Below, piece after piece: positions 1 through 64,000 of a stretch of DNA of 64,000 nt. The position numbers and the translations under genes are program-made. The first letter of the stretch is position 1. Each line of letters begins with the position of its first letter. The stretch spans positions 34,131,366 through 34,195,365 of the forward strand of contig CAIIXF020000001.1 of the NCBI GenBank assembly GCA_903813345.2, in the 5' to 3' direction. Source of the stretch: Owenia fusiformis. Lineage: Eukaryota; Annelida; Polychaeta; Sabellida; Oweniidae. The notes below the pieces were generated by a model. The model was not told the DNA's origin. It ran no database searches and saw only the letters and a list, made by a program, of their open reading frames with translations.

Positions 1-973
1 CTGCTTTACTAGCATCAACAGACATGGTGACTTTTTTGTTAACATCAAAGAATCTGAGAATGGGTGTTTTTGTAATCAACATTTTCAAATGATCGAAACT
101 GTCTTTTTGCTTTTGAGTCCAATGAAATTCAATTTCTTTGCTCAACAATTCACGAAGTGGAGCAGTTAGCTCAGACAAGTTTGGAATGAATTTAACTAGA
201 TAATTGATGGAACCAAGGAATCTTAATATCCCTTGTTCGTCGGTTAAAACTGGCATATTGACAATAGCTTTGATCTTGTCTGCGTCTGGAGAGACACCGG
301 AATCACTGAGTATGTGTCCCAAATACTTGATTTGACTTTGACTGTACTGTGTTTTCCTTTTATTCAATTTAATACCCCTCTCACGGGCTCGCTGAAGTAC
401 AGCTCTTAATCTTTCATCATGCTCACTTTGAGTAGAACCCCAGACAAGTACATCGTCAACTTCAACATCAGTACCCTCAAGATCATCAAACATTTGTGAC
501 ATGACTCTTTGAAACACTTCAGGTGCTGATGATATTCCATATTCCATATGGTAACCTTTTGAAACAATAGCGACCAAAAGGTGTGTTGAATGTACAAAGT
601 TTTCTCGAATCAGGACTGAGTTTCACTGACCAAAATCCTTGACTTGCATCAGTAACTGTAAAGACTTTGGCACCTGTCAATTTGGTTACAACTTCTTCAA
701 CTGACTTCATAGGATGATGTTCACGCATGATTGCTTTATTCAAATCCTTTGGATCTAAACATAATCTTATTGAACCATTATGCTTTGTAACAATTACCAT
801 ACTGTTTACCCATTCAGTTGGCTCATGAACAGGTTCAATAACATCAAGTTTTTCCATCCTGTCTAACTCAACTTTGACTTTATCCCTATATTTCAATGGC
901 ACTTTACGTGGTGCATGAACAACAGGAGATACATTTGGATCTAACTGTATACGATATTCTACATTTTCAATAC
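1..973 (-). pseudogene. Ty3/Gypsy-type pol: reverse transcriptase to start of RNase H, broken and cut by window edge
   Basis: Minus-strand continuation of the gag-protease reading frame beyond the hAT insertion at 982-2106. The part at about 520-973 has the conserved start of a Gypsy reverse transcriptase, the motif-A aspartate (VTDASQGFW) and the FNTPFGRY block. The part at 1-535 stays open to the window edge in another frame and contains the VDD catalytic block (EVDDVLVWG), the YLGH block and the MSVDASKA start of RNase H. The frame break near 535-550 coincides with a 7-bp tandem duplication (attccat twice). RNase H and integrase lie outside the window. Polymerase identity is firm from these motifs. 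This copy is inactive because of the frameshift and the hAT insertion. Confidence 0.88.
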
Positions 974-1092
974 ATCCTAATCAGTGCTTGAGCTAAGCTC
1001 CATTTTTCTGCTGGTCGTAAAAAGTTGGGATAAATATAAATGTTTCTATTTTTACATAAACTGTTTCAGTGTGGTCATTTGATTGCTTATTT

Positions 1093-1494
1093 TTTAAAGG
1101 ACGATTCTCGGTTTGGAGAACAAAGTTCATCAATCTAAATGAGCATTATCCCTGCTTCGGACAAATTCGATTTTTTTACATAATATAGATTTGAATGTCT
1201 TCTCTTGAATAATCATAATTTAATTTGGGTAATGTTTCTAGATTTTTGCGCCAAAAAATATTAGCGTAGTACACTGATAAACATCTTTCCCCAAATCAAA
1301 ACTTGTATTTTATTGAATCGGTCTAATTGAGCGTTATCCCTGCTTCAGACCAATTTGTTATTTTTACATCTTGTAGATTTAAATGTCCCATTTTGAATAT
1401 TCATAGTTTGATTTGGGTAATATTTCTAAATTTTTCATGAAAAAAATTATTAGCCCAGGAGACTGTTCTCCAAACCGAGAATCGTCCTTTAAAG
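1093..1494. mobile_element. MITE nested inside the hAT element
   Basis: A perfect 29-bp inverted repeat bounds the segment (1093-1121 and 1466-1494), beginning TTTAAAGGACGATTCTCGG. A TTAA tetranucleotide lies at each edge (1094-1097 and 1490-1493), which could be a target duplication. The interior is two diverged direct copies of a ~125-bp unit (about 1133-1256 and 1319-1447), both containing GTTATCCCTGCTTC-like and TTTGGGTAAT blocks. No coding capacity. Superfamily not assigned; a TTAA-type (piggyBac/Kolobok-like) element is possible. Confidence 0.7.
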
Positions 1495-1515
1495 TACTCA
1501 CAAACATTTAAAATT

Positions 1516-1749
1516 TTACTGTGTAAGTTCTTTTTGTTGATCGTACAAGACCCATTCGTGGGTCTTTTGCCAATGCTGACAGAATTTACGCTTGCGTTTT
1601 TGTTCCTCGTATTCCTTGTCATACCGCTGCTTCTTTTTGGGGACGACCTCTTTTGTTTTAGTGTTGTTTTTGTCACGTTTTTGAGCAAAATTAAAAATAA
1701 AAATATCAAAAATTTTGGGCATTTTTGATACTTCCGGTATTTCGGCCAA
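1516..1749 (-). pseudogene. hAT transposase N-terminal relic
   Basis: A 77-residue open frame begins MAEIPEVSKM and carries a basic stretch followed by KRKFCQHWQKTHEWVLYD. The arrangement of an F/W-rich segment after a Lys/Arg-rich linker resembles the region ahead of the TTF-type zinc finger in hAT-family transposases. It lies inside an element whose ends are hAT-like, which supports the call. The frame stops before any zinc-binding cysteines or catalytic core, so it is a leftover N-terminal fragment. Assignment is by pattern only. Confidence 0.5.
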
Positions 1750-2114
1750 TCAAATTCCTGGAGACATATACCCTAGCTGTTTCCTCGAGAAACTGATTTT
1801 AGACCAATCAAAATCTTCGAATTATATCATGTTAAATTATTCGCTTTAGCGAAAACGGAGAGGAAACTAAAAATGAAATTTCGTGAACTTTTTCATCAAA
1901 TTGATGATTCAGAATCATTGTATTCAAGGTAAGCAAATTGTACTTAAAGGAGCTACTTCGTTTTTGTGCCGGACATTCATAAGTTGGGGTAATCTGAGAT
2001 ATAGTGTCCATGCCGGTCAAATTGACCATCAGTTTTTAAACTCAGCTGGTCCGTTCTATGAATCTGTCAGTCATGACCGACGGACCGACGCTTAGCTCAA
2101 GCACTGATCCTAAT

Positions 2115-3808
2115 CCTTCAAAGACATCTGAAAACTCATCAAGAACGGTCTTTGGAGATGCACTTGATTCATGAAACGTAGAACTAGATTTAGATCTCTT
2201 AACACGATCTGGAGATTGCTCTCTAGATTTTACATGAGTATTTGACTTAGACACTCCCACAGAGAGTGACTTTTCACTACAACGTTTTGACAAATCCGTT
2301 CGCAATTTGAAAGTCTTTGACTGCGAACGCGACTTAACAGACGGTGTCTCGGAGCACGGTTTTACAAACTGAGGCGCTGCACTTGACTGAGACTGGGAGT
2401 ACGGCAAAACAGACGGTGAACCATCAGACGAAAGATCAAACTTTACAGACTTGGAGGGCTTTTTACCTATACCCTGATTTACACTGATCAAACATGATCT
2501 TGATGGCTTTGGTTTGACTGCTGGCTCCTGGACAACACTGAATACTATCTTCACCAGACCCATCGTAACACAGTCTTTGGCACAGATCAGAGTAGGAGCT
2601 TTTGAATCTACAACATGAAAGACAAGGTTATGGTTCTGACCCTCATTTTTACAATTGAGATAAACCTGACCAATAGTTTTCAGTTGGTTACCACCGAAGG
2701 TTCTAACCTTTACTTTCTTTCTATGAAGTTTAAGCTTCTCTGGTGATTTTTTCTGAATACTTTGAACAGTTTTCAAAGAGATCATGTTTATATCGGCACC
2801 TGTATCTAACTTACATTGAACATTTAAGTTATTGATAGTCAACTTTGCAGTGACATCAACTTGCTTCTGAGATTTGATAGAATATACAGAGTTTACAGAC
2901 ACCATACCAACAGACAGCTGATCAACATCACAGTCAGAGTCTGAGTCTGTATCTGAAAAAGAGTCACTATACTGGATCTCGTCTACAGCACGGCCACGAT
3001 GACGACGCTTGTTACGACCACGACAGCTACTGGACTTCGAACCTGGCTTACTACGGGAGTTGGACTCAGAACGGCGACCACTACTAGATTTCATATGAGG
3101 CTTAGAATCGTCAGGTTTCGACTCACAACAACGACCAAAATGCCCCCTGCGTGAGCATCGGTAACACGTTACACTGCGAGCTGGACAGCTATTCCCTTTG
3201 TGTTCACTATGTCCGCAATTTTGACATGGGACAGACAGCTTAATGACATCAACCTTTGCAGGATTTGACTGTTCCTTAAAAGACTGAATAATCTTGTTGG
3301 ATTGTTCATGCGCTCTACATTCTTCGACGCAGGTTTCTAGTGTTAATTTGTCATTTCTTAACAGTCTGCCTCGTAGAGTGTCATTTTGTATCCCACACAC
3401 AATTCTGTCTCTAATGAGACTATCATTAACTGTTCCGAACTCACAGTCCTTTGCTTTGAACTTTAATTCTGTAACATGCGAGTCTACAGTTTCACTCAAC
3501 TCCTGGTCTCTTGTGAAGAACTTATGTCTACTAAGTATAATGTTCTTCCTGGGTTTACAGTACTGTTGGAACTTTCCTTCCAATGTTTTAATCTTGTTCC
3601 TATCTTCCTCACTGATAGTAAATGTTTCGAATATTTTGATTGCTTCTTCCCCACACAAATGGAGGAACGCCGCACACTGAACTTCTTCACTTTTTTCAGT
3701 TAGACCACTGGCGAGAGAATACAGCTTGAACCTTGTTAACCAGTTCTTGTAATTCTCTGAAACGTTATTTTCGAATGACATTTCTCCTGGAGGCTTTAAA
3801 TGTTCCAT
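2115..3808 (-). CDS. Ty3/Gypsy-type Gag plus aspartic protease
   Basis: The start is set at the Met at 3808 (MEHLKPPGEM), just after the primer-binding site; an open frame extends 20 codons further upstream but would run through that site. Residues 1-170 resemble the alpha-helical Gag of invertebrate Gypsy elements. Two zinc knuckles lie at about residues 195-208 (CQNCGHSEHKGNSC) and 215-228 (CYRCSRRGHFGRCC). A Ser/Arg-rich linker follows, then a retropepsin active site LDTGAD at residues 334-339. The frame then runs toward reverse transcriptase as a single Gag-Pol but is cut at 2114 by the hAT insertion; codons from 2106 to 2042 are hAT sequence. This half looks intact. The protein would form particles and mature them in the cytoplasm. 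Confidence 0.88.
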
Positions 3809-3821
3809 TTTGAGTACAATA

Positions 3822-3838
3822 TCCACTATCAGACACCA
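3822..3838 (-). other. Candidate tRNA primer-binding site
   Basis: On the minus strand, TGGTGTCTGATAGTGG lies 14 nt upstream of the Gag start codon. Retroelement primer sites begin TGG, complementary to the tRNA CCA end. The sequence is close to the TGGTGTCAGAAGTGG type used with tRNA-Leu by Steamer-like Gypsy elements of bivalves. The match is by eye and imperfect. Confidence 0.55.
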
Positions 3839-3990
3839 TATAACATTTAGTAGACAAAACCAAACCATGCGGGGTTTACGAAGTGAATTTATTTCTATAA
3901 CCTGATTGGCTCATCGGACCATGACACGACACAAATTGTATATCAAAGTTAAGGTAGTTGAACACAATGACATTACAATGTTTACATGTA
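3839..3990 (-). repeat. Putative 5' LTR and promoter region of the Gypsy element
   Basis: This stretch lies directly upstream of the primer-binding site, where a 5' LTR should end. On the minus strand it contains AAATAAA near 3887-3893 as a possible polyadenylation signal, and TGTAATG/TGTAAAC near 3977-3986 as possible LTR starts. The matching 3' LTR is outside the window, so the boundaries are guesses. Confidence 0.3.
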
Positions 3991-4313
3991 ATAGAAACAG
4001 AAATTGAAGTGGCAGATTGAACTTTAAAATCTATTCAGCGAGAAAATCACATGTTAAACTTAAGCTGCTGAAACTAAAGATATCCTTCACAACAAGATAA
4101 TCTTACCTAAACATAACATCCTTGCTATTTTTTCAATTTTCAAATAAACATCAACGATGCATCGCTACAAACGGAAAAGGAACTACTACTGGTGGATGGC
4201 TTCGTAGGAAAAATAAGTGAGTGTCCTTTACTGCGTCAGCAGGCGTCTCAGATCGTCACATTTCGCCCCTTAGCCTTTATGCATAATCTGAGTGGGGCAG
4301 CGATGATATGGTC
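3991..4313. other. Gap between the Gypsy element and the decayed non-LTR element
   Basis: No coding signal or clear repeat is visible. The right part is probably the 3' untranslated tail of the minus-strand restriction-like-endonuclease-type element whose C-terminus ends at 4314. Confidence 0.3.
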
Positions 4314-5532
4314 TTAAACATCGCTCGCTGTAGGACACCACTTGTCATTCCTCTTGAGCCAGATCCACCGTGAGCTGGACTCTGCCACGGCACCTACTGC
4401 TTTAACTGCCGACTTCAGCCTGGATGGTATTAGTCCTAGCTGAGATAGAAGGTAGCGCAGCGAGGAGGCTGGGAACCCCCTACATCCCACTTCTATTGGG
4501 TACTGCACTGCATGCCACCCCCTGTTATGGCCTCGTCTACCAGATCTTGGTATTTGGCTTTCTTAAGCTGATGGGATATTTCCAGTCTAAATCCCTCGCA
4601 ACTTTAGCTGTATTGTTCACATCTCGCAAGGTCCTGTCATAATTCTTCCCTTGGCATCTGATTCTTTGGTCTTGTACTGTAGGTATTAGCTCCCCCTGGA
4701 TTTTAAACTGTATGGGAGAAAGCTTCCCGTCTACCAGTACCATGCTTCTTGACTTGGTGGGTTTAAACTGCATTCGGGCCCAGTTTGCCATTCTTTCTAG
4801 AGCGGACAAAATCCATCTGGCACCTACTGCTGAGACTGTCATAACTGTGATGTCATCCATGAAAGCTCTGCATGGTGGGTGTTTTGTGCCATCATTTGCT
4901 TGTGGACCCTTACACTGCATCGTGCCTGCCTTGAGCAGTAGGTTCATTGCTGTAATGAAGAGAACTACTGATACAGTGCATCCGGCAATTATGCCCTTTC
5001 AAGCCTCTGCCAGTTGGTGGTGAACTTGCCAACTGTGAAGCGCATCATCAAGGAGTTCATGTCACCCATTGTCAGGTTGATTACATCATTTGGTACATGG
5101 TAGTGAGCTAAAGCCTCCAATATCAGTTGGTGAGGGACACTTGAGGTCCAACCAAACTACTGGCAGGGCCTTGTTCCCCTTCTTGGCTTCCTTCACTAGT
5201 TGACTAATAGCAGCCGTGTGTTCGAGGCAGCCTGAGTGTCCTGAGATGCCACCTTTCTGGATGCTTGGGTTGATAAACTGGTTGACCAGTAGAAAAGAGG
5301 TAAGTCGCTTGGCCACAATAGCCCAGAAGATCTTCCCTTCCACGTCCAGTAATGAAATCTCCCTGAACTGGTTCAGCCCTTCAGACTTCAACTCTTTAGG
5401 AACAAAGCAACCTTCAGCCAACGCCCAACTCCTTGGCAGGTCTTTCTTAATCCAGATGCTTCTTAGCAATCGCCATAGACGTTTGAGCAGTTTTGGGCAG
5501 TTCTTGTACACCCTATACGTCACACCTGTTGG
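4314..5532 (-). pseudogene. RLE-type non-LTR retrotransposon: RT core and C-terminus (3' piece)
   Basis: Third collinear piece of the element that begins at 16946. From 5532 downward it reads GPTGVTYRVYKNCPKLL, SLLDVEGKIF, VQKGG-type and VWLDL blocks of a reverse transcriptase, then after frame changes the catalytic FMDD (RAFMDDITVMT) and KSRSMVL. A deletion after VWLDL removes the rest of motif A. A second deletion joins the RT thumb (TLRDVNNTAK) directly to KKAKYQDLVDEA, the K..KY end of the restriction-like endonuclease, and the C-terminal block YPIEVGCRGF ... SSRWIWLKRNDKW follows in another frame. The domain order matches the RT-RLE proteins common in fish and invertebrate genomes (R2/NeSL/Hero-like). 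It has several frameshifts and is inactive. Confidence 0.8.
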
Positions 5533-5735
5533 GCCCGGTGTTGTTTTTTTAACATATTATTTATTTCCTTCATAATCAAAAAAATACACAAAATATCTAC
5601 TACCAATCGCCATAGGCATTCTAGGTAGTTTAAATTACAATAGAAGATTAATTACAGTAATAATAGATGGTTTATTGGTAATGTGAGAGGTTGGGAGGGA
5701 GAGGGGGTTGTCACAAGATACAAATGAGAATAACA

Positions 5736-8700
5736 TTAATTTGATGGAAACTTATAACAGGCCTGTACAAATTGCATCACTATATCTATCAGGATTTTCT
5801 GAGAATCAATAGTGAGTTCATTTTCATAAATTAAGTATTTGACCTGTTCTGTCTTACTAGAAATAAGTTGAGTATCAAACAATAAATTTTGTTCACGAAG
5901 TGCAGTCATCATTTTATTACGTTCATGGGTATGGCGAGGGCAGGTTAGAATGAAATGCTTTGTGTCTTCAGGAGAGCCACAGAGGCATTTGTTGTCAATT
6001 ATTCCAGTAAAATTATGAGTAAAGAAATGGTCTTTAAGGGCAAAATCAACTCGAAGCCTATTTAGCAGTTTTTCGTTGGTTCTACTTAAATTTAGTTTTG
6101 TAGTTGGTATGAAGTTTGAAATAGGGATAAATATCTGTTTAATAGAGCTTTTGAATCTAGAAATGGTTTGAATTTCACGAAAAGTCTGGCTTAGCTGGTT
6201 CCAATCATTTATAAGTTTTAAAACTGGTGCTTTGGAGAGTCTCATTGAAATATTTCTTGGGCAGGAAAAGGGTGAAGAGTGTCTTAAAATTCTAGTTGCT
6301 TGGTTGCGATGTTGGTCAAAAAGACTATGGACATAATAAGGCACTTCCTTTCTTACAATTTTGAACATCAATCTTAGATTTTTTTCGTGTCTTTTGTCAG
6401 TAAGCGATTTCCACTGTAAACATTTTAAAGTTTTTGAGGTGTTAGAGCCATGCAGTACCCCAGCACATATAACAGCAGCTTGGTAGTGGATTTTATCAAG
6501 CTTTGACAAGGCCGCCAAGGATGACGGTCCGTAAATGGAGCTACAATAGTCAAAATGAGACGCCAAATATGAATTATACATTATTTCAAGATGGTGCGAC
6601 TGTATTTTGTTTGATATGAGCTTCAAAGGATTTAACAGTTTTTGAACTTTATTAGACAGATAGTTTATATGGTCATTAAAAGTCAAATTCTCATCTAAGA
6701 TGAAACCCAGGTGCTTGTGTGATTGCTTTTGGGGGATCATTTCACCATCAAAGTAAAGCGGAGACTTTGAATATTTTTTGTCTGGTTGGGCGAAAAACTA
6801 AATGAGCACTTTTAGATGCTTTAAATTTCAATTGCCAGGTTCTAGACCATGCACTTAAAAAATTTAGGTCATTTTGGAGTTGGCCAGTTTGATTACCAGA
6901 AGGGTGGAAGAAAGAGTATAAGGAGGTATCATCTGCATAGATAAAAGTTTTCGAGGTCAGAGTGTCAGGGAGGTCATTTATGTATATCAGAAACATCAGG
7001 GGTCAGATTATGGAGCCCTGAGGCACACCGGAGTTTATGAAGTGGTCAGGAGAAAAGTTTGATGTGTGATCATCTACAGTGACACAGACTTTTCGATTTT
7101 CTAAGTAAGAAGAGCAGAGGTCAGCTAATTTACCTTGAATTCCATATGATTTCATCTTGTGAATGAGTAAGTTATACGGTACAGTATCAAAAGCAGACGC
7201 CACGTCTAAATAAACAGAATTAACACAGTTACCTTTTTCCATTTCGTTAAAGATATAGTCAGTTATTGCTAAAAATTGTAGCTCAGTGCTGTGTCCTGGA
7301 AGAAATCCAGATTGAAATTGATAAAGAAGGTTATTTTCAAGTAGATGCGTTAAAATGCGATTATGCACAACTTTTTCAAAAATTTTGGAAAAAGTGCTTA
7401 GCAAAGTGATCGGTCTATAATTTTCAACTTGAGATCTATCAGACTTCTTATAGATTGGAGAAATGTTTCAAAGTTTCCAGCAACTAGGAAATTGGCCACA
7501 TGCAAAAATTATGTTAAACAATTTTGATAACTGGAAGGATAATGCTTCCTGGGCTATTTTTGTCATTCTGTTATTAATTTTGTCAAGACCACAGGCTTTA
7601 TCGCGATCAAAGGACTGGATTATTTGAAGAATTTCATCTGGATTGGTAGATAAATGGTCAATTGATATTCCAGTTCTATTTGGAAAATGTGGAAGTGCAT
7701 CGTTATCCACTTGGTTTAAATTATGATATTTTGAAGAAAAAAGTTAAGGAAACACTCAGCTTTTTCACCCTCAGTTGTAGCTATGTGATCTGAAAAATTG
7801 CACTTCAAACTAGGGAGTAAAGCATGAAAAGTTCTGGATAGAAAAGAATTGACTATGTTCCAGTATTGTTTTCCTTTACAGGTTGATTCATTAATCTGTT
7901 TTACAATATTTTCCTGGTAATTTAATTTTGCCTCTTTTATTAAGGATTTGACCTTTTCAGCTTGAGCAGTGTAGTTGTCAAAAATAGTTGTGTCATTTTT
8001 TGATTTGGTTTTCCGATAAAGTCGTTCTTTCTTATTGATTTCACGTTTAATTTTTGAGTTCATCCAAGGTTGATCATTTGCATTTGAAATTGTTGTTTTT
8101 TGAGGAATGTATTTTGAAAATATGTCAAAAATATGACAAGAAAAGCTTTCAGTTGTAACATTAATGTCTCTATTACTCTGATTATATAGTTCAGTCAGGT
8201 CAAAATTACGAATGTTGGAATTTATACCCTCAATATCAGCCTGGTCATATTTCCAAATGGTTTTCTTTAATTTGTGTCTCTTACTCAGTTTTAATGGAAG
8301 AGTGGTCAAAATAGTAGAGTGGTCAGTATTACCAATAGGGTCAGAAACAACCAATTCCCTTACGAAAAAAGGCTTGTTTGTAATAGAAAGGTCAATGCAG
8401 GTTCTTGAGTTTCTTGTTATTCTGGTAGGCTCTTTTACTAACTGGATAAGATTTAAGTTGGATAAAATAGAGTCAAGTTTATTGCCTCTCGAGTCAGTAG
8501 TACCTTCAGGCCACAATTTTTGTTGTTTGGAATTGAAATCACCATTTATAATTAGGTGGTCACATTTTATCTTGGATGCTTTGGAGAGATTTTCCCTTAG
8601 ATGGTCAAAATAAGCATTTTCCTCATTTACATTCATACTAGGAGAGCGATAATGTACACCAAATAGTATTGAAGTATTTCTAATTTTGATATTAACCCAA

Positions 8701-9440
8701 AGACTGTTATCAGTATTCAAATCCGGCATGGGAATGTAGGTAAGGTCAGATTTAATGTATATCATGAGCCCTCTACCCCCTTGATGATAAAGAGGAGAGT
8801 GATAGTCAGGAAGTAAATAGTTTTCAGAAATAATCTTGTCATTCAAATTGCCTACTTCACAGAGTACAGCTACCGATACCCCATGTTTTCTTAATCTATG
8901 TTTAAAACTTTCAAACCTGATACCTTCCCCACTGCTTATGCTGTTTATGTTTGAGAAAAGGAACTTGAGATCATGCTGCATGGTACATGTAGAGTGAGGA
9001 CCAGGATGCGTTTCAATGTCGCCGGCCTGCAAGATTAAATCACTTTGGTCAAAAATGTAGACTGAAGTTTGAAAAATCAAAACAGTGAGTGTGAAATTGT
9101 CAAAAATATTTGCATATTTTACATTGCCTATAAGCTTCATAAGCATTTGCATTGACATAAATAATGTAACAAACATGACTGTTAACAAGTATATTATGAC
9201 CACAATAGCCATGAGCCTAGTAAATTCATTAAAAAGTTTATTGTAATTATTTGTCAAATCAATGCAGGAAATTATATCTAAGGTGAGTAGAATAAGGTAT
9301 ATAAGCATTAAGACTGTTACAAAACTTGGACTTGACATTTGCCTCTTAGTAACATTGTTTTTGATTCTCAAACCTGGTATTTTGATTCTCGAGTTAAAAA
9401 TTCCAATTCTGCTTCGCCACGACTGAATGTCGACTTGCAC
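5736..9440 (-). pseudogene. LINE ORF2: hydrophobic leader, 2A-like motif, APE endonuclease, reverse transcriptase
   Basis: Residues 1-135 have several hydrophobic segments (about 40-60, 76-100, 117-131), then GDIETHPGP at 140-148, like a 2A site. An APE-type endonuclease follows with FSNINS, LCEVGN, INGDFNSK and NTDHSTI. The RT has FLPGHSTE, YLDVASAFDTV, SGVPQGS and the catalytic FIYADDTSLY (near 6930). The C-terminus ends with a Cys/His block CLCGSPEDTKHFILTCPRH. Four breaks are seen: a frameshift near 7713, an in-frame TGA near 7465, an in-frame TGA near 7000 and a frameshift near 6755. The arrangement fits CR1/L2-group LINEs. Such proteins nick target DNA and copy their RNA into it. This copy is dead. 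Confidence 0.85.
8997..9023 (-). other. 2A-like motif variant GDIETHPGP in LINE ORF2
   Basis: Codons 140-148 of ORF2 read GDIETHPGP. The 2A ribosome-skipping consensus is D(V/I)ExNPGP; here the Asn is His. The motif sits between a hydrophobic leader and the endonuclease, exactly where 2A-like sequences have been described in CR1/L2-type non-LTR elements. The Asn to His change is expected to weaken or abolish skipping. Confidence 0.6.
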
Positions 9441-10438
9441 CCATTAACCTATGCCTGACTTGACTGCACTTTTGGTTAACTGAAAGGTATATATGCTAGT
9501 AACAAATGGTAAAAAGCTAAGTAAACAGTATTTAGAAATGTAAAAGTAATCCCCATCCCCAACCCAACCTCTATGATTGATAATTTCCAAAAGTATGCAC
9601 ACATGTAGTGTGTGCATGACAATAAGGAATATGGGTGTTATGCAACAAAGGTTTTTTGATGCAAAGATATAGGAAGTACAACTCAGTTATGGAATCATAA
9701 TTTCAGTAGCAAAGTACCAATTTCACGATAAAAAGTAGCCTGGTAGCCAGCAAAATGGACTACATGACACATGAAATACAGTGGGCAGCAATATTAAAAC
9801 AAAAACAAAAACAGTAATACATGGCAACAATACAAAACTTGCTTGTGATTCATCATAATCATAGTGTATGGTTGCAAGCTACTGTACATTTATACATTAC
9901 AGTATATAAACTCTAATAGAGTAATACATACTGGAGAAAAATAAATCATAAATAGTAAAATGTTAGTCAGGCTCGTTTATAAAATTCGAAAAACGAACTT
10001 CTCCAGTAATTCTATTTACAAAGGTGTTCGTTGAGAACATCATTATATACAGAAGGAAAAAGAACTCACCGTGTTTTTAGATTCAAAAGACAAAAACGTG
10101 AAATATAAATTTGATAAAAGCACACTTCCGGTTTCCGGAAGGTCAAATAGTCACGTGACAGAGAGATGTAAACAAAACAACTGGAGAAAATCGTCAAGTT
10201 AAGCACGAGCAGCAGCTAATTAAGGCATTCATTTGTCAGTGAGAAAAGTTATGTTCGGTTATTTTAGGAATCTATATTGATAGTTTATACATTGATGTAA
10301 CTTTCTGCATGGAGACCAGCGTTTTCTATAACTTAATCAACAAGGGTAACAGTGGTGAGTGAGGGAATGTTCACGAGAAAGTTATGGCAATCGCCCAAGC
10401 ACACCTAGGTAATTAAGACCTGGCAATGACAGAGTCAA
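9441..10438. other. LINE ORF1-ORF2 spacer
   Basis: About 1 kb between the two LINE ORFs once the Harbinger-like insertion is removed. No conserved coding signal is seen. It is unusually long for an inter-ORF spacer, so an unrecognised small insertion is possible. It includes the inverted pair TTCGAAAAACGAA near 9986. Confidence 0.35.
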
Positions 10439-10773
10439 TAGGTGGAATTACACCTACGATGTAAAAGCGCTTTTTAAAATCCTATCGGGTTTCGACCCGC
10501 CTTTAGAGTCAGGTGTAATCACGATCGCGGATTTAGAAAAGCGCTTTTGTAATCCTCCCAGACCCCTAGTCATTAAAAACCGCTTTCATACCCAAAGGCG
10601 GTTTAACGTGTAGGTGTAATACCGATTGGTTTTCAAGGCGCTTTAACGCGATTTTACACTGAACGAAAACTATATTTGCGCATGAGCATCAAGCATGTTA
10701 TTGATTTCCGGTGTGGAGGAAACTTCAAAAAACAAAATTCAAATATTGTGCAAAACTCAATCAAATCACCAAA

Positions 10774-10917
10774 ATGTCGAAACAAAGTAGAATGTATTGG
10801 GACCACGTCAATACTGAGCGTATGCTTTCGATTTGGGCTGACAAAAAGATCCAGGCCATGATGAACGGCACGTTAAAAAATGCGATTGCGTATGACCTGA
10901 TCTCGCAGGAAATGAAA
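10774..10917 (+). CDS. MYB/SANT-like (trihelix) DNA-binding exon of a Harbinger-type element
   Basis: The ATG at 10774 opens a 48-codon exon ending at AAA|GTAAGC, a good splice donor (GT at 10918). The peptide has the spacing of the trihelix/Myb_DNA-bind_4 fold: TERMLSIWADKKIQAMMNG followed by LKNAIAYDLISQEM, covering helix 1 and helix 2. The third helix (GY.RT..QC..K.K) would be on a later exon, which I could not find and which may be deleted. In Harbinger elements the MYB-like protein carries the transposase to the nucleus and to the transposon ends. The pattern match is good; the function here is inferred. Confidence 0.55.
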
Positions 10918-11159
10918 GTAAGCCTAAGCTTAAGTTAGGATAAATAATTTCTCAAAGATCCAACCCTCCAGTTACCCTATGGGCCTACTGTACAAAGATT
11001 ATATAACCACAGATTTTGAGAAAAGCTACCCTATATCCTGTACATAGTTCAGCAATGCTAAACTCCCCCAGACTTATTTAACGATTTTGAGATTATTTGA
11101 TGTCTGGCTGTACATTATCTGATTATGGGTGAAATAGGGATAGGGTCTCATATACATGT

Positions 11160-11470
11160 AGGGCAGGCCTGTCAACTGTCCCGCAATTTGCGTATTTGTC
11201 ACGCATTTGCTGAAGAATTTGAAGTCACGCCAGTTATTTTTGCGTGACAGAAAATGTCACGCAAATACGCATTTTACCTGGTAATTGTCAAGCAAAAATA
11301 TTTCTGTAGAAGATTTTCTAAAAAAGATCGTCTACACAGCAAAAATACGAACGACGGGAAAAAAACGTACGCATTTAGTTCGGACTTTTCACGCGAATTA
11401 CGGATATGTCACGCATCCCGTTCAAAATATTTCGTACTTACCCCCAGGGCTTATATACGAGAAATTCCGG
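11160..11470. repeat. Cluster of TGTCACGC / ACGCAAATACGC repeats
   Basis: The 8-mer TGTCACGC or its complement GCGTGACA recurs (11197, 11251, 11407 and near variants), mixed with GCGTATTTG and ACGCAAATACGC. The block can fold on itself. It lies between the two Harbinger exons. No coding assignment is justified for the open frames that run through it. Confidence 0.45.
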
Positions 11471-11526
11471 TACTATTGTAGATTGGAGAAGGCGAGGGGA
11501 GGGGATGATTGAATAGTTGAAATTAC

Positions 11527-11795
11527 CTCTCTACAATGAAGTCAAAAAAATGACGAGATCTTTGTCTTGTCCAAATCGTTCGTTCCTGTCCCATATTACC
11601 AAGGATGCCAAACAGCCCCAACAAAAGTACCATCTTCATTTTACTGGATCTCTCTTGGATCTCTCCTAACGATCGAGCTTCTCTCTTTGCGCGCTTGTGC
11701 ATTGTTTTCCATGCTTTCTTTAGCACATATTTGTTAACGCCAGAGGTAGATTGAATACGATTTAAGAAAAAAAGGAACATACAGTATCGGATCAT
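11527..11795 (-). pseudogene. HARBI1-like transposase first exon
   Basis: The open frame ends ERTIWTRQRSRHFFDFIVER and is cut at AG|GTAATT (minus strand, exon end 11527), a plausible donor. The segment R.(W/F)W.R.RS..(W/F)(W/F)...V is the characteristic N-terminal lead-in of HARBI1-like DDE_Tnp_4 nucleases. A likely start is the Met of MHKRAKREARS at 11702; an upstream Met is at 11795. The catalytic DDE exons are not visible between here and 10918 and must be deleted, leaving a non-autonomous copy. Confidence 0.5.
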
Positions 11796-12024
11796 TTTGA
11801 ATCTCCAGAGATGGCGCTACGGTTGAAAGTGTATATCTAAATAGCAGATTTTGATGCAAATGCGATGGTTGATGGCAAATTTTTGTCTTAAATCAGTCTA
11901 AAAGCGCTTTAGAAAAATCAAGTGTAATCACGAAAAGTTGTCTTCAAGGCGCTTTTAAAATTCTAGCCTACGTTACCCAAAACGCCCTGAAAACGCCTTT
12001 AGCCATGAAATAGGTGTAATTCCC

Positions 12025-12969
12025 CTAAATGTTATCGTAGATTGAGAATACTTTGATTGTACCAGATTTGAGTTTACCATACACTTTCATGTTATTGTAC
12101 CATGCTTGATCAATATCGTTGTGCTGCTTGACTTCTTTCAGTAGTACTCTGTTTCTCGGACTAAGATCATGGTAAATTCTCACATTGGTGCCTTTTAGGT
12201 GGCGCTTGTTTGACATTACTTTGTCCTTAACAAGTCGGTCAAAGAATTTGGCTATGATTTGTCGTGGCTTCCCATCTCTTCCAGGCAAACGGTGGGCAAT
12301 TTCAATGTGGTCAGGTTCAATCATAGCTCCTGCTGGCAGGTGATCATTTAGGGTTTTACAGAGAGTGTCAATACACTTTTCAACAGACGCATTTTTGTCA
12401 TCAGCGATCCCAACGGCACGTAATGTGGATTTCCTGCTGTATTGAGCATTATGATTTACCTCAAGGGCTAGCTGATCTTGCTTAGCAGTCATATCAGTAT
12501 GGGATTTCTCCAATATCATGATTCTGGACTTCAGAGTGTCATTTTCTTCACGAAGTTGTTTTAGATCAGTAGATAGCTTTATCGTGGATTTTTCAATTTC
12601 ATGCTTCACCATATCACGCATTTGAGACATTATCTGGGTGTTATTTTCATTAAGTAATGTTCTCATAACGGTAGTAAGAGAGAGGATAGTTACCGGTTGC
12701 TCAGAATCCATTTCATGTGGATCGTCTGTGGTGCATGTACCTGAGGATGCTTCATCAAGAGCTTTCTCAAAAACGTCATCGTACGGTACTGGCGAAGTTT
12801 CACTGTCCTTACTTGGGAACCCCGCTTCTCGTCTATTTCGCTTCACGGGTATAGTTATCGAGGATGGCTTATCAAAGTCCTGTGCAAGTTGTCCACCATC
12901 TTGGTTTTTATCAGCACGAATTTTGACGAAGTCAGTAATCGCCGGTTGGTTGTCCTGTAGTTTGGACAT
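12025..12969 (-). CDS. LINE ORF1 (coiled coil plus RRM-like, L1 ORF1p/Transposase_22-like)
   Basis: The start is placed at the Met at 12969 (MSKLQDNQPA); the open frame continues 41 codons upstream but that part is host-element sequence and short 5' leader. Residues 1-100 are low-complexity and acidic. Residues about 103-176 form a heptad-rich coiled coil (LKQLREENDTLKSRIMILEK). NAQYSRK at 174-180 and an RRM-like region (about 181-263, with IEIAHRLPG and KPRQIIAKF) follow, then YHDLSPRNR. This is the layout of L1-type ORF1 proteins, which trimerise, bind the LINE RNA and chaperone nucleic acid. The stop TAG is made partly from the Harbinger terminus; before that insertion the frame would have ended one codon later. 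Otherwise intact at 314 residues. Confidence 0.8.
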   Translation of the reverse strand: MSKLQDNQPAITDFVKIRADKNQDGGQLAQDFDKPSSITIPVKRNRREAGFPSKDSETSPVPYDDVFEKALDEASSGTCTTDDPHEMDSEQPVTILSLTTVMRTLLNENNTQIMSQMRDMVKHEIEKSTIKLSTDLKQLREENDTLKSRIMILEKSHTDMTAKQDQLALEVNHNAQYSRKSTLRAVGIADDKNASVEKCIDTLCKTLNDHLPAGAMIEPDHIEIAHRLPGRDGKPRQIIAKFFDRLVKDKVMSNKRHLKGTNVRIYHDLSPRNRVLLKEVKQHNDIDQAWYNNMKVYGKLKSGTIKVFSIYDNI

Positions 12970-13047
12970 GGTCTCAACTAATCTGCTTAAACAAAAAGTA
13001 ATTACTCCTAGTCTTTTACAACGTATATTTGTTCTTGGCGCCCGGTG

Positions 13048-13100
13048 CTGAAGCTGCTCTTGCCTTTTTGACAATAGCTCGTACCTCGTCAAGCTTGAAA
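13048..13100 (-). pseudogene. RLE-type element: middle fragment
   Basis: Second, very short piece of the RLE-type element, trapped between two insertions. The minus strand reads KLDEVRAIVKKARAASAPG, the conserved segment just ahead of RT block 0. Its right edge carries the TGAAA duplication of the 13101-16156 element and its left edge the CACCGGGC duplication of the LINE. It proves that the pieces at 16.16-16.95 kb and 4.3-5.53 kb belong to one element. Confidence 0.8.
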
Positions 13101-13802
13101 CACTGTGACTAGTCGATCTATGTGGATGCAGTCAGGCACATGTAATGTTTCGTGAGTACCCGCCTCTGTACTTTTCAATGGAAGAATTTTGCACTTCTGT
13201 TTAAATAATCTATATTTACTCATCCGTGTATATCATACTTCATTGAAATAGAAAACCAAAGCTACACTATAAACACACATTCTCTGATATTTTTACGAAG
13301 AATAGATAACTCAAACGAGTTCACTCAACCAGTTTTATCATCTCGCTCATAGCTGTGAGAAGGTATGTATAATTTGCCATAGGTTTACCTTGTAATGGGG
13401 AATAAAAAATTCAAGTAATATAATTATTTCACAAACACAAATATGTCTGTGTGAAGTAAAATACAAATACAATGCGTCCTATAATATTTTTGGGGTTATG
13501 TTATGAAATATCCGCTTTAAAAAAGCAATTTAATTATGATGTATCATGTGGATTAGTAGACGTTCTGATTGGATTCATTGAACAGACTGGCTAGGTTTCG
13601 ATTGAATCATTTTGAATGTGTGTATTTTTAATATTTTAATCCACGGTGTCCAAAAACAATAATAACGCTATATTGGTAATTGGAAATATTTCCACTTACC
13701 ACGATTTCAAAAAATTGTAAATAAATAATATTATTCTTGAATTATGGTCATTTGTTTTAAGGAATCTGGAGGCTCGTTCAGCTGAGCTGACAAAATCAAT
13801 GG

Positions 13803-14450
13803 ATGGTCCAACTGTTGGCTGCTCATTGTCACTTTCAAGGAATGTTAATGGCTCTGAAACTTGTAGCCTTGCCCAAGTCGGTATTTATTTACTCATCTGA
13901 TCTTGAATTATTACCACCTAGTACAATCCAATGCATCATCGCTGATATTATGCTAAGTTATTCAGCGGTTCCGAGATTCCCATAATACCTTATAGGCTAC
14001 CTAAGGGTATCGCAAAACCATATTGATTGACAATATGGACATGGACACAACGTGTGACTTCAGGCTGATTGACCAATCAAAACGTTATCAGGTTGACCTG
14101 CATAAAAAGCAAACTACCCGTCTAGGACTTGAAATTCAATGATTTGATCGAGTGTTTCTTGAGAGTTACAATATATTATGTTATTAAATGTACATTGGAA
14201 TGTAAGCAGTCATTAATACTCGTCCAAATGAAATCATGCAATTCAATGTTGAAATCAAAACTGAATTCGTGATGGAAATGCACGAAGACCTAGTCCGACA
14301 ATGTAGGGCCGTCGTTGATTTGTCAAATTTTACCGACAAAAACATTGGGTCGGTAAAGCACGTGGCTTTCTCTTGGGTCAAGGCGGTTATAATAGAAATC
14401 AAGATAAGTAAAAGAGACTGACTTGGGCAAGGCTATGAAACTTGATTTGT
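13803..14450. other. Interior of the CACTGTG element: no recognised gene
   Basis: Short open frames (13803-13985 plus, 14236-14421 plus) have no recognisable motif. A hydrophobic or catalytic signature is absent. It may be decayed internal sequence of the transposon. Confidence 0.3.
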
Positions 14451-14589
14451 GGGTATTCCAGTGGGTCGATGGGTCTTTTGCTCTGAATTCACTTCATTGG
14501 CGTACCTAATTTCAACATTTTCATTGTCATCATTACATGTTATGGACCCGTTTTTCAAATTAACAGTAATAGCGATAAAACCATGGTTT

Positions 14590-15600
14590 TTGAGCCTATG
14601 GGATCGACCAGGTGTCCGTCCATTGGTCCGTCCATCCGTTGCTCCGTCCGTCTGTCAACATTGGCTGCACAAATTAGAACTGCTATTCGGATTGAGTCAT
14701 TTTCACATTCATTTTATCCATAATGAATATTTGACATATAATCGCCATTTCCCAAGTTCGGCCGGTTTCCGAGAAATTGCTGATTTTTAAATTTCTAGAA
14801 AAATCGATCTGATGATAGCCTTATAGAAAGTCAAGAGAAGTGAAGAAAAGATTGAAAAAATACCAGTCCAGTCCATTTCCAGGTCCAAGTCCAGGTCTAG
14901 GTCAAAGTCAAGGTCCAGTTCAGGACCAAGTCAAGATCTAGGTCTAATCAGGTTTAATCTAGGTCAAAGGTCAAGAACTAGGTCAAAACCAGTATTTTGT
15001 CATTTTTTCAATTTTCTCAGTCGTCCTTTAATATTTTTGCTCCGTTTTTTTAATCATGTTCCTTTGAAAAAAGCTAATCCCTACAGGCAAGTTGTTTTTG
15101 ATCACTCTTACCGGTTTTGAGATATGGCATCCGAAAAGTAGGTCACAATAAAAAAAAGTTCTTGGAATTCAATGTATGAGCTATGAAATATGTGAAGAAT
15201 TGTCCAAGGAATCCGAATCTGCAAACAAGATTTTGATCCGACTTACGGTCGGAAGCTATGGCATTTTGAAATCTCAAAAATCGCTATTTTGGTATCCCAT
15301 GTTAAGTCAATGGGGCTTGAGAAAATTATCAATTGTAACAACACAACACTAGATACAGCTTGGATGCAGCCAACTTAATAAGAATCTACAATAGAAGCCG
15401 TCCTCAAAATCTACTTTCCTTCAAAATTTGGACACTAAAAGGCCTATGTCAAAATCTAGGTCAAATTCATAGTTTTTCCTTTGACTACTACAAATCATAT
15501 CTGAACCAACAACAAAGGACTCATCTTTTATTGATCTCATATTTACCAATACTTTTGTTTGAAAATCAGGATATACATTCCTCTGAAGGTTCTAAACTGT
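14590..15600 (-). repeat. Dispersed ~0.4-1 kb repeat, inverted relative to copies at 58.3-61.4 kb
   Basis: It contains, in reverse orientation, the same blocks as 58256-61400: TAGGTCAAATTCATAGTTTTTCC, GACATATGGCATCC-like 'affect temperature' blocks around 15120, and AAAATCGCTATTTT. A degenerate run of GGTCAAGGTCCA units fills 14875-14985, and CCGTCCGTC units fill 14615-14655. No coding capacity. Confidence 0.55.
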
Positions 15601-16161
15601 GAGAGCACAGGACCGTGGGTCCTTTATTTCATCTGTAATGGCATTTTCTAGTTGATGGGTTTATATATAGTATTTTTCATGAGTGTGTCTTTAGACTACT
15701 TGTAGTGGGGTGGCTAATTACTTTCCTGAATGAGGAATGTTTATCCAAACAATGGATACAAAGAAAATCTGGCCAGTTGTCCATCAGTAAATAAATCATC
15801 ATGATAAAAGTATAATTTATTAAAGCATCCATTTGTTACCGTTCTGAATCCAAATGATACATAGGTACATCCATTTTATACATATATGTTGACGTTTACG
15901 AAATGTTTTTCAAATATCTTCCCTATAACAGGAATATGGTAGCTGAAACTTTCACACATTGTATGTATATACATTGTATGTATATTGAATATGTATGCAA
16001 GATTTCAAGTCACAATGTTAAGTAGAATCTCTGAGATCACTTACCTTGATTTGCTGTCATATTTTTGCAATGATCCCATTCCCTATAATGTACGCGAGTA
16101 CCCACGAAACATTACATATAAATGACTGCATCCACATAGATCGACTAGCCACAGTGTGAAA

Positions 16162-16946
16162 TCTGACTGGTCAAATGGTGAAGTTGGTATATCTGGTGGG
16201 ATGTCAATCGGAAACTCGCCTAATGGCAGCTCTCTATCTGGGTCACTGTGTGCTGCTGCAATACTTGCTTCCACTTCCTCCTGTGTGCTGGAAAGACGGC
16301 CACTCTTTGGTTTCCCTAGTAAATCTGATGTGAACTTGTATGGGTTTTCAAAGAAGGCCTTCCTTGTTCTATGCTTCTCTCGTTGTCTTTTCCTGAGAGA
16401 CTCTACTTTGCAAAGATGAAGAAGTCTCTTGTGAAGAATCTGCTGGAGTTCTCTAATTCCATCTCTTTCGCTGGCCAGTGATGAAACTTTCCATCGACGC
16501 TGAAGGCTACGCCGCTCTTTTCGAAGGGAAGCTATCTCCGGCTGTCTTCTACTTGGCCCTGCATGGTGCTATCTTTCTGATGTTTCACTGACTCCAAACT
16601 TCTCTTCACAAGTTTCGTAAATGATTCTGGTCATAGTCTCTACCTTTCCCTTTGAGTTTCCTCGTAATGTGTTTGTGAGGATAGTGTCAAGCTCCTCGTC
16701 GAGTTCTATCCATCGCTTGTCAGTTGCTGCAAGTAACTTTAGTCTGGGCTTCCCCCCTTGAACGAGGTGTTCAATTGGGCTAGGTAGACTCTGAATGAGA
16801 GGATTAGCTTCAACTAGAAGGTCTGGAGCACTGTGGTGTGTCTCCTGGCTACAAACCTTCACCGAATTATTAGCAGGATCTACAGCCTTGGCTCGCGCTT
16901 CAGCTGAAGACCTGCTTGAAGTTGTTTTAGCTTTTCCTACCTTCAT
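16162..16946 (-). pseudogene. RLE-type non-LTR retrotransposon: N-terminal piece
   Basis: Starts at the Met at 16946 (MKVGKAKTTSSRSSAEARAK). Residues about 85-125 read RWIELDEELDTILTNTLRG and MTRIIYETCEEKFG, which precede the RT in the RT-RLE family common in fish and invertebrates. After a stop and frame break near 16569 the minus strand continues with RKERRSLQRRWK, NPYKFTSDLLGKPKSGRL and a SDPDRELPLG block, up to FDQSDF at 16162 where the CACTGTG element begins. The next residues are found at 13100. An N-terminal zinc finger, expected upstream, was not recognised. Confidence 0.75.
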
Positions 16947-16949
16947 GTA

Positions 16950-18640
16950 TATCCTAGAATAACTATCCTAACTGGATTGTCAGGTTCTGAGAATGCTGCT
17001 GCCATCTTTGAATAAACTCTAAATTATCAATGATATAATTATAATTTATTGTGATAACGAACACCTCTCAATCTGAATGGCTTTAACTGGTCGCGGTGGC
17101 ATTTGGATAAGACAGGTTTTACTGTAGTAATAGTAATACTGGAATTTAAAAAAAATCTGAAGGCCTAGTCAATCTAAATTTAGGAAATAGTGTCAGCTAT
17201 TTGAAATGAAGTCTCTATAATTATTTTTTTGATTTATACAATAACAAGAATCTAGCTACTCAACTTTAGTTCAAATTCCAATGCTCTGGCCTTGGCTAAT
17301 CAAAACAGTTCATTTCATCAACGCTCTCTATATCATAATTATTTCACATGCAAATACTGTACTGCCACTAATATTTGATGCTGTTATCTTTTACATTTTT
17401 GCAATTTTGCGGATATCAATTTTCGCTAATTATAATTTTTTTATAATTTTGTATCTATCTATTTCACCATTATTTTATTTTTCAAAAAATTTTCCAGCTT
17501 ATTTGATTAAATGTTTTTAAAACCAAGAAATGTGAAGTAAACAGTGCCTTCTTACCTTTAATTATTGCTATACCGTGTACTTAAAGCCTTTATATGACAC
17601 CTATCAGCTATCAGCCGCTTCAAAATCATAGGTGAAACTAAACTATTGAAATCAAGTGCTCACTTTAATTTTTTTTATTTTCTGTTTGGGAAAATCTGTT
17701 AGTTATCAGCTGCATTTTGTCAGTCAAGATTTCTCTTCATCAAATATCAAGGAATGTTTAGTCAAATATCAAGTTGTTCAGGAATTGAACTCAATTCAAA
17801 GAATGATTAGTTCCATAGTATAAACATATACAACTTTGATCAATATTGGTATCAGCCATTATGTTACATTAAAAAAACACAGAATGTAAAAGACTTTCAT
17901 GTAAGCAGGGAATTGCTTGAAAGAATACTAAAGGTTTCGCAACAGAATTTAGACAGTCATATGTTGAATTGCAGTAATTTTCTGAAAATGTAAAGTGTGT
18001 ATGTTAGGCCAGTGTATTATCTAAAGGAAAAAGTACTCATAGAGATGATAAAAAAAATTGAGATTGAGACAGGGAAGGTGCAAAGACCCCATCAACATTT
18101 TTTTCAAAAATGTTCTCCTTTAGATAATTCATTGGCCTACAATATGCACCTTTTTATATTAATGAAGTCATTTATGGAATTTATTTTGTATCAAAATTGG
18201 ACATTACATGATGTATGGGAAAAATCGAACTATATGATGCGATACTCGAACCATATGATTCGAAACTCGCATCATACTATCACACACCTTGTGCAAAGTT
18301 GGAGACAGAAAAATATGTCGCCACTTTTCGTGGTAACATAAAAATTCCCTAAAAAGCTGATACAGCATTCAAACAATACTGCAACATAGAAATCATGGGT
18401 TATAAGCAGTAGCATTTTTCTTACTATACATGTATAGTGCGGTGATTCTGACCACTGTAAAAATAAGAAAAAGTGCGACACAAGTATGATAACAAGCAAT
18501 AGTCTCAAAGCATTATGCAAGTTCATATCTATATATAAAGACAGTCGAAGGAAGAACATTGGAATTTCCTCCAACAAATGATTTAACTCTTAAATAATTC
18601 CTTAATGAAAAAGCTCATGCTATTATATGATCCAAAGGAG
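16950..18640. other. No recognisable gene
   Basis: AT-rich sequence. Open frames at 17281-17520 and 17997-18341 are short, with no family motif. The start of the RLE-type element's 5' region may lie in the first few hundred bases. I see no tandem array or inverted ends. Confidence 0.4.
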
Positions 18641-18700
18641 TAGAGTGTGGTCATATGCAAGTCCTCAACATAAATTGCAAGAATCAAATTAGCTTAAAAG

Positions 18701-19437
18701 CTACAATCCCATGCCACTCAGTTCAAATCTGCGAATTTCACCATTGTTTATCTTGCCTAGGATCTTACCATTTGAAGACCAAGCGTTTTCTACTTCAGAG
18801 TCCTTTTTCACATAGTCCAATAGCTGTCTATTCAATGGGCTAAGATCTTCAAAAATAAGTAAGCTTGTTCCTTTGAGTAGTTTTTTGTTAAATAGGATTT
18901 TATCTTTGATCCCTCTAGATTTAAGTCTTACAATTATATGTCTTGGCTTTCCTCCAGTTTTCGGTCTTCCTACACGATGGACTACTTCGATATCATCTGT
19001 TTTTAATTCAGGCATCACCTTATGATCAACTATTGCCTGCGTAACAATCTGGGCACATTCCTCTCCATCGCTCTCCTTAAGACCAAGCACACGAATGGTG
19101 TACTCCTTGAGTACTGGTTGTTGTGGTTAGTAGTATAGCGCATGTCTTGCATCTCGACTTGAAGTGTAGCAACGTCATTTCTTAAAAGTAGATTTTCCTG
19201 TTGCAGTGTGTTTATCTTTGTATTAAGGGGTTATATGGCTGTAGAGATGGCTTTATCTACATGAGCTTGGTGAGCCACAAACATATTATCGAAATGTTGT
19301 TGCATATTCATAAGATCCCTGATCGTAGGTGGGCTGTCCAATTCAGGATGCTTTGTCGCATTTGCTGGTATTGTTGGTTGTTCCTGCATTGGAGTAGGTG
19401 ATTGTGTTGGTGGTTGCGCCAGCTGAGGGTGGTGTGT
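18701..19437 (-). pseudogene. LINE ORF1 relic (coiled coil plus RRM-like)
   Basis: On the minus strand a Pro/Gln-rich stretch (near 19437-19330) leads into a coiled coil (LQQENLLLRNDVATLQVEMQ), then NNQYSR, a frameshift, and an RRM-like block VVHRVGRPKTGGKPRHIIV, KGTSLLIFEDLSPLNR. The order and the EDLSPLNR signature match the ORF1 at 12025-12969, but the two differ widely, so this is a different LINE family. A stop near 19230 and a frameshift near 19095 inactivate it. No ORF2 is attached. Confidence 0.7.
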
Positions 19438-19439
19438 GG

Positions 19440-21400
19440 AACTGTTTACAGTTTGTGCTTCAACAGAAAATCGTAATATGACTTATAAAGCTTATATTTA
19501 CCTCAGAGGACTGGACTTTACTCACTTATTCCAAAATCATTTCTTCAAATATCGCCTTTACCCATGTAGTCCATGGTATGAAATCTCTAGGACGTCTAAT
19601 AAAGGAGTTGGTAGCACACTATAGCGCAGCGATATTTGACCTTACATTAACATACCTACATATGCCCCCTCATAATTTTTATTATAACCGTTCAATATAA
19701 TTCCGGCTTTTAGGCTGAATTATGCCTGCCATCAACAGAGGTCAAAAAATCACCAAAAAATAAAATCCCAATTTTTCACAATTTGGAGTACACAATGCAT
19801 CAGAAAATAATAAAAAATGATTTTAAATGTATGATTTAGGTTTCTAAGCTATAAGTTTGAGGTTATTTTTCTTATCAATACCACAAAATATGTAATCAGT
19901 GTATCGACGTTTTGTATTATTTCTCAGGTATTAATAAGATAAGTGCTACAAATGAATCACTTTTATATTGGAATGACAAATGTTTAAATTATGCTAGTAT
20001 TTCACAAAAGGGGTCTCAATACGTTTTGAGATATGAACTTTTATTCAGCGGTGAAAATTATCAATAAAGGCGGGACTATTGCTCTTCTTTGACTAATTGG
20101 GACTACAGCTAGCTAAAATTCTATTTCCCGTAGTTAGATATAGCTCAGTTGCTTATAAAACAACCATCAAGACTTGATCGAATTCATGAATAATTGAGAA
20201 AAATCGTTATCATTATCTTCCTAAAATTTGATTGTATCAAGCGGTAAGGTCAAAAATCAAACAGCCATAAGAAAACTTGATGATAGCCACAAGTAACGTC
20301 GAGGAAGAATTTCAGGGCGTTCGATTGCATATGACTCTAATTGATTAATAGACATGCCCTTTGTATATATGAACATTCCAATACCTCTGTAAAATTTAAT
20401 TAGATATAAATCTTACCTATTTGTTATTGTTTTATGTTTTGTAAAACATGAACAATAATATGTTGTTATACCCCTTGCGATTATATGGAAAAATTCTGGT
20501 AATAAAATGTTTTAAATGGTAAGAAAACTAATATGTTCCCAATCATAAATTAGCTAAATATTCCACATAATTTTGTTGAATCGGCTTGGCTCATATTTGA
20601 AAAATCAAGCAAAATCTGAAAAACACACTTGCATAATTACACTAATTAAACACCGACATCAACGGTTAAATTAAATAGAATATTTTTAAATTATGATAAT
20701 TTATTTTTGTTCGTAAACTTAGAATAACGGTCTGTGTCTTATAAAATGTATAAAAGTTCGAATCAAAATATTTACGTTTTTTGACCCCTTGTGATGAAAG
20801 ACATTTTTCGACCCGAAAGCCGGAAGTTTTTTCAGCAAATGGTATTTTAAAAGAATCAAGACATGTACACCTTCATAAATATTGCTTCAAATGTTGCTGC
20901 GCTAGAGTGTGCTACGGATCCTTCGTATTCGGAAGTCATACCATGGACTAATGAAGGAATTTTTCAGTTGATACAGATTACATGTGTACTTGAGCATACT
21001 GCAAAGGTTTGCGTGAGACCCCCACATGGGAAGTGGTGGAGGTTTTGACAAAATAGAAATTGGGCTGTCAAACTCAAATCATGGGAGTAACCTATTGAGT
21101 CAATTTCTCCATCCTGGAAGCAATAATAGAGAGTCAAATAAAGTGAAAATTCCCATTATTAACAATATACTTTCAAAAGTCTATATTCTCAGGACTCTTT
21201 AAATGGTGCATACTATTTGAGGATGTATAATGTTCATGTTCACTAGGAAAATTCTAATTATAGTCCATTTGTCATTTTCTGAACGTAGAAATATGTAAAA
21301 GTATGTTTTATTGTGTAATCACTATTATTAGGGATTCATGAAGTGATTCAGCTGGGTTGCACAAAAATCAACTTTGGGAAAAAAATTATATATACAAATA
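19440..21400. other. No recognisable gene
   Basis: AT-rich, with only short frames (for example 20863-21048). Two CCGGAAGTTTTT/TTCCGGCTTTTAGG-like blocks near 19700 and 20820 are inverted relative to each other, but no clean element ends were found. Confidence 0.35.
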
Positions 21401-22246
21401 AAGGTGACCGTTATCGAATAGGTGATTATCTTCAATATTTTGAAAACCAAACACATGCACATCATAATATCGGTGTTTAAACCCAGGTTTTCAGGGTCAT
21501 CGAATAAGATAAAATTATGAAAATCAAGATTAGAACAATTATCTTATTGTTAATGCAAAAAGGGCAGCCATTATGGAGATAGTGACTACCTTCAATATTT
21601 CGTAGACATAGCATAGTAGCATTACAATATTTGTGCCTAAACCTAAGTTTTCAGGGTCAAAGAATAAGACACCTTAATAAAAACGATTAAAACAATATTG
21701 ATTGTGATTATGCAAATTAGAGCAGCCATTATAAAAATAGTAATTACCTTCACTATTTCGCAGACTTAGCATAGTAGAATCTCAATATTGGTGTATAAAC
21801 CTAGGTTTTCACGGTCAACGAATAAGATACTTTAATAAAAAAGATTAAAACAATATTGCTTGTGATTATGCAAATTAGGGCAGCCATTATAGAAATCAAT
21901 ATTTCGAAGACTTAGCATCACAATATTTGTGTCTAAACCTAGGTTTTCAGGGTCAAATAATAAAATACCTTAATAAAAAAGATCAAAACAATATTGATTG
22001 TGATTATGCAAATTAGGACTGCCATTATTGAAATAGTGATTACCTTCGATATTTCGCGGACAGTAGCATCGCAATATTGGTGTCTGAACCTAGGTTTCAA
22101 GGGTCCAAGAATAAGATACATTAATAAAAAAAAAAATTAAAATAGATTGATTGTAATTACGCAAATTAGGGTGGCCATTACTAAATTATTGATTGTCTTC
22201 AATATTTCGGAAAAAGCACACTAGAATCACGATACTGGAGTCTTAA
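21400..22246 (+). repeat. ~155-bp tandem array, left part
   Basis: About six diverged copies start at roughly 21400, 21555, 21712, 21867, 22009 and 22162. Shared blocks are CAAATTAGGGCAGCCATTAT, TACCTTCAATATTTCG, CCTAGGTTTTCAGGGTCA and AATAAGATA. The last copy is interrupted at 22246 by the palindromic element and resumes at 26485. Confidence 0.85.
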
Positions 22247-23725
22247 TAGTGGGCTGTATAGCAAGGTTGGTCGGGGTCGGGAGCTGGGGATAAATTTATT
22301 GCTTAAACATAACCATATCATCATTCTACATTAGAATCCACTCAGTCTAACATCAATTTCTGGTGCGAAAGTTGTCATTTTTGAATTTTACCCCCATTGA
22401 AGACAAATTCTTGGGGGTACTATGACAAATGCTTATAACTAAAGAAGTATTTATGTGATCATCTTCATTTTTGGCATGGGTAATTAACAGGTATGTAAAA
22501 GTGAAATTTGAAAAATTCATACAAATCGGGTTATTAATCCATCCTAAAGATAATAATTCAGGTATTTTCAAGGGTCAATTTCAACATTTTCTGGATGTCG
22601 ACATGAAGTAAAAATAACATTATGACCCAATGACATATTTATTGAATGTTTTTAGGCTTTAGGAAATAATTTGACTATATTAGCTAAAATAATAACATAA
22701 GAATTGTACCATATTGATAATTCTTCATCGCCATCCAGGCACAAATAAACCCCACCCCCTCCCCATTTTCGAATATAAAGGTCTATACCTGAAACTTCCT
22801 CAAATAGCTATATTTCAGAAACTATTACAGCCTATATTCCAAAATTTCTCATAGTGATTATTCACATCATACTCTGCATGATGGACATATAATTGAGATT
22901 TATCCATTCTATAGCTAATAATTAAGGTATTTTCAAGGTTCAATTTCAGCATTTTCGGAATGTCGCCATGAAGTAAAAATTACATGATCCAATGACATTT
23001 ATTAAATGTTTTTAGGCTTTAGAAAATAATTTGACTATATAAGCTAAGATAATAACATAAGAATTGTACGATATTGATAATTCTTCATCGCCATCCAGGG
23101 ATAAATAACCCCCCCCCCCCATTTGCGAAAATAAAGGTTTTTACCTGAAACTTTCTCAAATAGCTATATTTCAGAAACTATTACAGCCTCCATTCCAAAA
23201 TTTCTCTTGTTGACACTTTTGAGGGTGTAGCTAATAATAATAGTATATTTATTAGACATCTTAGAAATCAAAATATATGTTTTAGAAGGTTGTCACAACA
23301 CTACAAGAGAGATATTTTGGATTGTCATCATTTTTGAGAATATTACAAAAACATATTTATATTAAGCAATACTCACCTATTTTCATTTAACATAATTGAA
23401 GTATATTATCCAGCTAGTTTTAATGATTTCAGTATATGCATTTAATCCTGAGATGTACTTAGGTTTGATATCCATGAAGTAATCGTTTCTTTTTTGTTTG
23501 TAATTTAGTTTCTAAGCATAAAACTATAAGCATAAAATCTGTTTTGCTTTAGGATATACATTATCAATACCGTTGTCTAAACATTCAATTGACAACATTC
23601 AGTCAATATGCTTGACAACATTCAATAATGATTAATATGTTCGACCAATATGTTTTTGAATAACTTCACTAATACAATTTGCTTGAGTATTTACTTCAAC
23701 ATTTGCTTCAAACAGTTGAACATTG

Positions 23726-24355
23726 TTAGCTATCAACATTACCTGAAAAGATTTCATCTATGAAATTGTTGACTTCAGTATCTGTCATATCACCATCTGA
23801 TTCTTCAATATAAATGTCTACCAACTCTTGTGGAAGAATAGCATCTGGATTTTCAGCCCATTGTATATCAAGTTCGCCATCTTCTAGGAGCCATCCATTT
23901 TCCGTTGATAGAGGCTTGAGGTTGAAATCTGTTGGCAAAATTTATGTATCGTACATGATTGATGTCTGTTTTTTCTTTTCCCCATACATGATGCACACAA
24001 ATCTTTCGAGTTTTTGAAGATGCCTTTGGTCAAGAACTATAAATTTTCCAAGTTCTTGAAAGATTGCATACATGTCCTTCCTCTTGATCAGCTGTTTCAG
24101 AGGGTTTATTTTTCCCTTTCTCATGAAGGCACTGGTGGTATTACACCCTGTAAAACAGTGGATACCGATCAGGGTGGCTGTGATTGGATCACCCAAACCT
24201 GCTGCAACTGTCTTCAATTCAATGAGACGCCTCTTGTTTGAAACTCCAGTGTCAAACAGTACTTTGAGACGTAGGTGTTTGCTGTAAATAAGCAGGAGTA
24301 TGATAACATCTGTGTCTGGAGATCTGACAAGTATGGTCTTGGCCTCAGTCCCCAC
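23726..24355 (-). pseudogene. Left-arm copy of transposon-associated SPDTDV/CFTGC family protein (possible FEN1/PIN-like)
   Basis: The first frame (24355-23942) reads TILVRSPDTDVIILLLIYS, then GVSNKRRLIEL, then LIGIHCFTGCNTTSAF, KGKINPLKQL and LERFVCIMYGEKK. A second frame (23938-23726) gives NGWLLEDGELDIQWAENP, ILPQELVDIY and an acidic end. This family of large uncharacterised proteins is widespread in fish and invertebrate genomes, apparently repeat-associated. The D.D block followed by a G-C-(D/N) block and G-K resembles the metal-binding and helix-turn sites of FEN1/XPG nucleases; that is my inference. Relative to the right arm this copy lacks the segment with YDGIDISLLPPC. The 5' part is missing. 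Confidence 0.6.
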
Positions 24356-24605
24356 CTGCCTAAATCGGCATGTTCTGAATTTAAGAGAAGGCGTAGAGGT
24401 AAAATGCAGCCACTGCTAGTGAAAGGTCCCAAAACTATAGGAAGGACTTCCTTTCAAATAGCAAAATTCACCTTGTCCAACTTATCCATGGGTCACATGT
24501 TGTTAGTGAGGAAGTCCTAGACCTAAGGTGCAACCATGATGAAGCTGACACAAAATCATTCTCCATGCTTTATATGCATCAATAAAGGTCTGGGCTGAGG
24601 CCCAG

Positions 24606-25101
24606 ACCATACTTGTCAGATCTCCAGACACAGATGTTCTCATACTCCTGCTAATTTACAGCAAACACCTAGATTTGTGTGCATCATGTATGGGGAAAAG
24701 AAAAAAACAGACATCAATCATGTATGATACATCATGCACGATACATAAACAGATTTCAACCTCAAGCCTCTATCAACAACTATGATGGGATAGACATCAG
24801 TCTCCTTCCTCCATGCAGGTCATCCCTTGTTCAACATTGTAAAACATGTAACTACCAAGGTTACATATGGAAGCAGTCTCACAAAGCCCAAATGGATATA
24901 CACTCTCCAGCAGAAAATGGATGGATCATAGAAAATGGCGCACTTGATATACAATGGGCTGAAAATCCAAATGCCATTCTTCCACAAGAGTTGGTAGACA
25001 TTTATAACGAAGAATCAGATGACGAAATTGATGATGATATGACAGATAATGAAGTCAACAATTTCATAGATGAAATCTTTTCAGGTGATGTTGATAACTA
25101 A
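24606..25101 (+). pseudogene. Right-arm copy of the same SPDTDV-family gene, different deletion
   Basis: The plus strand reads RSPDTDVLILLLIYSKHL and then jumps to DLCASCMGK / CIMYGEK, so the whole CFTGC block is deleted. It then keeps the segment missing from the left arm: RFQPQASI, YDGIDISLLPPCRSS, CNYQGYIWKQSH, followed by NGWIIENGALDIQWAENP, ILPQELVDIY and an acidic tail, ending at 25101. The two arms thus hold complementary halves of one gene. Neither copy could make the full product. Confidence 0.6.
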
Positions 25102-26638
25102 CAATGTTCAACTGCTTGAAGCAAATGTTGAAGTGAATACTCAAGCAAATTGTATTATTGAAGTTATTCAAAAACATATTGGTCGAACATATTAATCATT
25201 ATTGAGTGTTGTCAAGCATATTGACTGGATGTTGTCAATTGAAATCATTAAAACTAGCTGGATAATATATTTCAATTATGTTAAATGAAAATAGGTGATT
25301 ATTGCATAATATAAATATGTTTTTGTAATATTCTCAAAAATGATGACAATCCAAAATATCTCTCATATAGTGTTGTGACAACCTTCTAAAACATATATTT
25401 TGATTTCTAAGATCTCTAATAAATATACTATAAGTATTAGCTACACCCCCCCAAAGAAAAAGTGTTAAGACTTCAATTATATGTATAATATGCAGAGTAC
25501 GATGTGTATAATTAACAAGAGAAATTTTGGAATGGAGGCTGTAATAGTTTCTGAAATATAGCTATTTGAGAAAGTTTCAGGTAAAAACCTTTATTTTTGC
25601 AAATGAGGGGGGGGGGTATTTATCCCTGAATGGCGATGAAGAATTATCAATATCGTACAATTCTTATGTTATTATCTTAGCTTATATAGTCAAATTATTT
25701 TCTAAAGCCTAAAAACATTTAATAAATATGTCATTGGGTCATGTAATTTTTACTTCATGGCGACATTCCGAAAATGCTGCAATTGAAGCTTGAAATAAAA
25801 TAATTATTAGCTATAGAATGGATAAATCTCAATTAAATGTCCATCATGCAGATTATGATGTGTATAATCAACAAGAGAAATAAATTTTGGAATGTAGGCT
25901 GTAATAGTTTCTGAAATTTAGCTATTTGAGGAAGTTTCAGGTATAGACCTTTATATTCGAAAATGGGGAGGGGGTGGGGTTTATTTGTGCCTGGATGGCG
26001 ATGAAGAATTATTAATATGGTACAATTATTATATTATTATTTCAGCTTATATAGTCAAATTTTTTTCTAAAGCCTAAAAACATTCAATAAATATGTCATT
26101 GGGTCAAATTGTTATTTTTACTTCATGTCGACATTCAGAAAATGTTGAAATTGACCCTTGAAAATACCTGAATTGTTATCTTTAGGATGGATTAATAACC
26201 CAATTTGTATGAATTTTTCACATTTTACTTTTACATACCTGTTAATTACCCATGCCAAAAATGAGGATGATCACATAAATACTTCTTTAGTTATAAGCAT
26301 TTGTCATAGTACCCCCAAGAATTTGTCTTCAGGGGGGGGGTAAAACTCAAAAATGAAAACTTTCGCACCAGAAATTGATGTTAGACTGAGTGGATTCTAA
26401 TGTAGAATGATAATATGGTTATATTTAAGCAATAAAATTATCCCCAGCTCCCGACCCCGATCAACCTTGCTATACAGCTCACTATAACCCAGGATTATAG
26501 GGTCAACTAATAAGATGAAATGATGAAAAATTATGAAAACAATGAAGATTGTAATTATGCAAATTAGGGCAGCCATCATCGAGTTATTGATTATCTGCAA
26601 TATTTTGTAGACTAAGCCAAGTAGCATCATAGTACTGG

Positions 26639-26890
26639 TTATAACATACCTATGATGATGTACAGTGCAAAGTGTACACAAGACGGCGGGCCAATATAAG
26701 TTTTGAAAAGCCCGCGCCCGCTAACTTTCTGATTGGTCAAGGCGCTGACGTCATAACCAATCAATCGAAGATAAAACTGCGCGAGCAATTTTTCTAAACT
26801 CATTTCAATCATTTTCAAACCATTTGTTTTTCAATTCTTTAAGAAAATGGTACTCTCTGACCAGTCTACATCATTATAGGTATGTTATAA
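26639..26890. mobile_element. 252-bp MITE
   Basis: A 24-bp inverted repeat with one mismatch bounds it (TTATAACATACCTATGATGA at 26639; complement ending 26890). It lies inside a tandem-array unit. TA dinucleotides at the edges suggest a Tc1/mariner-type target. Its interior includes a GC-rich patch (26683-26750). Confidence 0.7.
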
Positions 26891-26895
26891 ATCGT

Positions 26896-27008
26896 TTATG
26901 TCACTATCGTTGCACATATGCCCTCGGTTCTCAGAGATCAATGTCCCTCCCAAGGTCGGGCCATATATCACTGAGACCTCGGGCATATATGCCACGATAG
27001 TGACATAA
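26896..27008. mobile_element. 113-bp hairpin element
   Basis: Inverted arms of about 32 bp (TTATGTCACTATCGTTGCAC at 26896; complement ending 27008) surround a short loop with CCCTCCCAAGGTCGGGCC. It starts 5 bases after the neighbouring MITE, suggesting insertion hot-spotting or a composite. Confidence 0.65.
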
Positions 27009-27599
27009 CCTCTAATTATTAAGTTCTGGTTTTCTGGGTCAAAGAATAAGATAACATGATAAAAAATATCAAAACAATTATGATTGTGATAATTGATTAT
27101 CTTTAATATTTCGGAGACTAAGCAAAGTAGCGTTATAATGCTGGTGTCCAACCCCAGGTTTTCAGGGTCAACGAATAAGATGGAATTATAAAATAGATTA
27201 AAACAAAAGTGATTGTAATTATGCAAATGAGGGCTTTTATTCTTTATTTATACTTATGATTTATATTCAATGAACCTGATAAAACATTCCGAGACTTTTT
27301 AATTAAATATGCTAAATCTGCATATATGCGCAATATCTAATAAGTTATTGTATATTTTAACATTAAATTATTCATTGACTGCCAAAGTTTAAAAACATTG
27401 CTGGCAGTAAAAAACGATGCCCAACCTAAATTGCATATATCATTTTCCCCCAAAGCTATTTTCGGCAACCCAATAAATCACTAATGAAAACCCTCAATTG
27501 GTCCGTAATTTTAATTCTACTGCAAGCCCGATAAACAAAATATTTTGAATAAGAGCGATATTTCAACTAGAAAAAAGCAATTTCACAGAGAAGCAAATC

Positions 27600-28160
27600 C
27601 CACCGAAGAAAATATGTTGTGATAAATAGCGGCAATCTTTGTCCCTAGGTATCAGCATATGAAATCTGAAATAAATTCGCCCATTGGTATTTGAAAGGTT
27701 ATGTTCTTTTACGAAAAATAATGGCCATTCTGATATTCAGCTGTCATTTGAAATTATTTCTTAAGCAGAGCTCCTTTCTCCCCAGGCACCAGCAAATAAA
27801 ATTTGAACCAACTCCGTCCACTGGTATTTGAGTTATCAAAGATTACGTTTTTCTATGAAAAATGGTGGCCATTTAAAAATTCAGCGGCAATCTTGAAAAT
27901 CTCTTCTTGAGCAGAGCTCCATTGTCGCTAGGCATCAGCATATAAAATTTGAATGAAATCCATCAACTCGTATTTGAGTGATCAAAGATTTCATTTTTAA
28001 AGAAAAATGGTGGCCGTTTTGAATTGAGTGGCTATATTGAAAGTTCTTCTTGGGCAGAGGTCTTACGGCCATAGACATAACCCTATAAAATCTGAATCGA
28101 ATCCATCGACCAGTTTTCAAGTTATCGCTAGGACAGACGAACGGACGGACGTTTTTTCTG
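27600..28160 (+). repeat. ~145-bp tandem array ending in (GACG)n
   Basis: About four diverged units share GCAGAGCTCC, TAGGCATCAGCATATAAAAT, TTGAGTTATCAAAGATT and AAAAATGGTGGCCATTTT. The last unit runs into GACAGACGAACGGACGGACG (28133-28152). The same array design (a genic-looking unit with AAAATGGTGGCC, then a GACG run) recurs at 54.2-56.2 kb. Confidence 0.75.
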
Positions 28161-29390
28161 TATCTCCCTCGACCTCCGTCAGGTTGGATCATTAAAAGAT
28201 ATGTTAAATTGCATATATGCACAATATTCTAATTATTCTTGTATCTTTTAACATTATCTTATTCATTGACCCTGAAAAATGAGTAAAGGCACAACAATTG
28301 TGACGCTATCATTCTTACTTTTTAAGATATGGAAGAAATTCAATATTTCAATAATGGCTGCCCCATTCGATTTTCAATACTTTCATGCCAATCGTACCGC
28401 ACTACAAACTGCAACATCGATGCAACAACTGAATAAAAGTATTCATCTTCAAATTACATTATAGAGTAACGTTGAAAACCCACAAACAACTGAGCAGTAG
28501 ACCAAAGAAGACACGTCGCTATTATCTAGGTCAATCTGTTCCGTGGTCCGAAAGCAAATCTATAGTACTTGTTTCCGAATTTTGTTGTTCATTGTACAAT
28601 CTTTTATTGATTAAACTCGGTATACGACTATTAAAGCAATGACAAAGAAGAATACTTTCGATGGTGTCATTGTTTTATTTAGCGTGCGGGTGTAAAAACA
28701 AAATTGCGTAATTAGTTTGATTTAGAACTTTCGGGTCACGCAAATAGCTACGCGAAATGCATAGTGGGAAAATATTGACCAATCAAATTTTTTTCCTTTT
28801 TGAGTGCTTTTTCAGAACATATTTGCGAACGTTCTGATTCAAAGAGCGAACCGCGAAAGGGAGAATTAAATCACTTAGGAAACTCTGAATTCACCAGTAA
28901 TTCCAATTGTACTGCAAGCCTGATTAACAAAATATTTTGAATAAATGCGATATTTCAATTATAAAATATGCTAATTTGCATATATACAGGGTGGGCCAAA
29001 ATAACAATACCCAACTTCAAATCAGGATAAAAATAGTTACATTCAATATGGTACATTGACTTGCATATCATTTTAAAGGTTATACAATTTCAAACAATTA
29101 GGTATATAACACTATGTCATAAAATCAATAGTAAAGTTTTATTATACTTATTTGGGAGGCCGGGTTGCTATTTAAGGTCTCCAGATTTAAGGGAGAAAAT
29201 AGTAAATCTGCGGAATTATGTTAATTTTTTATTCACAGAATATCATTCATTTGTTAGGTGAATACATTCTTGGATATTAATATTTGCATCATTGTGTGAC
29301 TAGATTTATTGTTTATGAATTTCAGTGTTGTTTAATAACAGTTTACACTTTATTTATTTAAACAATTTTCACAATTGCTCAATATACCCC
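28161..29390. other. No recognisable gene
   Basis: AT-rich. TACAGGGTGGGCCAAAATAA at 28984 looks like one terminus of a mariner/IS630-type element, but no matching inverted end was found. Short frames have no motif. Confidence 0.35.
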
Positions 29391-29399
29391 CACCCCCTT

Positions 29400-29640
29400 C
29401 CCTCTCCATCAACAATAAGCTTCAAGTGGTAGCGCAATCTATCAATAGCCTTATTGAGAGATTTCTGTCATGGTTGACGAAGGGTTGCTGGCGGAATTAG
29501 GAAAAGTTTGCAATCTTTTCCCAATTTCCCAATTTGGCGCTGTGCCACTTCGAGTGTTTCAAGATCTTCAGGCTTGTAATTGATTATCTGGTCACTATAG
29601 AGCATTTTTGGCACGCTAAAGCTATTATACAGTTTTGATG
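29400..29640 (-). pseudogene. Fragment of a reverse-transcriptase C-terminal region
   Basis: The minus strand reads ASKLYNSFSVPKMLYSDQII and LEVAQRQIGKL. The pattern (K)LYNSF.(I/V)P(R/K)MLYG...LE..QR is a recognisable stretch after the RT thumb in invertebrate retroelement proteins. It directly abuts the L1/Tx1-like ORF2 end and differs from it in type, so it is probably a separate truncated element. No catalytic motif is included. Confidence 0.4.
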
Positions 29641-32330
29641 CTACGAGTGGGGTATACTTCTCATTATATTTCGAAAGACTGAATATTCATAAAACCAATT
29701 TTTTTTGTCTTTAAGACGGTTAAATACATAGTGTTCTGTTAAAATATTTCCATTTTCATCAAAGAAATCTTTCAAATATATGAAGCCTACTTTTACCCAG
29801 TTTTTAAAAAGAATGACCTTATCTTTCCATTTAAAGTTAAAGTTAAGCCAAAGCACTTCATTAAAAATGCTGTTATTATTAATTTTCTTTTTATCTTTGC
29901 ACATGTTAAAATCTATAAAAATGTTCCTGTAAAACAAAGATTCTTTGAAGATATTGTCAGTAGTTCTTGTTTTCAAAAAATCTTTAACTTGAAACCCCAT
30001 TTGATTTATATAATATGTAGGAATGCTTTTCCATGCACTTGTGCTATTTATCAATCTGGGTACCTAGGCACATCTTAGACTGGCAATTTTAGTGTCTATA
30101 TCAACTAAATTAAGACCCCCATCTATAGTTTTTCCAATTATAACATCTCTTTTTACACATTTCTTTTCCATAAAAATGCAAAGATCATTTTTCTTAATTC
30201 TTTTTTCACCCATTCTGGAACATCTAGAATTGTAAAATTATAGATAAATTTTGAAATGGCTAGTGAATTTATAATGTGAACTTTTCCAAATAAACTCAAT
30301 TTTCTTTTTTTCCAGGATTCAAAAAGTTTTTCCATGTCTTTTATTTTTGGTTTTCAGTTTAATTCTTCACAAAGCTTCTCGTTATGACCTATGTATACTC
30401 CTAAACATTTCATATAATAGGGTCGTTAGTAAATTGTACTCCATGTATTTTACTGTTTTCCTGTTTTTTAAGATTTCCTAACACAATTCCCGTAGTTTTC
30501 CCCAAATGTAATTTTAAACCTGAAACCTTTGAAAATTGTTTAATTGTTTCCACTGCATGAGAAATAGAGTTTTCATCTTTCATAATAAGTGTCGTATCAT
30601 CTGTATGCTGAATTATTTTCAGAACATTTCCATTTATATCAATACCACTTATATTTTCATTTTGTAAGATTGCTTTAGATAAAAATTCGACACAGAGATT
30701 GAATATCAAAGCCGATGCTGGGCAACCTTGCTGTATACCTTTTGTAGTTTAATTTCTCTTGAAATATGTCCATTGTTTTTTAGTACCAGTTTTGGGTCAT
30801 TGTAAAAAGTCTTGATCATTTTTATGAATTTCGGACCAAAAATTAGTCTTTTCAATTGCTACATCAATAAAAATATCTTTGATTTGTTCCCAAAAAGTTT
30901 TATAAAATTATCATCATTACCAGGGCTTTTGTTATTCTTAAGATTATTTACGGCTGCATATGATTCTTCTTCAGTAACATCATTTTCACATTCTTGTTTT
31001 TCATTGTTATTAAGTACATGTTCTATGTTTACATTATCTAAAAAATCAGTTATAAGTTCCTTTTCAAGTAAATCACTAGAATACAAATTTTCATAAAATT
31101 TAGCAGATTCCTTTTAGATATCTTTATCAGTATATGCATACCCAGAGCTTGTTTATATTTTTCTGATTACATTGTGTTTCTGCCTTGTCTTTTCAAGAGA
31201 AAATAATATTTAGTACTTTTTCACCTTCTTCCATGTATTTTGCTTTTGACCTTACAAAGTATCCATTGATCTTATCATCATATAACTTATTAAGTTTTGA
31301 TTCATTTTATAATTTGAGTATGTCAAGGCTTTTTCTGACTTCAGCATTTTTCTATAGCATTAGATAATTCATCAATTTCCTTTTGAACATATGACATCAC
31401 ATTTTGTTTTAATCTTGATTTGGTTATTGCATACCCTATGGATGTCCTTTTGATTTTTCTTTTTAAGATTTCCCCAAAAATTCGTATTGACTTTACATAT
31501 GAATATTGATTTTTAACCCACTGTATACACTCATTTATTTTGTTACAATATGTATTATCAGCCAGAAGGCTGCTATTTAGTTTCCAATAACCTTTGCCTT
31601 TTTTGTTTTGTGAAATTTTAACATTAATTAAAACACATTTGTGGTCTGCTTTAAGTGCTTGCATTAAATATATTCTTTTTATGTCAAATAGAGAATTATC
31701 TGATATGAGGATAAGTCAATACGACTTTTTGATCCATTTTTGTCATAAAATGTAAAATCAACTTTGTTTTTATTTTTTATATCTTTTAAGTTAAAACGTT
31801 TGACGATATGATTACAAAGTGTCTCCCTACTTCTATCTATTACTTTGGTTTTAGCATTTGAAACTCTATCTTCATCTTTCATAACGCAGTTAAAGTCACC
31901 TGCACAAAAAATATCATCACAAGTACTGTGATCATCAATCATTTTGCTTACTAAATGGAAAAAAGTTACTCTTCCATTAACATTGTTTGGTGCATATACA
32001 TTAACTAAAGTTACAGGTTTGCCTTCAATATTCACATTTACAAGAACACATCTTCCATTTTTATCATCAAATTTTTCAACAACATCACAATCAAAAGATT
32101 TGTTTATTAAAATAGTTGCTCCTCTAGAATGATGTGAGTTTGTTAAAGCATGATAGGAGTTAAAGCCAAAGTCTTTAAATGAAGTATCTATTTCATCTAC
32201 ATTATCTATGTTGCAGAATGTTTCCTGAAGGAAAATGATATCAATTTTTGGGTTTTTAATCCAGTACAATAATTTGGTTCTTTTGTTAATGTCACTTAGT
32301 CAACTTACATTAGGGTTGAAAATCTCACAT
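29641..32330 (-). pseudogene. L1/Tx1-like LINE ORF2, decayed
   Basis: The N-terminal APE endonuclease lies at 32330-31680: IIFLQETFCN, NVYAPNN, CAGDFNCV and SRIDLSSY in place of the usual SRID(Y) block. A linker (31664-31341) leads to RT with NNKSPGNDD (near 30915) and the catalytic site HTDDTTL (30612-30592), in which the usual Y/F-A-D-D has become H-T-D-D. Next come a KRKLSLFGKVHIINSLAI block typical of L1/Tx1 thumbs (30335-30153) and a C-terminal WKSIP...W..N...... region (30054-29641). Several frameshifts and stops separate these pieces. The protein would nick DNA and prime reverse transcription; this copy cannot. Confidence 0.8.
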
Positions 32331-32383
32331 TAGACATATAAAATTAAAATAAACTGGTTTGTTAACATATGGTATATATTATA

Positions 32384-33373
32384 GGGTGTCTCAAAAAAAT
32401 GTACCCAAAAGTATATCAACACCACAGACAAACCAATCAATATTTTCAGACATTTTTTGCATGTTCATGTAGATAAAAGATGAACGTTTTTTCCCCCATG
32501 CACAGTTTTTAATTCAGTTTTGCCTTTTTGATACTTTAACCCGTTACCTTTTACACCACATATTCAATGTAACCTCATATTTCGATGACAGTCTGCATCC
32601 TTACGACTTCATTGTTCATCACATTTGATATTTCTGGTGGAATGTTTTGATTTCTGTTTGGATGCTGGTCTTAAGTTGTTATGGGTCTCTTAGTCTGGGT
32701 TTAGCATAAAAAATGGTCCTTCAAATAGCCTCAGAGAAAAAAGTATGGGCCTTCAAATATGGTCAATAGGGAGGCCCTCACAATGTCTTATAGCCCCCTT
32801 ATACAGAGAGGTCGGAGGTTCAAGAAACTGCATTGGTTTGGGATTCTAGTGTAGCTTTTGGTGTGTGGATCAATTTGAGACCACTGTGTTTTCATTTGGA
32901 TATCATTTGATCTCCAGGCTAGCCTGCCTAACTCTGGAAGGTAACTCCTGAATCATTTGCCGATAATTGACCTGATTATCCGTGTTTGTTCTGCCATCGT
33001 CATCCTCAAACATCGTTCTCTGTGGCTATCTGAAGGAGTCTTTTAATGCTCATTCCAAGCAAAAAGACCTAGAGCAACTTAAGGGCAACATCCAAAGAGA
33101 AATCCAAAACATTCCACCGGAATTATTATCAAATGTGATGAACAATGTAGCAGTAAGGATACAGGCTGTCATCGGAATATGAGGTTACATCGATAATGTG
33201 GTATAAAAGGTAAATGGTTAAAGCATCAAAAAGACAAGACTGAAATAAAAATGGTGTATTGAGGAGAAAACTTTCATGTTTTGGCTACATGACCATGCAA
33301 AAAATGTCTGAAAATATTGATTGGTTTATCTGTGCTCTTGATATACTTTTGGGTACATTTTTTTGAGACACCC
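32384..33373. mobile_element. Mariner/IS630-like DNA transposon between the LINE ORFs
   Basis: Inverted repeats of about 85 bp start GGGTGTCTCAAAAAAATGTA at 32384 and end with the complement at 33373. Identity continues through CAAACCAATCAATATTTTC. TA lies at the left edge (32382-32383); the right flank is GA, so the duplication is degraded or the edge is mutated. It holds a transposase 3' relic on plus. It separates ORF1 and ORF2 of the L1/Tx1-like LINE and is therefore younger. Confidence 0.8.
32985..33215 (+). pseudogene. Mariner-like transposase C-terminal relic
   Basis: The frame reads CGYLKESFNAHSKQKDLEQL, GNIQREIQNIPPELLSNVMN and RIQAVIGI. A (W/C)GYLK block followed by LK..I..EI..IP...L..V..N...R is the C-terminal end of a widespread mariner/IS630-type transposase family in invertebrates. 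The catalytic D,D part is deleted. It lies in the right orientation inside matching inverted repeats. Confidence 0.65.
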
Positions 33374-33387
33374 GACATCTTCATCTG

Positions 33388-34311
33388 TTACGATTCACTA
33401 TACAACAGTTTCTTCAGAGGTTTCTCAGTTGAAGGTGGTGTTGAGAAACCATCATTATCTCTTTTCTTTCGCTTTATTCCAGATTTCATCACAGTATTGA
33501 CCTGCCTCGCAATATTGTGGTACCCATGAGGGCTCAGATGAACTCCAGATGGATCATCAGACTTAAAGTCATCCTTGGATGTCTTCCCACCATTGCTTAA
33601 TAGCATAGCATCATTGTTTGCATATTCACAATAATCAAGAAGTTTACACATTTTTTCCAGTTGAGCATTGAACTTGTTGATCTTTCCCTGGGTATTTTTG
33701 TCGTATGGATGTTTAGGTGGAATACTTGACACAATAATGTTGCACTCTGGAAAGAAGTCACAGTGAATGCCTTGCACCATTGATTTGTATTTTGTATTGC
33801 AGTCATCGACATTTTCGCCATCGTAAACAACATTTTTTGTTCCTACTTGCGTAACTATGTTATTCAGGTGCTGCTTATCAAGTTTGTTGCGCTTCAGAAG
33901 AATTGGAACATCTTCGATCCTGGCTCCACCTTGTGTTGTTTCTGTGACACTGTCAGACTTCATTTCATTATATAAACCATTTTCAATAGAACATCCTGTT
34001 ACCACTGTATCTATTGGTGTTTTGGTTGTGATATTTTGTTCATTCTGTTTTTGGCTATCTGTTCTCTCTGATTTATTCAAAGGGCAATCTTTCGCAAAAT
34101 GTTCTGTACTTTGGCATTTGAAGCACCGTGGCTTACTCTTTTGAGGACATCTGTAAAATGGATGCCCAACGGTATTGCAAATTCCACAGGGTTGGCCTCT
34201 ATATGAAAGCCGCCCGAGTTCACCTCCAATTAGTGGGTTATTGGGTATAGGTCTTTTTATCCCTGATTTAGTTAAAACACACAGAGACCTCTTATTTGAA
34301 ACAAACCGCAA
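33388..34311 (-). pseudogene. L1/Tx1-like LINE ORF1: zinc knuckles plus SGNH-esterase-like domain, 5' truncated
   Basis: The 307-residue frame has CGICNTVGHPFYRC and CFKCQSTEHFAKDC, two CCHC knuckles at about residues 42-70. An SGNH/GDSL-like domain follows: VTQVGTKNVVYDGEN, a CNIIVSSIPPKHPY strand and the D..H end DDPSGVHLSPHGYHNIA. In other LINE ORF1 proteins an esterase is coupled to CCHC fingers. The N-terminal RRM-like half expected before the knuckles is missing, because a stop lies just upstream and a tandem array begins there. The frame after that is open to its stop, so decay is mild. Confidence 0.7.
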
Positions 34312-34324
34312 AGTTCAATGCATT

Positions 34325-35400
34325 TGTTAATCCAAACTCGTGTCTAAAATAATAATACACAAATGTAAACTTTATTCCATCGCAAAGCAGCTCCTCTGAA
34401 TAAAAAATATATTGATACTTTTGGTTTCATTTCTAATTGTTTAAAGGCACAAAGCATTCCAAACCACTTGTTAACGCAGACTCAGGTCCAAAAACTCAAA
34501 CTTTCACGTTATTCCATCGCATAGCAGCTCCCCTGCTAACAAATAGTAAAGGAATGACACTGTACCAGTTACCCTTATTCACAAACCCCTCATAGTACTT
34601 GACTCCCTAATCTACAACTGAAATAGCAGGTATACTGTACATAACTCCCGAAGTTCAGCACAATACATTCCAAAACACTGTTAACGCAGACTCAGGTCCA
34701 AAAACTCAAACGTTCACGTTATTCCATCGCATAGCAGCTCCCCTGCTAACAAGTACTTGACTCCCTAATCTACAACTGAAATAGCAGGTATACATAACTC
34801 CCGAAGTTCAGCACAATACATTCCAAAACACTGTTAACGCAGACTCAGGTCCAAAAACTCAAACTTTCACTTTATTCCATCGCATAGCAGCTCCCCTGCT
34901 AACAAACAGTAAAGGAATGACACTGTACCAGTTAACCTTATTCACAAACCCCTCATAGTACTTGACTCCCTAATCTACAACTGAAATAGCAGGTATACAT
35001 AACTCCCAAAGTTCAGCACAATACATTCCAAAACACTGTTAACGCAGACTCAGGTCCAAAAACTCAAACTTTCACTTTATTCCATCGCATAGCAGCTCCC
35101 CTGCTAATAAACAGTAAAGGAATGACACTGTACCAGTTACCCTTAATCACAAACCCCTCAAAGTACTTGACTCCCTAATTTACAACTAAAATAGCAGGTA
35201 TACATAACTCCCGAAGTTCAGCACAATACATTCCAAAACACTGTTAACGCAAACTCAGGTCCAAAAAACTCAAACTTTCACTTTATTCCATCGCATAGCA
35301 GCTCCCCTGCTAAGAAATAGTAAAGGAATGACACCGGGTAAGTTACCCTTAATTCACCAACCCCAAACAATACTGGACTTCCTTATCTAGCACGGAAACA
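34325..35400 (+). repeat. ~205-bp tandem array beside LINE ORF1
   Basis: Five to six units, with TTAACGCAGACTCAGGTCC near 34467, 34680, 34834, 35038 and 35247. Other shared blocks are TTATTCCATCGCATAGCAGC, GGAATGACACTGTACCAGTT and GCACAATACATTCCAAAACA. One unit (34680-34833) is about 50 bp shorter. Units next to the LINE are more diverged. It sits just upstream of the truncated ORF1 on the minus strand. Confidence 0.85.
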
Positions 35401-35689
35401 GCAGATATACACCTGTTGGAGATCTTTTTTGCACAATATATGCAGAGATTCCTAAACATGAGTATCTAATATGAATTGCCCGAAGCAACAGTTTCTTAAA
35501 TATCACAAGTGCACTGTTAGAGTAAATAGAAATTGCATCCAAAAGTGAGCAAACGTCATAATGATTTGATAAAGTGATATTAATAGAATTTATTTTCGAA
35601 AGTATGGAAAGTTCCACAGGGAAGTTTTCAGAAAGGAGGCAAATGAAATGGTCCCAAAAGTGCCAAACGGAGGAACCAATAGCATACAA
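35387..35689 (-). pseudogene. Possible LINE ORF2 C-terminal fragment
   Basis: An open frame of 100 residues reads SSVWHFWDHFICLL, then LLDAISIYSNSALVIFKKLL. Aromatic-rich W..F...L plus a terminal N-I-Y helix resembles the tail of L1/Tx1-type ORF2 proteins, but no diagnostic motif is present. It may equally be a chance frame. Confidence 0.3.
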
Positions 35690-35699
35690 ATAGAAAAAA

Positions 35700-36030
35700 T
35701 TGTATCAATATTAAATTTACTGGACTACCAAGACCTCCTCCCTAAAATGAGGTAACTTTTGGTTACCATAAAACATATGGAATCCAAATAGGATGCCCAG
35801 TAAATATAAAATGAAATATACTTGTGTTTTTAATCCCCCTTCCCGGGTATTTATGAAACTTTCCTAACGGAAAAAACAAAACAAAAAACAAATTGAATTG
35901 CAAAGATCTGTAACATTAATTTATTGATAAGCATTGAGTTCACTTAAACCAAAAATAAATGGCCAAATAAATTATCTATTTAATACAAGTAACTAGACTA
36001 TGAAATAATTTCAAGGTGAATGTGGCATTT
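35700..36030. other. No recognisable gene
   Basis: AT-rich; nothing identified. A run of AAAACAAAACAAAAAACAAA is at 35873. Confidence 0.3.
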
Positions 36031-36031
36031 A

Positions 36032-36520
36032 CACCCCAGTCACATTTCCTACGGCGACCTTGCGGTCTATCATTTCTGCGGCCAGTAACATTTCTACGCT
36101 CGCCGCAGAATTTCTGCGCTCTCATACTTTTGCAGTCACATTTCCCACGGCAGCCGCACGGTGAATTTTAAATTTCTGTTGATAAATAATACTTTTTTCA
36201 TTTTATTTACATCAGGACAATTTATAAATGTTATTCATAGTGCTAGGATGAAATATCAAATGAAAAGTGATCGTAAAAATTGACAAATAATGATTCAATC
36301 TTGTTGAGCCAGTTGATTTCTACGGGGACCTCAGAAATGAACAAATATTATAACTCCGAATTATAATTTCTACGGCGACCCTGCGGCCTGTAAAAAACTG
36401 GATCCGCCGTACGGAGGCCGCAAGGCGAGCGTAGTCTTTCTACGCTCGCCGCAGAAATTCACCGATTTAATTGATCTGCGGCCGACTTGCGGCCGCCGTG
36501 CGACAAATGTGACTGGGGTG
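36032..36520. mobile_element. GC-rich TA-flanked MITE
   Basis: Ends are CACCCCAGTCACATTT and its complement, flanked by TA (36030-36031, 36521-36522). The 489-bp interior is repetitive, with CTACGGCGACC(T)TGCGG and TTCTACGCTCGCCGCAGAA on both sides, so long stretches can pair. It is clearly more GC-rich than its surroundings. No coding. Confidence 0.75.
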
Positions 36521-36564
36521 TAACCTGGATATTGACTTTTCAAAATTATGGAGAAGTTAGTTTT

Positions 36565-37558
36565 GGTAGACTGTAAATCTAGTAAATCTAGTAAATCTCG
36601 TAAATCTAGTAAACCTAGTAAATCTAGTAAAATCTTGTAAAATCTTGTAAACTTTTTAGGGACCATTCATTTGATATCAATGTCAGTCTCTATGTAAGAG
36701 TATTGGTGATTATGATTCCTTTTACAACATTAGAAAAATACCTTCTCTGCATTAAAATTCAGAGTCATTCCTTTCATCAAATAATCAATATACAAATTTT
36801 TTAACAAAATTGTGAAATATTATAATAAAAAAGAATGTTCAAGGGGCTGATATGATATGGCTTTAAACTATTAATTACAAGGAATACAAGGAACATATCA
36901 TCATCAAAACGTAAATGGAAAGCATTGTAGAAATGCCATACTATACTTTATGTATAGGTAAAGCAAATAGATCAATCAGTAAGTTGTCTCACTAGATTCC
37001 CCTTACTACAGCATTTGATTGTTTTTTATTATTTTTTTGGGGTTGGCAAAAATCAATTTTGAAATTGCCATTTATCCATTCCTCTCACATTGGAACTTCT
37101 ACAAATATTGTCAATTGAACAGCATCGCCAAAAAATAAGCAATAACTAAATTATCTGATAGGCTAAGCATTATAACATTTTGTGAGGGAAAAACAAGCCT
37201 GTGTCATTTAGATGATACGCATTGTCCCCTCAGTCCTTAAATATGTAACTTAATTTATTAATAGAGCATGCTTCTTGGGTGGGTTGTGTATGATGATAAA
37301 ATGGGTGTACCATTTGATAACCATTTTGTTATCCAGTACTAACATATAGTTGTTTTGTTACTAAATATAATGAAATAAAAGGTAGAATTTTTTCTACATG
37401 TTCATTTCATTCATACAAAGGCATTTTCAGTGCTTTTTCGACATTTGCACTTTATATCTTAGACATTGAATAATCAAGTTTTTACAAGATTTTACAAGAT
37501 TTTACTAGATTTACTAGTTTTACTATATTTATTAGATTTACTAGATTTACAGTCTACC
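36565..37558. mobile_element. Mutator-like (MULE) non-autonomous element
   Basis: Long inverted repeats of about 95 bp begin GGTAGACTGTAAATCTAGTA on both ends. The exact 9-bp duplication GTTAGTTTT flanks it (36556-36564 and 37559-37567). A 9-bp duplication with long terminal repeats is the Mutator superfamily signature. The terminal repeats are themselves made of iterated GTAAATCTA units (left 36573-36640). The ~800-bp interior has no transposase frame. Confidence 0.85.
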
Positions 37559-37569
37559 GTTAGTTTTGT

Positions 37570-39790
37570 CTAATATAGGTGACCCATCGAAACTTACCAG
37601 GAAATATTACAAAACACAGCAAGTTGAGAAAAATAACATCGAAGAGTACACCAGTCATAAAAACAACGATCTCAAATCAAAATACAAGACCACCACACAG
37701 AGGGACACCTCCCTCACACAGAAACCACTAAAATACATTTCGAAGCACAACATTTAAAAAAAACTTAGACAAGGAAGGATCCATGCTAATTTTGATTCTT
37801 TATATCTTCAATTCTTCTATTATTCAATTAACTATCAATTATAAACAAATAAGCAATCAAAAGCTATCGAACTATCACCAATTATTAAATCTTCAACTCA
37901 CCCTTCTTGCCTGTGACTTCTCTTCTCAGTAACACGTAATGTTGGCACCTACTGTAGGTCAGCTTATCTCACTCTTCCCCCGTTTATTTCTTGTTTTTCC
38001 GTGTCGTCTGTCTTGAACTCCCAGCGTTGTGTCCGCGGCACTCCACTTCGAAAAACGGCACCAGTGTTGTTGTTTTGATATGTGTATATTTTATAGTTAT
38101 TTTATTTCTTCAATTTCAATCCTGGCAACGGCACTAGTGTTGCTACATTGATATGAGTATTGTTTATAGTTCTTGTATTGATTCATTTCTAAATTGAAGA
38201 TCCAAAGTGTTATTATATAAAATGTCCGCCAAGTGTGTTTGTAATTGTTCAATCTCTTCTTAAATTCCTTCGGCAAACAACAGAGACAAATCTTTTAGTT
38301 ATAAGTCATATATTTCTCCTTAAAAATACATATCATGCCCCTCAGCTTACAATTCTGTTAACACCCTCTTCTCAAAACCATATTTTTCTTCCAACTCCTT
38401 AGGAATTGTAATTTTCCCCAATTCTCTTATCTATGTTACAAACTCTATACTTGTTATATTGTGTCCGGTATGTGTTGATAAACCAAAGATATGTTTTTTA
38501 GAAAAAAGTGTAAGATACCATTCTAGATTGAATTGAATATTTATTACATCCTTCATAGCAGGGTTAGAAAACTCAAAAAGATACCAGATTGATTCTATGA
38601 TAATGTTTATATAGGCAGCATGGTTTAAAACAATTGGTAGATCTAGAAGGGGGTGACAAGGCCTCACCCGGGAGGGGACATTATCAAGGTGGTTCGCAGG
38701 GGTGGACTTAAGACATTGGCAAGGGGAATAGGACATACTCTGAAGTACAGAAGTAAATATTGTATTTCATAAATTCATAAATTCTAAAACAATTTCTAGC
38801 CTAAATCCACAGTTGTTAAAACAGTTCAAAGAAATGGACGGATTGTGAAATAATTCTTATCTTCTTTTACACTTGTTACTTGGAATTAACCACTTCAATT
38901 ATGTGGATGTACATTTTTAACACAAAAACTCGTCGCTTTATTTTCATCCTTGGTCCCTTTTGAAATCTGTGTTCTGTCAATCAGTGGTGACATCAATTGT
39001 CTCAGTGCGCCGGATATACAATTTTGATCCTCGAACCCCTTGGTCATGGGCCTGATGAAACGAGTAACTACTATCATTATGAGTCCTAAACAATAGTGTT
39101 TAAACACCTCCGCTAGTTTTTTGTCTATGTATTCGCAAATGCAAATACTAAATGAATCAACGAGTCGATAATCGCCTGTAGTAGCTGACAATATTATTTC
39201 AAAAGACGGTATGAAATTGCCAAAATGTTAATTAATTCAGTTTGTCACCGTACATACAAATGCTTTTGTTTGATATTTCTTTCTACATGTTCCAAATAGT
39301 CTGCGAAAACATGAATGAATTAAATAGATCAAAATTAAAAGAACCAGAGAAAGTACTTGTAATATTTCAATACTAGATTAGTAAAAATATAGAGTTACGT
39401 ATAATTACTTCATGTTAAAATACTATATGTATTGCTTTTGGTAATTAATTAGTTGCATTCGCGAATACAATATGTAACTCCACTTTGCTCCTGTGCAACC
39501 GCTTACCGGTCACAAATCTGGAAATAATTACTTCATGTTAAAATACTTTATGTATTTCTTTTGGTAATAAGGTCAGTTGCTTACACATAATTATCAATGT
39601 GCCAAGAGCGAGTAATGAGATTCCAATCAGTCAAGATTTTTGGCATGGTCTTTGCACTGCTTTGCATGGCGTGTGTCAAGAAGTGCATAGATGTGTAAAG
39701 AGTTGGATTCATCGCGTGTCAAGGTGTAAATAATTGGCACGTCTAGAAACCCGGCGTGAAAAGAATAGTTTCTAGACGTGTCAAGAATTG
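37570..39790. other. No recognisable gene; short local repeats
   Basis: A duplicated block with GGCAC(C/T)AGTGTTG occurs at 38058 and 38139. Frames at 37566-37757 (plus), 38431-38736 (minus) and 38895-39191 (minus) lack family motifs. A strong hairpin, CACGTCTAGAAAC...GTTTCTAGACGTG, lies at 39738-39781 just before the LINE fragment. Confidence 0.35.
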
Positions 39791-39799
39791 GAATCCCAT

Positions 39800-40870
39800 A
39801 TTTCACGCAGTGTATAATTTACAATAGTGCTCCAAATATAGCTACCAGCAAACTTGAAAGGCTGCATTATAATGCAGCTTGTCTAATCTCTGGTGCTCTG
39901 CATGGTTCAAGCACATATAAGGTCTTGAAGACATTAAACTGGATTACTTTCTCTGAGAGATAAGAAGAAGCCATCTTTGCTCATTTCTATTTCAAAGTAG
40001 AATTAATTTATCAGCTTCATATGTCACTGAATTGTTTAATAAATACTTAAATGAATCAAATAGAATCCTAAGGGCTGTCAGAGAGTATAATGTGCCTCTA
40101 GTTCATTTAGAAAAACTACGTATTTTGCTGCGATTGAAGAATGGAATGGTCTGCCTAATGATTTAAGAAATTGCAATAGAATATCAACTTTTAAAGGCAA
40201 ACTTTAAAAAAGCATTTCGGGAATGAAAAATGTATAAGTATTATATCATCACTTGATATCACTAGAAAAACTGAAATTATATTTACAAGATTAAAAGTGG
40301 ACCTATTTTTAAAAAGTCAATTATTTGCTCATCATTTTACAAACATTGACTCACCAGCCTGTAACTGCGGTCATGAAAATGAAACCCCTACTCGTTTTTT
40401 CCTCAACTTGTAGAGGATAGAATCCAACTACTTATAGATCTCCATATTATTGGTTGTTTAGAAAGATTCTTAGATGCTAACTCTGTTAGCAAAGTAAATA
40501 TGCTTTTGCATGGTACCACTGAACTTAGTAATGAAGATAATACACTTCTTCTGAAAGCAACTTTAAAATTCCTAAAAGCAACCAAGATTGACTAACATTT
40601 ATATTACACCACCCCATAATTTACACCACTGCACACCTTTTTGTAAAGCATTCTAATATCAGCCTTTATTGTGTTTTTCCTTTCTGTTTGTATATGAACA
40701 GTTACGAATAATTGTAACAAATTTGTATTTGTATTGCATATTAGTGTATGGTATATTTACTTCGAAGTTCAACACAAATGTTAAATTGATTAACCTTGTT
40801 GAATTTTCATTGTATGATATTATATGTTATAATATATGAACTTGAAATAAAAATGATTAAAATGATTTTA
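39800..40870 (+). pseudogene. 5'-truncated LINE 3' end (CR1-like ORF2 C-terminus)
   Basis: Starts with LERLHYNAACLISGALHGSS, equivalent to LDKIHYQAAVICAGVLHGSN in the LINE ORF2 at 5.7-9.4 kb. After frame changes it contains the Cys/His block CNCGHENETPTRFFL and a long C-terminal helix region ending near 40595, then 3' untranslated sequence ending in ATTAAAATGATT repeats at about 40870. Truncation at the 5' side is typical of aborted target-primed insertion. Multiple stops and shifts. Confidence 0.7.
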
Positions 40871-41289
40871 TTTATACTATGATAAAGATTATTACTACAT
40901 AATTTGTATATACTGTAAAGTTATCAAGTGACTGCATTGTAAATCAATATAAATCACAAGAATATACGAGGGGTGATCAGGAATTTCTGGACCGTTGGCT
41001 CTATTTTTGCCATTTTTTTATCCTTTCTTGATTTTTTTCACACAATATAACCCAAATAGATCACACCCTGATGATTTCACTGTTCTATGACATCATTATC
41101 CTTTTATTTTTGTTACCATGGTAACCTGTGACGCGACAAGGTGGAGCTCAGAAAAAATAGCAAATTTGAAAAATCAACAGTAGTTTTATATGATGTTTGG
41201 ACACTGTATTCATCGCTGAATATGTGACCTACTGTAATAGGTTGTATTATATCATGAAGTATATTCATTAATGTTCATAGTAACTGTCA

Positions 41290-41490
41290 TTATTCTTCCA
41301 TCAATTCCAATCCTTTAAAGTAGTTACCAGTATTTTGTAAGCATTTGTTATGCCTTTTCACCAAGTCCCAAAAGGCGTGATACAGACCGTCTTTGCCTAC
41401 AAAATGTGATTGTTTCCATCGGTTGTGGCCACGTAACCCATGCACCGTATCCCCCAGAATTAGCTTGGTGTGATTTTTATATTTTCCCAA
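41290..41490 (-). pseudogene. Mariner-like transposase 3' end, left arm
   Basis: The frame ends HFVGKDGLYHAFWDLVKRHN, KCLQNTGNYFKGLELMEE. The W..L..R..KC....G.YF pattern is the C-terminus of mariner-family transposases. No catalytic residues are included. A second inverted copy lies at 41569-41663. Confidence 0.6.
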
Positions 41491-41568
41491 CAGTGAAGAA
41501 CAAATTATGAGGTATCCACTTTGAAAACATTAATGAGATCATTCAGGAATTCACACACCGATGTTACA

Positions 41569-41663
41569 AAGTAGGCAAAGACGGTCTTTATCACGTCTCT
41601 CGGGTTTGGGTGAAAAGGCATAACAAATGCTTACAAAGTGCTGGTAATTACTTTGAAGGATAA
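41569..41663 (+). pseudogene. Mariner-like transposase 3' end, right arm
   Basis: The plus strand reads VGKDGLYHVSRVWVKRHNKC followed by LQSAGNYFEG, the same C-terminus as the left arm with a few substitutions. It ends at TAA near 41662. Confidence 0.55.
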
Positions 41664-42009
41664 GAATTGATGGAAGAATAATACTAGTTACTATGAACAT
41701 TAATGAATGTACTCAATGAAATAATACAACATATATATTGTGTGGAAAAAGTCACTCAGAAAGGATAAAAAATGGCAAAAATAGAGCCAACGGTCCAGAA
41801 ATTCCTGATCACCCCTCGTAGTAACATAACGTTGAAAGAACCTCCTATTCAACTACTTAACGCTGAAACAAGGAGGATTGGCTGCAAGAGTGCAACATCG
41901 ATATTCTGTCCAATATTGGAAGGGGATGTCGTGCTACAAAATTCGAATTCAAACAGCCGCCATTGTGTACACTTCAACATTTGAATCGTGACCTTTGGTC
42001 TTGTTTCCT

Positions 42010-42995
42010 AATAGACTAGAATCAGGGGGTTCAAAATACAATGACAACTTATATTTTGACGAGCAGGCAAGTCATGTTCCCTTATTGAAAGGAAAGGGGT
42101 TCCTTAATTGATACTGAGATTTAACAAGACGAAATAGGTGTCAAAATGTGTTTTTGATTAAAAAATGTGTTTTTTGCAGAATCTTTTTTTTAAATTAAAA
42201 AAAGATTTTAGAAATTTTATCTTAGTAAATACAGTCTGGTTGACTATGAAAAAGTGAAAATAAATCAGTTTTGATCTATTTTGGTGATTTTGGGGAGGTT
42301 TTAGAGATTTCTCTTGTGGTTGACATAGTGAAATGAATGTAGACTAGAATCAGTGCATTGAAAATATAATGACCTCTTTTTGACGAGCAGGCAGGTCATA
42401 TTAACTAATTGAAAGGTAAATGGTTTCTCAACTGATACTGAGATTATACGAGATAAAATAGGTGTCAAAATGTGTTTTTGGGTAAGAAATGTGATTTTTG
42501 CAGAAATTATTTTTTAAAATTAAAAAAATAAAAAATTTTATTTCAGTAAATACAGTCTGGTTGACTATGGAAAGGTGAAAATAAATCAGTTTTGATCGAT
42601 TTTGGTAATTTTGGTGAGGTTTTAGAGATTTCTCTTGTGGTTGACATATAGTGAAATTAATGTAGACTAGAATTAGTGCATTGAAAATATAATGACCTCT
42701 TTTTGACGGTCCTTTTTGACGAGCGGGCAAGTCATGTTAATCAATTGAAAGGTGAATGGTTTCTTAATTCATACTGAGATTTTACAAGAAAAATAGGTGT
42801 CAGAATGTGTTTTGGGGGTAAAAATGTGTTTTTTGCAGAAAAAATTTAAACATTAAATTTTTTTTAGAAATTTTATTTAAGTAAATACAATCTGGCTTAT
42901 GAGTACAAAAAAGTGAAAATAAACCATTTTTGATCGATTTTGGGAAGCTTTTAGAGATTTCTCTGGTGGTTGGCAGTATATGTATAGTGGAATAT
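42010..42995 (+). repeat. ~325-bp tandem array, three copies
   Basis: Copies begin near 42010, 42340 and 42662. Shared blocks are AGACTAGAATCAGTGCATTG, TTGACGAGCAGGCAAGTCAT, GGTGTCAAAATGTGTTTTTG, AAATACAGTCTGGTTGACTA and TTTTAGAGATTTCTCTTGTG. No coding signal on either strand. Confidence 0.8.
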
Positions 42996-42999
42996 ATAG

Positions 43000-43930
43000 T
43001 CAATTTACTATTTTTGCATTCCTAATAGAGACAATATTTAGGTTTACTACTCGAATTAGCATTTCTCCAAGAAAATTCAATTTTATTCCGTACTACATTC
43101 TGTCATATCCCTTCAGTTATATATTATTCACATATTCATAAAAGTAAAGAATACCAAAAATGCATATTGTAATATATTCAAAACCTTTGCAAACACAATG
43201 ATCAGTTTACTAAACAACACTATAAAATTGACATTGATACATACAATGTTATATGGAAACATATTTTTCAGTATCATCACCACAGGCTGTCATCAGCCAT
43301 TTTGAACAATGGGGTATATCAGGTCGTTTTTACAAGTTTCAATGTTTCCACGCAATTTATTACTAAACTGAAAAGCAGATTAAATGAACCAGCACAAATA
43401 CTGACATTGTAAATCATGCTCCTCGTAGAAATTCGTCTCACACCTTTTATGATCCAATATGATGTTACTGCAGAAGGCATGATCATTAGCTAATACATAG
43501 TATCTTTCTCTCACATCTGACAACTAAGAACATGTTCCTCTTTAGCAGCAGAAGATAATTCACTTGTGAGAGAATGCTGCATGCTAAATAGATACTGATG
43601 TTATATCACGTTTGAATTTTGAAAAAATGTCTTGATGATCTTTGCATTTCATTGACATTAGGTGATACCAATCCCAATGATGGATATTGTTGGTACTATC
43701 CAGAATTATATTATACTGGTTGTTGTGTACTATACTGGAATATCAGAAATGTATGTTGTGCCATTTTAACTTTTGTGGAGTTGTACCTTCCCCATTGTTG
43801 AAAATATATCATATGATTTATCAATTATCTGTAGAGATCCTGTTTGGATGTTATGCATCAATTGTATTTTCAAGGTTCTCTGTATATATTGTGTTCAACT
43901 GTTTCTTTTGAGCTTTTTATAACGTTCTTC
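43000..43930. other. No recognisable gene
   Basis: AT-rich. Possible 3' untranslated sequence of the MSP130-like gene (minus strand) lies below 43936. Short frames at 43619-43911 have no motif. Confidence 0.3.
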
Positions 43931-43935
43931 TGGAT

Positions 43936-44055
43936 TTAGTACAGAAACTGCACACTGTTTTCTGTGTGATAGACGCCACTGTCTGAACCATTGACTAACA
44001 ATTCTTTTTTGATAGGGAGATGATTGTGAGTGGTGATTATTGGTTCTAGACCGTA
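43936..44055 (-). CDS. Probable terminal exon of the MSP130-like gene (cytoplasmic tail)
   Basis: On the minus strand a pyrimidine-rich tract and AG (44057-44056) precede TAC at 44055. From that base in phase 0, exactly the phase required by the preceding exon, the frame stays open for 39 codons to TAA at 43938-43936. It encodes a hydrophilic peptide starting YGLEPII and ending ENSVQFLY, suitable for a short cytoplasmic tail. No transmembrane or catalytic feature. It lies inside a candidate transposon (41872-44384), which either argues against it or means the exon was captured. Supported only by phase, splice signal and open frame. Confidence 0.4.
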   Translation of the reverse strand, partial: YGLEPIITTHNHLPIKKELLVNGSDSGVYHTENSVQFLY

Positions 44056-44552
44056 CTAGTTCAATTAAGTCAATCAAACCAGAAAAAGTAAAATTATCGT
44101 AACACTAGATTGGCTGGCAGAGCTCCAACCTGGCACAATGACAAGTTGACGACAACTATTTATGTGGTGATCAACACTGATTGTATTGTTTGAACTAGTT
44201 AGGGGATGAAGAATATTATATTAATTAATTGTCTAATTAGTGCCTTTTGACACCTCGTTCACCATGTTAAATCTCATAAATCTTTTGTTATATATAAGGG
44301 AGTATTTTGATATAGGTCTCTTGCCTGCTCGTTGCGTTTTCATTGTTGGAAAATATCGACTTCGATTCTGGGAGCCAATCCTCCTACGCTGATAATAATG
44401 AAAGTCAATTGTTTGTTTCTCTTAATTTTGAAAAGCACATATACTGCATTGTTATCCTAGGAAGGCTGTCTAGGGTTTTCTGATATCACTTGCACTTTCG
44501 TTCTGGAACTCCTGAAAACGTGTAAAAATCATTTCATAAATCAATAGATATA

Positions 44553-45421
44553 CACTCCCCTCCATAAGTTTGTCAACCTTAGCTCCCCCATTGTACTACG
44601 TGATAAAGCCCCTTTACCTTTGATTTTTTTATTTACTTAACCTGCGATGAAAATACTTATACTATTGATGGAAACGTATTTTGACTTTATTTCCAATACC
44701 TCTAATTTTCTCAATTTTTCCCCAAATTACAATAGGTCAAAATTGATGATTTTTTGAAAATCGACATTTCCATGTTAACCAATGGGAAATGGTAGGTTTG
44801 CTGCAAGTCATATGGCAGAATATCCCTCCATCAGAGTCCTTGCAAAAAATACAAGTTAGGTAGGCAATTGAATTTGCTAACTTTATGGAACAAAAAATTG
44901 TTAAGTTTTCTTAAGGTTCAACAAAGTTATAGGTCTTTAAAATCAAAATTGTTTTTCAGAAAACCTCTCCAATTGAAATAACACAGGAGGCAAAAAATGA
45001 TTTTCAAAAACGACTTTGAAGCTCTGTAAATTTAGTATTTATCAAGTAAACTAAACACTAAGTGTACAAAAAAGTTAGACAATTCATGATCAATTTTTTA
45101 TACAAAAATATTTCATGCCGAATCTTTCACTGAATAGATATCCTGATTTCTGATTTACCCAGAACCCACCATTTCCCATTGGTTTACATGGGAATGACGA
45201 TTTTCAAATATTCATCAAATTTTTCATCAATTTTAGACCTATTGTAATTGAGGGAAAAAAGTGGAAAAATTTGGAGGTACGGAAATATAGTCAATTTACG
45301 TTTCCATCAATAGTATACGTATTTTCATCGCAGGTTAAATAGATAAAAAGTCAAAGGTAAAGGGGCTTTAACACGTAGTTCAATGGTGGAGCTAAGGTTG
45401 CTAAACTTATGGAGGGGAGTG
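44553..45421. mobile_element. Foldback MITE, 869 bp
   Basis: CACTCCCCTCCATAAGTTTG and its near-complement bound it, flanked by TA (44551-44552, 45422-45423). Pairing continues almost to the middle: ATTTTCATCGCAGGTTAA, AAAGGTAAAGGGGCTTTA and ACCATTTCCCATTGGTT occur in both arms. It is essentially a palindrome of ~430-bp arms. No coding. Confidence 0.85.
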
Positions 45422-45481
45422 TATGACAGTTAGCATCATTGTATATGTGCGCAAGACTATAGTTCCGAATTCAACGACCCC

Positions 45482-45610
45482 ATGTTGCTAAAGCAACCAT
45501 ATTAAGACTTAATATCAATGTTTGTATTGCTAAAGCAACCATATTAAGACTTAATATTAATGTTTGTATTGCTAAAGCAGCCATATTAAGACTTAATATT
45601 AATGTTTGAT
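45482..45610 (+). repeat. 55-bp tandem repeat, ~2.3 copies
   Basis: The unit contains TTGCTAAAGCAACCATATTA followed by AGACTTAATATTAATGTTTG. Copies start near 45486, 45536 and 45587, with one or two substitutions each. Confidence 0.8.
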
Positions 45611-46147
45611 GTTTTTTTTAAAATTATTTTCAGCCATTGTAGTTGTAGTTAACATTCATTTGTCTCTCAGTCAGTCAACAATAGAAGCACGATTTAAAAC
45701 CTGGGTCAATAAGATTCCAGTTTTAAATTATTTGCATTCCTTTTTAATACAGAACTCCCTCCTGTGAGCCCAGGTTCAAAAGCTTGCATATTTTCAAAGT
45801 AGATGCCATATCATTATCGGAAAATTCACTTTTTGTCAATTCAGTAGCTTTTTAACTGATTTCAAGTGTCCTGCATTGTAAAAACACATGTCACTATAAA
45901 GTTTATTGGGATAATTTTGTAAAAGAATTTGCAAAAAACGAATATCTGCTTTTGTTAGTGTCTGCCATTTTAGCCATCGTTCACTTTTCTCTTTCTGAAC
46001 AACACCACGTGAGCCCAGAACCCACTGTGCTATTTAGTATTTACGTCAAAAACTTTTGAAGAGCGAATAATATATGAATACATGATCGGATCTTGGCTCA
46101 GCGGTATGTTGTCTCGACACGGGTGTCGAATAGTATCGTGACCTGTA

Positions 46148-47050
46148 CCACCCTATGTAAAGTCTGTCACGTGAGTTTATGGATGATGTGTGGGCGAATG
46201 GTTCGCGAGTCTCTCCACTTCAGGTTTATAATGATACTTTTAACATAGTTTTAGACTTTGTATCTCTGTGAAACTTGTACCGTATCATTTATGTCTTAAG
46301 CCGACTTAATCCTCCAAATGTCTCATTCATGCGATTCCCGGTTAAAGAGAAATTCGCACTTTTGTGTCTCGGAAAATGATGTGTGGGCGAATGAATCGAA
46401 TTTCACGTGTGGGCGATTCTTACAATATTTTTCTGCAAGCTAAGTATTGAATTGTATTTTATTCCATGATCACGAAATTCCTTGCAATCTGATTGGTCCA
46501 CGAGACTTAAATATATCTTGTATTTTCAATTAGCGTCTCCACTTAGCGTTGGATACATCTAATGAAAATGACGCAAGCGTTAGGATTAGGTCCAGAGGCC
46601 TCATCATCCGCTCGTCGCAACGCAGATTCGCAAGCACACTGCAACGCAACGCAAGTATTGGCAAATCGCAATCAGGATTTGTATCATCCGCTCGGCGCAA
46701 CGCAACGCAATCGCAAATTGGAAGATGTTTCAACATGATAAGAACGTTGTTAGAATTTCACCATATTGAATGGCCTTTCATTATTTATACGATTTGAAAT
46801 TCGAATTACTCGCCCACACATCATTTTCCGAGACACAAAAGTGCGAATTTCTTTTTAACCGGGAATCGCATGAATGAGATATTTGGAGAATTAAATTGTC
46901 TTTAGACATTTATGGCACGGGACAAGTTTCACAGAGATACAAAGTCTAAAACTATATTAAAAGTATCATTATAAACCTGAAGTGGAAAGACTCGCGAACC
47001 ATTCACCCACACATCCATAAAGTCACGTGACAGACTATACATAGGGTGTG
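46148..47050. mobile_element. Foldback TA-flanked element, 903 bp
   Basis: Inverted arms of about 270 bp start near CCACCCTATGTA (46148) and end at 47050, flanked by TA (46146-46147, 47051-47052). Shared blocks include GTCTGTCACGTGA, GATGTGTGGGCGAATGGTTC, TTTGTATCTCTGTGAAACTTG and TTTTCCGAGACACAAAAGTG. The centre (46430-46800) has iterated CGCAACGCAA/TCGCAA motifs. It ends about 105 bp from the transmembrane exon. Confidence 0.8.
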
Positions 47051-47154
47051 TATCGACTTTCAAAATGAATGGTCTAGTGAAAATGGAATGGTAAAATCGA
47101 TGATATTACTTCTGAACCATTCTGTTGAAAATAGTAAGAACAAAATAAACGTAC

Positions 47155-47348
47155 CATGTAAGTCCTGTTATCAAAAGGGGAAGACGAAGAGACACCTTTA
47201 TTAAGAGCAGCCATGTTACGTATGTCACCGCGGTTTCTAAAGTAGAGGAATCCCAATAGTGCACCAATGATTGCAACCACAACCACTGCTGTTATAAGAC
47301 TAACTGCTATTATAACTGCCTGCTGGGGGCTATTAGAGGAGGAGACTT
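47155..47348 (-). CDS. MSP130-like gene: transmembrane exon
   Basis: Acceptor TTGTTGTTCCAG|AA and donor ATG|GTACGT bound a 194-bp exon. Entering in phase 1 (G from the previous exon plus AA) it reads EVSSSNSPQQ, then a ~24-residue hydrophobic helix VIIAVSLITAVVVVAIIGAL that continues LGFLYF, then the basic stop-transfer FRNRGDIR and a tail with MAALNKGV and FDNRTYM. It ends in phase 0. This makes the product a type I membrane protein, unlike the GPI-anchored sea-urchin MSP130. Splice phases match both neighbours. The short spacing to a foldback transposon (46148-47050) is notable. Confidence 0.8.
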
Positions 47349-47469
47349 CTGGAACAACAAGTTTGGCAAATTGTAACATGATTAAAGTCATTTTAAACAT
47401 AGTTTACGAGAAACTACTGCAACACATGTTTTCTTACGTCCAATCACAAGATAAACCAGGAGGTCTTTG

Positions 47470-47975
47470 ATGAATTGCTTTACGAGGATATAATTCTGTC
47501 TTCCAACACTTCGATGAGTGTCGATCAGAAACACAAGCTACTGACGGACACTAAAATGTTGTGTGAGAATAAAAATATAATCTTATTATTAAAATCAATA
47601 AAGCAAAAAAGAATGATAATTATAGACATTAGATTAGTTATGGAAACGAGGGTCAAAAGAATGCCCCTGTTTGTTTCAGAAATTGAACACATCATTAGAC
47701 AAGGACGACACAAAAGTGTACAACATGTCCCCAACAATATAATTGTTTCATCCTTAATGCCAAACACTAATCAGTTAAAGAGAAAACATTTCAGAAAATC
47801 CAAAATGGCCGCCTTATCCTTAAACTATAATGCCCAAAAGCTCAGTTTGAGATTTTCGTACTAAGAATCATCCCTGACAATTTGAAATTGATCCGTGAAA
47901 TGGTTTGCCTAAAAACTTGCAGACAAGACTTTACAGACAAGCTTTAAGGATGGAAAATCCAAAACGACTGTCTTT
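47470..47975 (+). repeat. Intronic copy of the 162-bp repeat family
   Basis: GTGTACAACATGTCCCCAAC, CTGACAATTTGAAATTGATCC and AGACAAGACTTTACAGACAAG are shared with 62340-63280. The copy is interrupted near 47975 and resumes near 48507 (AGAATCCCTAAAAACTAATC). Confidence 0.7.
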
Positions 47976-48506
47976 TTTACACGAAATATGGCAGTGAATA
48001 TGCGATACATTGATTTCAGTAAATACCCGATACTCACCTGCGGAATATGTCATACTCACTTGCGGAATATACCGTATACCGCAGGTGAATATGACATATA
48101 GCGCAGGTGAAAACGTGATACAGAAAGCCTTGATTTGATTGGTTGCGATAATCGACTACGCTGGATTATCAATATAGTTAGTACGTCGAGTACTAATATA
48201 TGAATCCTGGATTGACTGAATAAGTGTATTACGTGAGATTGGTGAGTGATACTTCTGCATAAGTTAATATATTCGATACACTGTACTGTTGATTCAGTTA
48301 TCGTTATAATAATTTATAAAGTTTTACTTGTTCGTTTAATCGATGCAATTGCCAATTGCGTACTTCCGTATCACGTTCTCATTGGTAAGTGTGTATGCCA
48401 TATACCGCAGGTGAATCTGTCATACACTGCAAGTGAATATGCCGTATTCGTTGCGGAATATGACATATTTTTGTATCGTGTTTACCGCGTAACAGTCTTA
48501 ACATTT
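47976..48506. mobile_element. Insert with iterated CTGCGGAATATG motif
   Basis: The insert splits one unit of the 162-bp repeat. Its two ends carry clusters of CACCTGCGGAATATG-like and CGCAGGTGAATATG-like motifs in both orientations (48030-48120 and 48395-48475). ACACGAAATATG near the left and TTTGTATCGTGTTTACC near the right hint at weak inverted termini. No coding. Class unknown. Confidence 0.5.
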
Positions 48507-48973
48507 TCCTGCAGAATCCCTAAAAACTAATCAGGTCAAGATTTTTATACAAAGAATCATCCCTGAGAGGGCCGCGAGTTGTACAAAGAATGATTGGGGG
48601 CGTTATTTTCACGCATCTCGCTTATGCTTTTCATCTAAAAACATGGTATGAATACACACTAAAGTTGTACTAAAACCAATTGAAGAATCTCTTATTATTT
48701 TATTTTCAGCACAAATAGCATCCTTTTTGTTATTTTGACTACAAAGCTTGTGATATTTACCCGCACAGCACGATTTATTAAGATAAGGCTGTCAACCTCT
48801 GAAATTTTGTTATTTTTGACCACTTTTTGAGGTCACCTGACCATGACGAACCTTGTGCCAAGTTATTCTGGCGCTAAATCGTTGTTGTTGCAAACTACTA
48901 CGAAGGCTGAACCAAAGCAGAAATATATATTAGTTCCATATTCGCACACATTCCAATAACCACATAAATAGAG

Positions 48974-49115
48974 GATATCCTATGATTTTTGAGGGATACC
49001 ATTTTTATCCATGAGTGGATATCGCCCATCTCCACGAGTGAGCGAAGCGAATGAGTGGAGATGGGCGATATCCAAGAGTGGATAAAAATGATAGACGAGA
49101 AAATCATAGGATATC
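48974..49115. repeat. 142-bp near-perfect hairpin
   Basis: GATATCCTATGATTTT pairs with AAAATCATAGGATATC at the ends. GGATATCGCCCATCTCCAC pairs with GTGGAGATGGGCGATATCC near the centre, leaving a loop GAGTGAGCGAAGCGAATGA. Probably a small foldback MITE. Confidence 0.8.
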
Positions 49116-49549
49116 ATATTAATCCGATGGTCGCTATTTTATATGGACTCCAAATAAATAAACCTAAAATTTGTTGTTTTCTTATTCTTTAGTAACTATA
49201 ATATTAACCAATCAGACGGCAGAAGTTATATATCTATATGTTTTAACTTAGAAATGTACAAGGTATATTCTGATCAAATGGATGGTTGGACCAATATTTA
49301 CAAAATGCCAGATACTTTTACCTTATTTATTGATCACCCTGTACTCTAGACTATTTGGTTTCTCATACACTTATTTAATGTCATGGTGGAATCGTCATAT
49401 GGATTAAACAGGAGCAAAGTAAAACCTGTCTTCTAGTGTCATATTCTGTATATTTTTAACGATCGGAAACGCTCTGTTTCTAACATTATCGGTTATGATT
49501 TTTCAATCAAAATTTATAAATCACGGGAAAACAATAACAATGTGCTTAC

Positions 49550-49821
49550 CAATCCTATCTGTTATGGATGGCGTCCCTTGGGCAGTTTTTGTGGTAGTCA
49601 TAGTCGCAGTAGTTGTTGACGTGAATGCACTCCTTGGGGTAGTGAATTCTGTTGTTACCGTGCTTTTGGTGGTAAGTGGGGGTTCTTTTGTCACAGTGAG
49701 GCATTTTGGATTGGTTGGCTCTGGTAATCCCGTGACCTCATATAAGGACATTGTTCCACTGACGCTCCCAATCACCAATAATAGTGGCTTACAGTTAGGA
49801 CTCTGATCATATGGAATATAT
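49550..49821 (-). CDS. MSP130-like gene: last ectodomain segment plus Thr-rich stalk
   Basis: Acceptor GACTTTAG|A and donor ATTG|GTAAGC bound a 272-bp exon. Entering in phase 2 it reads YIPYDQSPNCKPLLLVIGSV then SGTMSLYEVTGLPEP: the SP....PLL(L/V)V...VSGT..(L/V)YE signature that closes choice-of-anchor I/MSP130-type domains. It then gives about 40 residues rich in Thr/Ser/Pro (TTKSTVTTEFTTP), a mucin-like O-glycosylated stalk. It ends in phase 1, which fits the transmembrane exon. MSP130 proteins are linked to biomineralisation in echinoderms and molluscs; the role here is inferred from family only. Confidence 0.82.
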
Positions 49822-49829
49822 CTAAAGTC

Positions 49830-50780
49830 AAAGTCAAAGCATTAGAAATTAGCATTTTTTCTATAATTCGCAATAAGACTGAATTCATGAAAAACTGTAT
49901 ATTAGACTGGATGCATTAAGTACTTTAACTGTACATTAGTCTTGATGTTGCAAATGGAATGCCTCTGTCCCAAATGCATTTGTGATTCAATAAGTTTTTC
50001 TTCAATTGATTGAATTTCTAAAGCTAGAAAACAAAGGGAAGGGGTGCGATAAAGGCCAAATACCCCCATGGTCACAATGAAATCTGATGTAACATGAAGA
50101 TTACAATGTTAAATAATACTTTGGAAAATATCTAAGTGTTTGGACACACATGGGTTGAGATTGTGATCATTAAGTTCAGAATTGCTGAGGAGATTTGCTG
50201 CTGTTCAGTAATCAATCATAGAGGGAAGTGAACAGGTGAAATTATCATAATCTTTAGTTCACAATTTTAACATGTCTCTCATAAAAATATATAGATAGAC
50301 AATACATTTTTACTTAATCTTCGGTGTCAGTTGACGAATGTTGAAATTAAAAGCATTTGCTCTTATTCATTAAATCATTGACTTCACCGCCATAACTCAA
50401 TCAACTAAACACAGTTACTTCTCATGTATTTCTGCAAGTAACATTAGATCGTATCTTGCACAATACGTATTAGACTTTATCTTATGACAAGTGACATGAG
50501 TGAGGTCTCAGGTACATAGCATCGGGATATAGAATTGATAAATTGGAAGACTTGGAAGATTTCTTGAAAATAATGAGAATGAGAGAGCTTTAAAGAAAAC
50601 AAACCTGGAAAAACCTGGATATTCCACCTCGGTAAGGTAATTATAATTATATCATATAATTATATGATGTATTTCCCGCAAGATACACCCCGTATCCAAA
50701 ACCTCCCATAACTTAACCCTCATGCATTTATTTGTTCAACCATTTGTGAAAAGAGATTTAGTACATGTGTACATGGTTAT
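49830..50780. other. Intronic sequence, no recognisable element
   Basis: AT-rich intron sequence upstream of the stalk exon. TATAATTATATCATATAATTATATG at 50639 is a local palindrome. No coding or clear transposon end. Confidence 0.4.
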
Positions 50781-50789
50781 GCAATTTTT

Positions 50790-52060
50790 TCAAAATATAC
50801 AAATCGCGTAAAATTGCATTTTATTTCTTTTGTATATTTCTTTTTTAATGTCATTTGTAAACCATGGCTGATCATCAAATCTAGAAGAAATTATCTTATT
50901 TGGAATATAATCTTTCATGATTTGAAACAATGTTTTAATATAATTGTTAGTTGCATTATTTACTGTATCTGTATCAATAAAGTTCCAATTGATTTCTGAT
51001 ATCTTATTATTAATTAGTTCCAGATTAATATCATCATAATACCATATTGTCTTTTTAATTGATGGTTCCCTGGGAATTTTCAGTCTAAATTTTGTAACTA
51101 TTGAACAATGCAATGATCTGAGTTTCCAACAGGTTGATCCACATTGTAAGTTAGGAGGTGCTCGGAATCAGATATAAGTAGATCAATGCAGGATTTAGAA
51201 TTATTATTAAGTCAATTAAGATATTACTAAGTTCATATCCTGCAAGATTATTATTATCATCCTCATACCAGATATCATTACGAGCATTGAAGTCTTCGTT
51301 TATAATCATTCCATCACTAGGTTTAGTTAATACCTGTCCAAAGTTATCTTTCAATGAGTTAAAATATTGTCTTGTTTCATGAGCAGACATAGAGGGCGAA
51401 CGGTAGAAGAACCCATACATTATTGACTTATGATTAGCCTTTATCTCAATCCAGCAGTTTGACATTTCATCAGACATATATTCATCACAGATTTTAGATT
51501 CAATTGTGTCATGTGTCCAAAGAATCAGTCCCCGTCCATTGTTTGTTGAAAATTTTGGTTTGCAATAGCCTAACAGATTAAAGTTCTTGGAGTTTGAGTC
51601 ATTTGTAGAGATGTTTCCTGTTTCGCAAATTGCCATAATATGAAACTGTTCGTTTTTAGCATACTGTTTAAGGAATTCTAATCTACCCATTGAATCAGCT
51701 TTGCTACTATTTATGTTACAAAAAAGTATTTCTAGATCATCTACCGGTCCAGGATTAATTTCCACATCTCCACATAACATTAACAGAATTCTACTTATGT
51801 GACTTGGGTTATGTATGAGCAGTACCGAACCTGGGAGGCAACCTATTGACAGTACCAGTAGAAACAATTTAATAACGACTAGTGAAAAATTAGAATGCTG
51901 ATGCATGACATATGATAGTACATAAAAACATGTCATTGATACCAGACAAATATAAAATACTTGTTGGGCAAATATTATAATAAAAGACAAGAATGTAAAA
52001 ACCAGTGTTCCATGTTTGGCACTGATACCTAACTGATCGCAGTAAAGTAATTTGAATCAT
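50790..52060 (-). pseudogene. LINE 5' half with 2A-like motif and APE endonuclease
   Basis: The Met at 51990 starts a hydrophobic leader with segments at about residues 3-25 and 35-60, then CGDVEINPGP at residues 73-82, a perfect 2A-like site. The endonuclease follows: LEILFCNINS, MAICETGN, FYRSPSMSAHE, INEDFNARN (the usual GDFN is EDFN) and, after frame breaks near 51151, NSDHC and DDQPWF. Homology ends near 50810, before the RT. It has the same architecture as the LINE ORF2 at 5.7-9.4 kb but a different subfamily. It sits in the 12.3-kb intron of the MSP130-like gene, same strand. The missing 3' part is unusual, because LINEs normally lose their 5' end. Confidence 0.8.
51745..51771 (-). other. 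2A-like ribosome-skipping motif GDVEINPGP
   Basis: Codons 74-82 of the LINE frame match D(V/I)ExNPGP completely, with Gly ahead of Asp as in many active 2A sites. It would separate the hydrophobic leader from the endonuclease-RT by skipping between Gly and Pro. Confidence 0.8.
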
Positions 52061-52199
52061 GGGAATGAAGTACTTTAAAGTTATTTATGAAAGTATCGAT
52101 AGTGAACCATGGGAGCCAATCCTTCTTGGAGTAAAAGAAAGAAGCGTGCCTGCAATAATCAAGGTCACAAATTTGTCAAATTCCTTTTAAATACGGTTG

Positions 52200-52525
52200 A
52201 TTTTGACAGCAAAAAACGGAGATTTTACGGGAGTTATACTAAGAATACAGGAGATTTCACGGGAGTTATACTAAAAAACGGGAGATTTTACGGGAGTTAT
52301 ACCAAGAATACGGGAGATTTTACGGGAGTTATACCAGAATACGGGAGATTTTACGGGAGATTTCAGCAAAAATACGGGACATTTTACGGCCATATTTTTA
52401 AAAAAAATTACGGGAGATTTTAGTAGAAATACGGGAGTTTTTTACGGGAGAAAACGGTACGGGAGTTTGGTATTTTTTACGGAACAACAAAAAATTTACG
52501 GGAGATTCCCGTAAAAAATGGGAGG
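52200..52525 (+). repeat. Minisatellite of ACGGGAGATTTTACGGGAGT units
   Basis: Irregular repeats of TACGGGAGATTTTACGGGAG plus TTATACTAAGAA, about 30-35 bp each, decay toward 52520. An open frame through it (52109-52423) reflects the repeat. The block ends with TGGGAGGTTGGCAAGTCTGT. Confidence 0.7.
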
Positions 52526-53039
52526 TTGGCAAGTCTGTATATGTGTACAATGCTAATACAAATTAATTGGTAAGTCGTATAGTTGGCATATTTTCTTGAA
52601 TTTTAACATTTAATGTCCCAAACTCCTCCTAACTGCAGAAAAGTATACCCGGTAAATCATATTTACCAAAATGAGTGCCTCCAAGGCTTCATACCAGCGT
52701 ATGCATACATGTATGTATTTGTCACGAGTTTGAGCTGAACAATCTCCGAGCCTTTCGTCCAGTGCAATCCGTACCTCCTGTGCCTTACCTCATGCAGTTC
52801 TTTAAATTCCCGCGAAATATACCCTTCTAAATATTTTGATCTCCTTCAAAAAAATATATTTCATTGCGTTTGCTACTGATTTTATTCGTTATACAATGTT
52901 TATTTCTAATGTAGTTAGAATTCATTCATAAGAAAAATATTTAGTAATTCGTAACAAACTGTTAAAAATAAGTGAATACTTAGGAGTTTGCAAGGACTTC
53001 CGACCAGAAATTGTTTATTAACACCGTTGCGATGCAGTT

Positions 53040-53260
53040 CGTTTTGAAGTGACGTCATCCCCATATTCGTAGTTTTCAACATCTAATAAACGAATACCAC
53101 ATGTCGATGTGATGTTTTAATCTATAAAATTGAATTTCTTACATATTTCTCTATCCTGTTACTAAATAACAATTTATGATATTGGTGAACTCGCCAGGAA
53201 TTAACATAATACTATTTGAAGCGTTTTCAGAAAATTTTGACACCGCCATCTTGAAAACGT
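53040..53260 (+). repeat. Dispersed repeat also present at 63530-63720
   Basis: TGTGATGTTTTAAT, TATGATATTGGT, GCCAG(G/A)AATTAACATAAT and CCGCCAT blocks occur in the same order at 63550-63710. No coding. Confidence 0.65.
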
Positions 53261-54200
53261 GTAGTAATGTGTTGAACCCAGTGATTATCGATCTTGACAT
53301 TTTACAATTTGTTGCTCCGCGGAGATTTTTACCTAAAAACACATCAAATACAACATTGATTACCAATTTCGATGGTAAAATCATTTGTAAACGTTAAAAT
53401 TTATGTTGAATTAAAGTTTTGGCGTTGTAAATTAGAGTATTACAGATCGTACTAATTTTTGAAGCTTTCTCAGATCGTGCCCCGGGAATTTTAGAACTAT
53501 TTTAACAACGTCAGAGAGGTAGTGAAGGTACGCAACGAACGAAATGAATTTTGAGAATGTGAGCTGAAATTTCGCTAAAATGAAGTAAGGGTTTGCCAGA
53601 TTTGTTTATTGTGGTTAGCTTTTATGGTAAGTGCTCAGAAGCAAATAATTCATGTGCGCAAAATAATCAAATAATCTGATTGGTTTTAACTAATGTGCGC
53701 ATGCGCACCATGTGTGCCATGTTTTTTTCTCGTGATTTCGTTTCGTTCCATTAAGTTTGTGTTTCAGTGTAACTTCAGAAAAATGGCAGACCAATGAGAG
53801 AATTAACAGGTAAAATCACTTCGAAATTTAAAGAGAACTTTTTACCTATAGTAGCAAAACTTTTGTTTTATTTGTGCATTCTATCTATCAGATAAGAGTC
53901 TCATGGGTATATATGCAAATCAATTTGTTATTTACTGTCAGTACTATGGCTATGCGTTAAATTTCGACGACCTTGAAAATGCTAAATTGTACACAAAAGT
54001 CTAGTACAACCGTGACAATATTAAAAACAACCAATGTATTACCGTGGCAATGCTAAATACCAGCAATAAGTCTAGTGTGACCGTGGCAATGTCAAATACT
54101 AGCAAAAAGTTTAGTGTGATGGTAAAATGAAGGATGCGATCTGGCATGAGCATAGGAATCTTAAAAAATAGTACCGTGGGTACTGGGCTCACATTGTGTT
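53261..54200. other. Intronic sequence with short repeats
   Basis: GTGACCGTGGCAATGTCAAAT-type units recur three times at 54010-54095. No gene recognised. Confidence 0.4.
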
Positions 54201-54209
54201 GCTAAAAAG

Positions 54210-56200
54210 TGAATGATGGCTAAAATGTCAGAAAATAAAAAAAACGGATATAAATTTTGCCGATTTCCTGTAGCAAAATTATTTCATACAACTACTCTTT
54301 ACAAAGACATGGCTTTTTACAATGCAGGACACCTGAAATTATTTGTAAATCTAGGAAATGGGGCAAAAGTGAATTTCCCGAGACAAAAATGGTGGCCGTT
54401 TTGAAAATAGGCGAGTTTTTGAAGCAGGAGTCACAGGTTTTTTTCTTTATTGATGTTGAACAAAAATATTTCAAAATGGGAATCTTATCTACAGAGGATT
54501 TAAAAAGAGCCAAGTGTTGACAGACAGAGATTTTACAACTTGCCACTATCCTGGGCTGACTGAGAGACAGATTGACAAATAAATGTAAACTAAAATGGCA
54601 GAAAATAAAAAAAAGATATGATTTTTTGCCGATTTTTTGTAACAAAATTATTTCATACAACTACTCTTTACAGTGACATGGCTTTTTACAATGCAGGACA
54701 CCTGGAATTATTTATAAAGCTAGGTAATGGGCCAAAAGTGAATTTCCCGAAACAAAAATGGTGGCCATTTTGAAAATAGGTGAGCTTTTGAACCAAGAGT
54801 AATAGGGGAGTTTTTTGTATTGCTGTTGAACTAAAAAAAACTTAAAACGGGAATCCTATCAACAGAGGTTTTAAGGCAAATGGTCCAAAAGTGGATTTCG
54901 CGAGACAGATGGACAAATCAATGTTAACTAAAATGGCTAAAAATAAAAAAAAAACGGATATAATTTTTTGCCGTTTTTTGTAACAAAATTATTTCATAAA
55001 AGTACTCTTAACAGTGACATGGCTTTTTACAATGAAGGACACCTGAAATTATTTGTAAAGCTAGGAAATGGGCCAAAAGCGAATTTCGCAAAACAAAAAT
55101 GGTGGCCATTTTGAAAATAGGCGAGCTTTTGAACCAGGAGTCATATGGGAGTTTTTTGTATTGATGTTGCACAAAAATAAGTTAAAACGGGAATCCTATC
55201 GACAGAGGTTTTAAGGCAAATGGTCCAAAAGTGGATTTCGCGAGACAGATGGACAAATCAATGTTAACTAAAATGGCTGAAAATAAAAAAATGGATATAA
55301 TTTTTTGCCACTTTTTTAAACTAAATTATATCATACATTTACTCTTTACATTGACATGGATTTTTACAATGCAGGACATCTGAAATTATTTGTAAAGCTA
55401 GGAAATTGGTCAAAAGTGAATTTCGCGAGACAAAAATGGCGGCCAATTTGAAAATAGGCGAGCTTTTCAACCAGGAGTCATAGGGGAGTCTCCTGTATCG
55501 ATGTCGAACAGAAATAACCTTAAACAGTAATCCTAACGACAGAGGTTTTAAAACGTGCCACTATTGTTGACAGAAAAGTGGATTTCGCGAGTCAGGTGGA
55601 CAAATCAATGTTAACTAAAACGGCTGAAAATAAAAAAAAATGGATATAATTTTTAGCCACTTTTTTAAACAAAATTATATCATACATTTACTCTTGACAT
55701 TGACATGGATTTTTACAATGTAAGACACCTGAAATTATTTGTAAAGCTAGGAAATGGGTTAAAAGTGAATTTCGCGAGACAAAAATGGCGGCCATTTTGA
55801 AAATAGGCGAGCTTTTCAACCAGGAGTCACAGGGGAGTCTTCTGTATTGATGTTGAACAGAAATAACCTTAAACAGGAATCCTATCGACAGAGGTTTTAA
55901 AACGTCCCACTATTGTTGACAGAAAAGTGGATTTCGCGAGTCAGATGGACAAATCAATGTTAACTAAAATGGCTGAAAAGGGATATAATTTTTTGCTGAT
56001 TTTTTGTAATAAAATTATATCATATATTTACTCTTTACATTGACATGGATTTTTACTATGTAAGACACCTGAAATTATTTGTAAAGCTAGGAAATGGGTC
56101 TAAGGTGAATTTTGCGAGACAAAAATGGCGGCCATTTTGAAAACAGACAAAAAATTGATGTTGAACAGAAATACATGTAACTTAAAACGTGCCACTATTG
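54210..56200 (+). repeat. ~345-bp tandem array, six copies
   Basis: Units begin near 54213, 54593, 54930, 55270, 55617 and 55965. Shared blocks are AAAATGGCTGAAAATAAAAA, TTACTCTTTACATTGACATG, GACACCTGAAATTATTTGTAAAG, AAAATGGCGGCCATTTTGAAAA and GGAATCCTATCGACAGAGG. The last unit passes into GACGGACGGACG and then (CAGA)n. A single related unit is at 63285-63430. Confidence 0.85.
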
Positions 56201-56227
56201 TTGACGGACGGACGGACGGACGGACGC

Positions 56228-58255
<2,028 letters not shown>

Positions 58256-58644
58256 CGACTCCATTAACTTAACATGGGGATATCATTATATGAACTTTTC
58301 GAGACTTCAAACCGCTAAAATATCTAACCAGAAGTTGCATCGAAATTTGGTTTAAAGATTCGGATTCCTGAGAAAATTCTACCCTTAAGTCATAACTCAT
58401 ACGTTAAATTTGGAGAACTTTTTATTTTGACCCATTTTTCGGACACCATATCTCAAAAGTGGGTCAAAATACTTTCTGACGGCAAAAAGCTAACACATTA
58501 GCACACTCTTTGCTACCTGTATACACAAATTTTAACCAAATCATTAAAGTGTATTGTCAGAATCGCAAAAATAAGGAAAAACTATGAATTTGACCTAGAT
58601 TTTGACCTAGGCATTTTGGTGTTCAAATTTTAAAGCTAGGTAAA

Positions 58645-59591
58645 CACAAAGTCATCTCAACCCAGTCCAACTCAACCCAAAGTCAACTCAACCCCAAGTC
58701 AACTCAACCCTGTAAAACTCAGCCCCAGTAAAACTCAACCCTATTCGTTTGTGCAATGTCTAATTTAATTCTTTTATGATGAATAATTTAAGTCATTCAT
58801 TCCTGAAAATCTAGCATTTTGTATGATACTTTGAATAGAAAGTTGTAAATGTATTAAAAAAACGGTTAAGTGCAAGGATAATTCATCAAGTTGTCACTAT
58901 TATTTCATTTAAGACATCTTTTGAAATCAAATTTTAGATAATTTAGAAATAATTAACAATGTAATATAACTTTTATTTATATGAACATGCATTAACAAAA
59001 TCATTAACATTTACTAATTGATAGATAGAAGGCATATAGCCGTAGCCAGGGGGGGGGGAGTGCGCACACATCCTCCTCCCAATTTTGAAGGAAGTTGCAT
59101 CATTTTTTATCAAAACATATCTTTTTTGGCTCGCTTATGCCACGATCGGCACCCCCTGACTGAAAATCTGATTTTTTGGGGCCATCGCATCCCTCTTGAC
59201 TGAAAGCTGGCTATGCCCCTGGAAAACAATGGTCATGTTCCAGTTTTCCAAATAATCACGAGTGTCAACCTCATAGGGATTACAACAAAACAAATATATG
59301 AGCAAGATTAATAAAATGACCCATATTTTAATCCTATTAGTACCATGTTGAGGTTTTGGAGATAAACTCATTATTTAGACTAAATAACTATAATCTAAAA
59401 AGGCAGTGGTCTAAGAATGAAAATCACAAACTGAATTATGAGAATTATTTTTATGAATAAACTTTCTTATAAGTTTATCAATATATAGAAATATAGGGGT
59501 TGAGTTTTACTAGGGTTGAGTTTTACAGGGTTGAGTTGACTTGGGGTGGAGTTTTACTGGATTGAGTTGACTTGGGGTTGAGACGACCATG
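58645..59591. mobile_element. Element with AACTCAACCC-iterated inverted termini
   Basis: Left end (58651-58745) and right end (59495-59588, complement) are ~95-bp arrays of AACTCAACCC(C)AAGT/TAAAACTCAACCC. The innermost common edge is GTC(A/G)TCTCAACCC. It splits a unit of the 58-61 kb repeat. Target duplication not clear. The interior includes a CCAGGGGGGGGG patch at 59046 and no transposase. Confidence 0.65.
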
Positions 59592-59961
59592 AAGCGCCTT
59601 CGAGGTCCCCTTCTTTTATAAGCGTTCAGAATGTTAAGCTGTACTCAGTCTATATCTCGTATTTTACACTTCAAAAAAATATTTTTTCTCATTGACATAG
59701 CATGGGGCACCAAATTTAGCGATTTTTGAACTTTCAAAACGCCATAACCTCCGAAAGGAAAGTTGGATTGAAATTTGGTTTGTAGATTCGGATTCCTTAG
59801 AAAATGCTACCCTTAATTCATAACTGATACGTTAAAGGAGAACTTTTTATTTTGACCTACATTTCGGACACGGCAAAAGGATAACACTATTAGCGCACTC
59901 TTTGCTACCTGTATACAAAATTTTGAAGCAAATTATTGAAGTGTAGTGTCAGAATCATATA

Positions 59962-60815
59962 CGAGGCCCGTTCAGAAAGTAAGTAACCAACTGCTCTCAT
60001 TTTTCATACTGTATTGAATCATATTGAAATTTTTACAGACGATGTAGAAAATATTGACCTATTAAATAAGACTAAATGTAATGGGTTAACGTCAATTCCA
60101 TTGTTATTGGTGTTGCTATGGTGCATTTGTTTCGGGTAGGCGGGACACCCTTTTGTAAGCGGCTTTGGAAGATGATTTGTAGAGTTCTTAACATGTTGTA
60201 TACCTCCACATGACCTCACATTTTCATGTAAAACTGCGTAATTTGTTCTATCACAATGGTAAATACATTCCATTGTCTTATTTATGAGTCATCAACACAA
60301 AGAAATAGAGGACATATGTCTCATAATGATGGTCGCGGTTCAGTCACAGTTTCAATCAAGTCAAATGTGGTTGAAAGGGGATTTTACTGGCATGACAACA
60401 ATGGTTGGTCCACCCCACAGAGTCCACATTACTGAAAATACAGTAGATGAAGCCTTCTCCATGGCCGCACAACTACCCCAGGCTCCCTATTCCCTAGACC
60501 TGGCCACATTCGACTAATATCTCTTTCCAAATGCAAAGATGTCGTTACGGGGAATCTGTTTTAGAGCAATACAGTCGTCATTAAAGCTTTCAATGGCAGT
60601 AGGTGACCTGTTGCACTTACAAAAGGGTGCCCCGCCTACCCAAAACAATTGTCACCATAGCAACACCCATAACAATGGAATTGACACTAATCAATTGTCA
60701 TTGATCTTATTTAATAGGATAATATTTTCTGCATCACCTGTGAAAATTCCAATGTGATTGAATAAAGTAAGAAAAAATGAGAGCAGTTGGTTTCTTACTT
60801 TCTGATCGGGCCTCG
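59962..60815. mobile_element. Mariner-type element with long inverted arms
   Basis: Termini CGAGGCCCGTTCAGAAAGTA and a near-complement, flanked by TA (59960-59961, 60816-60817). Arms of about 215 bp pair (GGTGTTGCTATGGTG, GTAGGCGGG.CACCCTTTTGTAAG). A transposase relic lies in the centre. Removal restores the surrounding repeat. Confidence 0.82.
60430..60640 (+). pseudogene. Mariner-like transposase relic
   Basis: The plus strand reads LPQAPYSLDLATFD, a stop, then YLFPNAKMSLRGICF. The family pattern is PPYSPDL(A/S)P(C/S)D(F/Y)(F/Y)LFP.(L/M)K..L.G..F around the last catalytic aspartate. Upstream coding is degraded. No intact frame. Confidence 0.6.
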
Positions 60816-61400
60816 TAAATAAGAAAAAACTATGGATTTGACCTAGGTTTTGACCTAGGCATTTTGGTGTCCAAATTTTGAAACTATGTAGCTTTTGAGG
60901 TCCACTTCTTTTATAAGCATTCATTATGTTAAGCTGTATTCAGTCTTTATCTTGTATTTTACACTTCGAAAAAGTCTTTTTTCCCATTGACTTAACATAG
61001 GCACCAAATTTAGCGATTTTTGAGATTTCAAAACGCTATAACTTCCAAACCGGAAGTAGGATCGAACTTTTGTTGCAGATTCGGATTCCACTTATTTGAT
61101 TACTCACACGTTGAATTTGGAGAACTTTTTATGTTCTGACCTTTTTTCGGACGCCATATCACAAAATCGGTAAGAGTAATCAAACAACGATTTGCCTTTC
61201 GGAATTAGCTTTTTTCTAAGGAACATGATGAAATAAACCGGAGCGAAAATACTGAGAAAACTTGTAATATAGTGAAAACACACGATTTGACCTAGTTCTT
61301 GACCTTTGGCCTAGATATACATTTGACCTAATTTCCCAGAAACTAGGTCTCATTACTAGTTGACTATGTTGGCAGATTTAAGTCCTTCTAGTTGCTGAGA

Positions 61401-62112
61401 AAAAGTGTTCGGAAAGAAAGAATAAGAAAACTGGCAAAAGCAATAGACTCCAGGTATTCACATATCAAATATGAACAAAATCGCTCTATTACTTTTTGAG
61501 TTATAGTAAAAAACGTAAAATAACACACATAAAAATGGTGGCAAGTTTTAAAATGGCCACCTTTTTTACATTTGAAACATATTGCTATTACAGGTTTAAT
61601 TATTGTACCTAAATTACTGTAAAATCGGCACTAAAATGGCCACCATTTTTAAATGAGCAGCAGTTTTGAAAATCGGCTTTCGAGCAGAACTTCTACCCCC
61701 AAACGGCAAGTGTTCATACTCATACTCTTACGCAATGCGCTCATCTCTCCATGTTATGCATGGTTCAGCCTTGAGTCATTTGAGGGTTAAAGCGGAGAAA
61801 AGCAGCCCATTGGCAATTCTTTCTCCAAATTTACGTAAACGTAACTTCGAAAACCGGTTAAGACCTGCATTTCTAACCGATTCCGTTTACGTTACATTCC
61901 GTTGTCTTCTGTTTGTGATAAAAATGTCGTGGGAATTCTGCCCACAACGCGTGAAATAAAGAAAAAGGAAAAATCGTACCTTCGAGGTTCCGACATTTTG
62001 TTACCGAAACGTGGATCACCAGTGATGTCTCCAGTAAATGGACAGAGCAGCAAATCATCTGTTTTAAATCAATCCTGCCTTCATTGATAACCTCTATGAA
62101 AATAATACTTAC
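61401..62112. other. Intronic sequence, no recognisable gene
   Basis: AAAATGGTGGCAAG and AAAATGGCCACC motifs recur at 61530-61650. The frame at 61666-61959 has no family motif. GTACCTTCGAGGTTCC at 61976 is a local palindrome-like site. Confidence 0.4.
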
Positions 62113-62330
62113 AACATGTCTTCCAAATCAATGTCCCCAATTTCTCTGTTTTCATAGAGGTCTCTCCATGTAGAATTAGTAAGGCCAGATCTGTAGATGC
62201 TTTCAAACACAGGGACAGTGGAGCCCTTCCCCATAGAGTAGATCATTATTGTTGATGTCCTTTCATTACCAATGAAGAAATATAGTCGTTCGTCTATTGG
62301 AACAACCTCCACCGTCTCTGGCTCAGGGCC
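62113..62330 (-). CDS. MSP130-like gene: choice-of-anchor I ectodomain exon
   Basis: Acceptor TGTCTATTAG|GGCC and donor ATGTT|GTAAGT bound a 218-bp exon that starts in phase 0 and ends in phase 2. It reads GPEPETVEVVPIDERLYFFI, GNERTSTIMIYSM, a variable loop, TWRDLYENREIGDIDLEDM. GPEPE..........(A/F)(I/F)G.ER...I..(Y/F) and GD(L/I)D.E.(M/L) are the hallmark blades of choice-of-anchor I proteins, including mesenchyme-specific cell-surface glycoprotein MSP130. The next codon is completed by the exon at 49821, 12.3 kb away. Upstream exons (phase 0) are not in the window. The protein would act at the cell surface. Confidence 0.82.
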
Positions 62331-62339
62331 CTAATAGAC

Positions 62340-63284
62340 ATAATACAAGAACACAAATGTGTACAAAATGTCCCCACCAATGGGTGATCCCGTCAAATGG
62401 TTATCCTGAAAATGAGTAGACAAGACTTTACCGACACAATTTGAGGACGGAAAATCCAAAATGGCCACCTTAAAATTTACCCAGAATGCCAAAAAATAGT
62501 CAGTTCTAGATTTTCATACTAAGAACCACCCCTGAAAATTTGAAATTGATCCGTCACACAGTTAACCAGAAAACATGTAAACAAGACTTTACAGACAAGA
62601 TTTTAGGATGGAAAATCTAAAATGGCTGCCTTGAAATTTACCCAAAATGTCAAAAAACTAATCTGTTCTAGATTTTCATACTAAGAATCATCCCTGAAAA
62701 TTTGAAATTGATCTACCAAACGGTTAACCTGGAAATGCGTAGACAATACTTTACAGACAAGATTTTAGGACGGAAAATCCAAAATGGCTGCCTTGATGTT
62801 TAGCCAGAATCCCAAAAACCTAATCAGATCTAAATTTTTATACAAAGAATCCTTCCTGAAAATTTGACATTGATCTACCAAACGGTTCACCTAAAAACGC
62901 GTAGACAAGACTTTACAGGCAAGATTTAAAGACGGAAAATCCAAAATGGCTGCCTTGACATTTATCCAGAATGCCAAAAAACAAATCAGATCTAGATTTC
63001 CATACTAAGAATCATCCCTGAAAATTTGAAATTGATCTTCCGAATGGTTCACCGGGAAATGCGTAGACAAGACTTTATAGACAAGATTTTAGGATGGAAA
63101 AGTCCAAAATGGCTGCCTTGACATTTATCCAGAATGCCAAAATGGCTAATCAGATCTAGATTTTCATACTAAGAATCATCCCTGAAAATTTGAAATTGAT
63201 CTACCAAACGGTTCACCTGAAAACGCGTAGACAAGACTTTACAGACAAGATTTTAGGATGGAAAAATCCAAAATGGCCGACAAT
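62340..63284 (+). repeat. ~162-bp tandem array, five copies
   Basis: Units containing AAAATGGCTGCCTTGAAATTT (62458, 62620, 62782, 62944, 63107), CATACTAAGAATCATCCCTG, AAAATTTGAAATTGATCTACC and AGACAAGACTTTACAGACAAG. It starts just inside the intron upstream of the 62.3-kb exon; a related copy lies in the intron at 47.5-48.6 kb. Confidence 0.85.
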
Positions 63285-64000
63285 AAAAAAAGTGATTATG
63301 AGTTTTTGCTGATTTCTTTTTACAAAATTATCACATATAACTACTGTTAACAATAACATAGGCTTTTACAACAAGGAACACCTGAAATTATTTATAAACC
63401 TACTAAATAGTTTAAGTATGAAAACTCAAAAACACCATTCAATATGATACAAAGTATTATTGAAGAGGAGGGAAAGCCCCAAATCCTCAGCGATGACTGA
63501 CATACCACCTTCGTTTGCGCAAATTCTCACCAGTTAGTTTTCGAATATAACGCGTCGTTGTGATGTTTTAATAGATTTAAGCATATTCCTTACACCATTC
63601 TTTATCTTGATGTGAAATAACAAGCTATGATATTGGTTAACATGCCAGAAATTAACATAATATTATTCGAAGCATTATTAGAAATCTTTGAATCCGCCAT
63701 TTTTGCTTGTCGATTTTGACAATCAGAGACGTGGGTCATGTCAATACAGGTTTACATTATAAGCGTATGTCATCTTTGATCTCTGGGGTTAATCCCCCTC
63801 TTGTATTATCGCGCGCTAACCTTTCTTAAAACATTCAAAATGGCTGACATGACTGGGCTAACAGGTCCAAAACCCAATCATATGTAGAATGAAGTGAGCT
63901 GAACAAGATGTTAAAGTTTTAAAAGCAACTGTGAAGCCGTTTTTCTTAAAGTTTGCAGCCAAGGATTTTAGATTTGACTTCAAAATGGCCGACAGGGAGT
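63285..64000. repeat. Mixed repeats: one 345-bp-array unit and a dispersed repeat
   Basis: 63285-63430 matches units of the 54.2-56.2 kb array (CACCTGAAATTATTTATAAA). 63530-63720 matches 53040-53260. No exon of the MSP130-like gene was recognised in this end. Confidence 0.55.

Follow-up and report, generated by a model that had tools for sequence, protein, structure and literature searches.

The window, that is the whole 64,000-nucleotide stretch of Owenia fusiformis DNA that was analyzed, contains a palindromic DNA transposon of 4238 bp at positions 22247-26484. Its features and those of its insertion site are given below, where axis coordinates are positions along the arm of the reference copy (L012).

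21401..22246, no strand: host tandem array left of the insertion, unit about 138-160 bp
22244..22246, no strand: target duplication TAA, left copy
22247..24382, + strand: left ("short") arm, running between TAGTGGGCTGTATAGC and the centre; axis 1-2464, gapped
22247..23202, + strand: outer ~957 bp, left, probable ancestral terminal inverted repeat (TIR), inner edge approximate; common to non-palindromic siblings
22533..23213, + strand: ~360-bp unit in two tandem copies, left arm (22533-22896 and 22897-23213)
23904..23907, no strand: scar left by loss of the YDGID region in the left arm (axis 1723-1852), with GTTG as 4-bp overlap; also in L026
23942..24415, - strand: 157-aa open stretch, C-terminal piece of the transposase carrying SPDTDV and CFTGC; left arm, reaching slightly past the centre
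24384..26484, - strand: right ("long") arm, inverted; axis 1-2618, gapped
24487..24488, no strand: central right-arm deletion scar (axis 2405-2495), private among the 25 copies compared
24488..25101, + strand: transposase C-terminal fragment, right arm, with HDEADT, SPDTDV, then YDGID to the stop; open stretch 24673-25101
24671..24671, no strand: scar left by loss of the CFTGC region in the right arm (axis 1955-2220), unique to this copy among the 25 compared
25240..25243, no strand: right-arm deletion scar (axis 1236-1386), 4-bp overlap; also in L009, L036 and L026
25473..26196, - strand: ~360-bp unit in two tandem copies, right arm (25473-25828 and 25829-26196)
25520..26484, - strand: outer ~957 bp, right, probable ancestral TIR, inner edge approximate
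26485..26487, no strand: target duplication TAA, right copy
26485..27229, no strand: host array resumes right of the insertion, itself interrupted

The sequence-only reading had described a palindromic transposon with a duplicated 360-bp unit, inserted with a TAA duplication into a tandem array, and all of these features were recovered. The inverted arms end in exact TAGTGGGCTGTATAGC and TAGTGAGCTGTATAGC, their on-diagonal BLAST pieces are 88-93% identical, and ungapped inverted blocks within the element (I1-I19) are 85-100% complementary. These ends were the sole matches to the end pattern in the window at up to three mismatches, but the pattern alone is weak evidence, since at this threshold at least two matches were obtained in 10 of 100 shuffles. 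TAA was found on both sides of the element, and the flanks minus one TAA align across the insertion point to the adjacent ~150-bp array unit (75.8%, 244 columns). The ~360-bp unit occurs twice per arm.

The gene carried by both arms corresponds to the C-terminal, nuclease-like portion of a transposase of approximately 1500 aa. As first described, it reads outward in both arms: the piece in the left arm (- strand) keeps SPDTDV...CFTGC and lacks YDGID, and that in the right arm (+ strand) keeps YDGID and lacks CFTGC. The two pieces had been taken as complementary deletion halves, a rule that we rejected on the basis of the deletion map across copies. Specifically, the left deletion is inherited (it is the same in L026 and larger in L036), the right one is private among the 25 copies compared, and the deletions of the two arms overlap in L010, L021, L035 and L036. 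As a family member, the copy in the window has decayed: its duplicated gene bears deletions of both kinds, inherited and private. Coding constraint on the gene pieces of the palindromes was also rejected, as their differences were spread over codon positions 1/2/3 as in non-coding DNA (293/316/322, p 0.47), compared to 325/228/525 between the intact ORFs of two relatives (L050 versus L049).

The proposed genome search with the terminus showed that the window element is not unique. The 498-Mb genome was queried at 0 or 1 mismatch (2-mismatch ends were not used), which gave 88 places, hereafter the listed ends. They comprise 34 paired copies, 33 of which were read (one 18.7-kb pair on C12 was excluded), and 20 unpaired ends, eight of which (L041-L048) were scanned for gene pieces and enter no count. 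An exact 3-bp duplication flanks 32 of the 33 copies (shuffles: mean 3.9, maximum 11 of 33), no two copies have flanks alike, and the targets used besides TAA include GAA, TTC, TAG, AGA, TGA, ATG, TTG, TTT, CAT and CTA, among others. Terminal inverted repeats and a target duplication of fixed length (3 bp) identify a TIR-type DNA transposon. The feature is a non-autonomous cut-and-paste element of palindromic build, in a multi-copy family. A palindromic-type arm consists of an outer TIR of ~1 kb followed inward by the 3' end of the transposase gene. Gene pieces lie on both strands in 19 of the 33 copies, and the N-terminal part of the transposase was found in none of them. Three copies (L018, L023 and L024) are non-palindromic siblings in which one arm ends at axis 957 and the core is different. 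Among 75 hand-picked gene matches of ~70% identity or more, only C6:22241318 (L060) lies far from listed ends, and it is a fragment of the same family.

A full-length relative in the genome (L051) has a length of 6.4 kb, a full ORF, one gene, 0.5-kb TIRs, TAGTGG ends and a 3-bp target duplication (TAC). As candidates for a DDE triad, D402, D633 and E879 (L049 numbering) were invariant, among other invariant residues, in an alignment of seven relatives. For the structural model of the L049 C-terminus, matches with an E value under 0.001 were obtained to XRN2, Rat1 and T4 RNase H, and a weaker one to Rad2/XPG, but TM-scores were only 0.3-0.4 (by query) and the rmsd about 10-22 Å. The fold may be that of an XPG-like kind of nuclease rather than of XPG specifically. 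Elements of the Academ superfamily, a candidate affiliation, have an XPG-type nuclease domain and 3-4 bp target duplications, a length that the 3-bp duplication of this family fits. Pfam gave no match above the curated cut-off for L049 or L050, little for alignments of relatives (best DUF6589, E 2.5e-5, in one of seven) and nothing useful for the window pieces. Sequence searches of the PDB returned 0, 0 and 3 chance-level matches, a scan of viral contigs revealed no relative, and a phage tblastn search yielded two records (best E 0.3), nothing useful.

Other assignments were discarded. PIF/Harbinger elements have a TWA-specific 3-bp target, and this candidate, prompted by the TAA, was rejected because GAA, TTC, TAG and many other targets are used. 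Nor did the family agree with the P superfamily, since its duplications are of 3 bp and not 7 bp and the Pfam hits of the relatives include no P-element family. Three long ORFs within L034 were rejected as the family transposase because they resemble a nested LINE, with zinc knuckles and RVT_1 above the cut-off and an endonuclease just below it. All 56 scored matches to the N-terminal part of the transposase are more than 400 kb from the listed ends, so no helper was found. Likewise, two genome gene searches, which scored 115 candidates out of 646 and 40 out of 495, detected no full-length parent or helper with the family termini in the assembly.

We compared the arms of 25 of the 33 copies; L013, L016, L018, L019, L022, L023, L024 and L031 were omitted because they have no gene arms or an unclear orientation. 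The orientations of L017, L026 and others among the 25 rest on small score differences, and therefore the main count was repeated on the 18 copies with clear centres. L026 was left unflipped, and 75% agreement asked, in the 25-copy arm-site, deletion-map and subfamily A counts; it was flipped to fit shared deletions, and 100% agreement asked, in the L038/L039 counts and in the tally of side-fixed sites over the outermost 1141 bp. No arm site differed consistently between left and right, either among 2301 sites in the 25 copies (75% agreement) or among 2225 in the 18 (75% or 60% agreement). In two pairs, L037/L040 and L038/L039, copies inserted at unrelated sites have 98.6-98.8% identity over their full length. 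This shows that the palindromes moved as whole units.

The tree of inner arms grouped largely by side inside subfamilies. A single central junction for all copies was rejected, since the detailed map has four kinds of centre among 18 informative copies (19 were mapped, L020 being uninformative), with one type common to 11 copies. No terminal sequence occurs in the mapped centres. Subfamily A (eight copies) has 18 side-fixed sites, every one of them within axis 1142-2024; the best of 127 alternative labelings gave 14, and the top ones flip a single copy. L038/L039 share 16 of these 18 arm-specific alleles with the L012-type copies and yet have a different centre, which indicates that the centre changed inside an existing palindrome.

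In the outer 800 bp, arm identity was higher within elements (0.969) than between them (0.954; p 8e-7). Between elements, too, outer arms are more alike than inner arms, and part of this likeness may therefore come from slower change or from exchange between copies. Side-fixed sites fell within the outer 1141 bp in 33 of 74 cases for L037/L040, 7 of 19 for L010/L035, and 3 of 6 for subfamily E, compared with 5 of 47 for L038/L039, 1 of 9 for subfamily D and 0 of 2 for subfamily C. Homogenization of outer arms is not general across lineages.

These patterns probably reflect a founder palindrome that arose by template switching and afterwards underwent transposition as a whole, trimming of its centre and conversion of its outer arms. 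A parent element would have been excised or broken and then repaired; the repair would have switched templates between the inverted ends and replaced one half with a copy of the other (TIR, 3' UTR and gene end). The outcome would be an almost perfect palindrome whose two arms were identical and from which the putative N-terminal DDE part had been removed. As the copies show, palindromes then transposed as units and their inner arms diverged; the centres would have been trimmed after birth, differently per lineage, and the outer arms kept alike in some lineages through arm-to-arm gene conversion. An enzyme supplied in trans must have driven transposition, perhaps that of a related element with TAGTGG ends and 3-bp duplications. 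We infer the template switching and did not see it, because no parent or helper was found.

A less likely history is that palindromes arose more than once, independently and in several lineages, out of the same parental ends, and not from a single founder. The four centre structures favour it, as do 19 sites at which both subfamily A arms agree against copies with Type-1 centres (15 others involve a single arm), and two palindromes born separately from diverged parents would also produce this 19-versus-15 pattern. On the other hand, the alleles shared by L038/L039 and the L012-type copies point to a change of centre after birth. A head-to-head join or nested insertion involving two distinct copies of the same element, with subsequent deletion, is unlikely. 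It would account for the two outward gene copies and the asymmetric junction, but the count of zero side-consistent sites in both sets of copies argues against the joining of two diverged copies, as do the mapped centres lacking terminal sequence and the 11 copies with one centre. Of the two origins suggested by the sequence-only reading, snap-back (one template for both arms) was retained in kind and head-to-head insertion was judged unlikely. Less likely still is an autonomous parent palindromic by design, with long TIRs and two divergent genes, of which the present copies are decayed autonomous forms: the C-terminal part alone is present in every copy read that bears the gene, and 19 of the 33 are two-arm copies, but the gene pieces show no coding constraint, the N-terminal part is missing from all 33 copies and from the surroundings of listed ends, and L051 has one gene and short TIRs. 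Judged from the assembly itself, a false inverted duplication, an artefact to which palindromes are prone and which had been named as a possible refutation, is most improbable given the several percent difference between arms and the palindromic copies at unrelated loci, nearly all with a 3-bp duplication of their own.

Foldback-type elements carry internal tandem repeats within long inverted repeats, and Tetris of D. virilis (PMC4079207) is reportedly a Foldback-like element with long inverted repeats. The present family shares the long inverted repeats, but its arm is largely one recruited gene end with just two ~360-bp tandem units. The family also resembles long-TIR copies of Galileo in Drosophila willistoni, as described in PMC4168063: copy 147 (4306 bp) has TIRs of 1575 and 1608 bp that are 97.5% identical, long-TIR copies have extended their TIRs inward and recruited >500 bp of the transposase ORF, and for defective copies the authors propose abortive gap repair with template switching. 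Here too, TIR extension probably took in transposase gene sequence. Unlike the Galileo of that account (PMC4168063), which has 7-bp duplications and a P-type transposase, the elements described here have 3-bp duplications, a larger recruited segment, arms that meet in a whole-element palindrome, and multiple palindromic copies in which the centre takes several forms.

Mu killer (Muk) of maize is, in the account of PMC3440606, an inverted MuDR derivative that silences MuDR by a proposed hairpin or antisense RNA. Its TIRs come from a single element end, and like the present elements it has two partial, inverted copies of the transposase gene and an internal deletion. Muk is one locus with the mudrA-adjacent end inverted (PMC3440606), whereas here the gene end is inverted in a dispersed mobile family. 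The inverted duplication of the transposase gene, together with TIRs that probably both derive from one end, would make the present build Mu killer-like; the common end is deduced because arm identity extends beyond the ~957-bp TIR. Transcripts started at the centre had been expected to form long hairpins, but such a transcript carries one arm only, and a transcript could fold back only if it spanned the centre, as with read-through from one end. There is a slight chance that the family acted as a self-spreading Mu killer, in which palindromes mobilized by the parent would have scattered inverted transposase copies over the genome and silenced it through their read-through RNA until it was lost and only palindromes were left.

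Long near-perfect palindromes are generally considered unstable in genomes. Despite this presumed instability, palindromes almost 5 kb long have moved again and again in this genome. The copies form a natural series that includes variously trimmed centres, arms with diverged inner parts and, in some lineages, similar outer parts, and pairs of very recent origin, so that palindrome birth, centre trimming and arm-to-arm conversion are testable in one genome. If transcribed across the centre, these palindromes would also provide a test of the silencing of a parent element by its mobile inverted copy.

We searched the genome (498 Mb, 525 contigs; window at C1:34131366-34195365) for relatives of the palindromic transposon. 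The window copy has the following structure:

22247-26484: palindromic element, starting with TAGTGGGCTGTATAGC and closing with the inverted form TAGTGAGCTGTATAGC, TAA on either side
22247-24382: left (short) arm, inverted relative to the right arm, gapped
24384-26484: right (long) arm, inverted relative to the left arm, gapped

The palindrome noted in the sequence-only reading was thus confirmed, as was its insertion into a tandem array with a TAA duplication. When one TAA was removed, array units of ~150 bp ran through the joined flanks, which places both edges of the insertion clearly. The same array is interrupted by a 252-bp element-like segment (26639-26890), a possible MITE with 29-nt inverted ends (TTATAACATACCTATGATGATGTA...), adjoined by a second small hairpin (26896-27008; 33-nt arms, 47-nt loop). 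Elsewhere in the window, a GACA microsatellite (56203-57330) holds 282 units with 99% matches and several open frames.

The genome search with the terminus, which that reading had proposed, revealed a family rather than a singleton. The terminus occurred at 74 places exactly and at 14 with one mismatch, and these 88 ends formed 34 pairs. Allowing up to two mismatches gave 137 + 122 matches versus 69 + 76 for a reversed control, so many two-mismatch matches are due to chance. Of the pairs, 33 were read, the window copy among them. Exact 3-bp duplications surrounded 32 of these 33 copies (shuffled right flanks: mean 3.9, maximum 11), no flanks were shared between loci at 200 bp (blastn, E 1e-8), and inverted BLAST matches spanned at least 70% of the length in 22. 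Among 75 gene matches of ~70% identity or above, hand-picked out of 143 (115 of 646 candidates scored), 74 lay no more than 2.8 kb from a family end and the remaining one, away from listed ends, was a family fragment. One copy (L034) contains a LINE-like insertion (L034:2448-7242) with zinc knuckles and endonuclease-like and reverse transcriptase domains. No description of the family was found in the open-access literature, looked up by kind of element.

The longest open family copy (L020, 354 aa) matched genomic ORFs of 1010-1622 aa at 36-42% identity, and the family gene corresponds to about residues 1160-1526 only of a full-length relative. One relative, L051, is a complete element of 6428 bp with 521-bp TIRs beginning TAGTGG, a TAC target duplication and a single 1526-aa ORF; ends of this type formed six pairs (five at ~6.4 kb spacing, one at 10.4 kb) plus two single ends. 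The relatives L049-L052 and the genomic matches to the N-terminal part are diverse, large, single-ORF transposase-like proteins, many open over 1300-1622 aa. One relative family holds copies more than 99% identical and, judging from this likeness, was probably recently active. No Pfam family scored above cut-off for L049 or L050. Across an alignment of seven relatives, D402, D633 and E879 were invariant in mid-protein, as would be expected of a DDE transposase. An AlphaFold2 model of L049 residues 1085-1526 (pLDDT 75.6, pTM 0.76) matched XRN2 (E 6.7e-5), Rat1 (7.1e-4) and T4 RNase H (8.7e-4) and, above E 0.001, Rad2 (2.9e-3) and human XPG (1.3e-2). The predicted resemblance to PIN-like 5' nucleases is loose, since TM-scores by query were 0.3-0.4 and rmsd about 10-22 Å. 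The C-terminal acidic motifs (DG, TDS, EEAD, DTD, G-C/S-D) presumably fit the active site of that class, and we take Academ as a lead for the superfamily.

The N-terminal ~1150 residues were found in none of the 33 copies. The nearest of 56 genome matches to this part lay 439 kb from a listed family end, and four were on contigs without one. The absence of a helper from the genome is provisional, because only 40 of 495 candidates in this search and 115 of 646 in the gene search were scored. Differences in the family gene were spread evenly over codon positions 1, 2 and 3 (293, 316, 322; p 0.47); between the intact ORFs of L050 and L049, third positions predominated (325, 228, 525).

Deletions were placed on an axis running inward from the terminus of reference copy L012. 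The left-arm deletion of the YDGID region (1723-1852) was common to the window copy and L026, with a larger one of identical start in L036, and the right-arm deletion 1236-1386 was common to the window copy, L009, L026 and L036. The deletion of the CFTGC region (1955-2220) and a central deletion (2405-2495) occurred in the window copy alone among 25 copies. Breaks in the window copy overlapped by 0-4 bp. The 'complementary deletion halves' initially proposed found no support as a meaningful arrangement: their complementarity looks like chance, because both arms hold overlapping deletions in L010, L021, L035 and L036. In several subfamilies, short-arm deletions start within 9 bp (1717-1725, window about 23907) and end at 1797, 1852, 1974 or 2004, a clustering that may represent either a deletion hotspot or successive enlargement.

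Siblings L018, L022, L023 and L024 have the outer arms in common with the family around a non-coding core of ~2.6 kb, whose tandem units are rich in CTAGTAGCCCC and which contained no ORF above 120 aa. One arm stops at 957 in L018, L023 and L024, and the opposite one at about 1239 in L018 and L022. A TIR of ~957 bp would be ancestral, and palindromic copies would have lengthened it by taking in the 3' portion of element and gene. No site consistently distinguished the two sides (0/2301 in 25 copies; 0/2225 in 18 with clear centres); therefore either the arms started out alike or they were made so later. Nineteen centres were mapped, of which 18 were informative. In Type 1 (11 copies including the window's) a final piece, 2443-2464, is joined to the long arm at ~2618; in 10 of the 11 it follows a short arm that extends to 2309. 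Type 2 (five copies) joins 2299 to 2640 (2618 in L021), Type 3 joins 2421 to 2142 (mapped in L038, same gaps in its near-twin L039), and Type 4 (L030 only) runs 2356, about 20 bp, 2485. All four fit trimming of a palindrome whose two arms each extended to 2464 or beyond. The evidence for trimming is nearly direct in Types 2 and 3, which have 16 of 18 arm-specific alleles in common. Between Type 1 and subfamily A, 19 sites were common to both A arms, with 8 and 7 confined to a single arm, a pattern that a single origin followed by homogenisation and two separate origins would explain equally well.

L037 and L040 were 98.8% identical across 4.7 kb, and L038 and L039 98.6% across 4.5 kb, the members of each pair lying at unrelated sites. 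Within subfamilies, arms clustered largely by side in an inner-arm tree. Arm identity was higher within than between elements in the outer 800 bp (0.969 vs 0.954, p 8e-7), at 801-1240 (0.956 vs 0.943, p 2e-4) and in the inner arm (0.946 vs 0.940, p 0.008). In 20 of 21 copies identity was higher in the outer than in the inner part; between elements, too, outer parts were somewhat more alike. The outer 1141 bp held none of 18 side-fixed sites in subfamily A, and the outer part 5 of 47 in L038/L039, which suggests conversion of the outer arms in that lineage. Such conversion is not general across the family: outer sites made up 33/74 in L037/L040, 7/19 in L010/L035, 3/6 in subfamily E, 0/2 in C and 1/9 in D.

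The nearest precedent for the mechanism is Galileo, in copies of which ORF ends were recruited into TIRs (PMC4168063), a feature its authors termed 'so far' unique to that element. The structure is strikingly like that of Mu killer, described (PMC3440606) as having same-end TIRs and an inverted duplication made up of two partial transposase genes, for which a hairpin RNA was proposed. Long hairpins from transcripts starting at the centre, as had been suggested, could not form; only RNA crossing the centre could, by analogy with Mu killer, fold in this way. Most likely the family has no host function and consists of parasitic, non-autonomous elements that are mobilised in trans.
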